A DNA stretch of 64,000 bases from the NCBI RefSeq assembly GCF_004102025.1, contig NZ_CP025228.1:1116001-1180000 (forward strand), given 5' to 3'. The DNA comes from Actinomyces qiguomingii (GTDB taxonomy: Bacteria; Actinomycetota; Actinomycetes; Actinomycetales; Actinomycetaceae). Below the pieces are notes generated by a model. That model saw only the letters and a program-made list of their open reading frames with translations. It had not been told where the DNA came from and made no database searches. The translations under genes and the position numbers were made by a program. This document shows positions 1 through 64,000 of the stretch, piece by piece. How positions within the stretch are numbered: position 1 is the stretch's first letter; each line of letters opens with the position of its first letter.

Positions 1-40
1 CGAAGCTTCCTCCGTCATGGGGCACGGCAGCCGCCATAAC

Positions 41-120
41 GACCGACCTCGGTGGTTACTTCGACCGACCTCGGTGGTTACTTCGACCGACCTCGGTGGT
101 TACTTCGACCGACCTCGGGG
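41..120. repeat. 22-bp tandem array A
   Basis: Three full units and a fourth truncated one of a 22-nt direct repeat, each with CCGACCTCGG followed by TGGTTACTTC. On the complementary strand the unit reads as the GAGNNCGGT core shared with the other arrays in this window. The units abut without spacers. The array lies upstream of the ABC transporter promoter; the gene on its other side is outside the window. Confidence 0.9.
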
Positions 121-131
121 AGGGGGCTTTG

Positions 132-160
132 TTGGTTCTCTCAGGAAGGCGGCATAGGCT
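132..160 (+). promoter_or_regulatory. Predicted promoter of the ABC transporter gene
   Basis: TTGGTT (-35) and TAGGCT (-10) are separated by 17 bp and lie about 30 bp before the ATG. The gene also has a ribosome binding site (GGAGAG), so this would be a normal leadered transcript. Confidence 0.5.
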
Positions 161-190
161 CTCTTACTCGACCCCCGCTCCGGAGAGCCC

Positions 191-3100
191 ATGCTTGAGC
201 TGCACGAGATAACCAAGTCCTACCGCACCGCATCCTTTGACCAGACTGCACTGGACGGAGTGTCCGTCTCCTTCCGGGACAACGAGTTCGTGGCCGTGCT
301 CGGCCAATCGGGTAGCGGCAAGACCACCATGCTCAACATCATCGGCGGTCTGGACCACTTCGACTCCGGCGACCTGGTGATCGACGGCATCTCTACCAAG
401 AACTACCGCAGTCGCGACTGGGACGCTTACCGCAACAACCGCATCGGCTTCGTTTTCCAGTCCTACAACCTGATTCCCCACCAGAGCGTGTTGGCCAACG
501 TCGAACTCGCCCTGACCCTGACCGGCGTCTCCCGCGGGGAGCGGCGCCGCCGCGCCCTGGACGCCCTGGAACAGGTGGGGCTGGCAGACCACGTCCACAA
601 GCGGCCCAGCCAGCTCTCCGGCGGCCAGATGCAGCGCGTAGCCATCGCCCGCGCCCTGATCAACGACCCCGAGATCCTGCTGGCCGACGAACCCACCGGC
701 GCCCTGGACTCGACCACATCCATTCAGGTGATGGACCTGCTGCGGGAGGTCGCCGCCGACCGGCTGGTCATCATGGTCACCCACAACCCTGAGCTCGCCC
801 ACGACTATGCCACCCGCATCGTCGAGCTCGCCGACGGGAGCATCACCTCCGACACGGCCCCTTACATCCCCACGGCCGACGACGCCCGCGAGGCACGGCC
901 GCCGCGTCGCACCCGCATGGGGCCATTGACTGCGCTGTCGCTGTCCTTCAGCAATCTGATGACTAAGAAGGGGCGCACACTCATGACCTCCTTCGCGGGG
1001 TCCATCGGCATTATCGGCATCGCCCTGATCCTGGCGCTGGCCAACGGCGTCAACGCCTACATCGCCCGTACCGAGGAAGAGACACTGTCCTCCTACCCGC
1101 TCCAGATCGAGCGGCTGGGCATGGACTACACCGCCTTGATCGCCCGGGCCACCGACACCACGACCCAAGAGGATCTTCCCGACGGCGTGGTCGGGGAGCG
1201 CGGCGACGTGCGTGACATGTTCGGCTCGGCCAACACCAATGATCTGGCGGCGCTCAAGGCCTACTTCGAAGCCGACGGCGGCGGCATTAATGCCCATGTA
1301 AATGCCATTGAGTACCTCTACAACGTCAGCCCCCAGCTGTACCTTCCGGTCACCAAGGCGTCCTCGACCATGCCCACACAGGTCAACCCCGACTCGGCCT
1401 TCTCATCCTTCGGCGCCATGACCGCCACCATGCAGATGACCGTGTTCCGGCAACTCGCCGCTGACAACGGTCTGTATGTCGACCAGTACGACGTCGCCGC
1501 CGGCCGCTGGCCCACTGCTTACAACGAGCTGGTGCTGGTGCTGCCGGAGGACGGCCGGATGAGTGATATGACTGCGTACGCGCTCGGCCTGCGCGAACAC
1601 AGTCAATTGGAGCAACTGGTGCAGACCTACATGGGTAACACGCCGGCGGCCGTAGCGATGCCCACGGCGGCAGCCACCGCCACGGCCAATGCGGCGGGCG
1701 CCGACCCCTCCGAGGATGCCACCACGGACTCCACCGCAGAGCGCACTTACGCCTACAACGATCTGATCGGACGCACCTTGAGCCTGGTGCCGTCCCACAA
1801 GCGCTACGTGCATGATGCCGACTACGGCGTGTGGACGGACAGGTCCGCCGACGCCGCCTACATGTCGCAGCTGGTGGCCGACGGCGAGACCATGAGCGTG
1901 GTGGGCGTGGTGCGCGCCAACGGATCCCAGGCAGCTCTCACGCCGGGCCTCTACTACACCCCGGCCCTGACCCGGTATCTGGTTGAACAGGCTGCTGATT
2001 CCGACATCGTCAAGGCGCAGTTGGCCGCGCCCGACGTGAATGTATTCACCGGGAAGACCTTCGCCGAGGAGGAAGACGCCGCTGAGGACACCGAATTCGA
2101 CCTCTCCAGCTTGTTCACCATCGACGAGTCCCAGTTGCGGGCCGCTTTCCAGATCGACCCTGACGCCCTGGACATCTCCGGCATGGACCTGTCTGGCATG
2201 GATCTGTCTGGCCTGGACACCACCCAGATGGACCTGTCCGGACTGGACCTGTCCGGACTGGCGGCCGTCCAACCCGAGATCGACCTGTCCGGACTGGACC
2301 TGTCCTCGCTGAGCCTGACCGACCTGGAGCAGCAGTTCCCCCAACTAGCGGACGTCGACTATGCGGCGCTGATAACCCGGGCGCTGGCCGACGGCGTGAT
2401 CAAGGAGGGGGCCGACACGCGGGTGGCGGCCATGATGACCGGCCTGATCGCGGACTTCACGGACTACTACGCCGAGCACGCCACCGGCGATGATCCGGCC
2501 GACCCCAGCGACGACCCCGAACTAGGCGTGCTCATCACCGACTATCTGGCACAGGAGGACGTCCAGCGCACCATCGCAGAAACACTCGGCTCAGAGGAAG
2601 TGATCGACTCGGCCAAGCTCACCGAGAATCTCACCACTGCCCTGGGCGCCGACCCCGCCGTAACCGAGATCTCCGAGGCGGTGCGCGACCGACTGGTGGC
2701 AGAGATCGGTTCCCAGGTGGCCGGGGCGGTCGCAGGCTCCATCAGCGAAGCTCTGTCCAGCGCGGTGCAGCAGACCATGGCGGCCGCTATGGCACAGATG
2801 ATGACTGCCATCCAGACGCAGATCGCCGCCCAGATCCAGACCGCCACTAGCCAGCTGGCCACCGGCCTGGCCGATGCCGTGAGTGTGGATCCCGACGCCT
2901 TCGCCCAGGCCTTTGAACTGGACATGACCCCGGAGGAGCTCAGCCAACTGCTCGCCACGCTGGTGTCCACCGAGACGGCCACCTACGAGTCCAACCTGAG
3001 TGGGCTGGGTTGGGCGGACCTGGACAACCCCAGCGAGATCCACATTTATCCCAAGGACTTCGCGGCCAAGGACGAGGTCAAGCAGATCCTTGAGGACTAC

Positions 3101-3601
3101 AACGCCGAGCAGATGGCGGTCGGCGCCGATGACAAGGTCATCACTTACACCGATGTAGTCGGCGTGCTGATGAGTTCGGTGACCCGGATCGTCAACATCA
3201 TCTCCTGGCTGCTGATCGCCTTCGTGGCCATCTCCCTGGTGGTCTCCAGCATTATGATCGCCATCATCACCTACATTTCCGTGCTTGAACGCCGCAAGGA
3301 GATCGGCATCCTGCGCGCCGTCGGCGCCTCCAAGGCGGATGTCCGGCACGTGTTCAACGCCGAGACCATCATTGAGGGGCTGCTCGCCGGGCTCATGGGT
3401 GTGGGTATAACCTTGCTGGTGAGTCTGCCCGTGAATGCCTTTATCCACGGTCGCTTCGGCGTGGAATCGATCGCTCAGTTGCCGGTGAGTGCCGGCGTGA
3501 TCCTGATACTCATCTCGGTGGGGCTGACCGTGCTGGCCGGCCTGATCCCATCTGGCAAGGCCGCTCGGGAGGACCCGGTGGAGGCGCTGCGCTCGGAGTG
3601 A
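191..3601 (+). CDS. ABC transporter, fused ATPase-permease (MacB/FtsX type)
   Basis: A single 1136-aa chain joins an ATPase to a permease. The N-terminal ATPase has Walker A GQSGSGKT (about residues 38-45), the Q-loop FVFQSYN, signature LSGGQ (143-147) and Walker B ILLADEP (163-169). A membrane helix follows at about 268-288. Next comes an extracytoplasmic region of some 700 residues, then the C-terminal FtsX-like permease block with three helices and the [14 protein letters not shown] motif. MacB-type proteins export lipoproteins, peptides or drugs, or transmit force across the membrane, rather than carry small solutes. The extracytoplasmic part is much longer than usual and holds pentapeptide-period [10 protein letters not shown] repeats (about 661-711), then an Ala/Gln-rich stretch likely to be helical. 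ATG is preceded by GGAGAG. The substrate is unknown. Confidence 0.9.
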
Positions 3602-3635
3602 ATCCGACCTGGTAGTTGCCTGTGCACCCCTCCGG

Positions 3636-3647
3636 TAGGCTGCTCCT
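3636..3647 (+). promoter_or_regulatory. Leaderless-type -10 element
   Basis: TAGGCT followed by 6 nt and then the GTG of the amylase gene. No Shine-Dalgarno sequence is present, so the transcript probably begins at the start codon. Confidence 0.5.
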
Positions 3648-5165
3648 GTGAGTGACAGCACGACCTTCGGTTCCCGCGGGAGCGAAAACCCGATCCTGCT
3701 TCAGGGATTCGCCTGGGATATGGCCGCCGACTCCAGCCACTGGCGCTTCCTCGCGGACAATGCCGCCCTCATCGCGGACTCCGGCGTCACGACTATTTGG
3801 CTGCCGCCCGCCTACAAGGGCCAGGCCGGCGTCAACGACGTCGGCTACGGCGTCTATGACACCTACGACCTGGGTGAGTTCGACCAGAAGGGCACCGTGC
3901 CCACCAAGTACGGCACTAAGGACGAGTATGTCGCCGCCGTCGCCGCGCTGCGCGCAGCCGGCATCGAGGTACTGGCCGACATAGTCCTGAATCACCGCAT
4001 GGGTGCCGACGGCGCCGAGCAGGTGCGTGCCATCGAGGTCGACGGCGCCGACCGCCGCAAGCCCATCGCGGACCCGGCCACCATAACCGCCTGGACGAGC
4101 TTCACCTTCCCCGGCCGCCACGGCACCTACTCCGACTTCACCTGGGATCACACCTGCTTCCTGGGCACGGACTGGGACGAGCAGGCCCGCCGTAACGGTG
4201 TGTGGCTGTTCGAGGGCAAGGAGTGGAATGAGGATGTCACCGATGAGCGCGGCAACTTCGATTACCTCATGGGCGCGGATGTAGACCTGAACAATCCGCG
4301 GGTGTCGGACGAACTGATCCGCTGGGGCCGCTGGTATCTGGAGACCACGGGCGTGGACGGTGTGCGGCTGGATGCCCTAAAGCACATGAGCCGTGAGTTC
4401 TACCGTCGCTGGCTGCCCGCCCTGCGTGAGGCCACGGGCCGGGATGTTCCCGCCGTCGGGGAGTTCTGGTCTCGAGACGCCGCCGAGCTTTGCGCCTACC
4501 TGGGGGAGGAGCCGATCATGAGCATGTTCGACACCCCCCTGCACTACCGTCTCTACCACGCCTCCTTCAAGGATCATTTCGACCTGTCGAAGATCTTCGA
4601 GCACACTTTGGTGGAGGCCGATCCTGACCACGCCGTGACCTTCGTGGAGAACCACGACACCCAGCCGGGCCAGTCCTTGCAGTCATTCGTAGAACCCGGC
4701 TTCAAACCTGCTGCCTACGCCCTGGTTCTGCTGCGCGAGGCCGGCACTCCGTGCGTCTTCTGGGGCGATCTGTTCGGCACCCCGGAAACCGGGGACATGT
4801 CGGCCTGTATCGAGTTGCCCCTGCTGATGCGGCTGCGCCGCAGCCTCGCCTACGGCCCGCAACATGATGCCTTCAACGCCGCCGACCTGGTCGGCTTCAC
4901 CCGCGAGGGTGAGGACTCCCACCCGGGTTCAGGCCTCGCAGTCGTGCTGTCCACCGGGGTGTCCGCCACCAAGCGCCTGTATGTGGGTGCCCGGCATGCG
5001 GGGGAGCGGTGGATCTGCGCCATCGGCGGGCATGGCGCCATCACCATAGGCGGTGACGGCAGTGCCGAGTTCCCCGTAAGCGAGACCGGCCTGTCCGTCT
5101 ATGTGCCCGCCTCCGCCCGCCCCGTCATTGACCGGGGCATGACCCGGCTGGTCCGCGTACGCTGA
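3648..5165 (+). CDS. Alpha-amylase family protein (GH13), cytoplasmic
   Basis: A 505-aa glycoside hydrolase of family 13 without a signal peptide, so probably acting on internal glycogen or imported maltodextrins. The (beta/alpha)8 motifs are all visible: DIVLNHRMG (region I), GVRLDALKH with the nucleophile Asp near residue 241, AVGEFWS with the acid/base Glu near 271, and VENHDTQP with the third carboxylate near 336. The opening LLQGFAWD and the overall length resemble the cytoplasmic bacterial alpha-amylases (subfamily 5). The GTG start is supported by the -10 hexamer 6 nt upstream. A DJ-1 family gene follows 23 bp downstream on the same strand. Exact chain-length specificity cannot be read from sequence. 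Confidence 0.9.
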   Translation: MSDSTTFGSRGSENPILLQGFAWDMAADSSHWRFLADNAALIADSGVTTIWLPPAYKGQAGVNDVGYGVYDTYDLGEFDQKGTVPTKYGTKDEYVAAVAALRAAGIEVLADIVLNHRMGADGAEQVRAIEVDGADRRKPIADPATITAWTSFTFPGRHGTYSDFTWDHTCFLGTDWDEQARRNGVWLFEGKEWNEDVTDERGNFDYLMGADVDLNNPRVSDELIRWGRWYLETTGVDGVRLDALKHMSREFYRRWLPALREATGRDVPAVGEFWSRDAAELCAYLGEEPIMSMFDTPLHYRLYHASFKDHFDLSKIFEHTLVEADPDHAVTFVENHDTQPGQSLQSFVEPGFKPAAYALVLLREAGTPCVFWGDLFGTPETGDMSACIELPLLMRLRRSLAYGPQHDAFNAADLVGFTREGEDSHPGSGLAVVLSTGVSATKRLYVGARHAGERWICAIGGHGAITIGGDGSAEFPVSETGLSVYVPASARPVIDRGMTRLVRVR

Positions 5166-5188
5166 GGGAACACAATCGAGGAGGAACC

Positions 5189-5773
5189 ATGCCCACTCCG
5201 GACAATCCGACCACCGACAAGAAGATCGCCGTCCTCATCGCCGAGGGATTGGAGGAGGTGGAGGCGCTGGCGGTTGTCGACGTCGTGTTCCGTGCCGGCA
5301 TTCGCGCCGAGCTAATCGCTGTTGGCGACTCGCTGACCGTCACCTCCTCCCACAAGGTGGTGCTCACCTGTGAGGCGCTGCTGAGCGAGGTGGATCTGGA
5401 CGACTACGACATGGTGTTCCTGCCCGGCGGAATCCCCGGCACGCCCAACCTCAAGGCAGTTCCCGCCGTCACCGACGAGGTCACCGCGCGTGTGCAGGCT
5501 GGGCGCCCTGTTGCCGCCATCTGCGCCGCACCTTCAATCTTGGCCGAGCTGGGACTGCTGCAGGGGCGTGATGCCACCTCCAACCCCAACTTCATGGGGG
5601 TATTGGCAGAGCACGGGGCCCGCACCAGTCAGGCAGCTGTCGTCGTCGACGACCAGTTGCTGACCAGCCGGGGCATGGGCACCGCAATCGAACTCGGCCT
5701 GGAGATCGTGCGCCACTACCTGGGCGATGATGCCGTCGACGCCGTCAAGCGCGGCATCGTCTACCAGCACTGA
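5189..5773 (+). CDS. DJ-1/PfpI family protein
   Basis: A 194-aa DJ-1 superfamily protein closest in pattern to the YajL/DJ-1 branch. The nucleophile elbow VAAICAAP places the reactive cysteine at about residue 112, and the conserved glutamate lies in the LEEVEA stretch near residues 21-25. Family members are credited with glyoxalase, deglycase or chaperone-like roles in oxidative and carbonyl stress; which applies here is not decidable. A strong ribosome binding site (GAGGAGGAACC) fixes the ATG. It follows the amylase closely and may be co-transcribed with it. The C-terminal ELGLEIVRHYLG segment is typical of the family. Confidence 0.88.
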   Translation: MPTPDNPTTDKKIAVLIAEGLEEVEALAVVDVVFRAGIRAELIAVGDSLTVTSSHKVVLTCEALLSEVDLDDYDMVFLPGGIPGTPNLKAVPAVTDEVTARVQAGRPVAAICAAPSILAELGLLQGRDATSNPNFMGVLAEHGARTSQAAVVVDDQLLTSRGMGTAIELGLEIVRHYLGDDAVDAVKRGIVYQH

Positions 5774-5786
5774 CAGCCGACGACGA

Positions 5787-5816
5787 CGCCCGGACCGTGC
5801 TCGGGTGGCCCGGGCG
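5787..5816. terminator. Possible bidirectional terminator hairpin
   Basis: CGCCCGG pairs with CCGGGCG around a 16-nt loop, between the convergent DJ-1 and cysE genes. There is no T-tract, so this is only suggestive. Confidence 0.35.
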
Positions 5817-5935
5817 TGAGCGCCGCGAGCTGCATACCTGCGTCCGGCAGCACCGGCACGGCCAACTGCGGCGGCTCGGATGCAGGCCAGCACGATCCGC
5901 TGTCGCCAGACCTGGGCAGGTCTAGTCAGATGTCG

Positions 5936-6511
5936 TCAGATGTAGATGGTCGGGTCGAGCATGAGCTCGGGGTCGGTACGCGGGTCGCGGGCACGGGCCG
6001 GTACGCCCACGCCCACATGATCCGCGGGCAGGTTCTTCACCAGGACGGCGTTGGCGCCGATCTTGGCGCCGTCCTCAACGGTTACCGGCCCCAGCACCTT
6101 GGCGCCGGCCCCGATCTGCACATTATTGCCGATGGTGGGGTGCCGCTTGCCGGGATTCATGGAGACTCCACCCAGCGTGACGCCGTGGAACATGAGCACG
6201 TCATTACCCACCTCGGCGGTCTCCCCGATCACCACCCCCATGCCGTGGTCGATGAAGAAGCGCTCACCGATCTTCGCGGCCGGGTGGATCTCAATGCCCG
6301 TGGCTGCACGGGCCGCCTGCGACAGGGCACGCGCAGCGAAATGGTGGCCGCGGCCCCACAGGGCGTGGGCCGCTCGGTGCGCCCACAGTGCGTGGACCCC
6401 GGGGTACAGGAGGGCCACCTCAAGGATCGAGCGGGCCGCCGGGTCCCGCCGTCGGGCGGTCGCCAGATCCTCCTTGGCGAGTTCGATGAACGACCGGCTT
6501 GACTTGTGCAT
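5936..6511 (-). CDS. cysE: Serine O-acetyltransferase
   Basis: A 191-aa enzyme that acetylates L-serine with acetyl-CoA to O-acetylserine, the substrate of the adjacent cysK product. The left-handed parallel beta-helix hexapeptide repeats are clear: [46 protein letters not shown]. The catalytic His/Asp region (FFIDHGMG) and the [12 protein letters not shown] loop are present. This is the short CysE form common in Actinobacteria and Firmicutes. The start was set at the ATG preceded by AGGAG 5 nt away; a longer in-frame extension lacks support. It lies 270 bp downstream of cysK on the same strand, so the two probably share the attenuator-controlled transcript. Confidence 0.95.
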
Positions 6512-6781
6512 GGTGCTCCTATGACAAAAGCCTGATGGTGGGGTGGACAACAGACGCAGATATCGGGGGTGGAGCACGCCGGCAGCGCCGCGAAGGGCCT
6601 GTGACCTGCGATGATCCGTTCTGGCAACGTCGGTGTTCGCATCCCTGTTCCAGGTCTGGTGCCACCGACGCCCGACTGTGTCCGAATCCACTGTGGGATA
6701 TGAGCGAGGGAGGGGCGGTGGGTGACCGCGCCGTCTGCGGCCGCCCACCGCCTACCGGTTCAGTACTCAGTCCTTAGGTGC

Positions 6782-7711
6782 TCAGTTCAGGTAGTCCGCG
6801 TACAACGGCGTCGACAGGTAGCGCTCACCGGTGTCCGGCAGGACAGTGACGATGGTCTTGCCCGCGAACTCCGGGCGTTGCGCGAGCTGTGAGGCGGCGG
6901 CCAGAGCAGCGCCGGAGGAGACTCCCACCAGGAGGCCCTCCTCGGCGGCGGCGCGGCGGGCGTAGGTAAGAGCAGTGTCGGAGTCGATGTGCAGCAGCTC
7001 GTCCCAGATGGACTGGTCCAGCACCTCGGGGACCACGTTGGGGCCGATACCCTGGATCTTGTGCGGTGCGGCCTTGCCCTCGCTGAGCAGAGGGGACTCG
7101 GTGGGCTCCACGCCGAAGATCTTCACGGCGGGGAGCTGCTCGCGCAGAATCTGTCCAACGCCGGTCAGGGTGCCGCCGGTGCCGATGCCGGCGACGAATA
7201 CGTCGAGCTGGGAGTCGGTGGCCTCCAGGATCTCCCGGGCAGTGGTCTCGCGGTGGATCTGGGGGTTGGCTGGGTTGGTGAACTGGGAAGCGAGTATGGA
7301 GTTCGGCGTGACGGCCTGAATCTCCTCGGCGCGCTTGACCGCGCCGGCGACCCCACCCTCGGTGGTGAGCACCAGTTCGGCGCCAAAGGCGCGCATGATG
7401 GCGCGGCGCTCCTTGGACATGGTTTCCGGCATGGTGATGATCACCCGGTAGCCGAGCGCGGCGCCGACCATGGCCAGGCCGACGCCGGTGTTGCCGGAGG
7501 TGGCCTCAATGATGGTGCCTCCGGGTTTTAGATCGCCGGAGGCTTCGGCCGCGCGGACGATGGACAGGGAGATGCGGTCCTTGACGCTGCCGGCAGGCTC
7601 GAAGGCCTCGACCTTGGCCAGAACAGTTGCGGGTGCGCCGTCGGTGACCCTGTTGATGCGGACCAGTGGAGTGGAGCCGACGAGTTCGGTGATGTTGGCT
7701 GCGTACGCCAT
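6782..7711 (-). CDS. cysK: Cysteine synthase A (O-acetylserine sulfhydrylase)
   Basis: A 309-aa PLP enzyme that forms L-cysteine from O-acetylserine and sulfide. The Schiff-base lysine is in PAGSVKDR (K44), the substrate-binding loop is TSGNTG (71-76), and the phosphate-binding loop is GTGGT (about 177-181). Length and motifs fit CysK rather than CysM or cystathionine beta-synthase, as there is no C-terminal CBS domain. The ATG has AAGGA upstream. A 250-nt leader encoding a short cysteine-rich peptide precedes it, which suggests control by cysteine supply. cysE follows downstream. Confidence 0.96.
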   Translation of the reverse strand: MAYAANITELVGSTPLVRINRVTDGAPATVLAKVEAFEPAGSVKDRISLSIVRAAEASGDLKPGGTIIEATSGNTGVGLAMVGAALGYRVIITMPETMSKERRAIMRAFGAELVLTTEGGVAGAVKRAEEIQAVTPNSILASQFTNPANPQIHRETTAREILEATDSQLDVFVAGIGTGGTLTGVGQILREQLPAVKIFGVEPTESPLLSEGKAAPHKIQGIGPNVVPEVLDQSIWDELLHIDSDTALTYARRAAAEEGLLVGVSSGAALAAASQLAQRPEFAGKTIVTVLPDTGERYLSTPLYADYLN

Positions 7712-7830
7712 TGCGGAATCCTTAAGTCTTGTGAAGGCGGAGTACAGTCGCGCCGATCCGGCGCTTACGAGGTCTGTACGCCCGCGGCCTGGAGATCGTT
7801 TGAGTAGTTCTTGGGGATCGAATCGGGGGA

Positions 7831-7902
7831 GGGGCGTTAAGGATGCCCCGAGCGCCAGGCATGCACGCAGCTATGCGTGCACAGTTTCATGGCCAGGCGC
7901 TC
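7831..7902 (-). promoter_or_regulatory. Putative cysteine-responsive attenuator hairpins before cysK
   Basis: In the cysK leader RNA the 7-nt GAGCGCC directly after the leader-peptide stop pairs with GGCGCTC further down, and GGC/GCC extends the stem beyond one mismatch. A perfect 8-bp hairpin (TGCACGCA/TGCGTGCA) lies inside it. A third stem, GGGGC/GCCCC, follows immediately. A ribosome stalled on the cysteine codons would cover the first arm. The structures are seen by inspection; the mechanism is inferred. Confidence 0.5.
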
Positions 7903-7958
7903 TATCGACACCGGCAGCAGCAGGAGAACATCACGCGCATGACGCCGTTGACCGTCAT
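7902..7958 (-). CDS. Cysteine-rich leader peptide (18 aa) of the cysK-cysE operon
   Basis: A short reading frame with a strong ribosome binding site (GAGGAGGA, 4 nt before ATG) encodes MTVNGVMRVMFSCCCRCR. Four of the last six residues are cysteine, including three in a row. It lies about 190 nt upstream of cysK on the same strand. Cysteine-rich leader peptides that sense cysteine through ribosome stalling are known from other actinobacteria. Its position before a cysteine synthase gene and the hairpins that begin at its stop codon make the same role likely here. Confidence 0.75.
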   Translation of the reverse strand: MTVNGVMRVMFSCCCRCR

Positions 7959-8102
7959 GGGGTCCTCCTCGGTTGCGGTGCTGCTGAAGCTTGCGGGGAA
8001 TCGCCGACGCTTGTGGCGGCGTCCTCCGCTGAGACGACATTAGCGTGTGCGGCGGCACCGCTGTCAAATGTTCCGTATGGTGAGTTGCACTGCATGAATG
8101 CG

Positions 8103-8828
8103 TCACAGGCTGCGGGTGAGGGCGGTTTCGACGATGCGGCTGCCGGCCGGTTCGGCGACGGCGGTGCCCCCGGTTAGCGCCGCCAGCTGTTCGGCCAGCG
8201 CGCCGGAGTCGGATGCGCAGGTAGATACCGTGAGGACGGCATGAGTGGCCTCCCATGTGGTCTGCTCCATCCTGATTCCCTCCGGGCCAGCGTTTGCGCG
8301 CAGCTGAGCCTCCAGACGCCCGGCGTCGGCCACGGGCACGCGCACACGCCACAGTCGACGGGTGTCCAGACGAACCCGGGAGGCGGCGTCCAGTGCCCGC
8401 GTGGCGGCCTGTGAATAGGCTCGGGTCAGGCCACCCGTGCCCAGCAGGGTCCCCCCGAAGTAGCGGGTGACTACAACGGTGGTGTTGGTCAGACCGGTGC
8501 CGCGCAGGACGTCAAGCATGGGTGCTCCTGCGGTGCCGGAGGGTTCGCCGTCGTCACTGGAACGCTCAATCGGCTGCGCCCCTGGCACTAGGACGATAAA
8601 GGCGCTGCAATGATGGCGTGCGTCCGGGTAGCGGGCGCGCACGGAGGCGATGAAGGCGCGAGCGGAAGCCTCGTCGTCGGTGCGGGCGGCGCGCCCGAGG
8701 AAATGCGAGCGCTTGACCTCCAGGTCGGTTTCCGGGTGCTCGCCGCGGGCCAGGGTGATGATGGCTTCAGGGGCTGCGTTGGCGGAAGGACGTGGCGAGG
8801 CGGTCATGGCTTCATGTATAGCCTTCAT
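8103..8828 (-). CDS. YigZ/IMPACT (UPF0029) family protein
   Basis: A 241-aa protein with the family hallmarks: KRSHFLG near the N terminus, HHCSAF, SSDDGEPSGTAGAPML, and VTRYFGGTLLGTGGLTRAY. A C-terminal DUF1949-like ferredoxin fold begins at about residue 160. Related proteins bind nucleotide or nucleic acid and the eukaryotic member IMPACT regulates Gcn2; the bacterial role is not settled. The start is uncertain. The first ATG has no visible ribosome binding site, and an in-frame ATG seven codons in (position 8807) is an equal candidate. It is divergent from rpmF and tail-to-head with the cysK leader. Confidence 0.85.
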   Translation of the reverse strand: MKAIHEAMTASPRPSANAAPEAIITLARGEHPETDLEVKRSHFLGRAARTDDEASARAFIASVRARYPDARHHCSAFIVLVPGAQPIERSSDDGEPSGTAGAPMLDVLRGTGLTNTTVVVTRYFGGTLLGTGGLTRAYSQAATRALDAASRVRLDTRRLWRVRVPVADAGRLEAQLRANAGPEGIRMEQTTWEATHAVLTVSTCASDSGALAEQLAALTGGTAVAEPAGSRIVETALTRSL

Positions 8829-9007
8829 CCGTGGTCGTGGCGGTGGTGCGGCGCGATCGCCGGGGTGTACGGGACTGATCTCACACGCTCTGTGGTGCGT
8901 GCGGGCTGGAACGGGACCCGGATGAACCGCTAGGGTGACCCCTGGTCAACTGTCCTTCAGGCCGCCCGTGACCGGGTGGTACCAATTCGTTTGAGAGGAG
9001 CGGGCTC

Positions 9008-9172
9008 ATGGCAGTGCCGAAGCGGAAGATGTCCCGCAGTAACACCCGGAATCGTCGTTCGCAGTGGAAGGCCAAGATGCCTGCGCTGCAGACGATTACC
9101 GTTGCCGGCCGCAAGATCACGGTTCCGGCGAGGTTGTCGAAGGCCTACCGGACCGGCCTCCTTGAGGGCTGA
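9008..9172 (+). CDS. rpmF: 50S ribosomal protein L32
   Basis: A 54-aa basic protein beginning [20 protein letters not shown], the conserved N terminus of L32. A ribosome binding site (GAGGAG) lies 7 nt before the ATG. It has none of the four cysteines of the zinc-binding form, so it is the zinc-independent type. In many actinobacteria rpmF sits between yceD and rnc; here those two genes overlap directly and L32 is encoded about 50 kb away, just before two tRNA genes. Confidence 0.93.
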
Positions 9173-9240
9173 TGACCGCTGACGTCTTGGTTCCACCCAA
9201 GACGCAGTGGCAACAGCGGCGGACCCTGAGTCCGACCAAT

Positions 9241-9311
9241 GCGGGTGTAGCTCAATGGTAGAGCCTCTGCCTTCCAAGCAGATGGCGCGGGTTCGATTCC
9301 CGTCACCCGCT
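9241..9311 (+). tRNA. tRNA-Gly (TCC)
   Basis: A complete cloverleaf: acceptor arms GCGGGTG/CACCCGC, D-loop TAGCTCAATGGTAGAG, anticodon loop CTTCCAA with TCC, and T-loop GGTTCGATTCC. No CCA is encoded; the discriminator base is T. Confidence 0.95.
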
Positions 9312-9363
9312 CGGTGAACGCGTGGCCGCCCCGGCTTTCCGGTGGCGGTCGCGGTTGTTTACG

Positions 9364-9437
9364 CGGGGTGTGGCGCAGCTTGGTAGCGCGCCTGCTTTGG
9401 GTGCAGGAGATCGTGGGTTCAAATCCCGCCACCCCGA
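9364..9437 (+). tRNA. tRNA-Pro (TGG)
   Basis: Acceptor arms CGGGGTG/CACCCCG with discriminator A, D-loop GGCGCAGCTTGGTAGCGC, anticodon loop TTTGGGT with TGG, T-loop GGTTCAAATCC. It follows tRNA-Gly by 52 bp and is likely co-transcribed. Confidence 0.95.
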
Positions 9438-9730
9438 CGACGAGTACGCCCATGAGCTCGCTTATGAGGCGTGCGAGGAGGAAGACGCAGTTTCCGGCGG
9501 TTGAGCTGGGGATACTGCGGTCCAGCTGGAGGATTGGGGTTCAGGTAGGCGTATTTCCTTAGCCGTGGGACCCGCTGGCTTCGTATACGCGGACAGCCGC
9601 AGGGTTGGGGTCCGGGACCTGCGCTTTTACTGCTGGCCGGTATACGTGGAGAGCCACAGGTCTTGGTTCCCGTGTCTGCGGGGCTGGTATGACTGGGATG
9701 ACTCCATTGAATCGTCGCCGGCCGCCAACA
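9438..9730. other. Non-coding stretch after tRNA-Pro
   Basis: No convincing gene. Open frames on both strands here overlap one another, lack ribosome binding sites and have proline/arginine-rich translations typical of GC-rich noise. Confidence 0.6.
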
Positions 9731-9850
9731 CCACCGGCCCGGGAGTCTCGCCGCCGGCCCGGGAGTCTCGCCGCCGGCCCGGGAGTCTCCCCACCAGCCC
9801 GAGAGTCTCCCCACCGAGTCGGGATCCTCCTCATTGGCCTGGGAGCGTTC
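9731..9850. repeat. 20-bp tandem repeat, five to six degenerate units
   Basis: Units of 20 bp with CCGCCGGCCC then GGGAGTCTCG. The first three are nearly identical and the last ones decay toward the right. It is unrelated to the 22-bp arrays. It lies in the gene-free interval between tRNA-Pro and a membrane protein gene. Confidence 0.85.
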
Positions 9851-9862
9851 CCTGTTCGGTAT

Positions 9863-9908
9863 ACCAACGGCAGCCAGGCGGTCCATCGGCAGCCAGGCGG
9901 TCCAACGG
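9863..9908. repeat. Fragment of the TTGGACCG/CAGCCAG repeat family
   Basis: CGGCAGCCAGGCGGTCCA occurs twice in tandem here and matches, in the same orientation, the CAGCCAG/GGTCCAA motifs found near 29.5 kb and, inverted, near 32.9 kb. Confidence 0.55.
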
Positions 9909-9978
9909 CGGCTCGGGCTTGTTGCCCAACGCCGCCGCAGGTTCTCCCGGATTTCTCTGCGTTGCCGCGTGAATTGTT

Positions 9979-9990
9979 TATAGTAGTTTT
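9979..9990 (+). promoter_or_regulatory. Leaderless-type -10 element
   Basis: TATAGT lies 6 nt before the GTG of the membrane protein gene, with no Shine-Dalgarno sequence between. Confidence 0.5.
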
Positions 9991-10740
9991 GTGGTGTCTG
10001 TACTGAACGGACTGCTCGCCATCGTTGCCGTGGTGGGTGCCTTCAGCAGTTGGGAGTTAATGCCGGGCAGACACCATCGGATCGGCCTGGCGCTTACCGC
10101 CGCGCCCGTCGTCGCCGGGCTCTTCTACGGCCTGTTGAACCGGCATGACTTGGCGTTGCTGCCGCTGGACGTGTTGTATGGAAGTGTGGGCAGCTTTGTT
10201 GCGGCCGCGATCGGCACCTTGCGCGGTGACAAGCACCATGACACGGGTCTGCATCGACTCCGGCTGATGGATGTGGTCGTCCTGTTGGCTTATGCGGTTC
10301 TTGCCGTCGTGATGCACGCGAACTTTGGCGAGGCAATGCGTGGTCACCGGGGTGGCCCCCTGCCCTTCATCGAGCCGGCTTGCCTTGCTGCAATGGCGCT
10401 GGCACTGGTCTGCTTCATACTGTCGTGCGACGCCTTCGATACGGGCCGCACCCGCGCCTGCGTCGGCTGGGCAACGGGCCTGTTGCCACTGGGGTGCCTG
10501 TTAATGTCGCTCTTACCGGAGGGCGATTCATCACAACCCTCGTTTGTCCCCGTGGGTCTGTCCCTCGGCGCGATGGCCGCCATATTCACGCTCCTGATCG
10601 GGCTCATTCCACCGCCGCGCACAGGAAGCTCCAATCTCCACAACCTGCGCAGGGCCCACGTCCTGGCCTTCTTCAGCTACCTCGGTATCATCGCGCTGTC
10701 TGTGCTGTACCTGATCATCTGGCGGCAGCTCACTCGATGA
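9991..10740 (+). CDS. Hypothetical multi-pass membrane protein
   Basis: A 249-aa protein I cannot assign to a family. It has about seven hydrophobic segments, near residues 4-20, 29-48, 58-78, 92-110, 128-145, 160-176 and 190-207, with a final one at 225-245. Loops are short and mostly polar, and there is no signal-peptidase motif or enzymatic signature. The GTG start (a second GTG follows directly) sits 6 nt after a TATAGT hexamer. It is convergent with the homocysteine methyltransferase gene, separated by 80 bp with no obvious terminator. The coding frame is clean and rich in membrane segments, which supports a real gene. Confidence 0.75.
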   Translation: MVSVLNGLLAIVAVVGAFSSWELMPGRHHRIGLALTAAPVVAGLFYGLLNRHDLALLPLDVLYGSVGSFVAAAIGTLRGDKHHDTGLHRLRLMDVVVLLAYAVLAVVMHANFGEAMRGHRGGPLPFIEPACLAAMALALVCFILSCDAFDTGRTRACVGWATGLLPLGCLLMSLLPEGDSSQPSFVPVGLSLGAMAAIFTLLIGLIPPPRTGSSNLHNLRRAHVLAFFSYLGIIALSVLYLIIWRQLTR

Positions 10741-10820
10741 CACATGGCCTGAACCTTGCGCCGCGACGCCTCGTACTAGGGTGCAAGACGTCGTAGCAGG
10801 CAGCACTGCCGCTGACCTCC

Positions 10821-11774
10821 CTACACCGCGGCCTGGCCCACTGCATCGGCCAGCGCCCGAATCTGCGCCGGTGTGGTGCGGCAGCAGCCGCCGACGGCGC
10901 GTGCTCCCAGCTCCTCCCAGGCGGGCAGTGTGCGAGCCAGTAGATTGTCGCCGAGTCCCGTGTTACCGCCGGAGGTGGACCACGTCTTGGCCGCCGCGTC
11001 ATAAGACTCGCCGGAGTTCGGGTAGACGACCAGCGGCAGGCCGGTGAGGTCGGCTAGCAGACTCAGCGCCGTCGTCGCCGTCTCCATGCCTGTGCAGTTG
11101 ACCCCCAGCAGCCGCAGCTGCGGGCATTCCCGCGACCAGTCGGCCACATCCTCCAGACCAGTACCGTCACGCAGCGCTCCGCCGTCGTCGCGCACCGATA
11201 ATGACAACCACGCGGGCACGTCCGGCGCGTCCTCGGCCAGCAGCCCCAGCAGCGCCCGAATCTCCGGCCCCTGCGGCATTGTTTCCAGGGCCAGCACGTC
11301 CACGCCCGCCTCCAGCAACAGCCGCAGTCGTGGGCGGTGGAAGGCGCGGAACTCCTTGTTGGTGAGCGTGTAGGCGCCGGTGTACTCGCTGCCATCGGCC
11401 AGGTAGGCGCCATATGGGCCGATCGATCCGGCCACCAAGCCGTGCCGCCCGGTCGCCGCTTCATACTCCTCGCGCGCCCGAATAGCCAGGCGTACCGCGA
11501 TTCGCACCATTTCCGCGGACTCGTCCTCGCTTAAGCCCGCACGTCGGTAGGCTTCCTGATTGGCCTGATAGGTGTTGGTTGTGGCCACGTCGGCGCCGGC
11601 AGCGAAGTAGGCGCGGTGCACATTCAGGACCGCCTCGGGCGCATCCCGCATCGCCAGGGCCGACCACAGCGGACCGGAGGTGTCAACGCCCAGTTTTTCC
11701 AATTCGGTTGCCATGGCCCCGTCGAGTACTACGGTGCTCCGCTGTGCCAGTAGTCTCGTGAGTGCGTCGTTCAC
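10821..11774 (-). CDS. mmuM: Homocysteine S-methyltransferase
   Basis: A 317-aa enzyme that makes methionine from homocysteine using S-methylmethionine or S-adenosylmethionine as methyl donor. The zinc ligands are present: GVNCTG (C227) and the pair in GGCCRT (C297, C298). The N-terminal [11 protein letters not shown] and the ATTNTYQA segment are characteristic of the family. The start is a GTG with a GGGAGAGGA ribosome binding site; an upstream in-frame ATG would add an unconserved tail. It is divergent from an amino-acid permease 106 bp away, echoing the mmuP-mmuM pair of enterobacteria. That context favours S-methylmethionine as donor. Confidence 0.9.
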
Positions 11775-11880
11775 ATCGATCCTCTCCCGACCCTGTTCGC
11801 TGCCGCCGCACGTCGACGGCGCAACCACCCTAGCCGGGAAGACCGGACGCATCTCCCCGGATCCGACCATAGGAAGTCCC

Positions 11881-13383
11881 ATGGCAATCGAACCCGACAC
11901 CGCCACTGATCATCCTGCGCCGGCCACCTCGTCGCCATCGTCAGCCTCACCAACGGGGTTCTCGACCGGGCAGGCGCCGGCACCGCTGCCCGATGCGGAC
12001 CAGGACGCCCACAGGCACGACCGCCTGCAGCGCAAGATGAGCTCGCGCCACCTGACCATGATCTCCTTCGGTGGCGTCATCGGCACCGGCCTGTTCGTCT
12101 CCTCCGGCTACACCATCAGCCAGGCCGGCCCGCTGGGCACCGTACTCGCCTACGCCCTCGGCGCGCTGCTGGTTTACCTGGTCATGCTGTGTCTGGGCGA
12201 GTTGAGTGTGGCCATGCCCTGGACCGGTGCCTTCCATGTCTACGCCAAGGAGCTGATCGGTCCCGGCACCGGGTTCGTGGTGGCGGTGCTGTACTGGTTG
12301 ACCTGGACCATCGCGTTGGGCTCGGAGTTCACCGCAGCTGGCGCCATCATGCGCCACTGGTTCCCTGCCACGCCGGTTTGGATGTGGTCGGCGATCTTCA
12401 TTGTTGTGGTCTTCGCCACCAATGTTTTCTCGGTGCGGGTATTCGCCGAGGCCGAGTCGTGGCTGGCGGGGGTGAAGGTCTTCGCCATCATTGCCTTCAT
12501 CGTGCTCGGCAGCTTGGCGATCATCGGCATCATCCCCATGGCCGATGGCTCCTCCTCTCCGGGGCTGAGCAGCTTCATCCGGGACGGTTGGTTCCCCAAC
12601 GGCTTCGGGATGGTGCTGACCACCATGCTCACCGTCAATTTCGCCTTTTCCGGCACCGAGCTGATTGGCGTGGCCGCAGGGGAGACCACCGACCCCGGCC
12701 GCAACATCCCGCGCGCTATCCGTACCACGGTGGTGCGACTGACCGTCTTCTTCATCGGCTCGATCGTGGTCATGGCCGCGCTCATCCCCTGGCAGGACGC
12801 CGGCGTGGACAACTCGCCCTTCGTTACGGTGCTGGACATGATAGGCGTGCCCCACGCGGGCGACATCATGAACATCGTGATCGTCACCGCGATCCTGTCC
12901 GCCGCCAATTCCGGTCTGTTCGCCTCCACCCGCATGCTGTGGTCCCTGGCCAATGAGGGCACCGTGCCGGCCGTGGTCGCTCATACCACCAGGCGGGGCG
13001 TGCCCGTGGTGGCCTTGTCGCTGTCCATGGTGGGCGGCCTACTGGCCTTGCTCAGCTCGGTGGTGGCTGCGCGTACCGTCTACCTGGCGCTGGTGTCCGT
13101 CTCCGGGCTGGCGGTGGTGATCGTGTGGATGGCGATCGCCGCCTGCCAATTCCTCTTCCGACGTCGCTGGCTTGCATCCGGGCACCATGTCGCCGAGCTC
13201 GGCTACCGTACGCCCGGGTACCCCTGGGTGCCGCTGGCTGCCTTCGTCGGCTCGGCCGCCTCCTGCCTCCTGATCGTCTTCGACCCCGAACAGAGCTCCG
13301 CGCTGTACTGGACGGTACCCTTCGTCGCCCTGTGCTACGCCGGGCACGCACTGGCACTGCGCCGCGGCTGGGTGAGGGCCTGA
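11881..13383 (+). CDS. Amino acid permease (APC family), likely S-methylmethionine transporter
   Basis: A 500-aa transporter with about 12 membrane helices after a disordered, Pro/Ser/Ala-rich N-terminal tail of some 50 residues. Typical APC signatures are present: [16 protein letters not shown] in helix 1, and [17 protein letters not shown] followed by [11 protein letters not shown]. The pattern resembles the amino-acid permeases that include LysP, GabP and MmuP. The divergent mmuM gene suggests uptake of S-methylmethionine, but lysine, proline or aromatic amino acids cannot be excluded from sequence. The ATG carries an AGGAAG ribosome binding site. It is followed by a small hypothetical gene after 60 bp. 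Confidence 0.88.
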
Positions 13384-13431
13384 GACGAACGACGGCGCAG
13401 GGCAGCCAGGACCGCGGTCCGTGGCGCGCCG

Positions 13432-13443
13432 TAGGCTCCTGCC
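13432..13443 (+). promoter_or_regulatory. Leaderless-type -10 element
   Basis: TAGGCT, then 6 nt, then the ATG of a small hypothetical gene. No ribosome binding site. Confidence 0.5.
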
Positions 13444-13743
13444 ATGCCCTCATATCGCACCATTCTCACCGTCACCGACCTGCTGCCGGGGCGCGGCCCG
13501 CAGGACGTGGAGACCGCCGCCCGCACCGCCGTGACCGCCTCGACCACGTTGGAGGCCTTCCAAATCGACGTCGTGCGCGGTCGGCCGCGCGTCACGGTCC
13601 GTTTCACCGGGGCCGACGACGCCGATGCCCGCGCCGTCCATGGGCGCATCATCGCGGGGGTGCGGGAGGCCGCCGTCGTCCCGCAGCAGGTGCTCGCCAA
13701 GGTGGTGGGCGGACGAAGCGCGCCCGTCGCACTGGATGCCTGA
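13444..13743 (+). CDS. Small hypothetical protein, 99 aa
   Basis: I do not recognise a family. The translation starts MPSYRTILTVTDLLPG and is compact, without membrane segments or cysteines. Alternating hydrophobic residues (VVRGRPRVTVRFTG) suggest an alpha/beta fold with a two- or three-strand sheet, and HGRIIAGVREAA could form a helix. A -10 hexamer exactly 6 nt before the ATG supports expression from its own leaderless promoter. It stands alone between the permease and trigger factor genes. Confidence 0.6.
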   Translation: MPSYRTILTVTDLLPGRGPQDVETAARTAVTASTTLEAFQIDVVRGRPRVTVRFTGADDADARAVHGRIIAGVREAAVVPQQVLAKVVGGRSAPVALDA

Positions 13744-13972
13744 GCATGTTGGATGCGGGGCGGGATCCCTGATCCCGAGGTTTATGGACGCGGACCGTAG
13801 TGCCCTGGGAGTCGAATGTGAGCAGTTCCCGTCGTCTGTGGGTGGGCTCATTTGTCACCTGACCCGAGCCGTGCCCTAGGATGGCCCGGAATTGACGCCG
13901 CATCCGGGCGTCCGCCAGGGGCCGCCGGCCCCGCACCTACCAGTCGCAGTCACACATTCGGAGTAGAACCCC

Positions 13973-15415
13973 GTGAAGAGCACCGTCGAGAACCTTGACC
14001 CCGCGCGTATCAAGCTGACCGTGGAGGTCCCCTACGAGGAGCTGGAGCCGAGCCTCGACGCCGCCTACAAGGAGATCGGCTCCCAGGTCCAGATCCCGGG
14101 ATTCCGCCGCGGACACGTCCCGCCGCGGATCATTGATCAGCGCGTGGGACGCGCCTCCGTCATCCAGGAGGCGGTCAATAACACACTTCCCGACTTCTAC
14201 CGCGACGCCCTCACCGAGTCCGGCCGCGTGCCCATGCGCCAGCCGGAGATCGAGGTAACTGAGCTGGTTAACGTCACCGGTCCGCATGGCGGTCAGCTAA
14301 CCTTCACCGCCGAGGTGACCGTGCGCCCGGAGTTTGAGCTGCCCGAACTGGGCGACCTGGAAGTCACCGTGGACGCCGTCGAGATCACTGATGCGGATGT
14401 GGATGCCGAGCTGGATAAGCTGCGTGCCCGCTTCGGCTCGCTGAAGTCCGTGGACCGGGCTGCCGCGACCGGTGACTTCGTCACCATCGACCTTAAGGCT
14501 GTCATCGACGGCGAGGAGGTCGACTCCGTGTCCGGAGTGTCCTACGAGATCGGTAAGGGCAACATGCTCGAGGGTCTGGATGATGCCCTGAGCGGCCTGA
14601 CCGCAGAGGAGTCAACGACCTTCACAACCGCGCTTGCCGGCGGCGAGCACGCGGGTGAGGAGGCGGAGGTCACGGTCACCGCCACCGCCGTCAAGGAGCG
14701 TGAACTGCCCGAGGTGGATGCTGACTTCGTCGAGGAGGCCTCCGAATTCGACACGCTGGATGAGCTGCTTGCGGATCTGCGTCGACAGGTGACCGAGCGC
14801 AAGGTCGGAGACCAGGCCGTTGCCGCACGCGATACTTTGCTGGAGCGACTGCGGGAGGCCGTCTCCTTCGAGGTGCCCGACGCCGTGGTCGAGGATGAGA
14901 TCAAGCAGCATCTTGAGGCCGAGGGCAAGGCGGAGGACGACCCTCACGCCGAGGAGATCCGGGACGATGTCATCTCGGGTGTGCGTGACGAGATCCTCCT
15001 GGATGTGTTGGCCGAGTCCCTGGACGTGTCCGTCACCCAGGACGAGTTGCTGGAGTTCTTCATGCAGACCGCCCAGCAGTACGGCATGGAGCCGGCCCAG
15101 TTTATGCAGGGCGCCCAGCAGGCCGGCCAGATTCCCGCCTTCGTCTCCGAGATCGCCCGCAACAAGTCGCTGGCGATGGGGCTGCGTCAGGTGGCGGTGA
15201 AGGACTCCAACGGCCAGACGGTAGACCTGACGGACTTCATCGGCTCCGACGAGCTCGACGCTGAGGTCAATGCAGCCGCCGCGGCGGAGGCCGCCGTCGA
15301 TGGAGTGGTGGACACGGAGGTCGTCGTGTCCCCGGCCGACGTGGATGACGATTCCGCAGGCTCCGGTTCCTCGGCCTCCTCCGCCTCGGCGGAAAGTGCC
15401 GACGACGCCGAGTGA
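13973..15415 (+). CDS. tig: Trigger factor, ribosome-associated peptidyl-prolyl isomerase
   Basis: A 480-aa chaperone that binds nascent chains at the ribosome exit tunnel. The ribosome-docking loop GFRRGHVP is at residues 43-50. An FKBP-type isomerase domain occupies roughly 150-245, with GDFVTIDLKAVIDG and a GLDDALSGL segment. The helical C-terminal domain reaches about residue 430. A low-complexity acidic Ser/Ala/Asp tail of some 50 residues ends the protein, as in other actinobacterial trigger factors. GTG start with GGAG 9 nt upstream. A strong hairpin terminator follows the stop. The usual tig-clpP order is interrupted here by a block of repeats and a TetR/ABC operon. Confidence 0.95.
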   Translation: MKSTVENLDPARIKLTVEVPYEELEPSLDAAYKEIGSQVQIPGFRRGHVPPRIIDQRVGRASVIQEAVNNTLPDFYRDALTESGRVPMRQPEIEVTELVNVTGPHGGQLTFTAEVTVRPEFELPELGDLEVTVDAVEITDADVDAELDKLRARFGSLKSVDRAAATGDFVTIDLKAVIDGEEVDSVSGVSYEIGKGNMLEGLDDALSGLTAEESTTFTTALAGGEHAGEEAEVTVTATAVKERELPEVDADFVEEASEFDTLDELLADLRRQVTERKVGDQAVAARDTLLERLREAVSFEVPDAVVEDEIKQHLEAEGKAEDDPHAEEIRDDVISGVRDEILLDVLAESLDVSVTQDELLEFFMQTAQQYGMEPAQFMQGAQQAGQIPAFVSEIARNKSLAMGLRQVAVKDSNGQTVDLTDFIGSDELDAEVNAAAAAEAAVDGVVDTEVVVSPADVDDDSAGSGSSASSASAESADDAE

Positions 15416-15433
15416 CGCCCGTACGTAACGCTC

Positions 15434-15469
15434 AGGGAGGGCCCGTGCCGTCAGGCGCGGGCCCTCCCT
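15434..15469 (+). terminator. Terminator hairpin of tig
   Basis: A perfect 12-bp stem (AGGGAGGGCCCG with CGGGCCCTCCCT) around a 12-nt loop, 18 bp after the tig stop codon. There is no T-tract, as is common in GC-rich actinobacteria. Confidence 0.8.
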
Positions 15470-15665
15470 GCGAGTTCGGTCGGTATGACTGCCGAGTTCG
15501 GTTGGTATGACTGCCGAGTTCGGTTGGTATGACTGCCGAGTTCGGTTGGTATGACTGCCGAGTTCGGTCGATTTGACTGCCGAGTTCGGTTGGTATGACT
15601 GCCGAGTTCGGTCGGTATGACTGCGAGTTCGGTCGGTATGACTGCCGAGTTCGGTTGGTATGGCT
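15470..15665. repeat. 22-bp tandem array B, nine units
   Basis: Nine consecutive units, seven of 22 nt and two of 21 nt, with the core GAGTTCGGT followed by TGGTATGACT or close variants. The first unit begins directly after the tig terminator stem. This is the largest array in the window. Units are 80-100 percent identical, so expansion looks recent. Confidence 0.95.
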
Positions 15666-15875
15666 GGCTCTTTGGGCTGGGGGGTGTTTTTCTGCGGTAG
15701 TGCTGAGGGTGTTGCTTTCAGGTCTGGTTGGTTGTCTTTGACTGTCAGCGGGGTCGGTTCTCCGTGTCGGCGTCCGGTGTCGGCGTCCGGTGTCGCTGCC
15801 CCGGGGTTCGGGTCGGTGGCCAGATGTGCGGCCTGGTGGCCGTAGTAGGGCGGTTGGCTGGCATCTTTGAGCCAG
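15666..15875. other. Gene-free spacer between array B and the TIR element
   Basis: G/T-rich sequence without a supportable gene. It contains a short 13-bp duplication (GTGTCGGCGTCCG, twice). Its left edge (GGCTCTTTGGG) resembles the sequence just right of array H near 43.65 kb. Confidence 0.5.
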
Positions 15876-16000
15876 AAGTGTCTGGATTCGGCACGAACGG
15901 GCTGTCTGCGCGGGTGGCGCCCTCGGAAACTTTGGGATTATGCGGCGTGGTGGGCGGCTTCGGGTGCGGGACCATCGTTTGTGCCGATTTTGGACACTTT
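15876..16000. mobile_element. 125-bp TIR element E1 (MITE-like)
   Basis: Left end AAGTGTCTGGATTCGGCAC plus GAAC and right end GTTTGTGCCGATTT plus TGGACACTTT are inverted copies of each other over about 23 bp. The interior has no reading frame. Reverse-complemented, the whole element aligns with the 127-bp element at 29.1 kb, including interior landmarks (GAGGGCGCC, GCATNNT). It is joined by a short conserved linker to the 22-bp array on its right. No transposase is encoded, so movement in trans, if any, is inferred. Confidence 0.65.
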
Positions 16001-16023
16001 CCCCGGCCCGCTAGCCCCACCGA

Positions 16024-16121
16024 CCGAACTCGATGGTTATATCTGCCGAACTCGATGGTTATATCTGCCGAACTCGATGGTTATATCTGCCGAACTCGAT
16101 GGTTATATCTGCCGAACTCGG
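16024..16121. repeat. 22-bp tandem array C, four and a half units
   Basis: Four identical units (CCGAACTCGA then TGGTTATATCTG) and a truncated fifth. The orientation is opposite to array B, so arrays B and C face each other across element E1. Confidence 0.93.
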
Positions 16122-16178
16122 CACGCGCAGCTGAGCCGGAAGAGCTGGTATTGCGTCACCTCTCCGCCTGAAGTAGTG

Positions 16179-16196
16179 TATGACTCAACAGTCATA
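16179..16196. promoter_or_regulatory. TetR operator palindrome 1
   Basis: TATGACTCAACAGTCATA, an inverted repeat TATGACT/AGTCATA, lies 37 bp before the regulator start and shares its last two bases with a second palindrome. Confidence 0.7.
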
Positions 16197-16212
16197 TGAC
16201 TGGACGGTCATA
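16195..16212. promoter_or_regulatory. TetR operator palindrome 2
   Basis: TATGACTGGACGGTCATA, with arms TATGAC/GTCATA. The centres of the two palindromes are 16 bp apart, which suits two dimers binding side by side and shutting off the operon promoter. Confidence 0.7.
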
Positions 16213-16232
16213 ATCGTATGGACGGAGGACTC

Positions 16233-16907
16233 GTGCCCAAGGAGACGTTCCTCAACCTCCCGCGGGACAAGCGTGCCCGCGTCATGGAGGCGCTCAAGAC
16301 GGAGTTCGCGGCGCACTCCTACGCGCAGACCTCGGTCGATCGCATCACTGCCGCCGCCGGGATCTCGAAGGGCAGCTTCTACCAGTACTTCGAGGACAAG
16401 CGCGACGCCTACCTCCACCTGGTGCGCGAACTGATGAGCGCGCGGATAGGTGTCGGCGATGCGCCGGTGCCCGAGGCGCCCTTCGAGGATGTGCTCAGGT
16501 CAATGGTGCTGGGCAGCCGGGACTTCTACCGGCGCGATCCCCGTGCCTGGGAGGTACTTGCGCGTTCACTGTCGGACGACGCCCCGGCCGCACTCGGGTC
16601 GGATGAGAACATCGACGCCGGCGTGCATAAGTGGGCCGCGGCGGCGATCGCCGCCGGGCAGGACGGCGGCGAGTTGCGCGGTGACGTCGACCCCGAGACC
16701 GCCGCCTGGATGCTGGAGAAGGTACTGCTGAGCGTGCCCGAGTACGTGGCGACCCGGTTCGAGGTGAGTCCGCAGCAGGCGGCCACGGATGGCAGTGCCT
16801 TCGAGCGTCCCGAGATCGCGGCGGTGGCCGATGACATCGTCGCCATGCTCGTGGCCGCCCTGATGCCTCAGCCGCAGAACCGCACGGGCGGGAGGGCTCA
16901 TGGCTGA
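16233..16907 (+). CDS. TetR/AcrR family transcriptional regulator
   Basis: A regulator of about 224 aa with an N-terminal helix-turn-helix (VMEALKTEFAAHSYAQTSVD then RITAAAGISKGSFYQYFEDK) and a larger ligand-binding domain typical of the family. The start was placed at the GTG giving MPKETFLNLPRDKR, which has GGAGGA just upstream and matches usual TetR N termini; an ATG five codons earlier is possible. Two overlapping palindromes directly upstream suggest autorepression. Its stop overlaps the start of an ABC ATPase gene, so it heads a four-gene exporter operon that it very probably controls. Confidence 0.92.
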   Translation: MPKETFLNLPRDKRARVMEALKTEFAAHSYAQTSVDRITAAAGISKGSFYQYFEDKRDAYLHLVRELMSARIGVGDAPVPEAPFEDVLRSMVLGSRDFYRRDPRAWEVLARSLSDDAPAALGSDENIDAGVHKWAAAAIAAGQDGGELRGDVDPETAAWMLEKVLLSVPEYVATRFEVSPQQAATDGSAFERPEIAAVADDIVAMLVAALMPQPQNRTGGRAHG

Positions 16908-17751
16908 GGCGATCGCCACCCGCTCCCTCGGCTTCACCTACCGGGGCGGAGCCGCCCCCACCCTGCACGGGGTCGACCTCACGGTCGGCGTCGGGGAGGT
17001 GGTCGGCCTGCTCGGACCGAGCGGTGCGGGCAAGTCCACCCTGCAGCGGGTCTTGACCGGGCTGCTGCGCGGCGCCACGGGCAGTGCTCGGGTGCTCGGG
17101 CGGGAGTTGTCTTCATGGGGCCGTGAACTGTACGAGCGCGTCGGGGTGGGCTTCGAGCACCCGGTGGCCGTCGGCTGCCTGACCCTGCGGGAGAATCTGG
17201 CCTACTTCGCGCGCATGTATTCGGCAGACACGCGCACGCCGGACGAACTGCTGGAGCTACTCGGGCTGGCGCAGGACGCCGGCCTGCGCGCCGCGGCCAT
17301 GAGCAAGGGCATGGGGATACGACTGAACGTCGCGCGGGCCCTGCTGCACCGTCCTGAACTGCTCTTCCTAGACGAGCCGAGCTCGGGCCTGGACCCGGTC
17401 GCCGCAGCCCGGATGGCGGATCTCATCACTCGCGAACGCGAGCGCGGCTGCACTGTGGTGGTGACCACCCATGACATGGTCCTCGCCCAGGAGGTGTGCG
17501 ACCGCGTCGGCTTCGTCGTCGACGGCACCATCGTCGAGACGGGTGCGCCCGACGAGCTGCGGCGGCGCCACGGCAGGCGCGAGGTGGTGTTGACCTGGGA
17601 CGGGGGCCGCTCCGCGTTTCCCCTCGACGGCCTGGCGGATGACCCGGGCTTCCACCGCGATCTGCGTAACCACGAGGTGCGCGCGCTCCACAGCCAGGAG
17701 GCCGACCTGGCCCAGGTGTTCCGAGCGGTGACGGGGCGGGAGCTGTCGTGA
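16900..17751 (+). CDS. ABC transporter ATP-binding protein
   Basis: A 283-aa ATPase with Walker A GPSGAGKST (about residues 39-47), Walker B LLFLDEP and the switch histidine in VVTTHD. The signature motif, normally LSGGQ, is degenerate here (MSKGMGIRLNVARALL), and the Q-loop region reads GVGFEHP instead of FQ. Such variants occur in ATPases of drug or lantibiotic-type exporters. The gene overlaps the regulator upstream by 8 bp and the first permease downstream by 4 bp. It likely powers a two-permease exporter; the substrate may be the regulator's ligand. Confidence 0.9.
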   Translation: MAEAIATRSLGFTYRGGAAPTLHGVDLTVGVGEVVGLLGPSGAGKSTLQRVLTGLLRGATGSARVLGRELSSWGRELYERVGVGFEHPVAVGCLTLRENLAYFARMYSADTRTPDELLELLGLAQDAGLRAAAMSKGMGIRLNVARALLHRPELLFLDEPSSGLDPVAAARMADLITRERERGCTVVVTTHDMVLAQEVCDRVGFVVDGTIVETGAPDELRRRHGRREVVLTWDGGRSAFPLDGLADDPGFHRDLRNHEVRALHSQEADLAQVFRAVTGRELS

Positions 17752-18461
17752 GGCACTCAGTGCGGCGCACGGCGGCGACTCTCCTGCTGGATCTGCGGCG
17801 CCAGGCGGTCGGCGGTTACTGGTCGGTGGCGGTGCTGGTCGGGGCAGTGGTGGCGGGCATGGTACGGGGCCTGGGGGTGGAGCCCACCCGCTGGTGGCCG
17901 ATCCTTCTCCTCGGTGAGTTGACGGTGACCTGCTTCTACTTCGCCGCCGTGCAGGTCCTGGCCGAGCGGGGGGAGGGGATGCTGACGGCCCGAGCGCTCA
18001 CGCCGGCGCGGGAGGAGGAGTACCTGGCCGCCCTGATGCTCTCCCTCGGGGCGTTGGCGGTGCTGGAGTCGGCGGTGCTGGTGCTGGTTGCCGGCGACTT
18101 GCCGCGGCACTGGCCGGCGTTGATCGCGGGCGTACTGGTGCTGGCCGCCCTCGAGGTGCTCTACGGAGTGAGCGTCGTGGCCGGATACGACACGGCGGCG
18201 GCCTTCCTGCTGCCCTCGGGATTGTGGACCGCGGTGTTCATCGTGCCGGTGCTGCCCCTTATGGGGCTGGGCGGCGGCTGGTGGCTGTGGCTCCACCCCC
18301 TGCAGCCCGCAGTGATCCTCGTGGAGGTAGCCTTCGATCGCGCTACGACCGCGCTGTCGGTGCCCGCTGTCGTCGTCGGGGCGCTCTGGGCCGCCGTGGG
18401 GATGGCGGTCGCTCGACGGCGTCTGCACGCGATGAGCATCGAGGCCGGGGAGAAGCCATGA
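17748..18461 (+). CDS. ABC exporter permease subunit 1
   Basis: A 237-aa membrane protein with about six hydrophobic segments, near residues 24-40, 50-70, 95-120, 123-145, 150-178 and 200-222. It has no catalytic motif and resembles the small ABC-2 type permeases that pair with an adjacent ATPase. The GTG start overlaps the ATPase stop by 4 bp and its own stop overlaps the next permease gene, so translation is probably coupled. I infer that it forms a heterodimer with the second permease. Confidence 0.8.
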   Translation: MRHSVRRTAATLLLDLRRQAVGGYWSVAVLVGAVVAGMVRGLGVEPTRWWPILLLGELTVTCFYFAAVQVLAERGEGMLTARALTPAREEEYLAALMLSLGALAVLESAVLVLVAGDLPRHWPALIAGVLVLAALEVLYGVSVVAGYDTAAAFLLPSGLWTAVFIVPVLPLMGLGGGWWLWLHPLQPAVILVEVAFDRATTALSVPAVVVGALWAAVGMAVARRRLHAMSIEAGEKP

Positions 18462-19246
18462 GACGCAGGGGGATGGCCGGCACCGAGTCCGGAACTCCGA
18501 ATGACATCCGCACCGCGGCGACGATTCGGGCGCTGGCCCGCCTGGCGCCACTGGACCTGCGCCGCCTGGCGCGCGATGAGCTGCTGTCGTGGATGGCGGT
18601 GCTGCCGCTCGCCGTCGCCCCGGTGCTGCGCCTGGCCGCCCCGGGGCTGGTCGGCGCGCTCTCACGTCTTGGCCTAAACGCGGGCTCCTGGCTGGAGCCG
18701 TTGGGCGCGGTGGCATTCGCCGTGATCATTCCCGTGCTGATGGGAACCGTGGTCGGCTTCATGCTATTGGCGGACAAGGAGGACGGCACCTGGCGGGCCG
18801 TGGCGGTGACCCCGGTCTCGTTGCGCGGCTACCTGGTCTGGCGCGCCGTTGTAGCGTCGGGGCTCGCCGCTCCGCTCGTTGTCCTGGGACTACGTGTGGG
18901 TGGGTTGAACCATCTGGATTGGGCGGCGGATGCGGGCCTGGCCCTGGCGGCAGCGCCCTTGGCGGGTATGACCGCCCTGGCGCTCGCCGCCTTCACAGAT
19001 TCGACGATCCAGGCGGTCACGGCGATCAAACTGGGATTCGTGCTGCTGGTGCTGCCGGCCCTCGTAATGGGGCGAGACGGGTCATGGAGCCTCCTGGCCG
19101 CCCTGGTGCCATCGTGGTGGCCCCTGCGGGCGCATGCCGCGATGATCCGAGCCGAGGCGTGGGAGCCGTGGGTGGCCGGTGCGGTCGCCGTCGGCGTCCT
19201 GCTCGTGGCGATCTGCCTGCATCGCGTCACTAGAACTGCACGCTGA
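18458..19246 (+). CDS. ABC exporter permease subunit 2
   Basis: A 262-aa membrane protein with six likely helices after a 40-residue cytoplasmic N terminus. The segment VGFMLLADKEDGTWRAVAVT is characteristic of ABC-2 type permeases. The ATG overlaps the previous stop by 4 bp; an alternative ATG lies five codons later. It is the last gene of the TetR-ATPase-permease-permease operon and is convergent with a cupin gene 27 bp away. Confidence 0.82.
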   Translation: MRRRGMAGTESGTPNDIRTAATIRALARLAPLDLRRLARDELLSWMAVLPLAVAPVLRLAAPGLVGALSRLGLNAGSWLEPLGAVAFAVIIPVLMGTVVGFMLLADKEDGTWRAVAVTPVSLRGYLVWRAVVASGLAAPLVVLGLRVGGLNHLDWAADAGLALAAAPLAGMTALALAAFTDSTIQAVTAIKLGFVLLVLPALVMGRDGSWSLLAALVPSWWPLRAHAAMIRAEAWEPWVAGAVAVGVLLVAICLHRVTRTAR

Positions 19247-19273
19247 GCCGCCGCGGCTGGTTCGCCGGGTGCG

Positions 19274-19627
19274 TCAGTCCTGGGTGTCGCGATCCTCGAC
19301 CTCCACCATCACCAGCTGCATCCGGCACGGGGTGACGGCGGTCAGGGCGTGGCGGTCGTTCGGGGCCAGGTAGATGACGTCGCCGGCCCGCATGCGCTCG
19401 GTGCGCCCGGCCACGGTGAAGTCCATCTCGCCCTCCAACAGCGTGACCACCACGGCCTTGGTGGAGGCGTGCTCGGTGAGCAGCTGGCCGGCGTCGAAGG
19501 TGAAGATGACGGTACGCAGGACGGCGTTGTTGACCACCACGCGAGAAGTGGTCGCCTCCTCGCTGACCGGCAGCGCCTCATTCAGGCCGAGGCGGAACAG
19601 GGACTCGGAGACGGGCGTGGTGGGCAT
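19274..19627 (-). CDS. Cupin domain protein
   Basis: A 117-aa single cupin. Motif 1 reads FDAGQLLTEHASTKAVVVTLLEG, with a histidine and glutamate where metal ligands are expected but without the full HXH pair. Motif 2 (GDVIYLAPNDRHALTA) keeps the second histidine. This short form is common in proteins of unknown function and in some sensory or isomerase roles. A GGAAGGAA ribosome binding site fixes the ATG; an upstream ATG eight codons earlier is less likely. It is convergent with the exporter operon. Confidence 0.85.
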   Translation of the reverse strand: MPTTPVSESLFRLGLNEALPVSEEATTSRVVVNNAVLRTVIFTFDAGQLLTEHASTKAVVVTLLEGEMDFTVAGRTERMRAGDVIYLAPNDRHALTAVTPCRMQLVMVEVEDRDTQD

Positions 19628-19651
19628 GGCGTTTCCTTCCTTTACGGACAC

Positions 19652-19951
19652 ATCGTTCGCGGACTTGGCGTGCGCTCACGGAGGGGCTAATTATCCCCGG
19701 TCGAGCCGTTTCAAATCCTGTAGTCGAGGCTACCCGCATCGCGGGGCGACGAAGCGGTGGGCTCGGGCACACCGCAGCCGCCCAGGTGTCGTCCACCGTC
19801 ACGCCGGGCCGCGTCTGACGTCCGCGGCATGGGTCGAAGGGGCAAGCATCGCCGTCGTCATGTGGGCCGTAAGCGAAAAGTCCCCGATCTCGGGCATGGG
19901 CTGGACGGGCGGCGGGTTAGCGTTGGCGTCACCGAACACGGAAGGACTGAC
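19652..19951. other. Upstream region of cupin and clpP1
   Basis: A 300-bp divergent interval with no supportable gene. It must hold the promoters of the cupin gene and clpP1. I see a small GGGG/CCCC hairpin and no clear regulator site. Confidence 0.4.
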
Positions 19952-20590
19952 GTGAGCGAGCTCCACACGCCTACGGCGGCCATTACTCCGGCCGCCGCCG
20001 ACGGATCAGGTACGGGCCTGGGCCTGACCGACTCCATTTACAACCGCCTGCTCAAGGAACGAATCATCTGGCTCGGCTCCGAGGTGCGCGACGACAACGC
20101 CAATGCCATCTGCGCGCAGATGCTGCTGCTGGCGGCCGAGGACCCCGACCGAGACATTTACCTGTACATCAACTCACCGGGCGGCTCGGTGACCGCCGGC
20201 ATGGCTATCTATGACACCATGCAGTACGTCCAGCCCGATGTGGTCACCGTCGCCACCGGTCTGGCCGCCTCCATGGGGCAGTTCCTGTTGTCCTCCGGGG
20301 CGCGCGGCAAGCGGTACATCACGCCGCACACCCGAGTACTCATGCACCAGCCCTCCGGTGGCGCCGGCGGCTCGGCCACCGACATCCGCATCAATGCGGA
20401 CCTGATCATTAAAATGAAGCAGGAGCTGTCCGAGATCACCGCCGCGAACACAGGCCATACGGTCGAGGAGATCATCCGCGACTCCGACCGCGACCACTGG
20501 TTCTCCGCGACCGAGGCCCTGGAGTACGGCTTCGTCGACCATATCGTGAGCTCCAGCCGCGAGATCGGCAACCAGAACGGAGAGAACTGA
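19952..20590 (+). CDS. clpP1: ATP-dependent Clp protease proteolytic subunit ClpP1
   Basis: A 212-aa serine protease that forms the degradation chamber with ClpP2 and an AAA+ partner (ClpX or ClpC). The triad is visible: Ser in [10 protein letters not shown] (S107), His in [12 protein letters not shown] (H132), Asp in [12 protein letters not shown] (D181). The GTG start is supported by GGAAGGA 5 nt upstream; longer in-frame extensions have no conserved sequence. The N-terminal 24 residues are variable and probably propeptide. clpP2 follows after 1 bp. Confidence 0.95.
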
Positions 20591-20591
20591 C

Positions 20592-21287
20592 ATGACGAGC
20601 TCTCGGCCCTACTTCGACGCCGTCGCCCGGCAGGTCCAGGCCGCGGGTATCAACCCGCAGTCCCTGCCTCAGGCTCGCTACGTGCTGCCCCAGTTCGAGG
20701 AGCGCACCGCCTACGGCTTCAAGCGGCAGGATCCCTACGCCAAGCTGTTCGAGGACCGGATCGTCTTCATGGGCGTGCAGGTCGACGATGCTTCCGCCGA
20801 TGACATCATGGCCCAGCTGCTGGTACTGGAGTCTCAGGACCCCGACGGCCTGATCACCATGTACATCAACAGCCCTGGCGGCTCCTTCACGGCGCTGACG
20901 GCCATCTACGACACCATGCAGTACATCAAGCCGCAGTTGCAGACCGTGTGCCTCGGGCAGGCGGCCTCCGCTGCCGCGGTGCTGCTGGCAGCGGGTTCAC
21001 CCGGCAAGCGCCTGGCGCTGCCCAATGCCCGCGTGCTGATCCACCAGCCAGCCATGGAGGGTGTGCAGGGCCAGGCCAGCGATATCGAGATCATCGCCGA
21101 TGAGATCGACCGCATGCGTACCTGGTTGGAGGAGACGCTGGCATTCCACACCGGTCAGCCGGTGGAGAAGGTCCATGCCGACCTCGAGCGTGACACAATC
21201 CTGACGGCCACCGCCGCCAAGGAGTACGGCATCGTCGACCAGGTGCTGTCCTCCCGCAAGGCGCCCGCCTCGCCGCACTCTGCATAG
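20592..21287 (+). CDS. clpP2: ATP-dependent Clp protease proteolytic subunit ClpP2
   Basis: A 231-aa second ClpP. Catalytic residues are Ser in [10 protein letters not shown] (S126), His in [10 protein letters not shown] (H151) and Asp in LERDTILTA (D201). Actinobacterial ClpP1 and ClpP2 form a mixed tetradecamer and are often jointly essential. It has GGAGAG upstream of its ATG and overlaps almost directly with clpP1. A strong hairpin terminator follows. Confidence 0.95.
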
Positions 21288-21333
21288 GCGAGCGGAGTTC
21301 GGGCGCCGCAGGCCCGGACGGACTGAGCAGGAC

Positions 21334-21362
21334 GGGGCGGTGTCGGTTTCCGGCGCCGCCCC
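21334..21362 (+). terminator. Terminator hairpin of clpP1-clpP2
   Basis: GGGGCGGTGTCGG pairs over 13 positions (two G-U) with CCGGCGCCGCCCC around a TTT loop, 46 bp after the clpP2 stop. Confidence 0.75.
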
Positions 21363-21374
21363 TGCTCGCCACTT

Positions 21375-21440
21375 CACCGAGATCGGCACAAGTTACCGTC
21401 GAGTTCGGTCGTAATGACCGTCGAGTTCGGTACAAGTAAC
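21375..21440. repeat. 22-bp tandem array D, three units
   Basis: Three 22-nt units with GAGATCGG or GAGTTCGG cores, the most diverged of the arrays. It follows the clpP2 terminator by 12 bp. Confidence 0.85.
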
Positions 21441-21499
21441 GTGTTGAGAAGCGGCGCTGCGCGGGTGCCACCTCGGGATGTCGACGCGAATCGATCTAC

Positions 21500-21512
21500 T
21501 AGGCTGTCCGCC
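21500..21512 (+). promoter_or_regulatory. Leaderless-type -10 element
   Basis: TAGGCT, 7 nt, then the GTG of the DUF523 gene. Confidence 0.5.
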
Positions 21513-21995
21513 GTGAACTCTTCTTCCCCGGTCGGCCCGCTACTTGTCAGTGCCTGCTTGGCCGGTTATGCGTGCCGGTACGACGGCGTCGCCAAGTCGG
21601 ACCGCGACGTCGCCGGCCTGGCCGCCGAGGGACTGGCTCTGCCGTTGTGTGCCGAGGTCATGGGTGGCTTGCCGATTCCACGCTCGCCTGCGGAGATCGT
21701 CGGAGGAGACGGTGATGATGTGCTCGACGGGAATGCCCGCGTGATCACTCGCGATGGCGAGGATGTGACCGACGCCTTCCTCCGGGGTGCCGATGCGGTG
21801 GCTACGGTGGCAGCGCAAGCTGGCTGCCCTGCAGCCATATTGCAGGAGCGCAGCCCCTCATGTGGCGTACGCAGTATCTACGACGGCACACACAGCGGCC
21901 GACGTAAGGAGGGATGCGGAGTGCTGACGGCTGCTTTGCGGCGCCGCGGGATCGCCGTCGTCACCACGGGAGCGGCCTGGGAACGCCGTGCCTAG
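21513..21995 (+). CDS. DUF523 family protein
   Basis: A 160-aa protein with the family's conserved cysteine motifs: SACLAGYACRYDG at the N terminus, CAEVMGGLPIPR, and ILQERSPSCGV in the second half. The cysteines suggest a metal or Fe-S site. Family function is unknown, though members often occur fused to or near DUF1722 or DNA-repair photolyase-like proteins. The GTG start is chosen because a TAGGCT hexamer sits 7 nt upstream; earlier in-frame codons fall in repeat sequence. It stands alone between the clpP operon and a convergent methyltransferase. Confidence 0.87.
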   Translation: MNSSSPVGPLLVSACLAGYACRYDGVAKSDRDVAGLAAEGLALPLCAEVMGGLPIPRSPAEIVGGDGDDVLDGNARVITRDGEDVTDAFLRGADAVATVAAQAGCPAAILQERSPSCGVRSIYDGTHSGRRKEGCGVLTAALRRRGIAVVTTGAAWERRA

Positions 21996-22076
21996 CCGGG
22001 AGAATTGGCCGTGTGTCCGCTTGACGTTTAACAGGCGCCTCCAGCCGCTTGTCTGAGCCACCCCTGACTAGCCACT

Positions 22077-22140
22077 TCGACCGGTCTCGATGGTTATTTC
22101 GACCGGTCTCGATGGTTATTTCGACCGGTCTCGGTGGTTA
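22077..22140. repeat. 22-bp tandem array E, three units
   Basis: Three units (TTCGACCGGTCTCGATGGTTAT or close) in the reverse orientation. The final TTA of the array is the stop codon of the methyltransferase gene on the minus strand. Confidence 0.92.
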
Positions 22141-22749
22141 GTGGGTGACGCGTAGAAGACGGTAACCCTTGGAGGAGGCTTCCCGGCTGACCGTCCAGCC
22201 CTGATCGCCCAGCCACTTCGCCAGCGAGTCAGCACCGAGGTTCTTCTGCACAACGAGCCAGGCCTGCCCGTCGTCGGCCAGCAGCCCCAGCCAATCCGCC
22301 AGCAGTGCGTGCAGCGCGGGCTTACCGATCCGCATGGGCGGGTTGGACCAGATCAGGTCCAAGCGCGTGCCCGAACTGCGCAGCTCCTCCAACAGCGTGT
22401 CGGCAGCAACGGCGCGCACGTGGGTGTGTCCGGCCTCTAAGGCGTTACGGCCGGTCAGCTCCACGGCACGCTCGTTGACGTCAGTGGCCAGCACCGTGGC
22501 CTGCGGGGCGGCGTCGGCCAGGGCCAGGGCCAGCGGCCCCCAGCCGCAACCGAGATCTAAGAAGGTGCCCGTTAGCGGGGGTTCGGGCACCTGCCGCAGC
22601 AGCACACGTGTGCCCAGGTCTAGCCGGTCGGCGGAGAATACGCCGGCGGCGGTGGTCACGTCGTGCTCGACGCCGCGGATGGAGAAGTGGTGCCGGCGCT
22701 CCTCGGCGGGGGATTCGGGGGAGGCGGTGAAGTAGTGCTGCTCGCTCAC
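22138..22749 (-). CDS. Class I SAM methyltransferase, RsmC/RlmG-like
   Basis: A 203-aa methyltransferase. The SAM-binding motif FLDLGCGWGPLALAL lies at about residues 63-77, and the catalytic motif SNPPMRIGK near 130 is that of N2-guanine rRNA methyltransferases such as RsmC and RlmG. It corresponds to the single-domain form found in many Gram-positive bacteria. The start is the GTG giving MSEQHYF, 7 nt after a TAGGGT hexamer. The stop codon lies within the neighbouring 22-bp repeat, so the repeat array has defined its 3' end. Target base (16S G1207 or other) is inferred only from family. Confidence 0.88.
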   Translation of the reverse strand: MSEQHYFTASPESPAEERRHHFSIRGVEHDVTTAAGVFSADRLDLGTRVLLRQVPEPPLTGTFLDLGCGWGPLALALADAAPQATVLATDVNERAVELTGRNALEAGHTHVRAVAADTLLEELRSSGTRLDLIWSNPPMRIGKPALHALLADWLGLLADDGQAWLVVQKNLGADSLAKWLGDQGWTVSREASSKGYRLLRVTH

Positions 22750-22762
22750 GCGCCCGACCCTA
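22750..22762 (-). promoter_or_regulatory. Leaderless-type -10 element
   Basis: TAGGGT followed by 7 nt and the GTG of the methyltransferase gene. Confidence 0.5.
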
Positions 22763-22797
22763 CCGGGGCGGGCTGCGGTAGTCATCGACGGCCGGCA

Positions 22798-24210
22798 TCA
22801 GGCCGCACGACGGGCCAGCAGGGGGGTGAGTGCGAGGGCCAGGGTGAGTACCACCGTCGTCGGCACCAACAGATCAGCTTGTACGCCGGCGGCGGTCGGG
22901 GCCACGAAGTTTGTGGTCAGCGTGCCCAGAGTCGCGGCGCCGGCCGCGTTGGCCACTGTCACCGAGGTCGCCGCCCGTGCCGGAGAGATGCCGTCGGGCG
23001 CTCGGCCCAGATCCTCCGGGGCAGTCACGCAACGGATCATCGTGTCCTGATGCGTCAGCCCCATCCCGGCTCCCGCCGTGGCGAAGCCGACGTGCAGGCA
23101 CCACCAGGGCACTGGTCCGGCGAAGGCCAGGGTCATGAGCGCCCCGCCGACGGCGAAGCACACCCCGCCCGCTGCCACACGCGTTCGATAATGCGCCGGT
23201 TCACGAGCCGGATGCGCCGCCATCCGAATGGCGATCGACGACCAGGTCAGCCCGGCGCATGTGAGCGCCCAACCGATCGCCGTCGGGCCCAGACCGAGCA
23301 CGTCATGGGCGGCGGGGGAGACCAGGTAGTCGAGCGTGAAGTATGCGGCACACAACCAGGCGAGGGTGGCCAGTGCCGCCCGCCGTCCGGGCCCAAGTCG
23401 CATGGTTCCTGTCGGGAAAACCCGCGCACAGGCCCATACCACCACGGCGACGGAGGCGGCCCCCACGGGGAGGAACAGCGTCGACGCCGCCGGCACGACC
23501 CCTATGGCCGCCACCCCGGCGGCCATGGCCAGGGCCGGCACCAGCGGCGGGCGGGACTCGTCATCCTCTACTTGCAGGCCCCGGATCTCCCGTGCCATCA
23601 CCAATCGGGCCGCCACCAGCAGGGGCACGTAGGCGACCAGCGCCCAGCGCCACCCCCAGTTCTGGGAGATGGCGGCCGCATACCCCGGGCCCAGGAAGGA
23701 GGAAACGATCCAGGTGGCCGAGCCAGCCGCCAGGAATAGCCGCCGCCACGCCTCCGGAAGGCCCGCCACCAGCACCCCCATACTCACCGTGGCCAGAGCC
23801 CCGGCCGCCAGCCCCCGCAGCACCTCCCCGGCTACATATACGGCTATGTTCGGTGCCAGCGCCCCCGTTACCGCGCCAGCAACGAGCACGGCGGTGAGCA
23901 CGGTCATCAGCCGGTCGGCCCGCCAACGCGCCAGCATGGAGCCGCCCAGCGGCATGGTCAGAAAGGTCGGCACCATGGCGGCAGCCGTCACCAGCCCGTA
24001 GTGGGCGCGCGCTCCCAAATCCGTGGCCACCAGCGGCAGCACGGTCTGATTGATGTAGGTCTGCATGCCGGCCAGCAACTCCACCACCAGCATCGCGGCG
24101 GCCAGGTGCCCCACCTGCGTAGTGACCAGGGCGCGCAGCGACGGCGGTGGGGACGATGCCGTGAGGTCTGACTCGAGGTCCGACTCGAGGTCTGACTCTG
24201 GGGAACTCAT
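22798..24210 (-). CDS. MFS transporter
   Basis: A 470-aa major facilitator with 12 to 14 predicted helices. The loop 2-3 motif A appears as GGSMLARWRADRL. The N terminus carries a tandem ESDLESDLESDL acidic repeat encoded by near-identical 12-bp units, then PPPSLRALV leading to helix 1. The general pattern is that of the drug/H+ antiporter branch. The start is the ATG giving MSSPESDL, 7 nt after a TATGCT hexamer. It is divergent from hflX. No local regulator suggests a substrate. Confidence 0.85.
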   Translation of the reverse strand: MSSPESDLESDLESDLTASSPPPSLRALVTTQVGHLAAAMLVVELLAGMQTYINQTVLPLVATDLGARAHYGLVTAAAMVPTFLTMPLGGSMLARWRADRLMTVLTAVLVAGAVTGALAPNIAVYVAGEVLRGLAAGALATVSMGVLVAGLPEAWRRLFLAAGSATWIVSSFLGPGYAAAISQNWGWRWALVAYVPLLVAARLVMAREIRGLQVEDDESRPPLVPALAMAAGVAAIGVVPAASTLFLPVGAASVAVVVWACARVFPTGTMRLGPGRRAALATLAWLCAAYFTLDYLVSPAAHDVLGLGPTAIGWALTCAGLTWSSIAIRMAAHPAREPAHYRTRVAAGGVCFAVGGALMTLAFAGPVPWWCLHVGFATAGAGMGLTHQDTMIRCVTAPEDLGRAPDGISPARAATSVTVANAAGAATLGTLTTNFVAPTAAGVQADLLVPTTVVLTLALALTPLLARRAA

Positions 24211-24223
24211 GCCTGCGAGCATA
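24211..24223 (-). promoter_or_regulatory. Leaderless-type -10 element
   Basis: TATGCT followed by 7 nt and the ATG of the MFS gene. Confidence 0.5.
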
Positions 24224-24364
24224 ACCGTCCCGGAAATCGCGGCGGACATCTGCCACAGGGTTCGGGATCGACGTCCGGAATGCGTCGTGGCGCGACCGCC
24301 GTGGGCGAACGCCGCCCCCGGGAACTCGGCAGGGAAGTGGTCAGGCAGTACCATTTGAGCCCGC

Positions 24365-25999
24365 ATGGAAAACACGCAGCATTACAGCCACTCCGCCAAC
24401 CCGGCGGTCACAGATAGCGCCGATGACGCCGTCATCGCCGACAACGACGCCGGTCTTCCCGGCAACAACGCCACCGACCCCGCCGCGATGCTGGCCTCCC
24501 GGGTCCGCTCCCGCGCCGGCACCGCCCTGGCCTCCACCGCAGGACGGCGCGAGTACGACGACGCCGAAGATGCTGGCGCCCTGGAGCGCGAGGCCCGCGC
24601 CGGCACCCGCCGCGTGGTCGGACTGTCCACCGAGCAAGAGGACATCAGCGAGGTCGAGTACCGGCAGGTGCGCCTGGAGCGCGTCATCCTGGTTGGACTC
24701 CAACTGCCCGGGCCGGGCGCGCCCCCCGACTCGGGTTCTCCGGCGGCCGCCGGCCAGGACGCCGAGACCTCCCTGCGTGAGCTCGCCGCCCTGGCCGAAA
24801 CCGCTGGCTCCGAGGTGCTCGATGCGCTCATCCAGCGCCGCGACCACCCCGACCCGGCCACCTACCTCGGGTCCGGCAAGGCCAAGGAATTGGGCCGGAT
24901 GGTCGCCGACGCCGGGGCCGACACGGTGATCGTCGACGGCGAGCTCGCCCCCTCCCAGCGGCGCGCCCTGGAGGACGCGGTGGATGCCAAGGTGGTGGAC
25001 CGCACCGCCCTGATCCTGGATATCTTCGCCCAGCATGCCAAGTCCCGCGAAGGCAAGGCCCAGGTGGAGCTGGCGCAACTGGAGTACCTGCTGCCCCGCC
25101 TGCGCGGCTGGGGCGAGTCCATGTCCCGCCAGGCGGGCGGGCGCGTTGCCGGCGGTCAGGGAATCGGCTCACGCGGCCCCGGCGAGACCAAGATCGAGCT
25201 AGACCGCCGCCGCATCCGCCGGCGCATGGCCAAGCTCCGGCGTGAGATCCGGGCCATGGCTCCTTCCCGTGAGGTCAAGCGTGGCTCTCGGCGGCGCGGC
25301 CCCATCCCCGCGGTGGCAATCGCCGGATACACCAATGCCGGCAAATCCTCCCTGATGAACGCTCTGACGGGCGCGGACATCATGGTGCAGGACGCACTGT
25401 TCGCCACCCTGGACCCCACCGTCCGCAAGGCTGAGACCGCCGACGGGCGCATCTACACCCTTACCGACACCGTCGGCTTTGTGCGCAATCTGCCGCACGA
25501 GCTGATCGAGGCCTTCCGCTCCACCCTGGAGGAGGTCGCCGAAGCGGACCTTGTGGCGCACGTAGTCGACGCTGCCCACCCCGATCCGCTCGGACAGATT
25601 ACCGCCGTCCACGCCGTCCTGGCGGACATCCCCGGCGCTTTGGACGTGCCGGAGCTGATCGTGCTAAACAAGGCCGACCTTGCCGACGCCGTCACGCTGG
25701 CTGCTCTGCGCACCCGCCTGCCCGACGCGGTCATCGTTTCCGCCCGCACCGGCCAGGGACTGGGAGAACTGCGTGAACGCGTCGAGGCCATGCTGCCACG
25801 CCCCGACGTGGCCGTGGACGTCGTCGTCCCCTATTCGCGCGGGGACCTGGTCTCCCGCGTGCACGCCGACGGCGACCTTGACGTCGTCGAATACGTAGAG
25901 TCCGGCACCCATGTGGTCGCCCGCGTCGACGCCGCCCTCGCAGCCGAGCTGGCCGCCGTCGATGCCGCCGTGCCGACACCCGCCGTCGATGACGAGTAG
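24365..25999 (+). CDS. hflX: GTPase HflX
   Basis: A 544-aa ribosome-splitting GTPase. The N-terminal HflX domain holds GSGKAKELGRMV and the glycine-rich GGQGIGSRGPGETKIE. The G domain has G1 GYTNAGKSS (about 321-329), G3 DTVGFVRNLP and G4 NKAD (about 435). The first 100 residues are a disordered, Ala/Asp-rich extension typical of actinobacterial homologues. No ribosome binding site is seen before the ATG. A DinG-type helicase gene follows after 5 bp, an arrangement common in this group. Confidence 0.95.
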   Translation: MENTQHYSHSANPAVTDSADDAVIADNDAGLPGNNATDPAAMLASRVRSRAGTALASTAGRREYDDAEDAGALEREARAGTRRVVGLSTEQEDISEVEYRQVRLERVILVGLQLPGPGAPPDSGSPAAAGQDAETSLRELAALAETAGSEVLDALIQRRDHPDPATYLGSGKAKELGRMVADAGADTVIVDGELAPSQRRALEDAVDAKVVDRTALILDIFAQHAKSREGKAQVELAQLEYLLPRLRGWGESMSRQAGGRVAGGQGIGSRGPGETKIELDRRRIRRRMAKLRREIRAMAPSREVKRGSRRRGPIPAVAIAGYTNAGKSSLMNALTGADIMVQDALFATLDPTVRKAETADGRIYTLTDTVGFVRNLPHELIEAFRSTLEEVAEADLVAHVVDAAHPDPLGQITAVHAVLADIPGALDVPELIVLNKADLADAVTLAALRTRLPDAVIVSARTGQGLGELRERVEAMLPRPDVAVDVVVPYSRGDLVSRVHADGDLDVVEYVESGTHVVARVDAALAAELAAVDAAVPTPAVDDE

Positions 26000-26004
26000 G
26001 TGCC

Positions 26005-28080
26005 GTGATCGAGACCGAGGCGCCCAGCAGCCCTGAGGGCGCCGGCGATAGCGAATCGGCCCGACCGGGAGAGGCGGACGGGGGCGGCGCGGACCGCTCC
26101 CAGGCCGCGCTGGCCGCCGCCGTCACAGCGCTCGGTGGCCGCCCCCGGGAGGGACAGACGGAGATGACCCGTCGCGTGGCCCGCGCCATTGGCTCCGGAA
26201 TCCACCTGCTGGTCCAGGCAGGCACCGGCACCGGCAAGTCACTGGCCTACCTGGTACCCGCCATGGTTCACGCCGTCGACGCCGGTGAGCGTGCGGTTGT
26301 GTCCACCGCCACCCTGGCCCTGCAGCGCCAGGTGCTGACCAAGGATGCCCCACTGGCCGCCGACGCCGTCGAAGGGGTCACGGGCATCCGACCCGTGGTC
26401 GCCCTGCTCAAGGGCTGGCAGAACTACCTGTGCCGCCACCGCCTGGCCGGCGGCTATCCCGATGACGACGCCGACACCCTCTTCTCAGCCGCAGTGGCCA
26501 CCCCCCGCGCCCGTATAGGTGAGGGCGCCGAGCAGAGCCTGGGCGAGCAGGTGGTGCGGCTGCGCGAGTGGGCCGAACAGACCGACACCGGCGACCGGGA
26601 TGACCTGGTGCCTGGCGTTTCCGATCGCGCCTGGGCGCAAGCATCCGTCAACGCAGCCGAGTGCCTGGGCGCCAAATGTCCCCTACATGACGAGTGCTTC
26701 CCCGTACTCGCGCGCGCCGCGGCCGCTAAGGCGGATGTGGTGGTTACCAATCACGCCATGCTCGGCATTGCGGTGGCCGGTAATCCCGGGGTACTGCCTG
26801 AGCACGAGGTACTGGTGATCGATGAGGCCCATGAACTGGCAGACCGGGTGCGCTCCCAAGGCACCGCCAGCCTGTCGGCGGCGGCTGTTGCGCGCGTGGC
26901 CACCACCGCCCGGCGCCACGCCGGCGTATTGGTCAACGAACTGGAGGAGGTCGGACAGAATCTGCAGCTGGCCCTGGCGGACCTGCCCGATGGGCGTCTT
27001 GCCAATGGGCTGCCGCCCGCGCTCGCGGACGCCCTCACCGTGTTGGAGGCGGCCTGCCGGCAGGTGCTTACCGACGTGCGCGAGGTCGCCCGCGCGGCGA
27101 ACCAGGGCGGCGGGCAGGTGACCGGTGACGCCGGGGGAGTGGCGCTGGCCCGCACCGCCGTGGCGGATATGACCGAAGTTGTGGAACGCATGACCTCAGA
27201 CTCGGTGGCCCGGCGGCGCGACGTGGCCTGGGTTGAGCGACCGCGCATGGGCCAAGAGCCACCCCGGTTGACGCTGGCACCCATAGATGTGGCCGGTTCG
27301 GTGGCTGACACGCTGCTGGCCGACCGGGCCGCAGTACTCACCTCCGCCACCCTCGCCCTGGGCGGCAGCTTCAACCCGATGGCGGCCGCCCTCGGGCTGA
27401 CATTGGTCGACTCCGGGTGGGAAGGGCTCGACGTCGGCACTCCCTTCGATTATGCACGCCAGGGGATCCTGTACACCCCCACCCACCTGCCTCGGCCCGG
27501 GGTGGGTATCTCGCAGGCCACCCTGGAGGAGGTGGTGGCCCTGGCCCGCGCCAGTCGCGGCGGCATGCTCGGGCTGTTCTCCTCCCGGCGAGCCGCCGAG
27601 GAGGCCGCCGCGGTGCTGCGCGAGCGCACCGAGTTGACCATTTTCGCCCAGGGGGAGGACCGGTTGCCCACACTGGTGGAGGCCTTCGCAGCCGATGAGG
27701 ACGCCTGCCTGGTGGGGACCCTGTCGCTGTGGCAGGGGGTGGATGTGCCCGGACGCACCTGTCGGCTGGTGGTAATCGATCGGATCCCCTTCCCCCGACC
27801 CGATGACCCGGTAGCCCAGGCACGCAGTGAGGCCGTCACTGCCGCGGGCGGCAACGGCTTCATGACCGTCTCGGCCACCCACGCCGCCTTGCTGCTGGCG
27901 CAGGGCGCCGGGCGACTGGTGCGGCGGGCTGAGGATCGCGGTGTCGTCGCCGTCCTGGACCCGCGGCTGCGCACCGCCCGCTACGGGACTTTCCTGGCCC
28001 GCTCCATGCCGCCGCTGTGGCCCACTCGGGATCGTGACGTCGTTCTGGGGGCATTGGAACGGCTGGCAGCCACTACCTGA
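26005..28080 (+). CDS. ATP-dependent helicase, DinG/XPD type
   Basis: A 691-aa superfamily 2 helicase. Walker A is QAGTGTGKS (about 72-79) and the DEAH box lies at about 273-276. Four cysteines between them (NYLCRH, AECLGAKC, HDEC) fit the Fe-S cluster of the DinG/XPD family, so it is likely a 5'-3' DNA helicase that resolves damaged or structured DNA. Motif VI appears as QGAGRLVRRAED. The GTG start is 5 nt after the hflX stop, with weak complementarity to 16S rRNA, so translation is probably coupled. In relatives lexA follows; here 5 kb of accessory DNA intervenes. Confidence 0.92.
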   Translation: MIETEAPSSPEGAGDSESARPGEADGGGADRSQAALAAAVTALGGRPREGQTEMTRRVARAIGSGIHLLVQAGTGTGKSLAYLVPAMVHAVDAGERAVVSTATLALQRQVLTKDAPLAADAVEGVTGIRPVVALLKGWQNYLCRHRLAGGYPDDDADTLFSAAVATPRARIGEGAEQSLGEQVVRLREWAEQTDTGDRDDLVPGVSDRAWAQASVNAAECLGAKCPLHDECFPVLARAAAAKADVVVTNHAMLGIAVAGNPGVLPEHEVLVIDEAHELADRVRSQGTASLSAAAVARVATTARRHAGVLVNELEEVGQNLQLALADLPDGRLANGLPPALADALTVLEAACRQVLTDVREVARAANQGGGQVTGDAGGVALARTAVADMTEVVERMTSDSVARRRDVAWVERPRMGQEPPRLTLAPIDVAGSVADTLLADRAAVLTSATLALGGSFNPMAAALGLTLVDSGWEGLDVGTPFDYARQGILYTPTHLPRPGVGISQATLEEVVALARASRGGMLGLFSSRRAAEEAAAVLRERTELTIFAQGEDRLPTLVEAFAADEDACLVGTLSLWQGVDVPGRTCRLVVIDRIPFPRPDDPVAQARSEAVTAAGGNGFMTVSATHAALLLAQGAGRLVRRAEDRGVVAVLDPRLRTARYGTFLARSMPPLWPTRDRDVVLGALERLAATT

Positions 28081-28171
28081 CCTGAGCCGTGCCGGTTTAG
28101 AGCCCGCAGGGTTCAGTCAGTGATGACTTGCCGGACGGTCTGAGCGAGTTGGTTTGAGTGATGCGGTGGCC

Positions 28172-28390
28172 TTAGCTGGTGATGGTGAGTTCTTTGAGCG
28201 GCCTGGGCCCGCGCACGAGCCGCCTTATGCTCATCCCGGCGGCATTTTGTAGGTGGCGGACGGGCGAGCCGCGACGCCGCCACCACTGTCAGGCGGGCCT
28301 GGATGGCGTCTCAGGTGTGTGGTGCAAGGAGCGATGGATGGCCAGGCTGTGCTCGCTCATGCGTAAGTGACTGCAGCCGCACATCGACTT
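28172..28390 (-). pseudogene. Decayed 3' end of an IS4/IS1634-type transposase
   Basis: The minus strand encodes, across frameshifts, pieces typical of the C terminus of these transposases: EHSLAIHRSLHHTPE, then DAIQARLTVV, then RHLQNAAGMSIRRLVRGPRP and LKELTITS before a TAA. Only the last 70 or so codons remain and the frame shifts at least twice. The catalytic core is missing. It is a relic of an insertion between the helicase gene and ldh. Confidence 0.6.
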
Positions 28391-28969
28391 CTAGCGACTC
28401 TACTAGCTGTTCGGGTGTGGGGGTGTGGGCGTGGTGGGTGGTGGGTGTGGGGTGTGTTGGGTGCTCGCTCCGTCATGGTGCCGTGGGTTACGTCGGTTGA
28501 CTGTTGGGTGCGCTCCTTCGGTGTCTGCTACGCCGGTTAGACTTGTGTTGAAGGGTTTTGAGTCCTTCAGCAAAGACCTAAGTGGCGTACTACAGCATGA
28601 ACCGGCGTAGTAGGTGACTCCGGCCTCTGGCGTCGAGGCTTGGTTGGTTCCTGCTCATGGCCTTTGGGTGTAGCTGAAGCGTCCGATTCCCGCGAACGCC
28701 TCGCCGCGGGCGGTCGGCATCGGTTAGGTTGGCAAGTGGTGGGGGGGCGGTAACCAGGTGCCCGGGTTGGCCGGGCCGCCGAGACGAGTGCCCAGTTCCC
28801 CCGCGGCTGGGCGTTTTCATGGGATACCAGGCCATCACAGCACCCCCTGTGCCGAGTGCTGAATCAGCCTGAATGTAGGCCGGACCCAGGCCCAGCACAA
28901 GCGCACCCAGCTCCGATGAAAGACCGAGCCCGGGTTGAATTCGGCTCTTCCGGTCGAGCCGTGTTCGCC
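28391..28969. other. Gene-free accessory DNA
   Basis: G/T-rich sequence with (GTGG)n-like simple stretches near 28.41-28.46 kb and no supportable gene on either strand. Short frames lack ribosome binding sites and recognisable products. Confidence 0.5.
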
Positions 28970-29069
28970 GAGTTCGGTCGTTATTACCATCGAGTTCGGT
29001 AGATATGACGATCGAGTTCGGTCGAAATAACCGTCGAGTTCGGTAGATATGACGATCGAGTTCGGTTGG
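28970..29069. repeat. 22-bp tandem array F, four and a half units
   Basis: Units alternate in sequence: GAGTTCGGTCG-type units (1 and 3) and GAGTTCGGTAGATATGACG-type units (2 and 4), so the higher-order period is 44 bp. A truncated fifth unit runs into the linker of element E2. Confidence 0.93.
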
Positions 29070-29089
29070 TGGGGTTGGCGGGGTGGGGG

Positions 29090-29216
29090 AAGTGTCCGGA
29101 TTCGGCACGAACGATGTTCCCCTGCCCGACGTCGCTCACCAGGTCTGCATGGTTCCAATGAGTCTGAGGGCGCCTGTTGGGAGGGGTGGGGTGTTTGTGC
29201 CGATTCTGGACACTTT
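29090..29216. mobile_element. 127-bp TIR element E2 (MITE-like)
   Basis: Ends AAGTGTCCGGATTCGGCAC plus GAAC and GTTTGTGCCGATTC plus TGGACACTT form inverted repeats of about 23 bp. The interior lacks a coding frame. It is the inverted homologue of E1 and is attached to array F through a G-rich linker that matches the E1 linker. Confidence 0.65.
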
Positions 29217-29464
29217 TGGCTCCCAGGTGCTGGCCTACCGCCCTGATGTGGTGGGCAAGCCAGGGCGTCTGGCCGCCGACTGGCCCCGTTGTCCGATCGG
29301 CTGGGACGTCTTTGGCGATGAACCCGCCCGCGGCCAGGCCCGGCCCGCTGGCATGCCGGGCCTGGCTGCCGGCCATGCCGGCGACGTCCGCGGCCTAGGG
29401 CATCTTGACCGTTGACCTTGGGTGCGCCGGCGTCCACGGCAACCCCACCGGCCCGAGTCAGCAC
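29217..29464. other. Gene-free DNA with a strong hairpin
   Basis: A perfect 10-bp inverted repeat (CCAGGCCCGG/CCGGGCCTGG, positions 29334-29365, 12-nt loop) is the only clear structure. No gene can be supported. Confidence 0.45.
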
Positions 29465-29615
29465 CCCCACACCCGGACCGTCTGGCTGCCGTTGGACCGA
29501 CTGGCTGCGGTTGGACCACCTGAAACGCGCTCTCAGACGGTCCAAGCGCAGTAACGCGGTCCAAGTACGCGGCCAGCAGCCGGCCGAACCCGCACCCACC
29601 ACCGCCAACACCCTC
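29465..29615 (-). repeat. TTGGACCG/CAGCCAG repeat family, copy 1
   Basis: Read on the minus strand it runs GGTGTTGGCGGTGGTGGGTG, then CTTGGACCG motifs, ACCGTCTGAGAG, and GGTCCAACGGCAGCCAG. The same order appears on the plus strand at 32.80-32.98 kb at roughly 75 percent identity by eye. Confidence 0.6.
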
Positions 29616-30116
29616 AAACCGGAAGAGCCCTATCGCACACAATAAGCAATCGGCGAACCCGGGCCGAAGAAAGAAGAAAAGAGAGCCGAAGCAACCGCTT
29701 TCGGTAATGCGACCACGTGCCAGCGCCCGAGGTATGGCTCCTGCTAAAACCGGCAGTGATAACGCGGCAGCGAGGTGGCTATAAGGCGGACGTGACCCAA
29801 AAACAATGCCAATCTGAGTGTGGAGTCAATTGTGGAAACCAACGCAAGCACAGCTAGTTGCACTGCTATGGATATGAAAGGCAAGAGCGCGTATATGTGC
29901 GCCGTTTCATGGTAGCTCTTGGGGTGTGGTTGCCCTAACCATCGTGGGTTCGATGTTGTACGATAGTTGCGATAATGTAAATAGGAATGTGGTTGACGTC
30001 ACATCGCGGTTGTGTTCGCGTCAATTCTCAGTGCGCCGTCGGGGTTGACCGCGTACGCTAGGCCGTGGGTGGGCCAGCTCACCAACCTGACAACCGTTCA
30101 GATTCGGAGGAACACA
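29616..30116. other. AT-richer upstream region of ldh
   Basis: No gene is supported. Base composition is clearly lower in GC than the surroundings (for example around 29.65-29.70 and 29.94-29.99 kb), which suggests foreign DNA or a long regulatory region. It must contain the ldh promoter; I could not settle on a -35/-10 pair or a Rex-type operator. Confidence 0.45.
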
Positions 30117-31121
30117 GTGTCAGACCCCATGATTACCAACAGTGCTCAAGGTTCGTATCCGACGGCTCGCTCCGGCCGTCCCTCCAAGGTCGCTATCATC
30201 GGCGCTGGCGCGGTTGGGTCCACGCTCGCCTACGCCTGTGTCACCAAGGGCGTCGCTCGAGAGATCGTCTTGCAGGACATCGTCAAGGAGAAGGTTGAGG
30301 CTGAGGCTCTCGACATCGCCCAAGGTATCCAGTTCACCTCCGCCGGCGCTGTCTCCGGCTCGGACGACCCGGAGATCTGCCGCGACGCGGACGTCGTGGC
30401 CATCACTGCCGGCGCCAAGCAGAAGCCCGGCCAGTCCCGCCTCGAGCTAGCCGGCGCCACCGTCGGCATTATGGAGAAGATCCTTCCCAAGCTCGTAGAG
30501 GTGGCTCCGAACGCGATCTTCCTGCTGGTGGCCAACCCGGTAGACGTGGTCACCTACTGTGCCAAGAAGATCACTGGTCTACCCGAGAATCAGATCTTCG
30601 GCTCCGGCACCGTCCTGGACACCGCCCGCATGCGGTACTTGGTGTCCCTGGAGACCGGCACCGCGACCCAGAACATCCACGGTTACATCGCCGGTGAGCA
30701 CGGCGACTCAGAGGTCGCCCTGTGGTCCTCCACCGAGATTGGCGGCGTGCCGGTCACCCAGTGGGGCAAGACCCTGGACGGCGGCGTATTCGATCAGGCC
30801 AAGCGTGACCGCATCGCCCACGATGTGGTCCGCTCCGCCTACCGCATCATTGAGGGCAAGGGTGCAACCAACTATGCCGTCGGCCTGGCCGTTTCCCGTA
30901 TCATCGGCGCCATCCTCAACGACGAGCAGCGCGTGTTGACCATCTCGCCGCTGCTGGATAACTGGCACGGTATCTCCGACGTGTGCATGGCGGTGCCCAC
31001 CATCGTTGGCCGCGAGGGCGCCGGGCGTCGTTTGGAGCTGCCGTTAACGCTCGATGAGCGCGACCGGCTGACTGCCTCCGCCGAGCGCCTGCGCGAGGTG
31101 GCTCGCGGTCTGGGCTACTAA
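30117..31121 (+). CDS. ldh: L-lactate dehydrogenase
   Basis: A 334-aa NAD-dependent dehydrogenase that reduces pyruvate to L-lactate in fermentation. The Rossmann motif GAGAVGS is at about 29-35, the catalytic His is in AGEHGDSE (about 195), and SGTVLDTARMR carries the substrate-binding Arg. Hallmarks match LDH rather than malate dehydrogenase. The start is the GTG with GGAGGA 5 nt upstream; an upstream in-frame ATG gives unconserved sequence. A strong terminator follows. The gene lies in accessory DNA between two insertion-sequence relics. Activation by fructose-1,6-bisphosphate is typical of the family but not shown here. Confidence 0.95.
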   Translation: MSDPMITNSAQGSYPTARSGRPSKVAIIGAGAVGSTLAYACVTKGVAREIVLQDIVKEKVEAEALDIAQGIQFTSAGAVSGSDDPEICRDADVVAITAGAKQKPGQSRLELAGATVGIMEKILPKLVEVAPNAIFLLVANPVDVVTYCAKKITGLPENQIFGSGTVLDTARMRYLVSLETGTATQNIHGYIAGEHGDSEVALWSSTEIGGVPVTQWGKTLDGGVFDQAKRDRIAHDVVRSAYRIIEGKGATNYAVGLAVSRIIGAILNDEQRVLTISPLLDNWHGISDVCMAVPTIVGREGAGRRLELPLTLDERDRLTASAERLREVARGLGY

Positions 31122-31210
31122 TCCGGCAGGCAAAGCCGAGGAGTGTGTGCGTCCGCGGGAGCCTTGGCGTTGGCTTCGGCCTGATACATCACAGTCATTG
31201 GCCGGAAGGT

Positions 31211-31249
31211 AAAGGAGGGTTCGACTCCGGTGGGGTCGGACCCTCCTTT
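31211..31249 (+). terminator. Terminator hairpin of ldh
   Basis: AAAGGAGGGT pairs with ACCCTCCTTT over 10 bp, and the inner CGACTCC/GGGGTCG extends the stem to about 17 pairs. The 3' arm ends in TTTG. It is the strongest hairpin in the window. Confidence 0.9.
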
Positions 31250-31278
31250 GTGGTTTAAGGGCTCTTCGGGTATGAGGG

Positions 31279-31305
31279 CCTGGTCCATATGGGTGTGGGT
31301 GGGTG
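31279..31305. repeat. Direct repeat left of the IS3 relic
   Basis: CCTGGTCCATAT followed by GGGTGTGGGTGGGTG recurs with two differences at 32778-32805 on the other side of the insertion sequence. Too long to be a target duplication; it is part of the repeat family present on both sides. Confidence 0.6.
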
Positions 31306-31395
31306 CCGATCGGACGGCCAGACGGGCCTTGACCCTGTTTGTTGGACACGCTGATTCCGGCCCTGCGGGGCTGGGGAGAGCGAGATGATCTGACT

Positions 31396-31776
31396 ATGGT
31401 TATGAAGAGTTACTCGGCAGGAGCTTGCGTCGTCAGGCGGTGGACTTGTACGAGACGACACCGGGGGCGATGCGTGCGCGGCATCGCCCAGGACCTGGGG
31501 GTCTGCCGGGGCACGCTGCGCGGCTGGCTGCACCGGTGGGGCACCGGAGGTAAGACCGGTCCGGATGGGGCACCGGCCCCCAGCCCGCTCAAACCCAAGA
31601 CCGACCTCGGGGACAGGACCGGGACCCAGCCGCCAGCCGAGGAGTCGATGGAGGAGCGGGTCGCCCGCCTGGAGGCGGAGAACGCCGCCCTGCGGGCGGA
31701 GCGGGCCAAGCTGACCCGGGAGCGGGAGATCTTGCAGCAGGCGGCCAAGTATTTCGCGGGGGAGACGATCTGGTGA
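31396..31776 (+). pseudogene. IS3-family transposase orfA (frameshifted)
   Basis: The product has an N-terminal helix-turn-helix (IAQDLGVCRGTLRGWLHRWG) and a C-terminal leucine-zipper-like coiled coil (ERVARLEAENAALRAE then KLTREREILQQAAKYF), as expected for IS3 orfA. The stretch ACVVRRWTCTRRHRGRCVRG is in the wrong frame: one base in, LRRQAVDLYETTPGAMRA appears, which is the usual sequence. Two compensating single-base insertions explain it. The helix-turn-helix start is therefore damaged though the frame is open to the stop. The orfB GTG overlaps the orfA stop. Confidence 0.75.
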
Positions 31777-32724
31777 GCCGCTTCCAGTTCGTCGCCGACC
31801 ATGCAGCCACCCATGGGGCGGGAGCGGCTTTGTGAGTTGCTGGAGGTAGCCCGCTCCTCCTACTACGCCTGGAAGGCAGGTGCTCCCAACAGGGCGCAGC
31901 GGGCGGCGGCAGATGCCGCCCTGACCGAGCGGATACGGGCCATCAATGCCGGTGACCGGGCCATGGGCGCTCCCAGGACCCGCCGCCGAACCAGGCGACC
32001 AGCAGGCCGAGTCCGGCGGGAGCAGGATCAACCGCAAGGCGGGTTGCCCGCCTGATGCGGGCCGGCGGCATTGTGGGGGTGCCGCAAGCGGCGCCGGGTG
32101 CGTACCACTGTCCCGGACCAGGCGGCGTCCAAGGTATCCCGACCTGCTGGGGCGGGACTACCGCCGCCGATGCCCCCAACCGCAAGTACGTGGGCGACAT
32201 TCCCCCACTGCGTGGGAGGTGCCCCCACCTATCTGCCGCTGGCTGACGGGAGCAACCTGTATCTGGCCACCGTCATCGACTGCTACAGCAGGCGCCTGGT
32301 CGGCTGGGCTGTGCGCGACCACATGCGCACCAGCCTCGTCGTCGACGCCCTACAGGCTGCCGCGCGTGAGCGCGGGAGCCTTAAAGGGGCTGTCTTCCAT
32401 TCCGACCACGGCAGCGTCTACACGTCTTCGGCGTTTCACAAGGCCTGCAAGGACCTTGGGGTTACCCAGTCGATGGGTGCGGTGGGCACCAGCGCCAACC
32501 AGCGCCCTGGCGGAGTCCTTCAATGCCGCGTTCAAGCGGGAAGTGCTCATGGACCAACGCGCCTGGCCCGACGAGACCACCTGCCGCCGTCAGGCGTTCC
32601 GGTGGCTGACCCGCAACAAACACCGTCCGCAGACACTCCTACTGCCAGAACCTGCCCCCGAACACTTACGAGAACCACTACACACCCGCGACGCCAGCCA
32701 CTATGCTGGAACACGCCGCATGAA
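31773..32724 (+). pseudogene. IS3-family transposase orfB (several frameshifts)
   Basis: Segments of a DDE integrase-type transposase are spread over all three frames: ERLCELLEVARSSYYAWKAG, later NLYLATVIDCYSRRLVGWAV with the second catalytic Asp, AVFHSDHGSVYTSSAF, and LAESFNAAFKREVLMDQR with the catalytic Glu in another frame. At least six frame changes and a 25-bp insertion separate them, so no functional protein can be made. The remaining similarity shows that decay is fairly recent. Confidence 0.8.
32202..32226. repeat. 25-bp palindromic insert within the transposase relic
   Basis: CCCCCACTGCGTGGGAGGTG plus CCCCC interrupts the transposase exactly between the codons for GDI and TYLPLADG. 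It is an imperfect palindrome (CCCAC/GTGGG at its left). Short GC-rich palindromes of similar form are widespread between genes in Streptomyces and relatives. Confidence 0.6.
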
Positions 32725-32797
32725 CCAAACCCTCGTGTCCACAAAACAGGGGCAAGCCCCGACCACGCGAGTTTGCGCCTGGTCCATATTGGGTATG

Positions 32798-32975
32798 GGT
32801 GGGTGTTGGCGGTGGTGGGTGTGGGCCCGGTTGGCTGCCGGCGTCGCGCTTGGACCGCGTCCCTGTGCTTGGACCGCGTCCCTGTGCTTGGACCGCGTCC
32901 CTGTGCTTGAACCGTCTGAGAGTGTGTTCCAGATGGTCTATTCGCAGCCCGGAGGTCCATCCGCAGCCGGGCGCT
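32798..32975 (+). repeat. TTGGACCG/CAGCCAG repeat family, copy 2
   Basis: Starts GGGTGGGTGTTGGCGGTGG and includes a 19-bp unit, CTTGGACCGCGTCCCTGTG, repeated three times in perfect tandem (32849-32905). It then runs through CTTGAACCGTCTGAGAGTG to CCGCAGCCGG. It is the inverted relative of copy 1. No gene is present between the IS relic and lexA. Confidence 0.65.
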
Positions 32976-33070
32976 GTAGTCGAAGGTCGGGCGGCGCACG
33001 CGTTCGCGCCGACACCCATATCCCATAACCCGCATACGGGGGACGTGAGGGGGCGTCCGGCGGATGCCTA

Positions 33071-33832
33071 CTATAGGGACCGCAGTACCGTGACTACCTT
33101 GCCCATGATCGTGGCCGCATCGCCGGGGATAGGGGCGTAGTCGGGGTTGCGTGGCAGCAGCCACTGGTGGCCGTCTTTGCGGGAGAGTACCTTGACCGTG
33201 GCGGAGGCGCCGTCGACGTCGTCGACCATCGCGGCCACGACGTCGCCGTTGTCTGCATCCGGTTGAGCACGTACGACCACCCAGTCGCCATCGCAGATGG
33301 CCGCATCGATCATGGAGTCGCCGTGAACCTCCAACATGAACAACTCCCCGTCGCCGGTCAGGCGTCGGGGGAGGGCCAGCACGTCCTCCACGTCCTGCTC
33401 GGCCAAAATCGGTGAACCCGCAGCGATGCGCCCCACCAGCGGCACGGCCACTGCCTCGCCGTCGGCGACGCCGGGCAGCAGCGGCAGTGAGGGTTCGGAA
33501 ACGCGTGCGGCGGGGGAAACAAAGGTGTCCGGCTCGTCCGGCGTGACCGCAGGAGTCACCACTTCCAAGGCGCGTGGTCGATTGGGATTGCGCCGCACCA
33601 GGCCGAGGCGTTCGAGCTTGTCCAGCTGATGCTTGACCGAGGAGGGGCTGGTCAAGCCCACCTGGGCGCCGATCTCTCGCATGGATGGTGGGTAACCGTG
33701 GACGGCGACGGCCTCGCGTACCGACTCATACACGGCGCGGGCGCGTGCATCCAGGCGGTGCAGTGCATCGGCGGTGGGATCGGCTGCCGTGCTCGTGTCG
33801 CGGCGGCCCGTCGGACCGGTGTTCGCGCTCAT
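33071..33832 (-). CDS. lexA: SOS-response repressor LexA
   Basis: A 253-aa repressor. The winged helix lies at about residues 28-95 ([20 protein letters not shown]). The self-cleavage site is A138-G139 in RIAAGSP, and the catalytic dyad is Ser173 (HGDSM) and Lys214 (TVKVL). The length and the acidic linker of about 40 residues are typical of actinobacterial LexA. The ATG has GAGGGA 6 nt upstream. It is divergent from the LysM gene; three LexA boxes lie between them, one nearest lexA, indicating autoregulation. Confidence 0.97.
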
Positions 33833-33956
33833 CGCCTGTCCCTCATTCCCGGGCTTCCGGCGGCTCGGGGCCGGGTGCCGGTTAAGGAGCCCGAATTCAT
33901 GTCGGTGGCCCGTGATGGCCTGGTCCCGTCAAGACTACGGCCGATCGTCCAAGTGA

Positions 33957-33972
33957 TCAAACATGTGTTCGA
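33957..33972. promoter_or_regulatory. LexA box 1 (lexA side)
   Basis: TCAAACATGTGTTCGA on the plus strand, TCGAACACATGTTTGA on the minus strand: one mismatch to the actinobacterial consensus TCGAAC-N4-GTTCGA. It is positioned to control lexA. Confidence 0.7.
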
Positions 33973-34010
33973 AAACGCTCTGGACGTGTCGGACGTGAAC
34001 CGCTAATCTA

Positions 34011-34026
34011 TCGAACAGGCGTTCGT
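34011..34026. promoter_or_regulatory. LexA box 2
   Basis: TCGAACAGGCGTTCGT, one mismatch to the consensus TCGAAC-N4-GTTCGA; it shares its last base with box 3. Confidence 0.85.
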
Positions 34027-34041
34027 CGAACGTATGTTCTA
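34026..34041. promoter_or_regulatory. LexA box 3
   Basis: TCGAACGTATGTTCTA, directly against the ribosome binding site of the LysM gene. Boxes 2 and 3 are 15 bp apart centre to centre. Confidence 0.85.
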
Positions 34042-34051
34042 GGAGGGTTTC

Positions 34052-34888
34052 ATGAGCGCTCTCACCGCGCCACTGCCGCCGCACCTTCGGTTGGTATCGG
34101 TCGAGGATGGGCGGACACCCGCTGAGTCTGTGGTCGGTGCCGTGTCCAGGTTCTCCGCACCTGCCGATACGCCTGAGGGCAAATGGGGCAGGCCTCGGCT
34201 GCGTCTGGTGCCCGGGGGCGTCGACGCCGACTTCGAGCCGACCCCGGCACCAATCCCAGACTCGCCGCGGGAGCTGATTCGGCGGCCGATCCCTCCGCAC
34301 CGAGGCCGTACGGCGTCGCCGGGCAGCGTGTCCCCGGGCACTGCGTCGCCGGGCAGTGTTTCCCCAGGCAGTGCGTCTTCGCGTAAAGTCAGCGCCGCCG
34401 CGGCGGCCCGTCCGGTGCTCGTCACCGGCGTCGGTGTGCGGGAGCTCGGTGTGCGATCAGATTCCGTGGATGCGCTTGCGCCCGCCCATCCGGCCGTGCG
34501 CGCTCGCCGTCGGAGACAGGCGCATGAGCAGGTGGTATCTCCTGCCGTGCAGACTTCCACATCTGGTCGCGCGCAGACGCATTCCCGGGCCCCACGCCGA
34601 AGCGATGCGGTCGGCCTGCCGGGCGTCGTGCGGCGGCTGTTCGCCCTCGGTGCTCTGGTGCTGGTTGTCGTCCTGGCGGTAGCCAGCGGCATCGTGGCCT
34701 CCGGTTTCGACGCCACCCCTGCCGCGACCACCACCGCCGTCGTACAGTCTGGCCAGTCCCTGTGGGACATCGCCGTGGCCACCGGCGCCGGTGACGTCAA
34801 TGAGGTCATGTCCCAGATCGTCGACTTGAACGGGCTGACCAGCTCCACGCTGCAGGCCGGTCAGACGCTCATAGTCCCGGCTGACTGA
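34052..34888 (+). CDS. LysM-domain membrane protein, probable SOS cell-division suppressor
   Basis: A 278-aa protein with a long basic, Ser/Pro/Ala-rich cytoplasmic region of some 190 residues, one membrane helix (about 195-218) and a C-terminal LysM domain ([16 protein letters not shown] to TLIVPAD). Residues about 88-110 contain an [10 protein letters not shown] tandem repeat. Position between lexA and nrdR, topology and LexA boxes match the SOS-induced division inhibitors (YneA of Bacillus, the LysM protein next to lexA in mycobacteria). The role is inferred from that context. ATG with an AGGAGGG ribosome binding site. It lacks any visible hydrolase domain, in agreement with a regulator rather than an autolysin. 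Confidence 0.85.
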
Positions 34889-35060
34889 GCTTTCGGCGTC
34901 GTTTTCCGGTTCTTCTGGTTTGATGAGGTTGTTCGATGCGGTGATGGGGCGCGTCGACGGCTCCGGTAGAGGCGACGCGCGGCAAACGCTTGCGAATTGT
35001 CCTGCCGGACACATACCCTCCGAACCGTACGCACAGCGAGGAGAATCGGAGGTGGCCGGC

Positions 35061-35546
35061 GTGCGTTGTCCTTTCTGTCAGCACAGCGGATCGCGCGTCG
35101 TCGACTCGCGCACCTCCGAGGACGGCGCATCGATTCGCCGTCGTCGCCAATGTACTAACTGCGGCAGGCGCTTCACCACCATTGAGGCGGCCAGCCTGTC
35201 TGTGCGCAAGCGCTCCGGCGTCATTGAGGCCTTTTCCCGTGAGAAGGTGATTCGAGGTGTGCGTCGCGCCTGCCAGGGGCGCCCGGTCACCGACGACCAG
35301 TTGGCGCTGCTGGCCCACCGGGTCGAAGAGGCCGTTCGTGGAAGGGGGCACGCCATCGTTGACTCCCACGAGGTGGGGTTGGCGATTCTTGAGCCGCTGC
35401 AAGAACTGGATGAGGTCGCCTACCTGCGGTTCGCCTCCGTGTACTCCGGTTTCAATTCCTTAGCCGACTTCGAATCCGCCATAGCCGACCTGCGCACTCG
35501 GCACGCCAAGGGCTCCGACGCGGCCGGAGACTCTCCGACGCGCTGA
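35061..35546 (+). CDS. nrdR: Transcriptional repressor NrdR
   Basis: A 161-aa regulator of ribonucleotide reductase genes. The N-terminal zinc ribbon has Cys pairs in MRCPFC and QCTNCG (residues 3, 6, 31, 34), followed by the ATP-cone domain with [20 protein letters not shown]. The start is the GTG giving MRCPFC, with GGAGG 8 nt upstream; earlier starts add sequence absent from the family. It lies 172 bp after the LysM gene. Linkage of nrdR to lexA is conserved in actinobacteria and couples dNTP supply to DNA damage control. Confidence 0.95.
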
Positions 35547-35669
35547 GCTGTACGACGGCGCCGAGCTGTGCAGTCGCGCGACCCGCCTGGTTCTGCATGA
35601 CACGGGCCGGGCGTGGGTACTGCCGGTGGCTTCAGGCGAGTGCGTGAATCTGCGTGGCACACTGAGGGC

Positions 35670-36806
35670 ATGCGCGTGCTTATTGTCTCCGACTGCTATG
35701 CGCCGCGGCTGGGCGGCATTGAAACGCAGGTGAGGGACCTCGCCCGGAACCTGCTGGCGGCCGGTCATGAACCCGCCGTCGTTACGGCCACACCCACGGG
35801 TACGGTACGAGGCCGCAGCCTTGAGGATCCCGATGGTTTTCCGGTGTACCGAACCACCGTCCGCCTGCCCGGGGAGTTGCCGCTGCATCCGCGTGCCGGG
35901 AGGGAAGTGTCGGCCCTGATGACGCGGCTGCGGCCCGACGTCGTTCACGTCCACACCGGCATCGTCTCCCAGTTCGCCTGGGCCGGCATCGGTGCGGCAC
36001 GGCGCGCCGAGCTGCCTCTGGCCATCACCTTCCACTGTGTCCTCGGTCCCTGGGCGGCGGTATGCGGTGCCCTAGGCCCGGCGAGCCCCGTGCGCATCTG
36101 GCAGCGCGGTGGGGCCGACCTCACAGCTGTGTCCTCCATGCTCGCCGCAGAAGTCGAAAGGGCGGGCGGCGCCTGGCCGGTCACGGTGCTGCCGAACGGT
36201 ATCACCGTGGAGGACTGGAGGCTTCCCCGGAGTGCGGAACCCGCGGCGCAGGGTCCTTTGCGGGTCGTGGCCTCGCTGCGTTGGATCGAACGCAAGCGGC
36301 CCCTGCAGGTTGTTCGCGTGTTCGTCGACGCCGTCAGGCGTACTGGCTGTGATGCCGTGTTGGAGATGTACGGTGACGGTCCGTTGCGTGATCGACTAGC
36401 TCAGGAGGTTGCCGAATCCGGTATGGCGGCTCGGATCACCTTGGTAGGCAGAGTTGATCGTGATGAACTGGCGCGAGCCTTTTCTGGGGCCGACGTCTAC
36501 CTACAGACCTCGCCCGCGGACTCTTTCGGAATCAGTGTGCTGGAGGCGCGTTCGGCGGGGCTGGCCGTGGTTGCCCTACGCTCCTCCGGCGTTGCGGATT
36601 TCATTACGGACGGTCAAGACGGACTTCTGGGCGAGGATGATGCCGATCTGGCTCGGGCACTTGCGGAGTTCATGACGAGTCCCGGCCTGCTGCGGCGCAT
36701 CAAGGCGCATAACTACGCCGTCGACCCGCTGCCGGTATGGGGTGATGTGACGAACATGAACGTTGACGCCTACCGGCGTGCCATTGAGCTAGGTAAGCAT
36801 CGTTGA
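35670..36806 (+). CDS. Glycosyltransferase, GT4 family
   Basis: A 378-aa GT-B fold enzyme that transfers sugar from a nucleotide or lipid donor. The N-terminal domain opens MRVLIVSDCYAPRLGGIETQ, with the glycine-rich GGIE loop, and the acceptor-domain HVHTG. The C-terminal donor domain has EMYGDGPLRDRL and the EX7E-type motif in SPADSFGISVLEARSAG. Both fit retaining GT4 enzymes such as mannosyl- or glucosyltransferases of lipid and polysaccharide assembly. No ribosome binding site; CACACT lies 6 nt before the ATG. The acceptor is unknown. It is convergent with the IclR regulator gene. Confidence 0.9.
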   Translation: MRVLIVSDCYAPRLGGIETQVRDLARNLLAAGHEPAVVTATPTGTVRGRSLEDPDGFPVYRTTVRLPGELPLHPRAGREVSALMTRLRPDVVHVHTGIVSQFAWAGIGAARRAELPLAITFHCVLGPWAAVCGALGPASPVRIWQRGGADLTAVSSMLAAEVERAGGAWPVTVLPNGITVEDWRLPRSAEPAAQGPLRVVASLRWIERKRPLQVVRVFVDAVRRTGCDAVLEMYGDGPLRDRLAQEVAESGMAARITLVGRVDRDELARAFSGADVYLQTSPADSFGISVLEARSAGLAVVALRSSGVADFITDGQDGLLGEDDADLARALAEFMTSPGLLRRIKAHNYAVDPLPVWGDVTNMNVDAYRRAIELGKHR

Positions 36807-36857
36807 GCGTCGTTGAATCCGCGCCGGGGTGCGGGCGGCTGCTTCCCCGGAACCGTA

Positions 36858-36879
36858 TCGGCCGGTCTCGATGGTTACC
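36858..36879. repeat. Solo copy G of the 22-bp repeat
   Basis: One unit (CGGCCGGTCTCGATGGTTAC plus CT) in reverse orientation, immediately before the iclR stop codon, matching the units of array E. Confidence 0.75.
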
Positions 36880-37620
36880 TCAGCCCTCGTCGTTGTTGCG
36901 AAGGACCTCGGACAGGCGGCGCGCCGCAGCGGCCACTACGGGGCCGTGCACGCGCCCGGGCTGACGGCCCATGCGCTCGATCGGGCCGGAGATGGACACG
37001 GCGGCGACGACCTTGCCGCTGGCGCCGCGCACTGGCGCCGATACGCTAGCCACACCCGGCTCGCGTTCGCCGACGGACTGAGCCCAGCCGCGCCGTCGCA
37101 CCGCGGACAGCATGGTGGCGTTGAAACGGGCGCCCACTAGGCCGCGATGCAGCCGGTCGGGCTCCTCCCAGGCCAGCAGCACCTGCGCGCCGGAGCCGCC
37201 CTGCATGGACATGGTCGCTCCCACCGGGATGGAGTCGCGCAGGCCGATCGGACGCTCGGCGTTGGCCACGCACACCCGCACGTCGCCCTGACGGCGGTAC
37301 AGCTGTGCGGACTCGTGTGTCTTGTCCCGCAGGGCTGCCAGCACGGGGCCGGCCGCGGCCAGCAGATTGTCCTCCCCGGCGGCCGCGGCAAGCTCGTTCA
37401 GGCGCGGCCCCAGTATGAAACGCCCCTGCGCGTCGCGGGCCAGCAGCCTGTGGAACTCCAGCGCCACCGCTATGCGGTGCGCAGTCGGACGGGCCAGATG
37501 GGTGATGGTGACCAGCTGCGCCAGCGTGGCCGGGCCTGCCTCCAGGGCGCTCATGACCAGTGCGGCCTTGTCGATGACCCCAACCCCGCTGCCGCTCTCG
37601 ATGTCACCCAGAGTGTCCAT
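36880..37620 (-). CDS. IclR family regulator, NdgR/LeuR-like
   Basis: A 246-aa regulator with an N-terminal winged helix (ATLAQLVTITHLARPTAHRIAVALEFH is the helix pair, residues about 30-55) and an IclR effector domain with RQGDVRVCVANAERP and VSAPVRGASGKVVAAVSISGP. Its place directly upstream of and divergent from leuCD is the same as that of NdgR in Streptomyces, which controls leucine and other amino-acid synthesis genes. I therefore expect control of leuCD. The ATG giving MDTLGDIE was chosen because longer starts overlap the leuC promoter region. Confidence 0.9.
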   Translation of the reverse strand: MDTLGDIESGSGVGVIDKAALVMSALEAGPATLAQLVTITHLARPTAHRIAVALEFHRLLARDAQGRFILGPRLNELAAAAGEDNLLAAAGPVLAALRDKTHESAQLYRRQGDVRVCVANAERPIGLRDSIPVGATMSMQGGSGAQVLLAWEEPDRLHRGLVGARFNATMLSAVRRRGWAQSVGEREPGVASVSAPVRGASGKVVAAVSISGPIERMGRQPGRVHGPVVAAAARRLSEVLRNNDEG

Positions 37621-37750
37621 AATCTGATACTGCCATTCCGAGTGCTGAGACTTCAAGTAGCGTGGAGTCAGAAAACAGCCCGGTCTTTGCCGGTTCCGCA
37701 CACCTCGGGCGGGCATTCGGGCGGAACGTCCCAGGAAAGGAAGTGCAGCG

Positions 37751-39169
37751 ATGGGAATGACCCTGGCACAGAAGGTGTGGCGCGACCACGTCGTCGCTCC
37801 GGGCGCCGACGGAGCCCCGGACCTGCTCTACATCGATCTGCACCTGGTTCACGAGGTCACCAGCCCGCAGGCCTTCGAGGGACTGCGCCTGGCGGGCCGT
37901 AGGGTGCGCCGACCCGAGCTAACCCTTGCCACCGAGGATCACAACACCCCCACGCTCGACATCGACCTGCCCATCGCCGATGTCACCTCCCGCACGCAGA
38001 TCGAGACCCTGCGTGCCAACTGCGCCGAGTTCGGGGTGAGGCTGCACTCCCTCGGTGATGCCGACCAGGGGATCGTCCACGCCGTCGGCCCCCAGCTGGG
38101 CCTGACTCAGCCCGGCATGACCGTGGTGTGCGGCGACTCCCACACCTCCACCCACGGCGCCTTCGGGGCGCTCGCCTTCGGCATCGGCACCAGCCAGGTG
38201 GAGCACGTGCTGGCCACCCAGACCCTACCCGTGGCTCCCTTCAAAACCATGAGCGTGCTCATCGACGGCGACCTGCCCGCCGGTAGTGGCGCCAAGGACA
38301 TCATCCTGGCCATCATCGCCAAGATCGGCACCAACGGCGCCCAGGGGCATGTTATTGAGTACCGGGGCCGCGCCATCGAGCAGCTGTCGATGGAGGCCCG
38401 CATGACCATCTGCAACATGAGCATCGAGGCCGGCGCCCGCGCTGGCATGATCGCCCCCGACGAGACCACCTTTTCCTACCTGAAGGGTCGTCCCCACGCG
38501 CCGGAGGGCAAGGACTGGGACGACGCCGTCGCCTACTGGCGCTCATTGCGCACCGATGATGACGCCGTCTTCGACACCGAGGTTGTTCTGAGGGGCCGCG
38601 ATATTGAACCCTTCGTGACCTGGGGCACCAACCCCGGTCAGGGTCTGCCCATCTCCGCCGTCGTACCCGACCCCGAGGAAATCGCCGATGAGACGCTGCG
38701 GCGAGCCGCCGAGCGGGCGCTGGAGTACATGGATCTGGCCCCCGGTACCCCGCTGCGCGACATCAGGGTCGACACCGTGTTTCTCGGCTCGTGCACTAAC
38801 GGGCGCATTGAGGACCTGCGTGCCGCCGCTGAGGTGATCAAGGGCCGCACCAAGGCGCCCGGACTGCGCATGCTCGTGGTGCCGGCCTCGGCCCGCATCC
38901 GGCTGCAGGCCGAGGCCGAGGGACTGGACCGGGTGTTCAAGGATTTCGGTGCCGAATGGCGTAACGCCGGCTGCTCCATGTGCCTGGGCATGAACCCCGA
39001 CCAGCTGGCCCCCGGTGAGCGCGCCGCCTCAACCTCCAACCGCAACTTTGAGGGTCGCCAGGGCAAGGGTGGGCGCACCCACCTGGTCTCGCCCGTCGTT
39101 GCCGCCGCCACCGCGGTGCGCGGCACCCTGTCCACCCCTGCGGACCTGCCGGTGGCGTCCGCCGCCTGA
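37751..39169 (+). CDS. leuC: 3-isopropylmalate dehydratase, large subunit
   Basis: A 472-aa aconitase-family subunit that isomerises 2-isopropylmalate to 3-isopropylmalate in leucine synthesis, with LeuD. The [4Fe-4S] ligands are the Cys in FLGSCTNGR (about 348) and the two in CSMCLGMN (about 407 and 410). Substrate motifs [12 protein letters not shown] and TEDHNTP are present. A ribosome binding site (AAAGGAAG) precedes the ATG. The divergent IclR gene lies 130 bp upstream; leuD follows after 57 bp. No leucine-rich leader peptide is seen in the intergenic region. Confidence 0.97.
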
Positions 39170-39226
39170 CCGCCGTTCCGATCCGCCAACCCGCACCATG
39201 CCATAAGAGAGAATCCCGTAACCGCC

Positions 39227-39910
39227 ATGGAGAAGTTCATCCGTCACACCGGCATCGGCGCTCCCCTGCGCCGCAGCGCCGTGGACACCGACCAGATCAT
39301 CCCGGCTGTCTACCTCAAGCGGATCACCCGCACCGGCTTCGATGACGCCTTATTCGCCTCCTGGCGGGCCAGCGAGGCCGATTTCATCCTCAACCAGGAC
39401 GCCTACAAGCGTGCCAGTGTGCTGGTGGCCGGACCGGACTTCGGTACCGGATCCTCCCGCGAGCACGCCGTGTGGGCGCTGAAGGACTACGGCTTCAAGG
39501 CGGTGCTCGCCCCCCGGTTCGCCGACATCTTCCGCGGCAATGCCGGTAAGCAGGGGCTTGTGGCCGGCGTAATCAGCCAGGAGGATGCGGAGCAGCTGTG
39601 GAAGATCTTGGAGGCCGAACCCGGCACCGAGGTCACGGTGGACCTGGAACGGCGCACCGTGGAGGCAGGATCCTTCCGGACCGTCTTCCAGATCGACGAC
39701 TACGTGCGCTGGACCCTGATGGAGGGACTGGATGACATCTCGCTGACTCTCACCCAGGAGGACGCCATCCGCGCCTATGAGGAGGCCCGGCCCACCTACA
39801 AGCCGCGCAGCCTGCCAGCCCGGCATGAGCCTGACGCCCGGGTCGTGCCCGCCCGCTCGGCGGAAATGCCGGTGCCCATCGGCTACCCCTTCGTGCGCCC
39901 GGGAGCCTGA
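39227..39910 (+). CDS. leuD: 3-isopropylmalate dehydratase, small subunit
   Basis: A 227-aa swivel-domain subunit that completes the LeuCD active site. The pattern [15 protein letters not shown] and [14 protein letters not shown] are diagnostic; the latter contains the Ser-Arg substrate-binding pair. The C-terminal 25 residues beyond the common end ([16 protein letters not shown] onward) are a local extension. It forms an operon with leuC. Confidence 0.96.
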
Positions 39911-40131
39911 GCGCCGAGCCGCATTGGCTGCAGTGGCCGACGTCAGGCCCGTGGCCCGTACCGGGACTTGTCCACACCGGTGAGTGCAAGGACACGCTCC
40001 GGTTCGCTGTGGGCGGGGTGCGAACACTGCCGCGGGTGCCTGCGGAGCCTATGCTGAAGGTGTCCGCGCTAGGCGCGGCGGACGCCCCTTCCCATGGCGT
40101 CCGATCTTCACGTGAACACTCGGAGGTACGC

Positions 40132-41454
40132 ATGGTCGACGGTCTGCTCCAGGTCGAGGGCGGGCGCCCACTCACCGGTGAAATCACCGTTCGCGGCGCC
40201 AAGAACCTCGTCCCCAAGGCCATGGTCGCCGCCCTACTGGGAACCACGCCATCGGTGCTGCACAACGTGCCGCTCATCCGCGACGTCGACGTCGTCTCCG
40301 GACTGCTCTCGCTGCACGGCGTCAGTGTCGACTACGACCAGGCGCAGGGGGTGTTGCGCCTGGACCCCTCCAGTGTGGAGAGCGCCCACATGGCCGATAT
40401 TGACGCCCATGCCGGCTCCTCCCGCATCCCGATCCTGTTCTGCGGCCCCCTGTTGCACCGGCTCGGCGAGGCCTTCATCCCTGACCTGGGCGGCTGCCGC
40501 ATCGGTGACCGCCCCATTGACTTCCACCTTGACATTCTGCGTGGCTTCGGCGCCATTGTGGACAAGCAGCCGCAGGGAATCCGGTTGACCGCCCCCGACG
40601 GCCTGCGCGGTACGGTTATCGAACTGCCATACCCGTCGGTCGGCGCCACCGAGCAGACTCTGCTGACGGCTGTGCGCGCCGAGGGACTGACGGAGCTGCG
40701 CGGCGCCGCCGTCGAGCCGGAGATCATGGATCTGGTGGACGTGCTGCAGAAGATGGGCGCCATCATCTCGGTGGACACCGACCGCACCATCCATGTAGAA
40801 GGCGTGGACGAGCTGGCCGGCTACAACCACCGCGCCCTGCCCGATCGTATCGAGACCGCCTCTTGGGCCTCGGCCGCGCTGGCCACACGCGGTGACGTGT
40901 TCGTTCACGGAGCCCACCAGAGCGATATGACCACTTTCTTGAACATCTTCCGCAAGGTCGGCGGCGCCTTCGACGTGCGCGAGGACGGCATCCGCTTCTA
41001 CCACCCCGGTGGGGATCTGAAGAGCATCGTGGTGGAGACCAACGTCCACCCCGGCTTCATGACCGACTGGCAGCAGCCCCTGGTAGTGGCCCTGACCCAG
41101 GCGGAGGGTCTGTCTATCGTGCATGAGACCGTGTATGAGAACCGTTTTGGTTTCACCGGTGCCCTGCGCAAGATGGGCGCCACCATTCAGGTGTACCGCG
41201 AGTGCCTGGGCGGCACCGCCTGCCGCTTCGGACAGCGCAACTTCTACCACTCCGCCGTAGTCTCCGGGCCCACCCCGCTGCACGGGGCCGACATCGTGGT
41301 GCCCGATCTGCGTGGCGGCTTCTCCCACCTGATCGCGGCACTGGCCGCGCAGGGTACCAGCCGTGTGGAGGGCGTCAACCTGATCGACCGCGGCTACGAG
41401 CACTTCATGAACAAGCTCGCAGCTCTCGACGCCAACGTGAGTCGTCTGGCCTGA
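40132..41454 (+). CDS. murA: UDP-N-acetylglucosamine 1-carboxyvinyltransferase
   Basis: A 440-aa enzyme that transfers enolpyruvate from PEP to UDP-GlcNAc, the first committed step of peptidoglycan synthesis. Lys24-Asn25 of RGAKNLVPKA and Cys122 of LGGCRIGDRP are the conserved active-site residues. Since the catalytic cysteine is kept, fosfomycin sensitivity at this target would be expected. The start is the ATG with GGAGG 6 nt upstream; the open frame extends further up without conservation. The 220 bp between leuD and murA hold no gene. Confidence 0.96.
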   Translation: MVDGLLQVEGGRPLTGEITVRGAKNLVPKAMVAALLGTTPSVLHNVPLIRDVDVVSGLLSLHGVSVDYDQAQGVLRLDPSSVESAHMADIDAHAGSSRIPILFCGPLLHRLGEAFIPDLGGCRIGDRPIDFHLDILRGFGAIVDKQPQGIRLTAPDGLRGTVIELPYPSVGATEQTLLTAVRAEGLTELRGAAVEPEIMDLVDVLQKMGAIISVDTDRTIHVEGVDELAGYNHRALPDRIETASWASAALATRGDVFVHGAHQSDMTTFLNIFRKVGGAFDVREDGIRFYHPGGDLKSIVVETNVHPGFMTDWQQPLVVALTQAEGLSIVHETVYENRFGFTGALRKMGATIQVYRECLGGTACRFGQRNFYHSAVVSGPTPLHGADIVVPDLRGGFSHLIAALAAQGTSRVEGVNLIDRGYEHFMNKLAALDANVSRLA

Positions 41455-41600
41455 GCGTGACGCCCGTGCCCGACAGGGGGAGCAGCGGATTCAGTCCGCC
41501 GCTTGTGCCGGGGCGGGTTGCGGGGCGTGCGGGTTCCGGACGGATGCCTGCATCCGGACCGGCCTGCGGGCATCCGCCCACCAGGAGGAGCGGGAGTGGG

Positions 41601-41612
41601 TAGAGTGCCGAT
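41601..41612 (+). promoter_or_regulatory. Leaderless-type -10 element
   Basis: TAGAGT, 6 nt, then the GTG of plsC. Confidence 0.5.
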
Positions 41613-42470
41613 GTGCCCACCACACGACGCATGACCCCCTTCTACCGTTTCGCGGCCAGGGGGGTGATCATCCCCTTCCTAAAGGCGGTGTCCAAGCAGC
41701 ACGTGACCGGAACGGCGAACATCCCCCGCGAAGGCGGCTTCGTGGCCGTCGCCAACCACCTGTCCAACCTGGACCCGCTGACCGCCATGCGTTCGCTGGT
41801 GGACGTGGACGTGCCCATCTACTCGCTGGCCAAGTCGCAGCTGTTCGAGATCCCCCTCCTGGGGCGAGTATTCAGTGCCGGCGGCCAGATCCCTGTCTAC
41901 CGGGATTCTGCCAATGCCGGTAATTCGCTGGTGGAGGCGGAGCGGCGGCTGCGGGAGGGCGATCCGATCATGATCTTTCCGGAGGGCACACTTTCGCGTG
42001 ACCCCCTGCAATGGCCGATGACCGGAAAGACCGGCGCTGCCCGCCTGGCGATGCGCACCGGCGCCCCGGTGCTGCCCATGGGGCAGTGGGGGGCGCACAA
42101 AGTGCTGGGAACCTATGGCGGTTTCCATCCCTTCCCCCGCAAGGATGTAAGGGTGGTTATCGGTGAGCCCTTCGACCTGGTGGAGTACGGCTCGGACGTC
42201 TCCGATTATGACGCCGTGCGTGCCGCCACTGCTGAGATCATGCGGCGTATCACCGAGCTGGTTGAGCAGTTGCGTGGTGAGAAGGCCCCGCGCCCCTTCG
42301 ACATGAAGTATGACGGTGATCCGGGTAAGGGCAATATCGGGGTGCGCCGCCCCGACCCGCCGATATCACAGGCGCCATCTGTGGATCCGGATGATGACGC
42401 CGACGGCTCCGCAGGCAGCTCAGAACGCCCTGTGGCCGATGCGGGTTCCGGTGAGGAGCACCAGTCATGA
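41613..42470 (+). CDS. plsC: 1-acyl-sn-glycerol-3-phosphate acyltransferase
   Basis: A 285-aa membrane-associated acyltransferase of phospholipid synthesis. The catalytic NHLSNLD (HX4D, His49-Asp54) and the FPEGTLS substrate motif (about 120) are intact. The hydrophobic N terminus likely attaches it to the membrane. The C-terminal 45 residues are disordered and acidic (DPDDDADGSAGSSE). The GTG start has a TAGAGT hexamer 6 nt upstream and no ribosome binding site. gpsA overlaps its stop by 4 bp, joining two steps of glycerolipid synthesis. Confidence 0.93.
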   Translation: MPTTRRMTPFYRFAARGVIIPFLKAVSKQHVTGTANIPREGGFVAVANHLSNLDPLTAMRSLVDVDVPIYSLAKSQLFEIPLLGRVFSAGGQIPVYRDSANAGNSLVEAERRLREGDPIMIFPEGTLSRDPLQWPMTGKTGAARLAMRTGAPVLPMGQWGAHKVLGTYGGFHPFPRKDVRVVIGEPFDLVEYGSDVSDYDAVRAATAEIMRRITELVEQLRGEKAPRPFDMKYDGDPGKGNIGVRRPDPPISQAPSVDPDDDADGSAGSSERPVADAGSGEEHQS

Positions 42471-43513
42471 GCGCCGCCGCCCGGCCGCAAGATTTGGCAC
42501 GCCGGGCCGCCGTTATCGGTGCCGGTGCATGGGGCACAACTTTCGCCCGCCTGCTCGCCGGCGCGGGCACCCCCACCGTCATCTGGGCGCGCCGCCCGGA
42601 AATCGCCGATGAGATCAATGCCGGCACCAACGACCGCTACCTGCCTGGCATCCGTCTGCCTGAAACCGTGACCGCCACTGCGGACATCCGGGAGGCGGTC
42701 GCCGGGGCGGGACTCGTGGTCGCGGTGGTGCCCTCGCAGACCGCCCGGAGCGTACTCGCCCCGCTGCGCGGCGTCCTGGACGATGACGCAGTCGTGGTCT
42801 CCCTGATGAAGGGGGTGGAAGCCGGCACGGGGCTGCGCATGAGCCAGGTCATTGCCGATGCGCTTGACCTGCCCGCCGACCGCATCGCCGTGGTCTCCGG
42901 TCCGAACCTGGCCGATGAGATCGCCGCTGGTCAGCCCACTGCCACCGTCGTGGCCGCCCAGGATGAGGCCGTGGCCGCCCGGGTGGCAGCTTTGTGCGCA
43001 ACCGGTACCTTCCGCCCCTACACCAACACCGATGTGCTCGGGGTGGAGCTGTGCGGTGCGGTGAAGAATGTGATCGCCCTGGCCGTTGGCATCACCACCG
43101 GGCGCGGTTTTGGCGACAACTCCAAGGCCACCGTCATCACCCGTGGGTTGGTGGAGATCACTCGCTTGGGGATCGCCCTGGGCGCAAGCCCCGAGACCTT
43201 CGCCGGACTGGCTGGCATGGGTGACCTGGTGGCGACCTGCTCCTCACCGCTGTCGCGCAACCAGACCTTCGGACGACGCCTGGGGGAGGGGATGAGCGTG
43301 GACCAAGCCGCCGCCGCCTCGCGCGGGGTTGCCGAGGGCGCCAAGTCCGCGCGCGCGGTGCTGGACTTGGCAACTGCGCATGGGGTGGACATGCCGATAA
43401 CCGCTGGCGTGGTCGCTGTCGTTGAAGGCACCGCCACCGTGGAGGAGATCAGTGACGCCCTGCTGTCTCGCCCCCGTAAGGCCGAGGGCGTCAACGCCGC
43501 GCCGCTGGCCTGA
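42467..43513 (+). CDS. gpsA: Glycerol-3-phosphate dehydrogenase [NAD(P)+]
   Basis: A 348-aa dehydrogenase that makes sn-glycerol-3-phosphate from dihydroxyacetone phosphate for phospholipids. The nucleotide-binding GAGAWGT is at residues 18-24. SGPNLADEI and the catalytic Lys in ELCGAVKNVIALAVG (about 200) are conserved. The ATG overlaps plsC by 4 bp. In many actinobacteria ddl follows; here an 800-bp block of repeats and a lipoprotein gene separate them. Confidence 0.96.
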   Translation: MSAAARPQDLARRAAVIGAGAWGTTFARLLAGAGTPTVIWARRPEIADEINAGTNDRYLPGIRLPETVTATADIREAVAGAGLVVAVVPSQTARSVLAPLRGVLDDDAVVVSLMKGVEAGTGLRMSQVIADALDLPADRIAVVSGPNLADEIAAGQPTATVVAAQDEAVAARVAALCATGTFRPYTNTDVLGVELCGAVKNVIALAVGITTGRGFGDNSKATVITRGLVEITRLGIALGASPETFAGLAGMGDLVATCSSPLSRNQTFGRRLGEGMSVDQAAAASRGVAEGAKSARAVLDLATAHGVDMPITAGVVAVVEGTATVEEISDALLSRPRKAEGVNAAPLA

Positions 43514-43533
43514 GCGCGCACCTCCCCGCCGCC

Positions 43534-43640
43534 GAGTTCGGTCGATATAACCACCGAGTTCGGTAGATATAACGATCGAGTTCGGTCGAACTAACCATCG
43601 AGTTCGGTAGATATAACGATCGAGTTCGGTCGACATGAGG
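43534..43640. repeat. 22-bp tandem array H, five units
   Basis: Forward orientation, starting 20 bp after the gpsA stop. As in array F, units alternate: GAGTTCGGTCG-type (1, 3, 5) and GAGTTCGGTAGATATAACG-type (2, 4), with units 2 and 4 identical. Confidence 0.93.
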
Positions 43641-43922
43641 CTCTTTCGGTTGTGTTGGCGGGAAGGGCAGGGGGTGGCTCCAGGAGGTGAGTCGGTATCT
43701 GGCCGCACTGGGTTGCGGTATTCGAACCCGGCGCTGCACTGCCGGTGCTCTCGATGTTCCTGCTGCTGCCAGATCCCAGGGGAGGGGGGGTGGCCTTTGC
43801 GTCGCGGCGTCGGGGAGCTGAGCCTGAAGTAGGCATCTGGTGCAGCGGTCGTCTAGAGGTGTATGCGCGAACAGTTTGGGAGATGGCTTGGCAGGTCGTG
43901 CTCCTGCGGTTCTGCCAGGGGT
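43641..43922. other. Gene-free DNA between array H and element E3
   Basis: No supportable gene. The left edge (GGCTCTTTCGG then TTGGCGGG) resembles linker sequence beside the other arrays. Confidence 0.45.
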
Positions 43923-44049
43923 GGTGTCGCAGAATGCAGTACTTTCATTCGTCGCGCCTGCGGTGAGCTGGTCGCGAACCGCATGATTGCGCGGTTGTTT
44001 CGGATGGCTGCCGGGCGGGAGTGGATAAAGTGCTGCATTTTGTGACACC
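43923..44049. mobile_element. 127-bp TIR element E3 (MITE-like)
   Basis: GGTGTCGCAGAATGCAGTAC plus TTT at the left and AAAGTGCTGCATTTTGTGAC plus ACC at the right are inverted repeats with four mismatches in 23. An inner AACCGC/GCGGTT pair brackets GCATGATT near the centre. Length and the position of the central GCATG agree with E2, but the ends differ except for GTGTC. No coding capacity. Confidence 0.6.
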
Positions 44050-44299
44050 GATGCCGGTGGGATCTCGGATCTAGCCCCAGCCGGGGCTGGATCGCGGTTC
44101 TCAGTTTGGAGCGTCTGAGCGCGCCTGCCAGGCTAGCCAAGCTCTTGTACGCGCGCTGGTCCAAGGCCAGGCCGCCGCGCCATTCGCCTATCAGCCGCCA
44201 AGCGCGGTGCGACCGGAGACACCGAGACACGCCCCTTTGCCACCCATCCCGACCAACACCCACATCCTCAGACCCGGGTGGGGTGGCGTGGAGGAGCTC
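44050..44299. other. Gene-free DNA, possible decayed copy of the TTGGACCG repeat family
   Basis: On the minus strand ATGTGGGTGTTGG, CTTGGACC and GCGCTCAGACGCTCCAAAC occur in the same order as in copies 1 and 2, but conservation is weak. No gene is supported. Confidence 0.35.
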
Positions 44300-45034
44300 T
44301 CAGTCATCGTCGGCGACATCGATCACCAAGCGGGTGGGGTTGGTAAGCGTGAAGATCCGGAATGTCTGTGAGTCGGTGCCCAGCACCACCTGGAACTGGT
44401 CTTCGAAGGCCAGGTCGAGGTAGGCCTCCTCAATGCCATCGTCATCGTCGCGCCCGACGGCGTCGAAGTCGAAGCGCACCGGCTCGGTGTAGGCCACCGC
44501 CTGCTGCTCCTCGCTGATGGGCATTGTCACTCCGGTGCCGGTAACCACTAGCGTGAAATCCCCATCGACGTTGATCGGGTCGCCCTTGCCCTGCGTATAG
44601 GCCTGATCGGTCCACTGCGCGGACCAGCCCGGCGTGCCCTCACCGGAGAACTCCACCACGAAACGCGAGTAGTCCTCGTCATCGTGGGAGCCGATGCGCA
44701 CGTCGGAGATGATCAGCTCCGAGCCCTCGGCCGCCGGCTGCCCTTCGGCGCCGGTGCCCCAGGCGGGTGTTCCCGATGTGCCGGCCTCCTCCTGGGTGAG
44801 CGAGCCGGTGATGGTAGGAACCTGGGAGGCGGCTGGTGACTGCGGTGCGGAGGCGTTATCGGTGGCCGCAACGGAGCCGGTCGAATCGGACGGAGCAGCG
44901 GGTGATGCGGAAGCCGCGGCGCCACCGTCGGAGCCGGAACCGCAGGCACCCAGTGTGAGGGTGCCGGTCAGTAGCAGGGCTAGGGCGGGCAGCAGCGTGC
45001 GGCGAGCCAGGCAGGGTGAGTTTGCAGTTGTCAT
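44300..45034 (-). CDS. Lipoprotein with AMIN-like domain
   Basis: A 244-aa secreted lipoprotein. A basic N terminus and hydrophobic core (LLPALALLLTGTLTL) end in the lipobox LGAC. A 75-residue low-complexity Ser/Ala/Thr linker follows, then a globular domain (LIISDVRIGSHDDEDYSRFV to IFTLTNPTRLVIDV) of the AMIN-like type seen in actinobacterial envelope proteins. Such domains may bind cell-wall polymers; function is not established. ATG with AGGAG upstream. It is divergent from ddl. Confidence 0.85.
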   Translation of the reverse strand: MTTANSPCLARRTLLPALALLLTGTLTLGACGSGSDGGAAASASPAAPSDSTGSVAATDNASAPQSPAASQVPTITGSLTQEEAGTSGTPAWGTGAEGQPAAEGSELIISDVRIGSHDDEDYSRFVVEFSGEGTPGWSAQWTDQAYTQGKGDPINVDGDFTLVVTGTGVTMPISEEQQAVAYTEPVRFDFDAVGRDDDDGIEEAYLDLAFEDQFQVVLGTDSQTFRIFTLTNPTRLVIDVADDD

Positions 45035-45201
45035 GGCGTCTCCTGACCTCGGATGAACCAGGTGATCTCCAGCATACGGAAACGGCGCCCCCGGCGCATC
45101 CGTCGCAGACAATCAAGGCTGTCGGTTACTCCCAGTCCAGGTGTTGCCGGCACTGAGCTGGTATTCACAACGCCTTACGGGGCCGTTCGGCCATGGAGCG
45201 G

Positions 45202-45214
45202 TAGCGTTGTCGCC
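45202..45214 (+). promoter_or_regulatory. Leaderless-type -10 element
   Basis: TAGCGT, 7 nt, then the ATG of ddl. Confidence 0.5.
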
Positions 45215-46432
45215 ATGTCGGCCTCCAACGCAGCCAGTGCAACCAGCAGCGGTGCCACCGCGGACTTCGACCCCTCCGCGTCGATTAATGCCGCCCCGAC
45301 CAGCCGTCGTGGACGCAAGCCGCGCGTCGCCGTAGTCTTCGGCGGGCGAAGCGGCGAACACTCCATCTCCTGTGCCACCGCTGCCGGGGTACTGGATGCC
45401 ATCGACCGGGACCGCTACGACGTCATGCCCATCGGCATAACCCGCCAGGGCAAGTGGGTGCTCGTGGATGACGACCCCGACGCCCTGCGCTTGGACGACG
45501 CCCGCCCCCCGGTGGAGATCACCACCGACGGGCTCGGCCGCGGCGAACTGGCCATGCGGTTGGGCGGTGGGAACCTGACCGCGATCACACCCGCCGGCCC
45601 CGAGGTGCTCGGCGCCGTCGACGTCGTGCTGCCGCTGCTGCACGGCCCCTATGGTGAGGACGGCACCATCCAGGGCATGCTGGAGATGCTGGGCCTGCCC
45701 TATGTGGGCTGCGGCGTGCTCGCCTCCGCCGCCGGCATGGACAAGCAGGTCACCAAGGTCCTCCTGCAGGCCGCCGGCATCCCCACCGCCCCGCATGTAC
45801 TCGTCGAGGCGCACCGGTGGAGCCGTGATAAGGCCGCTGTTCTCGCCCAGTGCGCCGAGTTGACCCGCCCCCTGTTCGTCAAACCCGCCCGCGCCGGCTC
45901 CTCCCTGGGCATCACCCGGGTGGAGGACCTGGCCGACCTGGAGGCGGCCATCGAAACCGCCCGCGCGGTGGACCCCAAGGTGCTGGTCGAATCCGGCGTT
46001 GTCGGCCGCGAGATCGAGGTCGCGGTCCTCTCCGGGCACGGCGACGACGCCCCCCGCGTGGCCGAGCCCGGCGAGATCGTCATGGACGCCGCTCACGGTG
46101 CCGGCGAGTTCTACGACTACGAAACCAAGTACCTGGCCCACGACGCCGTCGCCATGGTCTGCCCCGCCCACATTGCCTCGGCCGAGCGCGAGTTGCTCAT
46201 GCGCCGGGCCGCTGAGGCCTTCGTCGCCATCGGTGGGGAGGGGCTTACCCGCGTCGACTTCTTCCTCACCCCGGATGGGGAGGCGATTGTCAACGAGGTC
46301 AACACCATGCCCGGCTTCACTCCCTTCTCCATGTACCCCTACATGTGGCAGGTATCCGGGCTGCCCTACCGTGACCTGGTCACCGAGCTGATCGAGCTGG
46401 CGTTGGAGCGCCCCAGAGATGTCAACCGCTGA
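45215..46432 (+). CDS. ddl: D-alanine--D-alanine ligase
   Basis: A 405-aa ATP-grasp ligase that makes the D-Ala-D-Ala dipeptide of peptidoglycan. The N-terminal VVFGGRSGEHSISC (about 40-53), LLHGPYGEDGTIQG, and the C-terminal EVNTMPGFTPFSMYPYMW are diagnostic. The last motif's FSMYP resembles D-Ala rather than D-Lac ligases, but specificity is not certain. The ATG giving MSASNAAS follows a TAGCGT hexamer by 7 nt; the open frame extends further upstream without conservation. thiL overlaps its 3' end by 14 bp. Confidence 0.95.
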   Translation: MSASNAASATSSGATADFDPSASINAAPTSRRGRKPRVAVVFGGRSGEHSISCATAAGVLDAIDRDRYDVMPIGITRQGKWVLVDDDPDALRLDDARPPVEITTDGLGRGELAMRLGGGNLTAITPAGPEVLGAVDVVLPLLHGPYGEDGTIQGMLEMLGLPYVGCGVLASAAGMDKQVTKVLLQAAGIPTAPHVLVEAHRWSRDKAAVLAQCAELTRPLFVKPARAGSSLGITRVEDLADLEAAIETARAVDPKVLVESGVVGREIEVAVLSGHGDDAPRVAEPGEIVMDAAHGAGEFYDYETKYLAHDAVAMVCPAHIASAERELLMRRAAEAFVAIGGEGLTRVDFFLTPDGEAIVNEVNTMPGFTPFSMYPYMWQVSGLPYRDLVTELIELALERPRDVNR

Positions 46433-47690
46433 TGCGTCCGCAGGCCGGGCGGGTTCCGGGCCTTCCCCGCACGGGTATGACCCCGAGCCGACCGCTTCCG
46501 GCGGTGCTCCCATCCTCGGCTCTATTCCTGCCGGGGATTCCATTGACGCCGCGTTAGACTCTGCCCCCACTGTTGCTGACTTGGGGGAGGAGGAGCTGCT
46601 GGCCGCCATCACGCCGCTATTGCCGCAGGCGGCTCGCGCGGAGGTTCCCAGCGGGGACGACGCCGCCGTGGTCGCCGCCCCGGACGGACGCTACTGCGTG
46701 AGCACTGACGTGCTCGTCCAGGGCGAGCACTTCCGCACCGACTGGTCCACCGGCCGCGACGTCGGGGCGCGCGCCGCCGCCCAAAACCTTGCCGACATCG
46801 CCGCCATGGGAGCCGTACCGACAGCGCTGGTGGTGAGCCTGGTGCTGCCGCGTACCACCCCGGTGCGCTGGGTGCAGGACCTGGCCCGCGGCTTCGCCGA
46901 CGCGTGTGCGGGCACGGATGCGGGCGTGGTCGGCGGCGATCTGAGCACCGGGGACCGGCTAGTTGTCGCCGTCACGGTCCACGGCGACCTGGAAGGGCGT
47001 CACCCGGTGCTGCGCTCGGGCGCCCGGCCCGGAGACCTTGTGGTCCACTGCGGCACTCTCGGCCGTTCGGCCGCCGGGCTCGCGCTGCTACAGGCCGGCC
47101 TGGATGACCGCGGTGCTGGCTGGGCAGATGCTGTCGCCGCCCGCTCCGGTGGGCGTGGCAACACGTGCGACGGTGTATATACGCAGGCCGGCGATGGTGC
47201 CAGTAGGGAGACCCGCGACGTCGCCACCGAGGCCGCCGCCCACTGCCTGCGCATCTACCGGGCGCCGGTTCCGCCACTGGCTGCGGGACCCGCCCTGGCC
47301 GACGCCGGAGCTACCGCCATGCTGGACGTTTCCGACGGGCTGCTGCGAGACGCGGACCGGATTGCCCGGGCCAGTGGGGTTGTCCTTGACATAGCCGATC
47401 CTGAAGATGACCCGGGTGTCGGGCTGATACATGACCTCGCCGTGCTGGAGCCGGTCGCGCTGCTGCTGCGCGAGGATGCTGCGGATGCGCGCAGCCTGGC
47501 GCGGGCCTGGGCGCTGACCGGGGGAGAGGACCACGGCCTGCTGGCCACGCTCCCGCCGTCGGCCCGGGAGCTGCCCGATGGCGCGCGCGTGATAGGAGCC
47601 GTGCGCGCCCGGCGTGACGGCGAGCTCGCGGGTGCGCTGGCCGGTGGGCGCGTGCCTGAAAAGCTCGGTTGGGACCACTTCAGTAGCTAG
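46419..47690 (+). CDS. thiL: Thiamine-monophosphate kinase
   Basis: A 423-aa AIR-synthase-fold kinase that phosphorylates thiamine phosphate to the diphosphate cofactor. SGDDAAVV, TDVLVQGEHFRTDW, the VGGDLS motif, MLDVSDGLLRDADRIA and TGGEDHGLLA are present. It is about 90 residues longer than most ThiL: an N-terminal extension of some 45 residues and an insertion near residues 240-270 (GGRGNTCDGVYTQAG onward). The start overlaps ddl; a later start inside the extension cannot be excluded. A strong terminator follows. Confidence 0.92.
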   Translation: MSTADASAGRAGSGPSPHGYDPEPTASGGAPILGSIPAGDSIDAALDSAPTVADLGEEELLAAITPLLPQAARAEVPSGDDAAVVAAPDGRYCVSTDVLVQGEHFRTDWSTGRDVGARAAAQNLADIAAMGAVPTALVVSLVLPRTTPVRWVQDLARGFADACAGTDAGVVGGDLSTGDRLVVAVTVHGDLEGRHPVLRSGARPGDLVVHCGTLGRSAAGLALLQAGLDDRGAGWADAVAARSGGRGNTCDGVYTQAGDGASRETRDVATEAAAHCLRIYRAPVPPLAAGPALADAGATAMLDVSDGLLRDADRIARASGVVLDIADPEDDPGVGLIHDLAVLEPVALLLREDAADARSLARAWALTGGEDHGLLATLPPSARELPDGARVIGAVRARRDGELAGALAGGRVPEKLGWDHFSS

Positions 47691-47710
47691 GCGACCGGTA
47701 GGGTGAACAG

Positions 47711-47745
47711 AAGGCCGCCGTCCGCGGGCGCGGGACGGCGGCCTT
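47711..47745. terminator. Bidirectional terminator between thiL and rpmB
   Basis: A perfect 13-bp stem (AAGGCCGCCGTCC with GGACGGCGGCCTT) and 9-nt loop between convergent genes. The symmetric AA/TT ends suit termination in both directions. Confidence 0.85.
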
Positions 47746-47773
47746 GAATGCCCAGCAGGCGGGTGCAGCGCGC

Positions 47774-47965
47774 TCAGATGTTGCGCGTCACCTTGCCGGC
47801 CTTGAGGCAGGACGTGCACACGTTGAGGCGCTTGGGGGTGCCATTCACGAGAGCACGTACACGCTGAATGTTCGGGTTCCACCGGCGGCTGGTCCGCACA
47901 TGGGAGTGCGAGACGCTCTTGCCGAAGACGGGGCCCTTGCCGCAGACGTCGCACACAGCAGCCAC
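47774..47965 (-). CDS. rpmB: 50S ribosomal protein L28
   Basis: A 63-aa protein starting MAAVCDVCGKGPVFGKSVSH, the conserved N terminus of L28. It keeps two zinc-type cysteine pairs (CDVC and CTSC), so it is the zinc-binding form, in contrast to the cysteine-free L32 in this window. The GTG start has AGGAG 8 nt upstream. It lies opposite in strand to thiL and the DAK2 gene, as in other actinobacteria. Confidence 0.95.
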   Translation of the reverse strand: MAAVCDVCGKGPVFGKSVSHSHVRTSRRWNPNIQRVRALVNGTPKRLNVCTSCLKAGKVTRNI

Positions 47966-48254
47966 GGTTCCACTCCTGAATCTTCTTGGTGTAAGCGCAC
48001 GGGCACCACGCCCGACGCCGGGTCTACCGCCCGGCGACACCGGTCGCGGGCAACCCCAGCACTTTAACCGAAACGGCCCGCCGCCCCAAGCGGAGCGACT
48101 ATGGGCTCGCGCACACGCCAGGCCGCGTCCGGAAGCGCGATCACGCATCACCCATTAATCTGAGCCCGGTGGATCCGCATCGGCTCACGCACGCATTCAG
48201 AGTGGACAGTTGTCGATATCGGTCATCAGCACACTACCGCAGGGGAGGATGGGC

Positions 48255-50069
48255 GTGGCACAACGCACAGGCACCGGCTATGCCGGCGCGCCCGTAATCA
48301 CCGCGCCGTTGCTGCGCGCCTGGCTCGAAGCCGCCCGCACGGTTGCCCAGTCCACCCGCGGTCTGGTCGACTCCCTCAATGTCTTCCCCGTTCCCGACGC
48401 CGACACGGGCACCAACGTCCTGCTCACTGTCCGCTCCGCCTGCGACGCCCTCGCCCTGCTGCCACCCGGCGCCGACCTGGCCCAGGCCGCCCGCGCCGCC
48501 GCCGACGGCGCCATACGCGGCGCCCGCGGCAACTCCGGACTGTTGATCTCACAGGTGCTGGCCGCATTGGCGGACGTGTGCGCAGAGGCTCCCGACCCAG
48601 CCGCATTGCGCCCCGTCGAACTCGTCCACGCCTATGAGCGCATCGCCGCCACCACCTGGAACGCGGTTTCCCGGCCGGTGGCCGGCACCCTGCTGACCGT
48701 CGCCAGGGACGCCGCCGTCGGTGCCCGCACCGCCTTCGAGGAGTCCACCGCCGCGGCGCCGGTGACCGTATCCACCGTTGCGGCCTCCGCGGCCTTCGGT
48801 GCCCAGGAGAGTGTGGTGGAGACTGCCGGCCTGGGACACGGCGCAGTCGACGCGGGCGGGGCCGCACTAATGCTCATGTACACCAGCCTGTCCGACACCG
48901 TGGACGCGGCCGACTCGCCTACCGGTCCCGCCTCGCTGCCCTGCACGGATGTGGCCCGCCAGATGCTTGATGACCTGGTCGCCGGTTCCACTCACGGTGC
49001 CGGGGCCCGCGACGCTGAGGGCTCCTTCTCCACCGGCGAGTTCGAGGTCATGTACCTGTTGGAGGCCACCGCCGCCCAGGCCGCCGAGCTGCGCCGCGAA
49101 CTGGAGGACATAGGCGATTCCGTGGGAGTGGTCGGCACGCCCGACGCGCTGGGCGTGGGCATGTTCCAGGTCCACGTACACACCGACACACCCCGTGCCG
49201 CCCTGCCCCGCAGTGGCCGCGCCCGCCAGGTGTGCATACACCATCTGCACCCGACAGCACTCGCCGTCGTGCCGACCTGGGAGGCCGATGAGCCGCCCCT
49301 GCCGACCACCACGCCCGCAGATGGGCGCGTGGTCTCCTTCGAACGTCTGGCCGCCCGCCGCTCGACGGCGCAGACGGTCGACGACGCAAAGATCCCTGAT
49401 GCCGCACCGATTAAGCAGGGTGTCGGCGTTATCGCCTGTACTCGGGCTCCTGGCCTGATCGAGCAGTTCGCCCGCACCGGCGCGGTGGTGGTGTTGAATC
49501 CCGAACGCGACGGCATTGTCCGCGCCGCCGGTGATCTCGGTGCCACCCAGGCCATCGTCCTGCCTTGCGACCCGCGGGCGGCCGCAAGCGCCCATGAAGC
49601 AGCCCGTTTCCTCGCCGCCCGCTCCGCCGTCTCGGCGGTGCGCGGCGCCGGAACCGGGGAAACCGCCCGCACTGTCCCCGACGGCGTGCGGCTGCTGGTG
49701 TGTGATACCGACGATGAGGCCCGGGTCCTGGCGGCTGCCGTGGCCGTCGCCGGGCAGGGCGAGCACACCGAACTAGGCGAGCTGGCCACCCGCGCCGGAG
49801 GCGTCGCTGCAGCCGTGCGCACCACCGCCCTGTCGGGCGCGGATGCGGAAACCGACGCCGTCGGCGCCGCCCTGGCGGCGGCACTGCGCCCCGATGATGA
49901 GCTTGTCACCATCATCCTGGGACACGATGCTCTGCCGGATGTCGGCGCGGTCGCCGCCGGCGCTGTCGCCCGCTACGCCGAGCAGCAACTCGGCAGTGCC
50001 GACGCGATAGAGGTCGTTATTCATGCGGGCGCCCAGGCGAGCCCCGACGTCCTGCTCGCCATCGGGTGA
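48255..50069 (+). CDS. DAK2 domain protein, FakA/YloV-like
   Basis: A 604-aa protein. The N-terminal DhaL/DAK2 domain has the metal-phosphate motif NVFPVPDADTGTN and GARGNSGL. A middle region with GTPDALGVGMFQVHVHTD and a C-terminal DegV-related part follow. In Firmicutes FakA uses this layout to phosphorylate fatty acids bound to a FakB partner; no fakB lies here, so the substrate is inferred. The GTG is favoured by AGGGGAGG 6 nt upstream; a TTG fifteen codons earlier is possible. The recG start overlaps its stop. Confidence 0.88.
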   Translation: MAQRTGTGYAGAPVITAPLLRAWLEAARTVAQSTRGLVDSLNVFPVPDADTGTNVLLTVRSACDALALLPPGADLAQAARAAADGAIRGARGNSGLLISQVLAALADVCAEAPDPAALRPVELVHAYERIAATTWNAVSRPVAGTLLTVARDAAVGARTAFEESTAAAPVTVSTVAASAAFGAQESVVETAGLGHGAVDAGGAALMLMYTSLSDTVDAADSPTGPASLPCTDVARQMLDDLVAGSTHGAGARDAEGSFSTGEFEVMYLLEATAAQAAELRRELEDIGDSVGVVGTPDALGVGMFQVHVHTDTPRAALPRSGRARQVCIHHLHPTALAVVPTWEADEPPLPTTTPADGRVVSFERLAARRSTAQTVDDAKIPDAAPIKQGVGVIACTRAPGLIEQFARTGAVVVLNPERDGIVRAAGDLGATQAIVLPCDPRAAASAHEAARFLAARSAVSAVRGAGTGETARTVPDGVRLLVCDTDDEARVLAAAVAVAGQGEHTELGELATRAGGVAAAVRTTALSGADAETDAVGAALAAALRPDDELVTIILGHDALPDVGAVAAGAVARYAEQQLGSADAIEVVIHAGAQASPDVLLAIG

Positions 50070-52396
50070 GCACGATGACGCCGACCACCCCGACCGATCC
50101 CTCCCGGCGCGGCCCACGCGGCGCCGTCCCCCTGCTCGACCGCCCCCTGGATAGACTGATCGGCAAAGCCACGACTGCTCAGTTATCCAAGCAGGGAATC
50201 ACTACGCCCCGCGGTCTGCTGCGCCTGTTCCCGCGCCGCTACGACACCTGGGGCGACCTGACCGACCTGCGCACCCTGAAGGACGGCGAACAGGCCACGA
50301 TTCAGGCGCAGGTGGTGCGTGCCGCCGCCCGCCGCACCCGCGGCGGCCGTCCGCCGGCATTGCTGGAGGCCACCGTAACCGACGGGGTTACCACCATGGG
50401 CCTGGTCATGTTCGGCAACCCCGGCCAGATGCACCACCACGCCGAGCAGCTTGCCCCCGGCACCACTGTGCTGCTCAGCGGCAAAGTGGGGCTGCACCGC
50501 GGCCGCCGACAGCTGGCGGTCTCCCGCTTCCAGGTGCTAGACGAGCTCGACGACGCCGAACGCGAGGCGCTCCTCGCCCGCCCCATGCCCATTTACCCGG
50601 CCACCGAGGCCATGCCCTCCTGGATGGTGGCCCGGGCCGTGCGCGCCGTCCTGGATAAGGTCGGCCCGGGCGACGTTCCTGAACCACTACCCGAACAGGT
50701 GCGCATCGCCGAGCGACTCGTTGACGCCCTAACCTCTTACCGGTGGGTGCACGCCCCCGAGGAGGCCTCCCAGTGGCGTGCGGCCCGCCGCCGGCTGCGC
50801 CATGAGGAGGCTTTTGTGTTGCAGGCGGCTCTCGTGCAGCGGCGCATTCAGCACGCCGCAGAGCACACCGCAGTCGCCTGGCCGGTTCCCGGTCCCGACT
50901 CGCTGCTGGCCGACCTGGACGCCGCCCTGCCGTATACGCTCACTGCTGGGCAGGCGCGGGTAGGCGGCCATATCGCCAATGCCCTGAACTCCACCGCACC
51001 CATGCAGTTGCTGCTTCAGGGCGATGTCGGAAGCGGTAAGACCCTGGTGGCCCTGCGCGCCATGCTGCAAGTGGTCGGCGCGGGCGGGCAGGCCGCTCTG
51101 TTGGCCCCCACCGAGATCCTGGCCGCCCAACACCGCGCCTCCTTGGAGGCCCTGCTCGGTCCGCTGGCTCGCGCGGGCATGCTCGACGGGGCGCAGCGCG
51201 CCACTCGCGTCAGGCTGCTGACCGGCTCCACTGCACCCGCGCAGCGCCGCGAACTGCTGACAGATCTGGCGGGTGGGGAGCCGACCATTGTGGTGGGCAC
51301 GCATGCTCTGCTGTCCCAAACCGTGCAAATCCCCTTTCTGGGGCTGATCGTCGTCGACGAGCAGCACCGCTTCGGTGTAGCCCAGCGTGACGCGCTGCGT
51401 GAGCGGGGCGGTGTCACCGACCCGGCGACCGGTGCCCAGCGCACCCCGCATCTGCTGGTCATGACCGCCACCCCCATCCCGCGGACCATCGCCATGACCA
51501 TATTCGGGGACCTGGACACGGCCGTGCTCGACGAGCTGCCCGGCGGTCGCAGCCCGATCGGCACCACCCTGGTGCCCTGGGGGCGTGAGTCCTGGGTGGA
51601 GCGCATCTGGAAACGCGCCGCTGAGGAGGTGGCTGCCGGCGGGCGCGTATACGTGGTTTGCCCGCGCATTGACGTCGATGACTCCGAGCATGCCGGAGTC
51701 GACCAGGAGGAGCCGGAACCGCCGTCGGCCGCACTCCTGGATGAGGTGGGCGAGCTGTCGGAGCAGACGGCCCCGGCCCGGCCACTGGCCGCCGTCACCG
51801 AGTGGGTACAGCGGCTCACCGACGAGCCCGCGCTCGCGGGCATCGGCATCGGCGCGGTGACCGGAAGGATGACGGCCGCGGAGAAGGACGCCGCCATGGA
51901 GGACTTCGCCTCCGGACGCACCCCGGTGCTGGTGTGTACCACGGTGGTGGAGGTGGGCGTGGATGTGCCAGAGGCCTCCATGATGGTCATCCTTGATGCC
52001 GACCGCTTCGGACTGTCCCAGCTGCACCAGTTACGCGGACGCGTGGGACGCGGCGAGCGCGAATCCGTATGTGTGGCGGTGACCGGGGTGGAGGTCGGCA
52101 GTCCGGCCTACCACCGGCTCAAGGCCTTCGGAGACATCGGCGATGGCTTCCGGCTGGCGGAGGCGGACCTGGAGCTGCGCCGCGAGGGCAATGTGCTCGG
52201 TGCCGCCCAGTCGGGACGGCACAGCGACCTGGACGTGTTGCGCGTGACTCGCGACGGTGCGATTATCGCCCGGGCGCGGGCGCAGGCGGAGGCGATACTC
52301 GCGGCCGATCCGACGCTGGCAGAGCATCGGGACCTGGCGGCCGCCATTGCCGATCGCCTGGACGAGGAGGCCGGCGCCTACCTGGAGCGGTCCTAA
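50066..52396 (+). CDS. recG: ATP-dependent DNA helicase RecG
   Basis: A 776-aa helicase that reverses stalled forks and processes recombination intermediates. The N-terminal wedge/OB domain is followed by Walker A GDVGSGKT (about 319-326), DEQH box (about 431-434), MTATPIPRT, and the RecG C-terminal motifs QLHQLRGRVGRGE and EGNVLGAAQSG. It overlaps the DAK2 gene by 4 bp; the GTG start is used, with an in-frame ATG three codons later. It is normally followed by rsmD on the same strand; here a toxin-antitoxin pair follows and rsmD is reversed. Confidence 0.96.
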   Translation: MSTMTPTTPTDPSRRGPRGAVPLLDRPLDRLIGKATTAQLSKQGITTPRGLLRLFPRRYDTWGDLTDLRTLKDGEQATIQAQVVRAAARRTRGGRPPALLEATVTDGVTTMGLVMFGNPGQMHHHAEQLAPGTTVLLSGKVGLHRGRRQLAVSRFQVLDELDDAEREALLARPMPIYPATEAMPSWMVARAVRAVLDKVGPGDVPEPLPEQVRIAERLVDALTSYRWVHAPEEASQWRAARRRLRHEEAFVLQAALVQRRIQHAAEHTAVAWPVPGPDSLLADLDAALPYTLTAGQARVGGHIANALNSTAPMQLLLQGDVGSGKTLVALRAMLQVVGAGGQAALLAPTEILAAQHRASLEALLGPLARAGMLDGAQRATRVRLLTGSTAPAQRRELLTDLAGGEPTIVVGTHALLSQTVQIPFLGLIVVDEQHRFGVAQRDALRERGGVTDPATGAQRTPHLLVMTATPIPRTIAMTIFGDLDTAVLDELPGGRSPIGTTLVPWGRESWVERIWKRAAEEVAAGGRVYVVCPRIDVDDSEHAGVDQEEPEPPSAALLDEVGELSEQTAPARPLAAVTEWVQRLTDEPALAGIGIGAVTGRMTAAEKDAAMEDFASGRTPVLVCTTVVEVGVDVPEASMMVILDADRFGLSQLHQLRGRVGRGERESVCVAVTGVEVGSPAYHRLKAFGDIGDGFRLAEADLELRREGNVLGAAQSGRHSDLDVLRVTRDGAIIARARAQAEAILAADPTLAEHRDLAAAIADRLDEEAGAYLERS

Positions 52397-52494
52397 ACGG
52401 GCGGGGCAGGCTCGGGCGCGGCATGGCTGGTGAGACGTCACGACTTGCGGCGGGGCCGTATCGGTATCGGGCATTGTCAGCCGCATCTTAGACC

Positions 52495-52513
52495 GGTACC
52501 ATAAACCCGTACC
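52495..52513. promoter_or_regulatory. Putative operator of the toxin-antitoxin pair
   Basis: GGTAC and GTACC are inverted around 9 bp (CATAAACCC), 35 bp before the antitoxin gene. YefM-type antitoxins bind palindromes containing GTAC, so autoregulation here is plausible. Confidence 0.5.
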
Positions 52514-52547
52514 ACTCGTCTTTCGCGCTACTGAACCGGAGGCTGCC

Positions 52548-52799
52548 ATGTCGATCAGCGCAACCGAGGCGCGGCGCACCCTGTTCCCGCTGATCGAGCG
52601 AGTCAACGCGGACCGGGACGCCGTCGAGATCGTCTCCCGCCACGGCAACGCCGTGCTCATGTCCGCCGACGAGTACTCGGCCTGGCAGGAGACGGCCTAT
52701 CTCTTCCGTTCACCCGAGAATGCCCGGCGCCTGCTGGACTCCTACGAGCGCGCCCGCGCAGGACGGGTCGAGGCCCACGAACTCGACCTCGACGACTGA
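52548..52799 (+). CDS. Antitoxin, Phd/YefM family
   Basis: An 83-aa antitoxin. The N-terminal half (ISATEARRTLFPLIERVN and VLMSADEYSAWQETAYL) is the DNA-binding and dimerisation fold of YefM. The C-terminal acidic helix (VEAHELDLDD) would wrap around the toxin. It precedes the toxin gene by 36 bp, the usual order. A GTAC palindrome upstream suggests self-repression. The unit is inserted between recG and rsmD. Confidence 0.92.
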   Translation: MSISATEARRTLFPLIERVNADRDAVEIVSRHGNAVLMSADEYSAWQETAYLFRSPENARRLLDSYERARAGRVEAHELDLDD

Positions 52800-52835
52800 C
52801 ACCGCCAGAGCGGTGCCCCGCCAAACGGTGACTCC

Positions 52836-53090
52836 ATGAGACTTGTCTGGGACTCCTCCGCCTGGGAGGACTACTGCTACTGGCAGACGGCCGACCGGCG
52901 CACGCTAAAACGCATCAACACACTCATCGCCGCCGCCCTGCGTGAACCCTTCGCCGGCATCGGCAAACCGGAACCGCTCAAGTACGGGGCTCCCGGCGCC
53001 TGGTCCCGGCGCATCACCGAGGAGCATCGACTGGTCTACTTGGTGGACGGCGAGGACCTGGTCATCCTGCAGGCCCGCTACCACTACTGA
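52836..53090 (+). CDS. Toxin, Txe/YoeB family endoribonuclease
   Basis: An 84-aa RelE-superfamily toxin that cleaves mRNA at the ribosome. It has VWDSSAWEDYCYWQTADRRT at the N terminus, GIGKPEPLKYG, and the C-terminal active-site pattern SRRITEEHRLVYLV with ARYHY at the end; the conserved Glu, Arg, His and Tyr are all present, so it looks functional. It is paired with the YefM-like antitoxin directly upstream. Confidence 0.93.
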   Translation: MRLVWDSSAWEDYCYWQTADRRTLKRINTLIAAALREPFAGIGKPEPLKYGAPGAWSRRITEEHRLVYLVDGEDLVILQARYHY

Positions 53091-53100
53091 CCCTTGTCGC

Positions 53101-53122
53101 CCCGCCGCTGCGTGACGGCGGG
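53101..53122. terminator. Hairpin between the toxin gene and rsmD
   Basis: CCCGCCG/CGGCGGG with an 8-nt loop, 10 bp after the toxin stop codon, between convergent genes. No T-tract. Confidence 0.5.
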
Positions 53123-53163
53123 TGCGGTCTTCGGGCGTGCCGCCACGGCTCGGGAGGGCCGAT

Positions 53164-53784
53164 TCAGCGTGCGGTGTGCTCTGCGCCGGCCGTGGCGCCA
53201 TCGTCGTCGGGAGCGGTGCCGTCGTCGTCGGGCTCGGCGAACCAGAGCGTGGTTTCCCCGTACTTGCGTGTGGAGAAGCGGCGCAGCCCCGCGGGCCAGG
53301 ACGGCTCGGGGGAGCGCGAGGAGCGCTCGACCACGACCACCGCGCCCGGCGCCAGCCACGGGTCCTGGCGGCGGGGGAGCGGGGCCAGCATGGCCGCCAG
53401 GGCGGCCTCATCGACGTCATAGGGCGGATCGAGCATGACCAGGTCCACGGGCGCGCCCGCGGGTCCGGCCAGGAAAGCTTCCGCCTTCGCGGTGGCGCTG
53501 CGCACGCCGCGCAGGCCGAGGGCGCGCGTGTTGGCGTCGCACACGCGGGTGGCCCGGCGGGAGGCGTCCACCAGGGTCACGTCGGTGGCGCCGCGGCTGG
53601 CGGCCTCCAGGCCGAGGGCGCCGGAGCCGGCGCACAGGTCCAGCACGCGCGCGTCGGCGACGACTCCGTAGTGCTCGAGCCGGCCGAACAATGCCTCGCG
53701 CACTCGCTCCGAGGTGGGGCGCGTGCCGCCCACGGGCACGTCGATCCGGCGTCCGCCGGCGCTTCCGGCCACGATCCGCGTCAT
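53164..53784 (-). CDS. rsmD: 16S rRNA (guanine(966)-N(2))-methyltransferase
   Basis: A 206-aa methyltransferase. RIVAGSAGGRRI and RPTSERVREALF at the N terminus, the SAM motif VLDLCAGSGALGLEA (about 47-61) and catalytic DPPY (119-122) identify RsmD. An acidic tail of 20 residues ends it. The ATG lies 6 nt after a TAGGCT hexamer, without a ribosome binding site. Unlike most relatives, where recG-rsmD-coaD are co-directional, the gene here is on the opposite strand and lacZ separates it from coaD. Confidence 0.94.
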   Translation of the reverse strand: MTRIVAGSAGGRRIDVPVGGTRPTSERVREALFGRLEHYGVVADARVLDLCAGSGALGLEAASRGATDVTLVDASRRATRVCDANTRALGLRGVRSATAKAEAFLAGPAGAPVDLVMLDPPYDVDEAALAAMLAPLPRRQDPWLAPGAVVVVERSSRSPEPSWPAGLRRFSTRKYGETTLWFAEPDDDGTAPDDDGATAGAEHTAR

Positions 53785-53796
53785 GGGGTGAGCCTA
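53785..53796 (-). promoter_or_regulatory. Leaderless-type -10 element
   Basis: TAGGCT followed by 6 nt and the ATG of rsmD. Confidence 0.5.
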
Positions 53797-57801
<4,005 letters not shown>

Positions 57802-57912
57802 GGGCACCAAAGGCGGGCACGGCCCATGATGTGGACCGCTTCGGCGTAGCCGGGCAACCCGTCTCACTCGCCGATACCGGCGCGCGTCCCCGCCTGCCGG
57901 GAGCCGGTCCGT

Positions 57913-57924
57913 TAGCCTCGCGAC
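57913..57924 (+). promoter_or_regulatory. Leaderless-type -10 element
   Basis: TAGCCT, 6 nt, then the GTG of coaD. Confidence 0.5.
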
Positions 57925-58479
57925 GTGACGCTTGCCGTGTATCCCGGAACCTTCGACCCGATCACCCTCGGGCATATCGACGTCGTGCGTCGCGCCGGCA
58001 CGCTATTCGACCATGTCATCCTCGGAGTCGCGCGTAACGTCGCCAAGGACGCATCCCGCCTGTTCAGTGTGGAAGAACGTGCCGAGCTGGCCCGGGCCGC
58101 CCTGGCCGACCTGCCCGGTGTGGAGGTTGCGGTCATCCCGGGTCTGCTGGCCGATTTCTGTGCCCGCAGGGGCGCCGATGCCATTGTCAAGGGCCTGCGT
58201 AACGGCTCCGACTTCGACACCGAGATCCCCATGGCACTGGTCAACCGAGAGTTGGGAGGTCCTGAGACCTTCTTCCTGGCTGCCGCCCCGACCCATGCGC
58301 ATGTGTCCTCTTCCCTGGTCAAGGAGGTGGCCCGGCACGGCGGGGACATTTCCGCCTTGGTGCCGACCGAAGTCGCCGCCGCTCTGGCCCGTGCCCTGGG
58401 CGGTGCTACTCCGGGAGCCGGTGCCACTGCAACGATGCCGCTACCCGAACCCCCTGCAGAAATGAAGGACGAACCGTGA
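57925..58479 (+). CDS. coaD: Pantetheine-phosphate adenylyltransferase
   Basis: A 184-aa nucleotidyltransferase that makes dephospho-CoA from 4'-phosphopantetheine and ATP. The nucleotide motif YPGTFDPITLGH opens the protein, KGLRNGSDFDTE and the HVSSSLVKEVA motif (counterpart of ISSTxxKE) complete the site. The C terminus has a 25-residue Pro/Ala-rich extension. GTG start, 6 nt after TAGCCT. The next gene overlaps its stop by 4 bp. Confidence 0.95.
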   Translation: MTLAVYPGTFDPITLGHIDVVRRAGTLFDHVILGVARNVAKDASRLFSVEERAELARAALADLPGVEVAVIPGLLADFCARRGADAIVKGLRNGSDFDTEIPMALVNRELGGPETFFLAAAPTHAHVSSSLVKEVARHGGDISALVPTEVAAALARALGGATPGAGATATMPLPEPPAEMKDEP

Positions 58480-59066
58480 CCACCCGTGCCGACGCCGGAG
58501 ACGACCTGCTACGCATCCTCGACGAGCTGGATGAGTTGATCTCCACCGCCCGTTCGCTGCCCATGAGCGCCTCCGTGATGGTCAGTCGCCAGGATGTGCT
58601 AGACCTGATCAACCGTGCCCGCCAGGCGGTGCCCACCGCCGTGCGTCGTGCCGAGGAGATCGTGGCAGACGCCGACGCCGTGCTAACCCAGGGGCGCGAG
58701 GAGTCCCAGCGGATCCTCACCCATGCCCAGGAGGAGGCCGAGCGGCTGGTGGCCGGGGAGAATATTGTGCGCATGGCCAATGACCGTGCCGACGCCATCA
58801 TTTCCACTGCGGAGCAGCGGGCGGAACGGCTGCGCCACGGTGCCGACGACTACTCCGACCGTTCCTTGGCCGCCCTGGAGACCGAGATAGACAAGCTTGC
58901 CGAGCAGGTTCGGGCGGGCCGCGAAGCGCTGGCCGCCCGCCTTAGCGCGGGCACCGACTCCGCGGCGCCCGATGCCGAGCGTGAACGTCAGGAGGCAGCC
59001 CGCCATTTCGCCGGCTGGTCCGTTGACCCGGCCGCCACCCGTAACTGGAACCAGGGCGGACGGTAG
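58476..59066 (+). CDS. Coiled-coil protein, SepIVA/DivIVA-like
   Basis: A 196-aa, largely helical protein with long runs of Ala, Glu and Arg heptads (about residues 45-165), including RRAEEIVADADAV and AQEEAERLVAGEN. It has no membrane segment or enzyme motif. Its place between coaD and yceD-rnc-mutM matches the mycobacterial gene sepIVA, a DivIVA-like factor of septation and cell elongation. Function is inferred from synteny and coiled-coil form. GTG start overlaps coaD by 4 bp. Confidence 0.8.
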   Translation: MTTRADAGDDLLRILDELDELISTARSLPMSASVMVSRQDVLDLINRARQAVPTAVRRAEEIVADADAVLTQGREESQRILTHAQEEAERLVAGENIVRMANDRADAIISTAEQRAERLRHGADDYSDRSLAALETEIDKLAEQVRAGREALAARLSAGTDSAAPDAERERQEAARHFAGWSVDPAATRNWNQGGR

Positions 59067-59126
59067 GCTGATACGCCCACGCGCAGGTACATTCACCTCC
59101 GCAGCACGTCATTGAGGAGGATCATC

Positions 59127-59738
59127 ATGGCCAGCACGGCCGGACTCGTCGTCGACATTGTCGACCTGCCACAGCAGATCGGGGCGATCAAGAACATCCA
59201 TCTGGACACCGTCGCCCCCGCCGACCTGGGCGCCGAGATGATCGGTGCCCAGGAGGGCGGTCCGCTTGTAGTCGACGCCGAACTGACCTGTTTGGGCAAC
59301 GGTGTGCTGGTGCGCGGGCGCGCCGAGGTGCACCTGAGCGGCCAGTGCGTGCGCTGCCTGCGTGATCTTGAGAATGACACGATCATTACCTTCGACGAGC
59401 TGTTTTTCACCCCGGAGGCGGCCCGCGCCCAGGCCGCCGAGGGGGATGAGGAGGCCGACGAACTGTTCATGGTCGGTGATACCTCGCTGGACCTTGAGCC
59501 GGCGCTGCGTGATGCGCTTGTGCTCGCCCTGCCCTTCCAGCCGCTGTGCCGTGAGGACTGCGCCGGTCTGTGCTCGCAGTGTGGTGAACGTCTGGACGAT
59601 CTGCCCGCTGATCACCACCATGAGCAGCTGGATCCCCGCTGGTCCGCCCTGGCCGGTCTGCTGGCGGATGCCGACGCCGCCCCCGCCGCCGACGCTGACG
59701 ACGCCGAGGATCAGGATGTTGACAGGCGGCGCCGATGA
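59127..59738 (+). CDS. YceD family protein (DUF177)
   Basis: A 203-aa protein with the five family cysteines: CVRCLRD in the middle and [16 protein letters not shown] near the C terminus. YceD homologues are linked to ribosome assembly and 23S rRNA maturation. The ATG has AGGAGG 6 nt upstream, preferred over a TTG five codons earlier. The acidic tail ends in an overlap with the rnc start, leaving no room for rpmF, which commonly sits here. Confidence 0.9.
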
Positions 59739-60571
59739 GTTCGCGGCGTAAGCAGAAGCGCGCCGTGCCCCCGGCGCGTGAGGACGTTGACACGCTCGTT
59801 TTCCGCTGGGGTGAGCATATTGACGCCGACCTGCTCAACCTGGCCCTGACCCATCGCTCCTGGGCGCATGAGCACGGTGGCCTGCCCACCAATGAGCGCC
59901 TGGAGTTCCTGGGGGACTCGGTTCTGGGCCTCGTGGTCACCGAGAACCTCTTCCGCAGCCATCCGGATCTGCCCGAGGGGCAGTTGGCCAAGATGCGGGC
60001 CGCAACCGTCTCCGAGCCGGCCTTGGCTGCCGTCGCCCGGGATCTGGGCTTGGGGGAGTTCGTCAAACTTGGACGGGGTGAGTCGCTGTCCGGTGGTCGG
60101 GACAAGGACTCCATTCTCTCCGACACCGTCGAGGCACTCATCGGCGCCACATATCTGACAACCGGGCTGGAACCGGTGCGCACCGTCGTGGAGCGCCTGG
60201 TGGCCCGCTTTTTGGATGACGCCTCCATACGCGGCGCGGGCCTGGACTGGAAGACCAGCCTGCAAGAGCTCACCGCCGTCCACGGCCTGGGAAACCCGGC
60301 CTACGAGGCGACCAGCACCGGCCCGGACCACAGGCGCATATTCACCGCCCGGGCGCGCGTGGACGGGAGGGTCTGCGGCGAGGGTACCGGCAGCTCCAAG
60401 AAGGTGGCCGAACACGCCGCCGCCGAGGCGGCCTACGCCACCATCCTGGCCGCTCATGGCGACGGCGGGCTGCACCTGCCCGGCGTCAACGACGCCCTGC
60501 GCGCCGATTTGGGCGTGGGTGGCGCCGGGGCCTCACGATCGCAGGCCGCCGAGGCGAAGCCGCGGACTTAG
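59735..60571 (+). CDS. rnc: Ribonuclease III
   Basis: A 278-aa double-strand-specific endoribonuclease for rRNA and mRNA processing. The signature [16 protein letters not shown] (about 45-60) holds the catalytic Glu and Asp, [14 protein letters not shown] the second pair. A dsRNA-binding domain lies at about 170-240 ([14 protein letters not shown] to [13 protein letters not shown]). It overlaps yceD by 4 bp and precedes mutM by 7 bp. Confidence 0.95.
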
Positions 60572-60578
60572 AACCGTC

Positions 60579-61595
60579 ATGCCGGAACTACCCGAAGTTG
60601 AGACCGTCCGTGCCGGACTGGCCCGGCACTTGAGCGGCCGCACGGTGGAGCGCGTGGAGATCTTCGATCCGCGGCCGCTGCGGCGGCAGGAGGGCGGGGC
60701 AGAGGTCTTCGTGCAGCGGTTGAGCGGCCGCGCCTTTACCGCGGTGGTGCGCCGCGGCAAGTATCTGTGGCTGCCGCTCGACGACGGGGCAGCCCTGGTC
60801 GCCCACCTGGGCATGAGCGGGCAACTGCTCGTGCACGGCACCCCCGTCGCGCTCGCCGCGCGGGAGTCCGGCGATGACGCCCGCGCTTTCCTGGGCGACC
60901 CTGAGGCGCCCCGCGCGGACTTGACCGCCACACGTGCCCCATTGCCGGCCAGGGATCCGCAGCTGCGCCCACGTCACCTACGCGTGCGCCTGCACCTGCG
61001 GCCCATCGCCGGTGACGCTCCTGGTGGAGCCCTCCTGGACCTGGTCGACCAGCGCATGTTCGGCGGACTGCGCGTGGCCGCCATGGTGCCCACCGCCGAT
61101 GGAGCGCCCGGCGGCACCGGCAGCCCCGTTCCGCAGATGCCGGCCGACGTCACCCACATCGCCCGCGACCTGCTCGATCCGCACCTGGACCGGCCCGCCG
61201 TCGTCGCCAAAATGCGCCGCTCCAACCGGGCCATCAAGACACTGCTCCTGGACCAGGGCATCGTCTCCGGCGTCGGCAACATCTACGCCGATGAGGGACT
61301 GTGGGCTGCCCGCGTCCACGGGCTGCGCCGCGGCAGTGCCCTCGGCCCGTGCGTGACCGCCCGCCTGCTGGCGGCCACCGGTGAGGTCATGGATCGGGCG
61401 CTGGCCGTGGGCGGCACCAGCTTCGACGCCCTGTACGTGGACGCCGACGGCGCCGCCGGCTACTTCGCCCGCTCCCTGGCGGTTTACGGGCGGGCGGGAC
61501 AGGAGTGCCGGCGCTGCGGCGCGCCCCTTCGTTCCGAGACGGTCGGCGGTCGCAGCCACGTGTTCTGCCCGCGCTGCCAGCGTAGACCGCGGTAG
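60579..61595 (+). CDS. mutM: Formamidopyrimidine-DNA glycosylase
   Basis: A 338-aa DNA glycosylase/AP lyase that removes oxidised purines. The catalytic N terminus is MPELPEVETV (Pro2, Glu3), with Lys61 in RRGKYLW. The H2TH segment includes LLLDQGIVSGVGNIYADE, and a zinc finger with CRRCGAPL and FCPRCQ ends the protein. It is 40-50 residues longer than most homologues because of insertions after HLGMSGQLLVHG (residues about 90-130) and near 165-185. Fourth gene of the coaD-to-mutM cluster. Confidence 0.95.
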   Translation: MPELPEVETVRAGLARHLSGRTVERVEIFDPRPLRRQEGGAEVFVQRLSGRAFTAVVRRGKYLWLPLDDGAALVAHLGMSGQLLVHGTPVALAARESGDDARAFLGDPEAPRADLTATRAPLPARDPQLRPRHLRVRLHLRPIAGDAPGGALLDLVDQRMFGGLRVAAMVPTADGAPGGTGSPVPQMPADVTHIARDLLDPHLDRPAVVAKMRRSNRAIKTLLLDQGIVSGVGNIYADEGLWAARVHGLRRGSALGPCVTARLLAATGEVMDRALAVGGTSFDALYVDADGAAGYFARSLAVYGRAGQECRRCGAPLRSETVGGRSHVFCPRCQRRPR

Positions 61596-61628
61596 ACGGC
61601 TAACTGTGACGTAAGTCCCCGCTGCTGA

Positions 61629-61640
61629 TAGTCTCCGTCC
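61629..61640 (+). promoter_or_regulatory. Leaderless-type -10 element
   Basis: TAGTCT, 6 nt, then the ATG of the response regulator; TGTGAC 18 bp further up may be the -35. Confidence 0.5.
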
Positions 61641-62294
61641 ATGCACAGTGCCTCCGCGTCCGAAACGGTTCGCGTCATGATTGTGGACGACCATGAGATC
61701 GTCCGTCGCGGTATCGCCGAGATCATCGAGCGAGCCGATGGCCTGGATGTGGTGGCCGAGGCCGGCTCCAAGGCTGAGGCCATCCGCCGTGCCGAACTCA
61801 TGCGCCCGGATGTGGTGCTGGTCGACTTGCAGCTGCCTGACGGCACCGGTATCGAACTCATGCAGGCGCTGCGCGAGTCGGTGCCTCAGGCGCTGCCGAT
61901 CGTGCTGACTTCCTTTGACGACGACGAGGCGTTGGCCGAGTCCCTTGATGCCGGTGCCCGGGCCTACCTGCTCAAGACCGTCCACGGCGCCGAGATCAGC
62001 GATGTGGTGCGGGCGGTGGCATCCGGGCGGGTACTGCTCGACGAGCGGACGGTTACGCGCCGTCGTGCTGATCATGACGACCCCACCGCCGACCTGACCA
62101 ACGCCGAGCGCAAGGTGCTCGAACTCATCGGCGACGGCCTGTCCAACCGGGAGATCGGTGAGCGGCTCGGGGTGGCGGAGAAGACCGTCAAGAACCACAT
62201 CACCTCGCTCCTGGCAAAGATGGGCCTGCAGCGGCGCACGCAGGTGGCCGCCTGGGTGGCCGGGCAGCGCGCCTCCGGCTGGCGTCGTTCTTGA
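61641..62294 (+). CDS. Response regulator, NarL/LuxR family
   Basis: A 217-aa regulator with an N-terminal receiver domain (acidic pair D16-D17, phosphoacceptor D62 in VLVDLQLPDG, conserved Thr/Ser in LTSFDDD and Lys in YLLKTVHG). A LuxR-type helix-turn-helix is at about 150-210 (LTNAERKVLELIGDGLSNRE, then GVAEKTVKNHITSLLAKMG). The likely partner kinase is the minus-strand gene at the window edge, about 1.1 kb away, beyond the WXG100 genes. Leaderless-type promoter directly upstream. Confidence 0.93.
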   Translation: MHSASASETVRVMIVDDHEIVRRGIAEIIERADGLDVVAEAGSKAEAIRRAELMRPDVVLVDLQLPDGTGIELMQALRESVPQALPIVLTSFDDDEALAESLDAGARAYLLKTVHGAEISDVVRAVASGRVLLDERTVTRRRADHDDPTADLTNAERKVLELIGDGLSNREIGERLGVAEKTVKNHITSLLAKMGLQRRTQVAAWVAGQRASGWRRS

Positions 62295-62430
62295 GGCAGG
62301 GGCTGCCACAGCAAGCCTGTGTGGCCTTGGGGCATACGTCTCTTTTCGGTCTGTACTCTTTCTCTGACGCTCTGGTGACGGTTAGCTTAAGGAAGCTGCG
62401 GCCAAGGCGTGACTGAAGGGGGTCACACTG

Positions 62431-62680
62431 ATGCAGGTCGACTACGAGGATCTGTCCCTCGCGGGAGCTACGCTGTTCAGGCAGGGCGCAGAGCACCTGT
62501 CCACCAGGAGCAGTTCATTGAGCAGTGGGCGCGGATAGATTCTGCCGACTTGGGAGACCTCCTCAAGCGGAACGCAACATGCGATCCCTACGCTCCCAGT
62601 GGCGCGAGCAACAGCGCTCGGGGAGAGCCGATACACCCCTTGACCAGATGGACGAGATTCGTGACAGCCTAGGAAGATAA
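62431..62680 (+). pseudogene. Small frameshifted gene upstream of the WXG100 gene
   Basis: An ATG with GAAGGGGG upstream begins MQVDYEDLSLAGATLFRQGA. The plausible continuation then moves to another frame (QEQFIEQWARIDSADLGDLL) and to the third (MRSLRSQWREQQRSG to LDQMDEIRDSLGR), ending 12 bp before the WXG100 gene. Two single-base deletions would explain the pattern and restore a protein of about 83 aa. Alternatively only a 36-aa peptide is made. I do not know the family; position suggests a companion of the WXG100 protein. Confidence 0.4.
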
Positions 62681-62692
62681 GGAGTAAGAGTA

Positions 62693-62983
62693 ATGAGCGA
62701 CCTGGTGGTGAAGGATGGTGTGCTGGACTGGCTGGCCCAGGATCTTTCCCGTGCGCAGGGAGAGTGGGAGTACTCCTGGAGCCAGCTCGATGGAGGCATG
62801 GGTGCGGCACAGGCCGAGTGGAGCGGCCAGGCTGCCAGTGCGGCGGACTCGACTTATAGCTCAGTGTCCCAGTCGGGGCAGGACTTGAGCTTGATGCTGA
62901 TGGAGCTCATCGCCGCCGTACGTTATGCCGATGATCTCTATACGGCGGCGGAGCGGCAGGTCGCCAGCATGTGGTCGCTGTGA
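62693..62983 (+). CDS. WXG100 family protein (ESX/type VII secretion substrate type)
   Basis: A 96-aa, all-helical protein. The turn between the two helices reads AEWSGQAAS, the WXG motif, at about residues 41-49. The C-terminal helix ends AERQVASMWSL. Such proteins form helical hairpin dimers exported by type VII systems. A ribosome binding site (AAGGAG) lies before the ATG. No EccC or other secretion component is in the window, so the exporting system must be encoded elsewhere. Confidence 0.85.
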   Translation: MSDLVVKDGVLDWLAQDLSRAQGEWEYSWSQLDGGMGAAQAEWSGQAASAADSTYSSVSQSGQDLSLMLMELIAAVRYADDLYTAAERQVASMWSL

Positions 62984-63060
62984 GAAGCCGCGGGAGTTAG
63001 TGGGCTTGCTGCCTGCGACGCAGAACGGCTGCGCGGTCAACGGTTGGGGAGGTGTGGGCT

Positions 63061-63441
63061 GTGAGTTTGATCGGTACTAGGTATCCGGCTCGCCGGTTTG
63101 TTGTGGCACTGCCTGCTCGAGAGGCGGTGCGGGTGGTGGTTGATGTGCTGCGGCGGGAGGGCTTCTCCCTGGAGTCGTGGGATGTTGATCCCTTCTTGCG
63201 CGAGTACGGTCCCTGGACCGGGGCCGCGCTGCGGCGGGGGCATGCGATCAAACTCATTCTGCTCACCCCCGTCGTGTATATGGTGGCTCCACTGGCTCTG
63301 CTGGTCCCCTGGGTCCGGTGGAGCCTCGGCGTGGTGAAGATGGTGGCGTATGAAGGTCTTCCTGACGACCACCCGTTCCAGATGCAGCAGTGGTGGCGTA
63401 TCAGGAGGGCGGCGCAGAAGGCTGCCCGGTCACGCCGCTGA
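63061..63441 (+). CDS. Hypothetical membrane protein next to the WXG100 gene
   Basis: A 126-aa protein I cannot assign. It starts MSLIGTRYPARRFVVALPA, has a central amphipathic region, one long hydrophobic segment near residues 68-95 (IKLILLTPVVYMVAPLALLV) and a basic C terminus. GTG start with GGAGG 9 nt upstream; a GTG three codons earlier is possible. Its 3' end overlaps the convergent kinase gene by 41 bp. The position suggests a role with the WXG100 protein. Confidence 0.65.
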   Translation: MSLIGTRYPARRFVVALPAREAVRVVVDVLRREGFSLESWDVDPFLREYGPWTGAALRRGHAIKLILLTPVVYMVAPLALLVPWVRWSLGVVKMVAYEGLPDDHPFQMQQWWRIRRAAQKAARSRR

Positions 63442-64000
63442 GCATGTAATCAGGCAGCCCGCTGCGGCCATCCCGCTCCAGTGGCACCCGCCAGGTGAAG
63501 CAGGTGCCCCGCCGCTCGCCGTCGGAACGGGCGCGCGGGCCGATCACGAAGCTGCCGGCGTGGCGGCGGGCGCGCTCGGCCATGTTGGCGGTTCCCGAGC
63601 GGCGTGTCACCCGCGGGTCCACGCCCACGCCGTCGTCCCGGCACACCACCTCCACCACCGGCGCGCCCTGGAAGGGCTCGGCGTCCCCGGAGGCGGCCCC
63701 GTCCTGGCCAGCGGGCGGCTGGGAGCCGAGCAGCCCCTCCACCTTGACGTCTACCGTCACCGAGGAGGCCTTGGCGTGGCGGGCCACATTCGACAGCCCT
63801 TCCCGCACCACGGCCACGATGTCGTCTGCCAGGTCCGGTTCCACCGCCGCGTCGATCATGGCGATCAACTCATCCTCCCGGTCCCGCTCCGCCTGCGCCA
63901 GGCCGTGGCCGTCCACCGTGAGGATCAGGGACGGCGCGAAACCGAGCGAGGTGCGAGCCAGAGAGGCCTCCCGTCGCAGCCGCTCCACCACGCTGACGTC
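63401..64000 (-). CDS. Sensor histidine kinase, C-terminal part (cut by window edge)
   Basis: The last 199 residues of a kinase whose beginning lies beyond the window. The ATPase domain has the N box REGLSNVARHAKAS, the G1 box DDGVGVDP, and the AERARRHAGSF segment typical of NarX/DesK-type kinases. The part before it resembles the end of a dimerisation region, but the phosphoacceptor His is not in view. It is probably the partner of the NarL-type regulator. A 20-residue insert (GLLGSQPPAGQDGAASG) interrupts the ATPase fold between N and G1 boxes. Confidence 0.9.
   Translation of the reverse strand, partial: DVSVVERLRREASLARTSLGFAPSLILTVDGHGLAQAERDREDELIAMIDAAVEPDLADDIVAVVREGLSNVARHAKASSVTVDVKVEGLLGSQPPAGQDGAASGDAEPFQGAPVVEVVCRDDGVGVDPRVTRRSGTANMAERARRHAGSFVIGPRARSDGERRGTCFTWRVPLERDGRSGLPDYMLSGVTGQPSAPPS

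Follow-up and report, generated by a model that had tools for sequence, protein, structure and literature searches.

Genomic context and features of the cysK leader

The leader described here is located on the minus strand of the window (by which we mean the whole stretch of Actinomyces qiguomingii DNA analyzed, 64,000 nt), between yigZ (8828-8103; matched by the YigZ model with a score under the curated cut-off) and cysK (7711-6782). The genome is represented by a single contig of 3.99 Mb, and its cysK shares 92% identity with the Actinomyces ruminicola gene. Two tRNA genes (9241-9311 and 9364-9437, plus strand) lie upstream of yigZ. The features of the leader and of the two genes that it precedes are the following:

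8062..8067, minus strand: -35-like TTGACA, 19 nt ahead of the -10-like element
8037..8042, minus strand: -10-like TAATGT
7964..7970, minus strand: leader Shine-Dalgarno GAGGAGG, 5 nt ahead of the ATG (at 7958)
7902..7958, minus strand: leader ORF, 18 codons, MTVNGVMRVMFSCCCRCR, stop TAG at 7904-7902
7898..7910, minus strand: 13-nt block TGT-CGA-TAG-AGCG (last Cys codon, one codon, stop, start of the P1 5' arm)
7893..7902, minus strand: 5' arm of hairpin P1, its first base being the G of TAG
7861..7882, minus strand: inner 9-bp hairpin in the P1 loop
7850..7859, minus strand: 3' arm of P1
7831..7849, minus strand: 5-bp hairpin GGGGC/GCCCC 3' of P1, without a U-tract
7712..7849, minus strand: spacer to cysK (C 51 and G 32 of 138 nt), candidate Rho loading region
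6782..7711, minus strand: cysK, cysteine synthase A (NCBIfam TIGR01139, 420.6 bits vs a cut-off of 350.95)
5936..6748, minus strand: cysE, serine O-acetyltransferase (NCBIfam TIGR01172, 231.1 bits vs a cut-off of 210.65), start uncertain (GTG 6748 or further in)

A first-pass annotation of this DNA had described an 18-codon Cys-rich frame with a strong ribosome binding site ahead of cysK-cysE, and the sequence agrees on both counts (Shine-Dalgarno GAGGAGG; frame MTVNGVMRVMFSCCCRCR), the 3' end of the ORF being TGC TGC TGC CGG TGT CGA TAG. The -35/-10-like pair places a predicted transcription start upstream of this ORF. The same arrangement, TTGACA-N19-TAnnGT, is also present in the close relatives L002, L116 and L117 (L and G numbers denote loci and genomes, respectively); a consensus scan that allowed a spacing of 16-18 nt only called no promoter.

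The stem of seven plus three pairs that was said to open at the leader stop codon was found exactly so. Positions 7902-7896 pair with 7850-7856 (7 bp), followed by a T-T mismatch and 3 bp more. The 91-nt P1 piece folds at -43 kcal/mol (z -4.93, equaled by none of 200 shuffles), and the folding of the whole 276-nt leader is weaker (z -1.99, equaled by 6 of 200). As to the two more hairpins reported to follow, the 5-bp one (7849-7831) does come after P1, whereas the 9-bp one (7882-7861) is contained within its loop. By visual inspection, an equivalent of the inner hairpin can be recognized in the Actinomyces relatives while the loops of other genera differ, and the 5-bp hairpin is not general in the cysK-leader family among the loci listed.

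Distribution of the leader among related genomes

All eight named Actinomyces relatives among the 80 best CysK loci (L002-L008, L013) carry the Cys leader together with the hairpin, so that a related cysK leader devoid of Cys codons, named beforehand as the observation that would count against the initial reading, was not encountered among them. Besides Actinomyces, Georgenia, Demequina, and Cellulomonas with its relatives, two more families of the order have leader and P1 before cysK, and the design of TAG followed by [A/G]GCG is seen also in Cellulomonas, Actinotalea, Demequina, Georgenia, Isoptericola and other relatives. It is absent before cysK of Agromyces, Leifsonia, Janibacter and many others (among the best 80 named loci of at least 559 in the CysK genome search). 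The Cys leader of cysK-cysE noticed in one Actinomyces-like organism is real but not a single case; it belongs to an order-level family.

A covariance model of P1 matched at least 91 of 396 genomes of the order and at least 69 of 200 genomes of the family (E 0.01); these tallies, obtained with stricter filters, are lower bounds, and G400 (L223), for example, carries the element and was missed. Of the same-genus genomes among those listed, 35 out of 37 match by the model and 36 out of 37 by eye. We examined 136 of the 149 model matches (leaving out G103, G131, G225, G247, G384, G393, G408, G411, G416, G429, G459, G474 and G489), and cysK was located downstream on the same strand in 122 of them. 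The other 14, which would have placed the element before genes other than cysK, are all weak (E 1.8e-4 to 0.01) and were taken as chance. Outside the order, a search of 394 genomes of the class (E 0.001) gave only the genome of the window itself, G008 (of the same order) and G653. The latter was rejected as an out-of-order member: the matched stretch has no cysK within its 3.1 kb and is probably a chance match.

A further 24 family genomes that the model had not matched were inspected, and 23 of them gave a cysK. Seven of these 23 loci (L220, L222, L223, L225, L227, L229, L231) carry a Cys ORF in which TGT lies at the stop codon or beside it, and in the remaining 16 the scan revealed no leader within 330 nt. 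The region upstream of cysK in the same-genus G546 (L221) has no recognizable leader or P1. Several variants of the design were observed. In L214, L220 (same-genus G556) and L227 a TGA directly follows TGT, ahead of a P1-like hairpin; as read from the sequence, the register in these three is shifted by one codon. The leaders of four Cellulosimicrobium loci (L018, L020, L048, L062) end in TGT-CGC-TGA, and that of Oerskovia flava (L022) in TGC-CGC-TAG, i.e. with TGC at -2; no P1 was detected in these five. In L137 and L180, TGT is present and TAG is missing.

Register of the leader ORF and the invariant TGT codon

From 202 cysK loci, 136 deduplicated candidates were obtained, 124 of which had at least two Cys codons and eight pairs in a scan not requiring TGT. 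Exclusion of L016 (an unrelated chance match) and L214 (shifted register) left 122 loci (equal only by coincidence to the number of cysK-linked model matches), and L216 was also dropped for the spacer analyses (121 loci). The 122 loci share a common design, in which a Cys-containing ORF ends with TGT-CNN-TAG (or close), the G of TAG opens P1, and a C-rich spacer follows. In an alignment of 24 sequences TGTC, TAG and GCG are invariant.

Codon -2 is TGT, and the stop is TAG, in 122 out of 122 deduplicated loci, most of which came from a model that had been built on TGTCNNTAG sequences and hence favors the motif. Since this model had learnt TGT, a fair test is provided by the 28 of these 122 loci gathered by CysK protein search alone (with no RNA model), and TGT occupies codon -2 in all 28. 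The same holds for the five model-missed loci with one codon between the last Cys codon and the stop (L222, L223, L225, L229 and L231). Cys at codon -3 is TGC in 35 cases out of 35, codon -4 is TGC in 57 and TGT in 35, and the other Cys codons among the last eight are 226 TGC and 76 TGT. As background, the long ORFs of these loci use TGT for 20% of their Cys codons (295 out of 1468). For the last codon of the leader, CGN and CTN predominate, with CAN, CCN and some other codons also occurring, so that the amino acid is not what is constrained at this position.

The alignment of relatives, proposed at the outset as a check, showed that Cys codons near the stop are kept while the peptide otherwise drifts in sequence and in length. 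Leader lengths range from 8 to 51 codons with 24 distinct values (the start being chosen automatically), and in all but one of the 122 loci (121) the open frame includes a start codon. When the best start was chosen and the other two frames were treated alike, AGGAGG was matched at 4-6 of 6 positions in 108 of the 121 leaders with a start, as compared to 30 of 244 for the other frames.

One tRNA-Cys is expected to read both UGU and UGC; the invariant UGU is for this reason unexplained by tRNA charging. A universal pairing partner for UGUC (GACA and its wobble forms) was considered and rejected on the counts in 101 similarity-thinned loci, given here with the numbers expected: 99 vs 99.0 in the 5'UTR, 70 vs 64.8 in the leader, 71 (of 98) vs 63.0 in the loop and 95 vs 85.5 in the spacer. 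GACA itself occurs in 20 P1 loops (8.6 expected), by eye mostly those of Actinomyces.

Conservation and covariation of P1

In the 24-sequence alignment, 94.6% of P1 cells are paired vs 87.0% after shuffling and at most 44.2% when the partner was slid, 19 cells are altered on both sides (7.4 in shuffles), and none of 500 shuffles equaled the covariation score. Three of the ten pairs are invariant, and further pair types are no more numerous than in shuffles (10 vs 9.5; 224 of 500 shuffles). When 50 distinct arm pairs were compared, 8 out of 10 positions had at least two Watson-Crick types. As the 3' arms were picked for complementarity, pair counts lean to pairing; the control is provided by shuffled regions, where a helix of at least seven contiguous pairs from the stop-codon G was formed in 136 of 1220 (mononucleotide shuffles), vs 118 of 122 genuine loci.

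The C-rich spacer

Spacers of the family contain on average 42.8% C and 25.7% G, with C exceeding G in 121 out of 121 loci. Their mean skew (+0.27) compares with -0.01 in 108 control upstream intergenic regions and with +0.05 at 37 cysK loci without a leader. From this leaderless group 14 loci were omitted because their leaders were partial, doubtful or lacked P1; the group contains a few members of other phyla, and its upstream DNA may not be transcribed. A C-rich, G-poor composition is that of Rho loading sites, and a Rho RNA-binding domain is encoded in the genome. The C-richness can also mean only an unstructured 5'UTR. No excess folding was found in the spacer across the 121 loci. Some spacers are only 38-50 nt in length, in which a Rho site could hardly be accommodated without a contribution from P1 or its loop.

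The motif GGNAT-N17-19-GTT is present in 34 of 121 spacers (e.g. L033, L045, L066, L082 and L139) vs 0.23 expected from mononucleotide shuffles, and its strict GGAAT form in 15 of 121 vs 0.04; as read, these spacers belong mostly to Demequina and some to Actinotalea. We take the motif to be close to the consensus of thiol-stress sigma factors of the SigR/SigH type. It is a possible second promoter, which would bypass the attenuator in disulfide stress. A GGAAT-N18-GTT is also seen 100 nt upstream of an Agromyces cysK lacking a Cys leader (L009).

Proposed mechanism

Two marks are present at this locus: a short Cys-rich ORF upstream of cysK, as in leader-peptide attenuators in the broad sense, and a C-rich, G-poor region after that ORF, as in Rho-dependent, ribosome-coupled attenuators. 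In tna-type Rho attenuation, translation of a uORF is linked to Rho-dependent termination. The Cys-rich ORF ending at a hairpin before cysK is very probably a ribosome-based cysteine-supply switch, and we are confident in its assignment as a cysteine-sensing attenuator. The involvement of Rho as its effector appears to us slightly short of an even prospect. Overall, we favor, with reservations, a model based on the sequence evidence, in which cysK-cysE would be controlled by a cysteine-responsive leader-peptide attenuator with P1 as the sole conserved switch and Rho-dependent termination as the off state.

According to this model, the promoter before the leader would give rise to an mRNA in which a strong Shine-Dalgarno drives translation of the first ORF, and the supply of charged tRNA-Cys would be reported by where the ribosome stands on the final leader codons. 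With cysteine present, the ribosome would reach UAG, cover the 5' arm of P1 and depart. When cysteine is short, it would wait on the Cys codons, the last of which is the UGU two codons before the stop, and cysteine starvation would presumably induce the genes downstream. The state of P1 would then determine whether RNA polymerase proceeds into cysK: P1, whether fully formed or partly opened when a ribosome occupies UGU, may alter Rho access or RNA polymerase pausing, and in the off state transcription would be terminated by Rho within the spacer. A Rho-dependent off state is proposed because P1 is the only conserved structure found and the spacer is C-rich and G-poor, and it is favored because no other effector is visible.

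Counting from the first base of the codon in the A site, the footprint of a ribosome usually reaches ~13 nt. A ribosome at UGU -2 would accordingly reach the fifth pair of P1, one at -4 or further upstream would leave P1 free, and one at the stop would cover the whole 5' arm. The first-pass claim that a ribosome stalled on the Cys codons blocks the stem is by this measure borne out for codon -2, from where about the lower five pairs would be covered, but not for the Cys codons -6, -5 and -4. With UGU in the A site the 13-nt block UGUCNNUAGAGCG would lie inside the ribosome, which would make UGU -2 a natural sensor codon. P1 would form both on an early stall and after release, and therefore the on/off sign is not deducible from the sequence. 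A tentative and rather unlikely variant is a single-hairpin attenuator, in which a ribosome at the invariant UGU would reach into the stop-codon hairpin and, with no alternative structure involved, the change in the hairpin would act directly on Rho or RNA polymerase. If this variant is true, the fixed UGU makes codon identity, beyond the amino acid, a part of the sensor.

Alternative mechanisms

Translation attenuation of the M. smegmatis polycysteine sORF type, where the mRNA would hide the cysK ribosome binding site and a ribosome on the Cys codons would free it, is in our view improbable. The downstream Shine-Dalgarno is reportedly sequestered in the mycobacterial system; here sequestration is unsupported on average. 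In the window, ATCCTTAA (7844-7837, minus strand) can pair with TTAAGGAT (7725-7718, minus strand) over the cysK Shine-Dalgarno (8 bp), and this pairing is included in the fold of 7848-7700 but omitted from the whole-leader fold, and the relative L002 has no stretch matching it. In 61 of the 121 loci (every second), complementarity to the cysK Shine-Dalgarno is at shuffle level (mean z of -0.05 in the leader, -0.21 in the P1 loop and +0.09 in the spacer), and its accessibility is 0.502 vs 0.506 with shuffled upstream sequence (61 loci). On the other hand, z values below -2 were obtained for the leader, P1 loop and spacer at 7%, 13% and 8% of loci, respectively, where 2-3% are expected, and no other segment accounts for as much of the predicted pairing as the leader ORF (0.247). 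On the averages in these 61 loci sequestration was rejected, individual loci with strong pairing being slightly in excess. In its favor, such a mechanism is reported for mycobacterial cys operons (Canestrari 2020, via PMC13236596 and PMC9031893).

Classical terminator/antiterminator attenuation, with P1 as the pause (1:2) hairpin, is still less probable. It is in agreement with a run of regulatory codons and a hairpin at the leader stop codon, and in A. oris-type and some Demequina spacers a second hairpin can be seen by eye soon after P1, but this second hairpin differs from genus to genus. The window leader contains no terminator-like site and no intrinsic terminator with a U-run before cysK. 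Across 121 loci, no conserved antiterminator pairing was found for the 3' arm of P1, whose pairing with the spacer is no better than in shuffles (mean z +0.40, with z below -1.5 in 4% of loci). The attenuator of the first-pass annotation, if taken as a classical one, is accordingly not supported: a U-tract terminator is missing, the P1 3' arm shows no preference for a downstream partner, and by the above footprint a ribosome stalled on most of the Cys codons would be too distant to block P1.

It is very improbable that P1 is mainly an RNA-stability or protein-binding element with the Cys content of the leader being secondary: the conservation of TGTCNNTAG[A/G]GCG as sequence, beyond pairing alone, would fit such a role, but the register of P1 is tied to the reading frame (TGT as codon -2, TAG as stop), Shine-Dalgarno and frame are maintained while leader length varies, further Cys codons accumulate immediately upstream of TGT, genuine P1 matches sit before cysK, and TGT stays at -2 in L222, L225, L229 and L231, where the P1 sequence has diverged.

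Comparison with known systems

The favored model, a cysteine-responsive attenuator with a Rho-dependent off state, poses a sharp question, namely why one wobble base (UGU, not UGC) is kept in 122 out of 122 leaders though the same tRNA is expected to read both, and also whether a lone stop-codon hairpin can switch Rho. The element itself was not recognized, by titles and abstract openings, among the papers listed in literature searches, in which subscription journals are thinly covered. A search with Rfam 15 at gathering score yielded only tRNAs in the window and in ten related loci, and one unrelated weak match when extended to E 10. Cys leader attenuators as such are known; the architecture predicted here appears to differ from those described so far in Rfam 15 and the literature searched.

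In E. coli, translation of the toiL uORF of topAI is linked to Rho-dependent termination (PMC12121999). This uORF-Rho link is shared with our proposal, while toiL is described as sensing antibiotics and acting by uncovering the topAI ribosome-binding site. The uORFC-8-2 motif found before cysS in Rhodobacterales (PMC8632094) resembles the present element in combining a conserved structured RNA with a uORF containing Cys codons. As described there, it has a U run consistent with an intrinsic terminator, its Cys codons are inside the first stem, and UGC is dominant. In contrast, the element described here has no terminator, its hairpin comes after the stop, and UGU is fixed at -2.

Cysteine-responsive attenuation by polycysteine leaderless sORFs is reported for M. 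smegmatis (Canestrari 2020, cited in PMC13236596 and PMC9031893). As in our leader, a Cys-codon tract in a short ORF is described to control downstream cysteine genes via ribosome pausing. The mycobacterial sORFs are leaderless, whereas the one studied here is led by a Shine-Dalgarno, with promoter-like sequence upstream and a transcription start that is predicted.

A close precedent is the work of Seliverstov 2005 (PMC1262725), which predicted Cys leader peptides before cys operons of Mycobacterium and Propionibacterium acnes and also before cbs of Bifidobacterium longum; in the searched text of that paper, Actinomyces is named once, in the genome list only. Like the present leader, those are presented as short ORFs with Cys codons near the stop and no obvious terminator, with Rho as one suggested possibility. 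The mycobacterial leaders are characterized there as being without a conserved terminator-capable hairpin, whereas in our case a stop-codon hairpin and TGT-CNN-TAG are present across several families. The Cys leader peptides predicted in Actinobacteria since 2005 thereby gain a defined and searchable architecture across several families.
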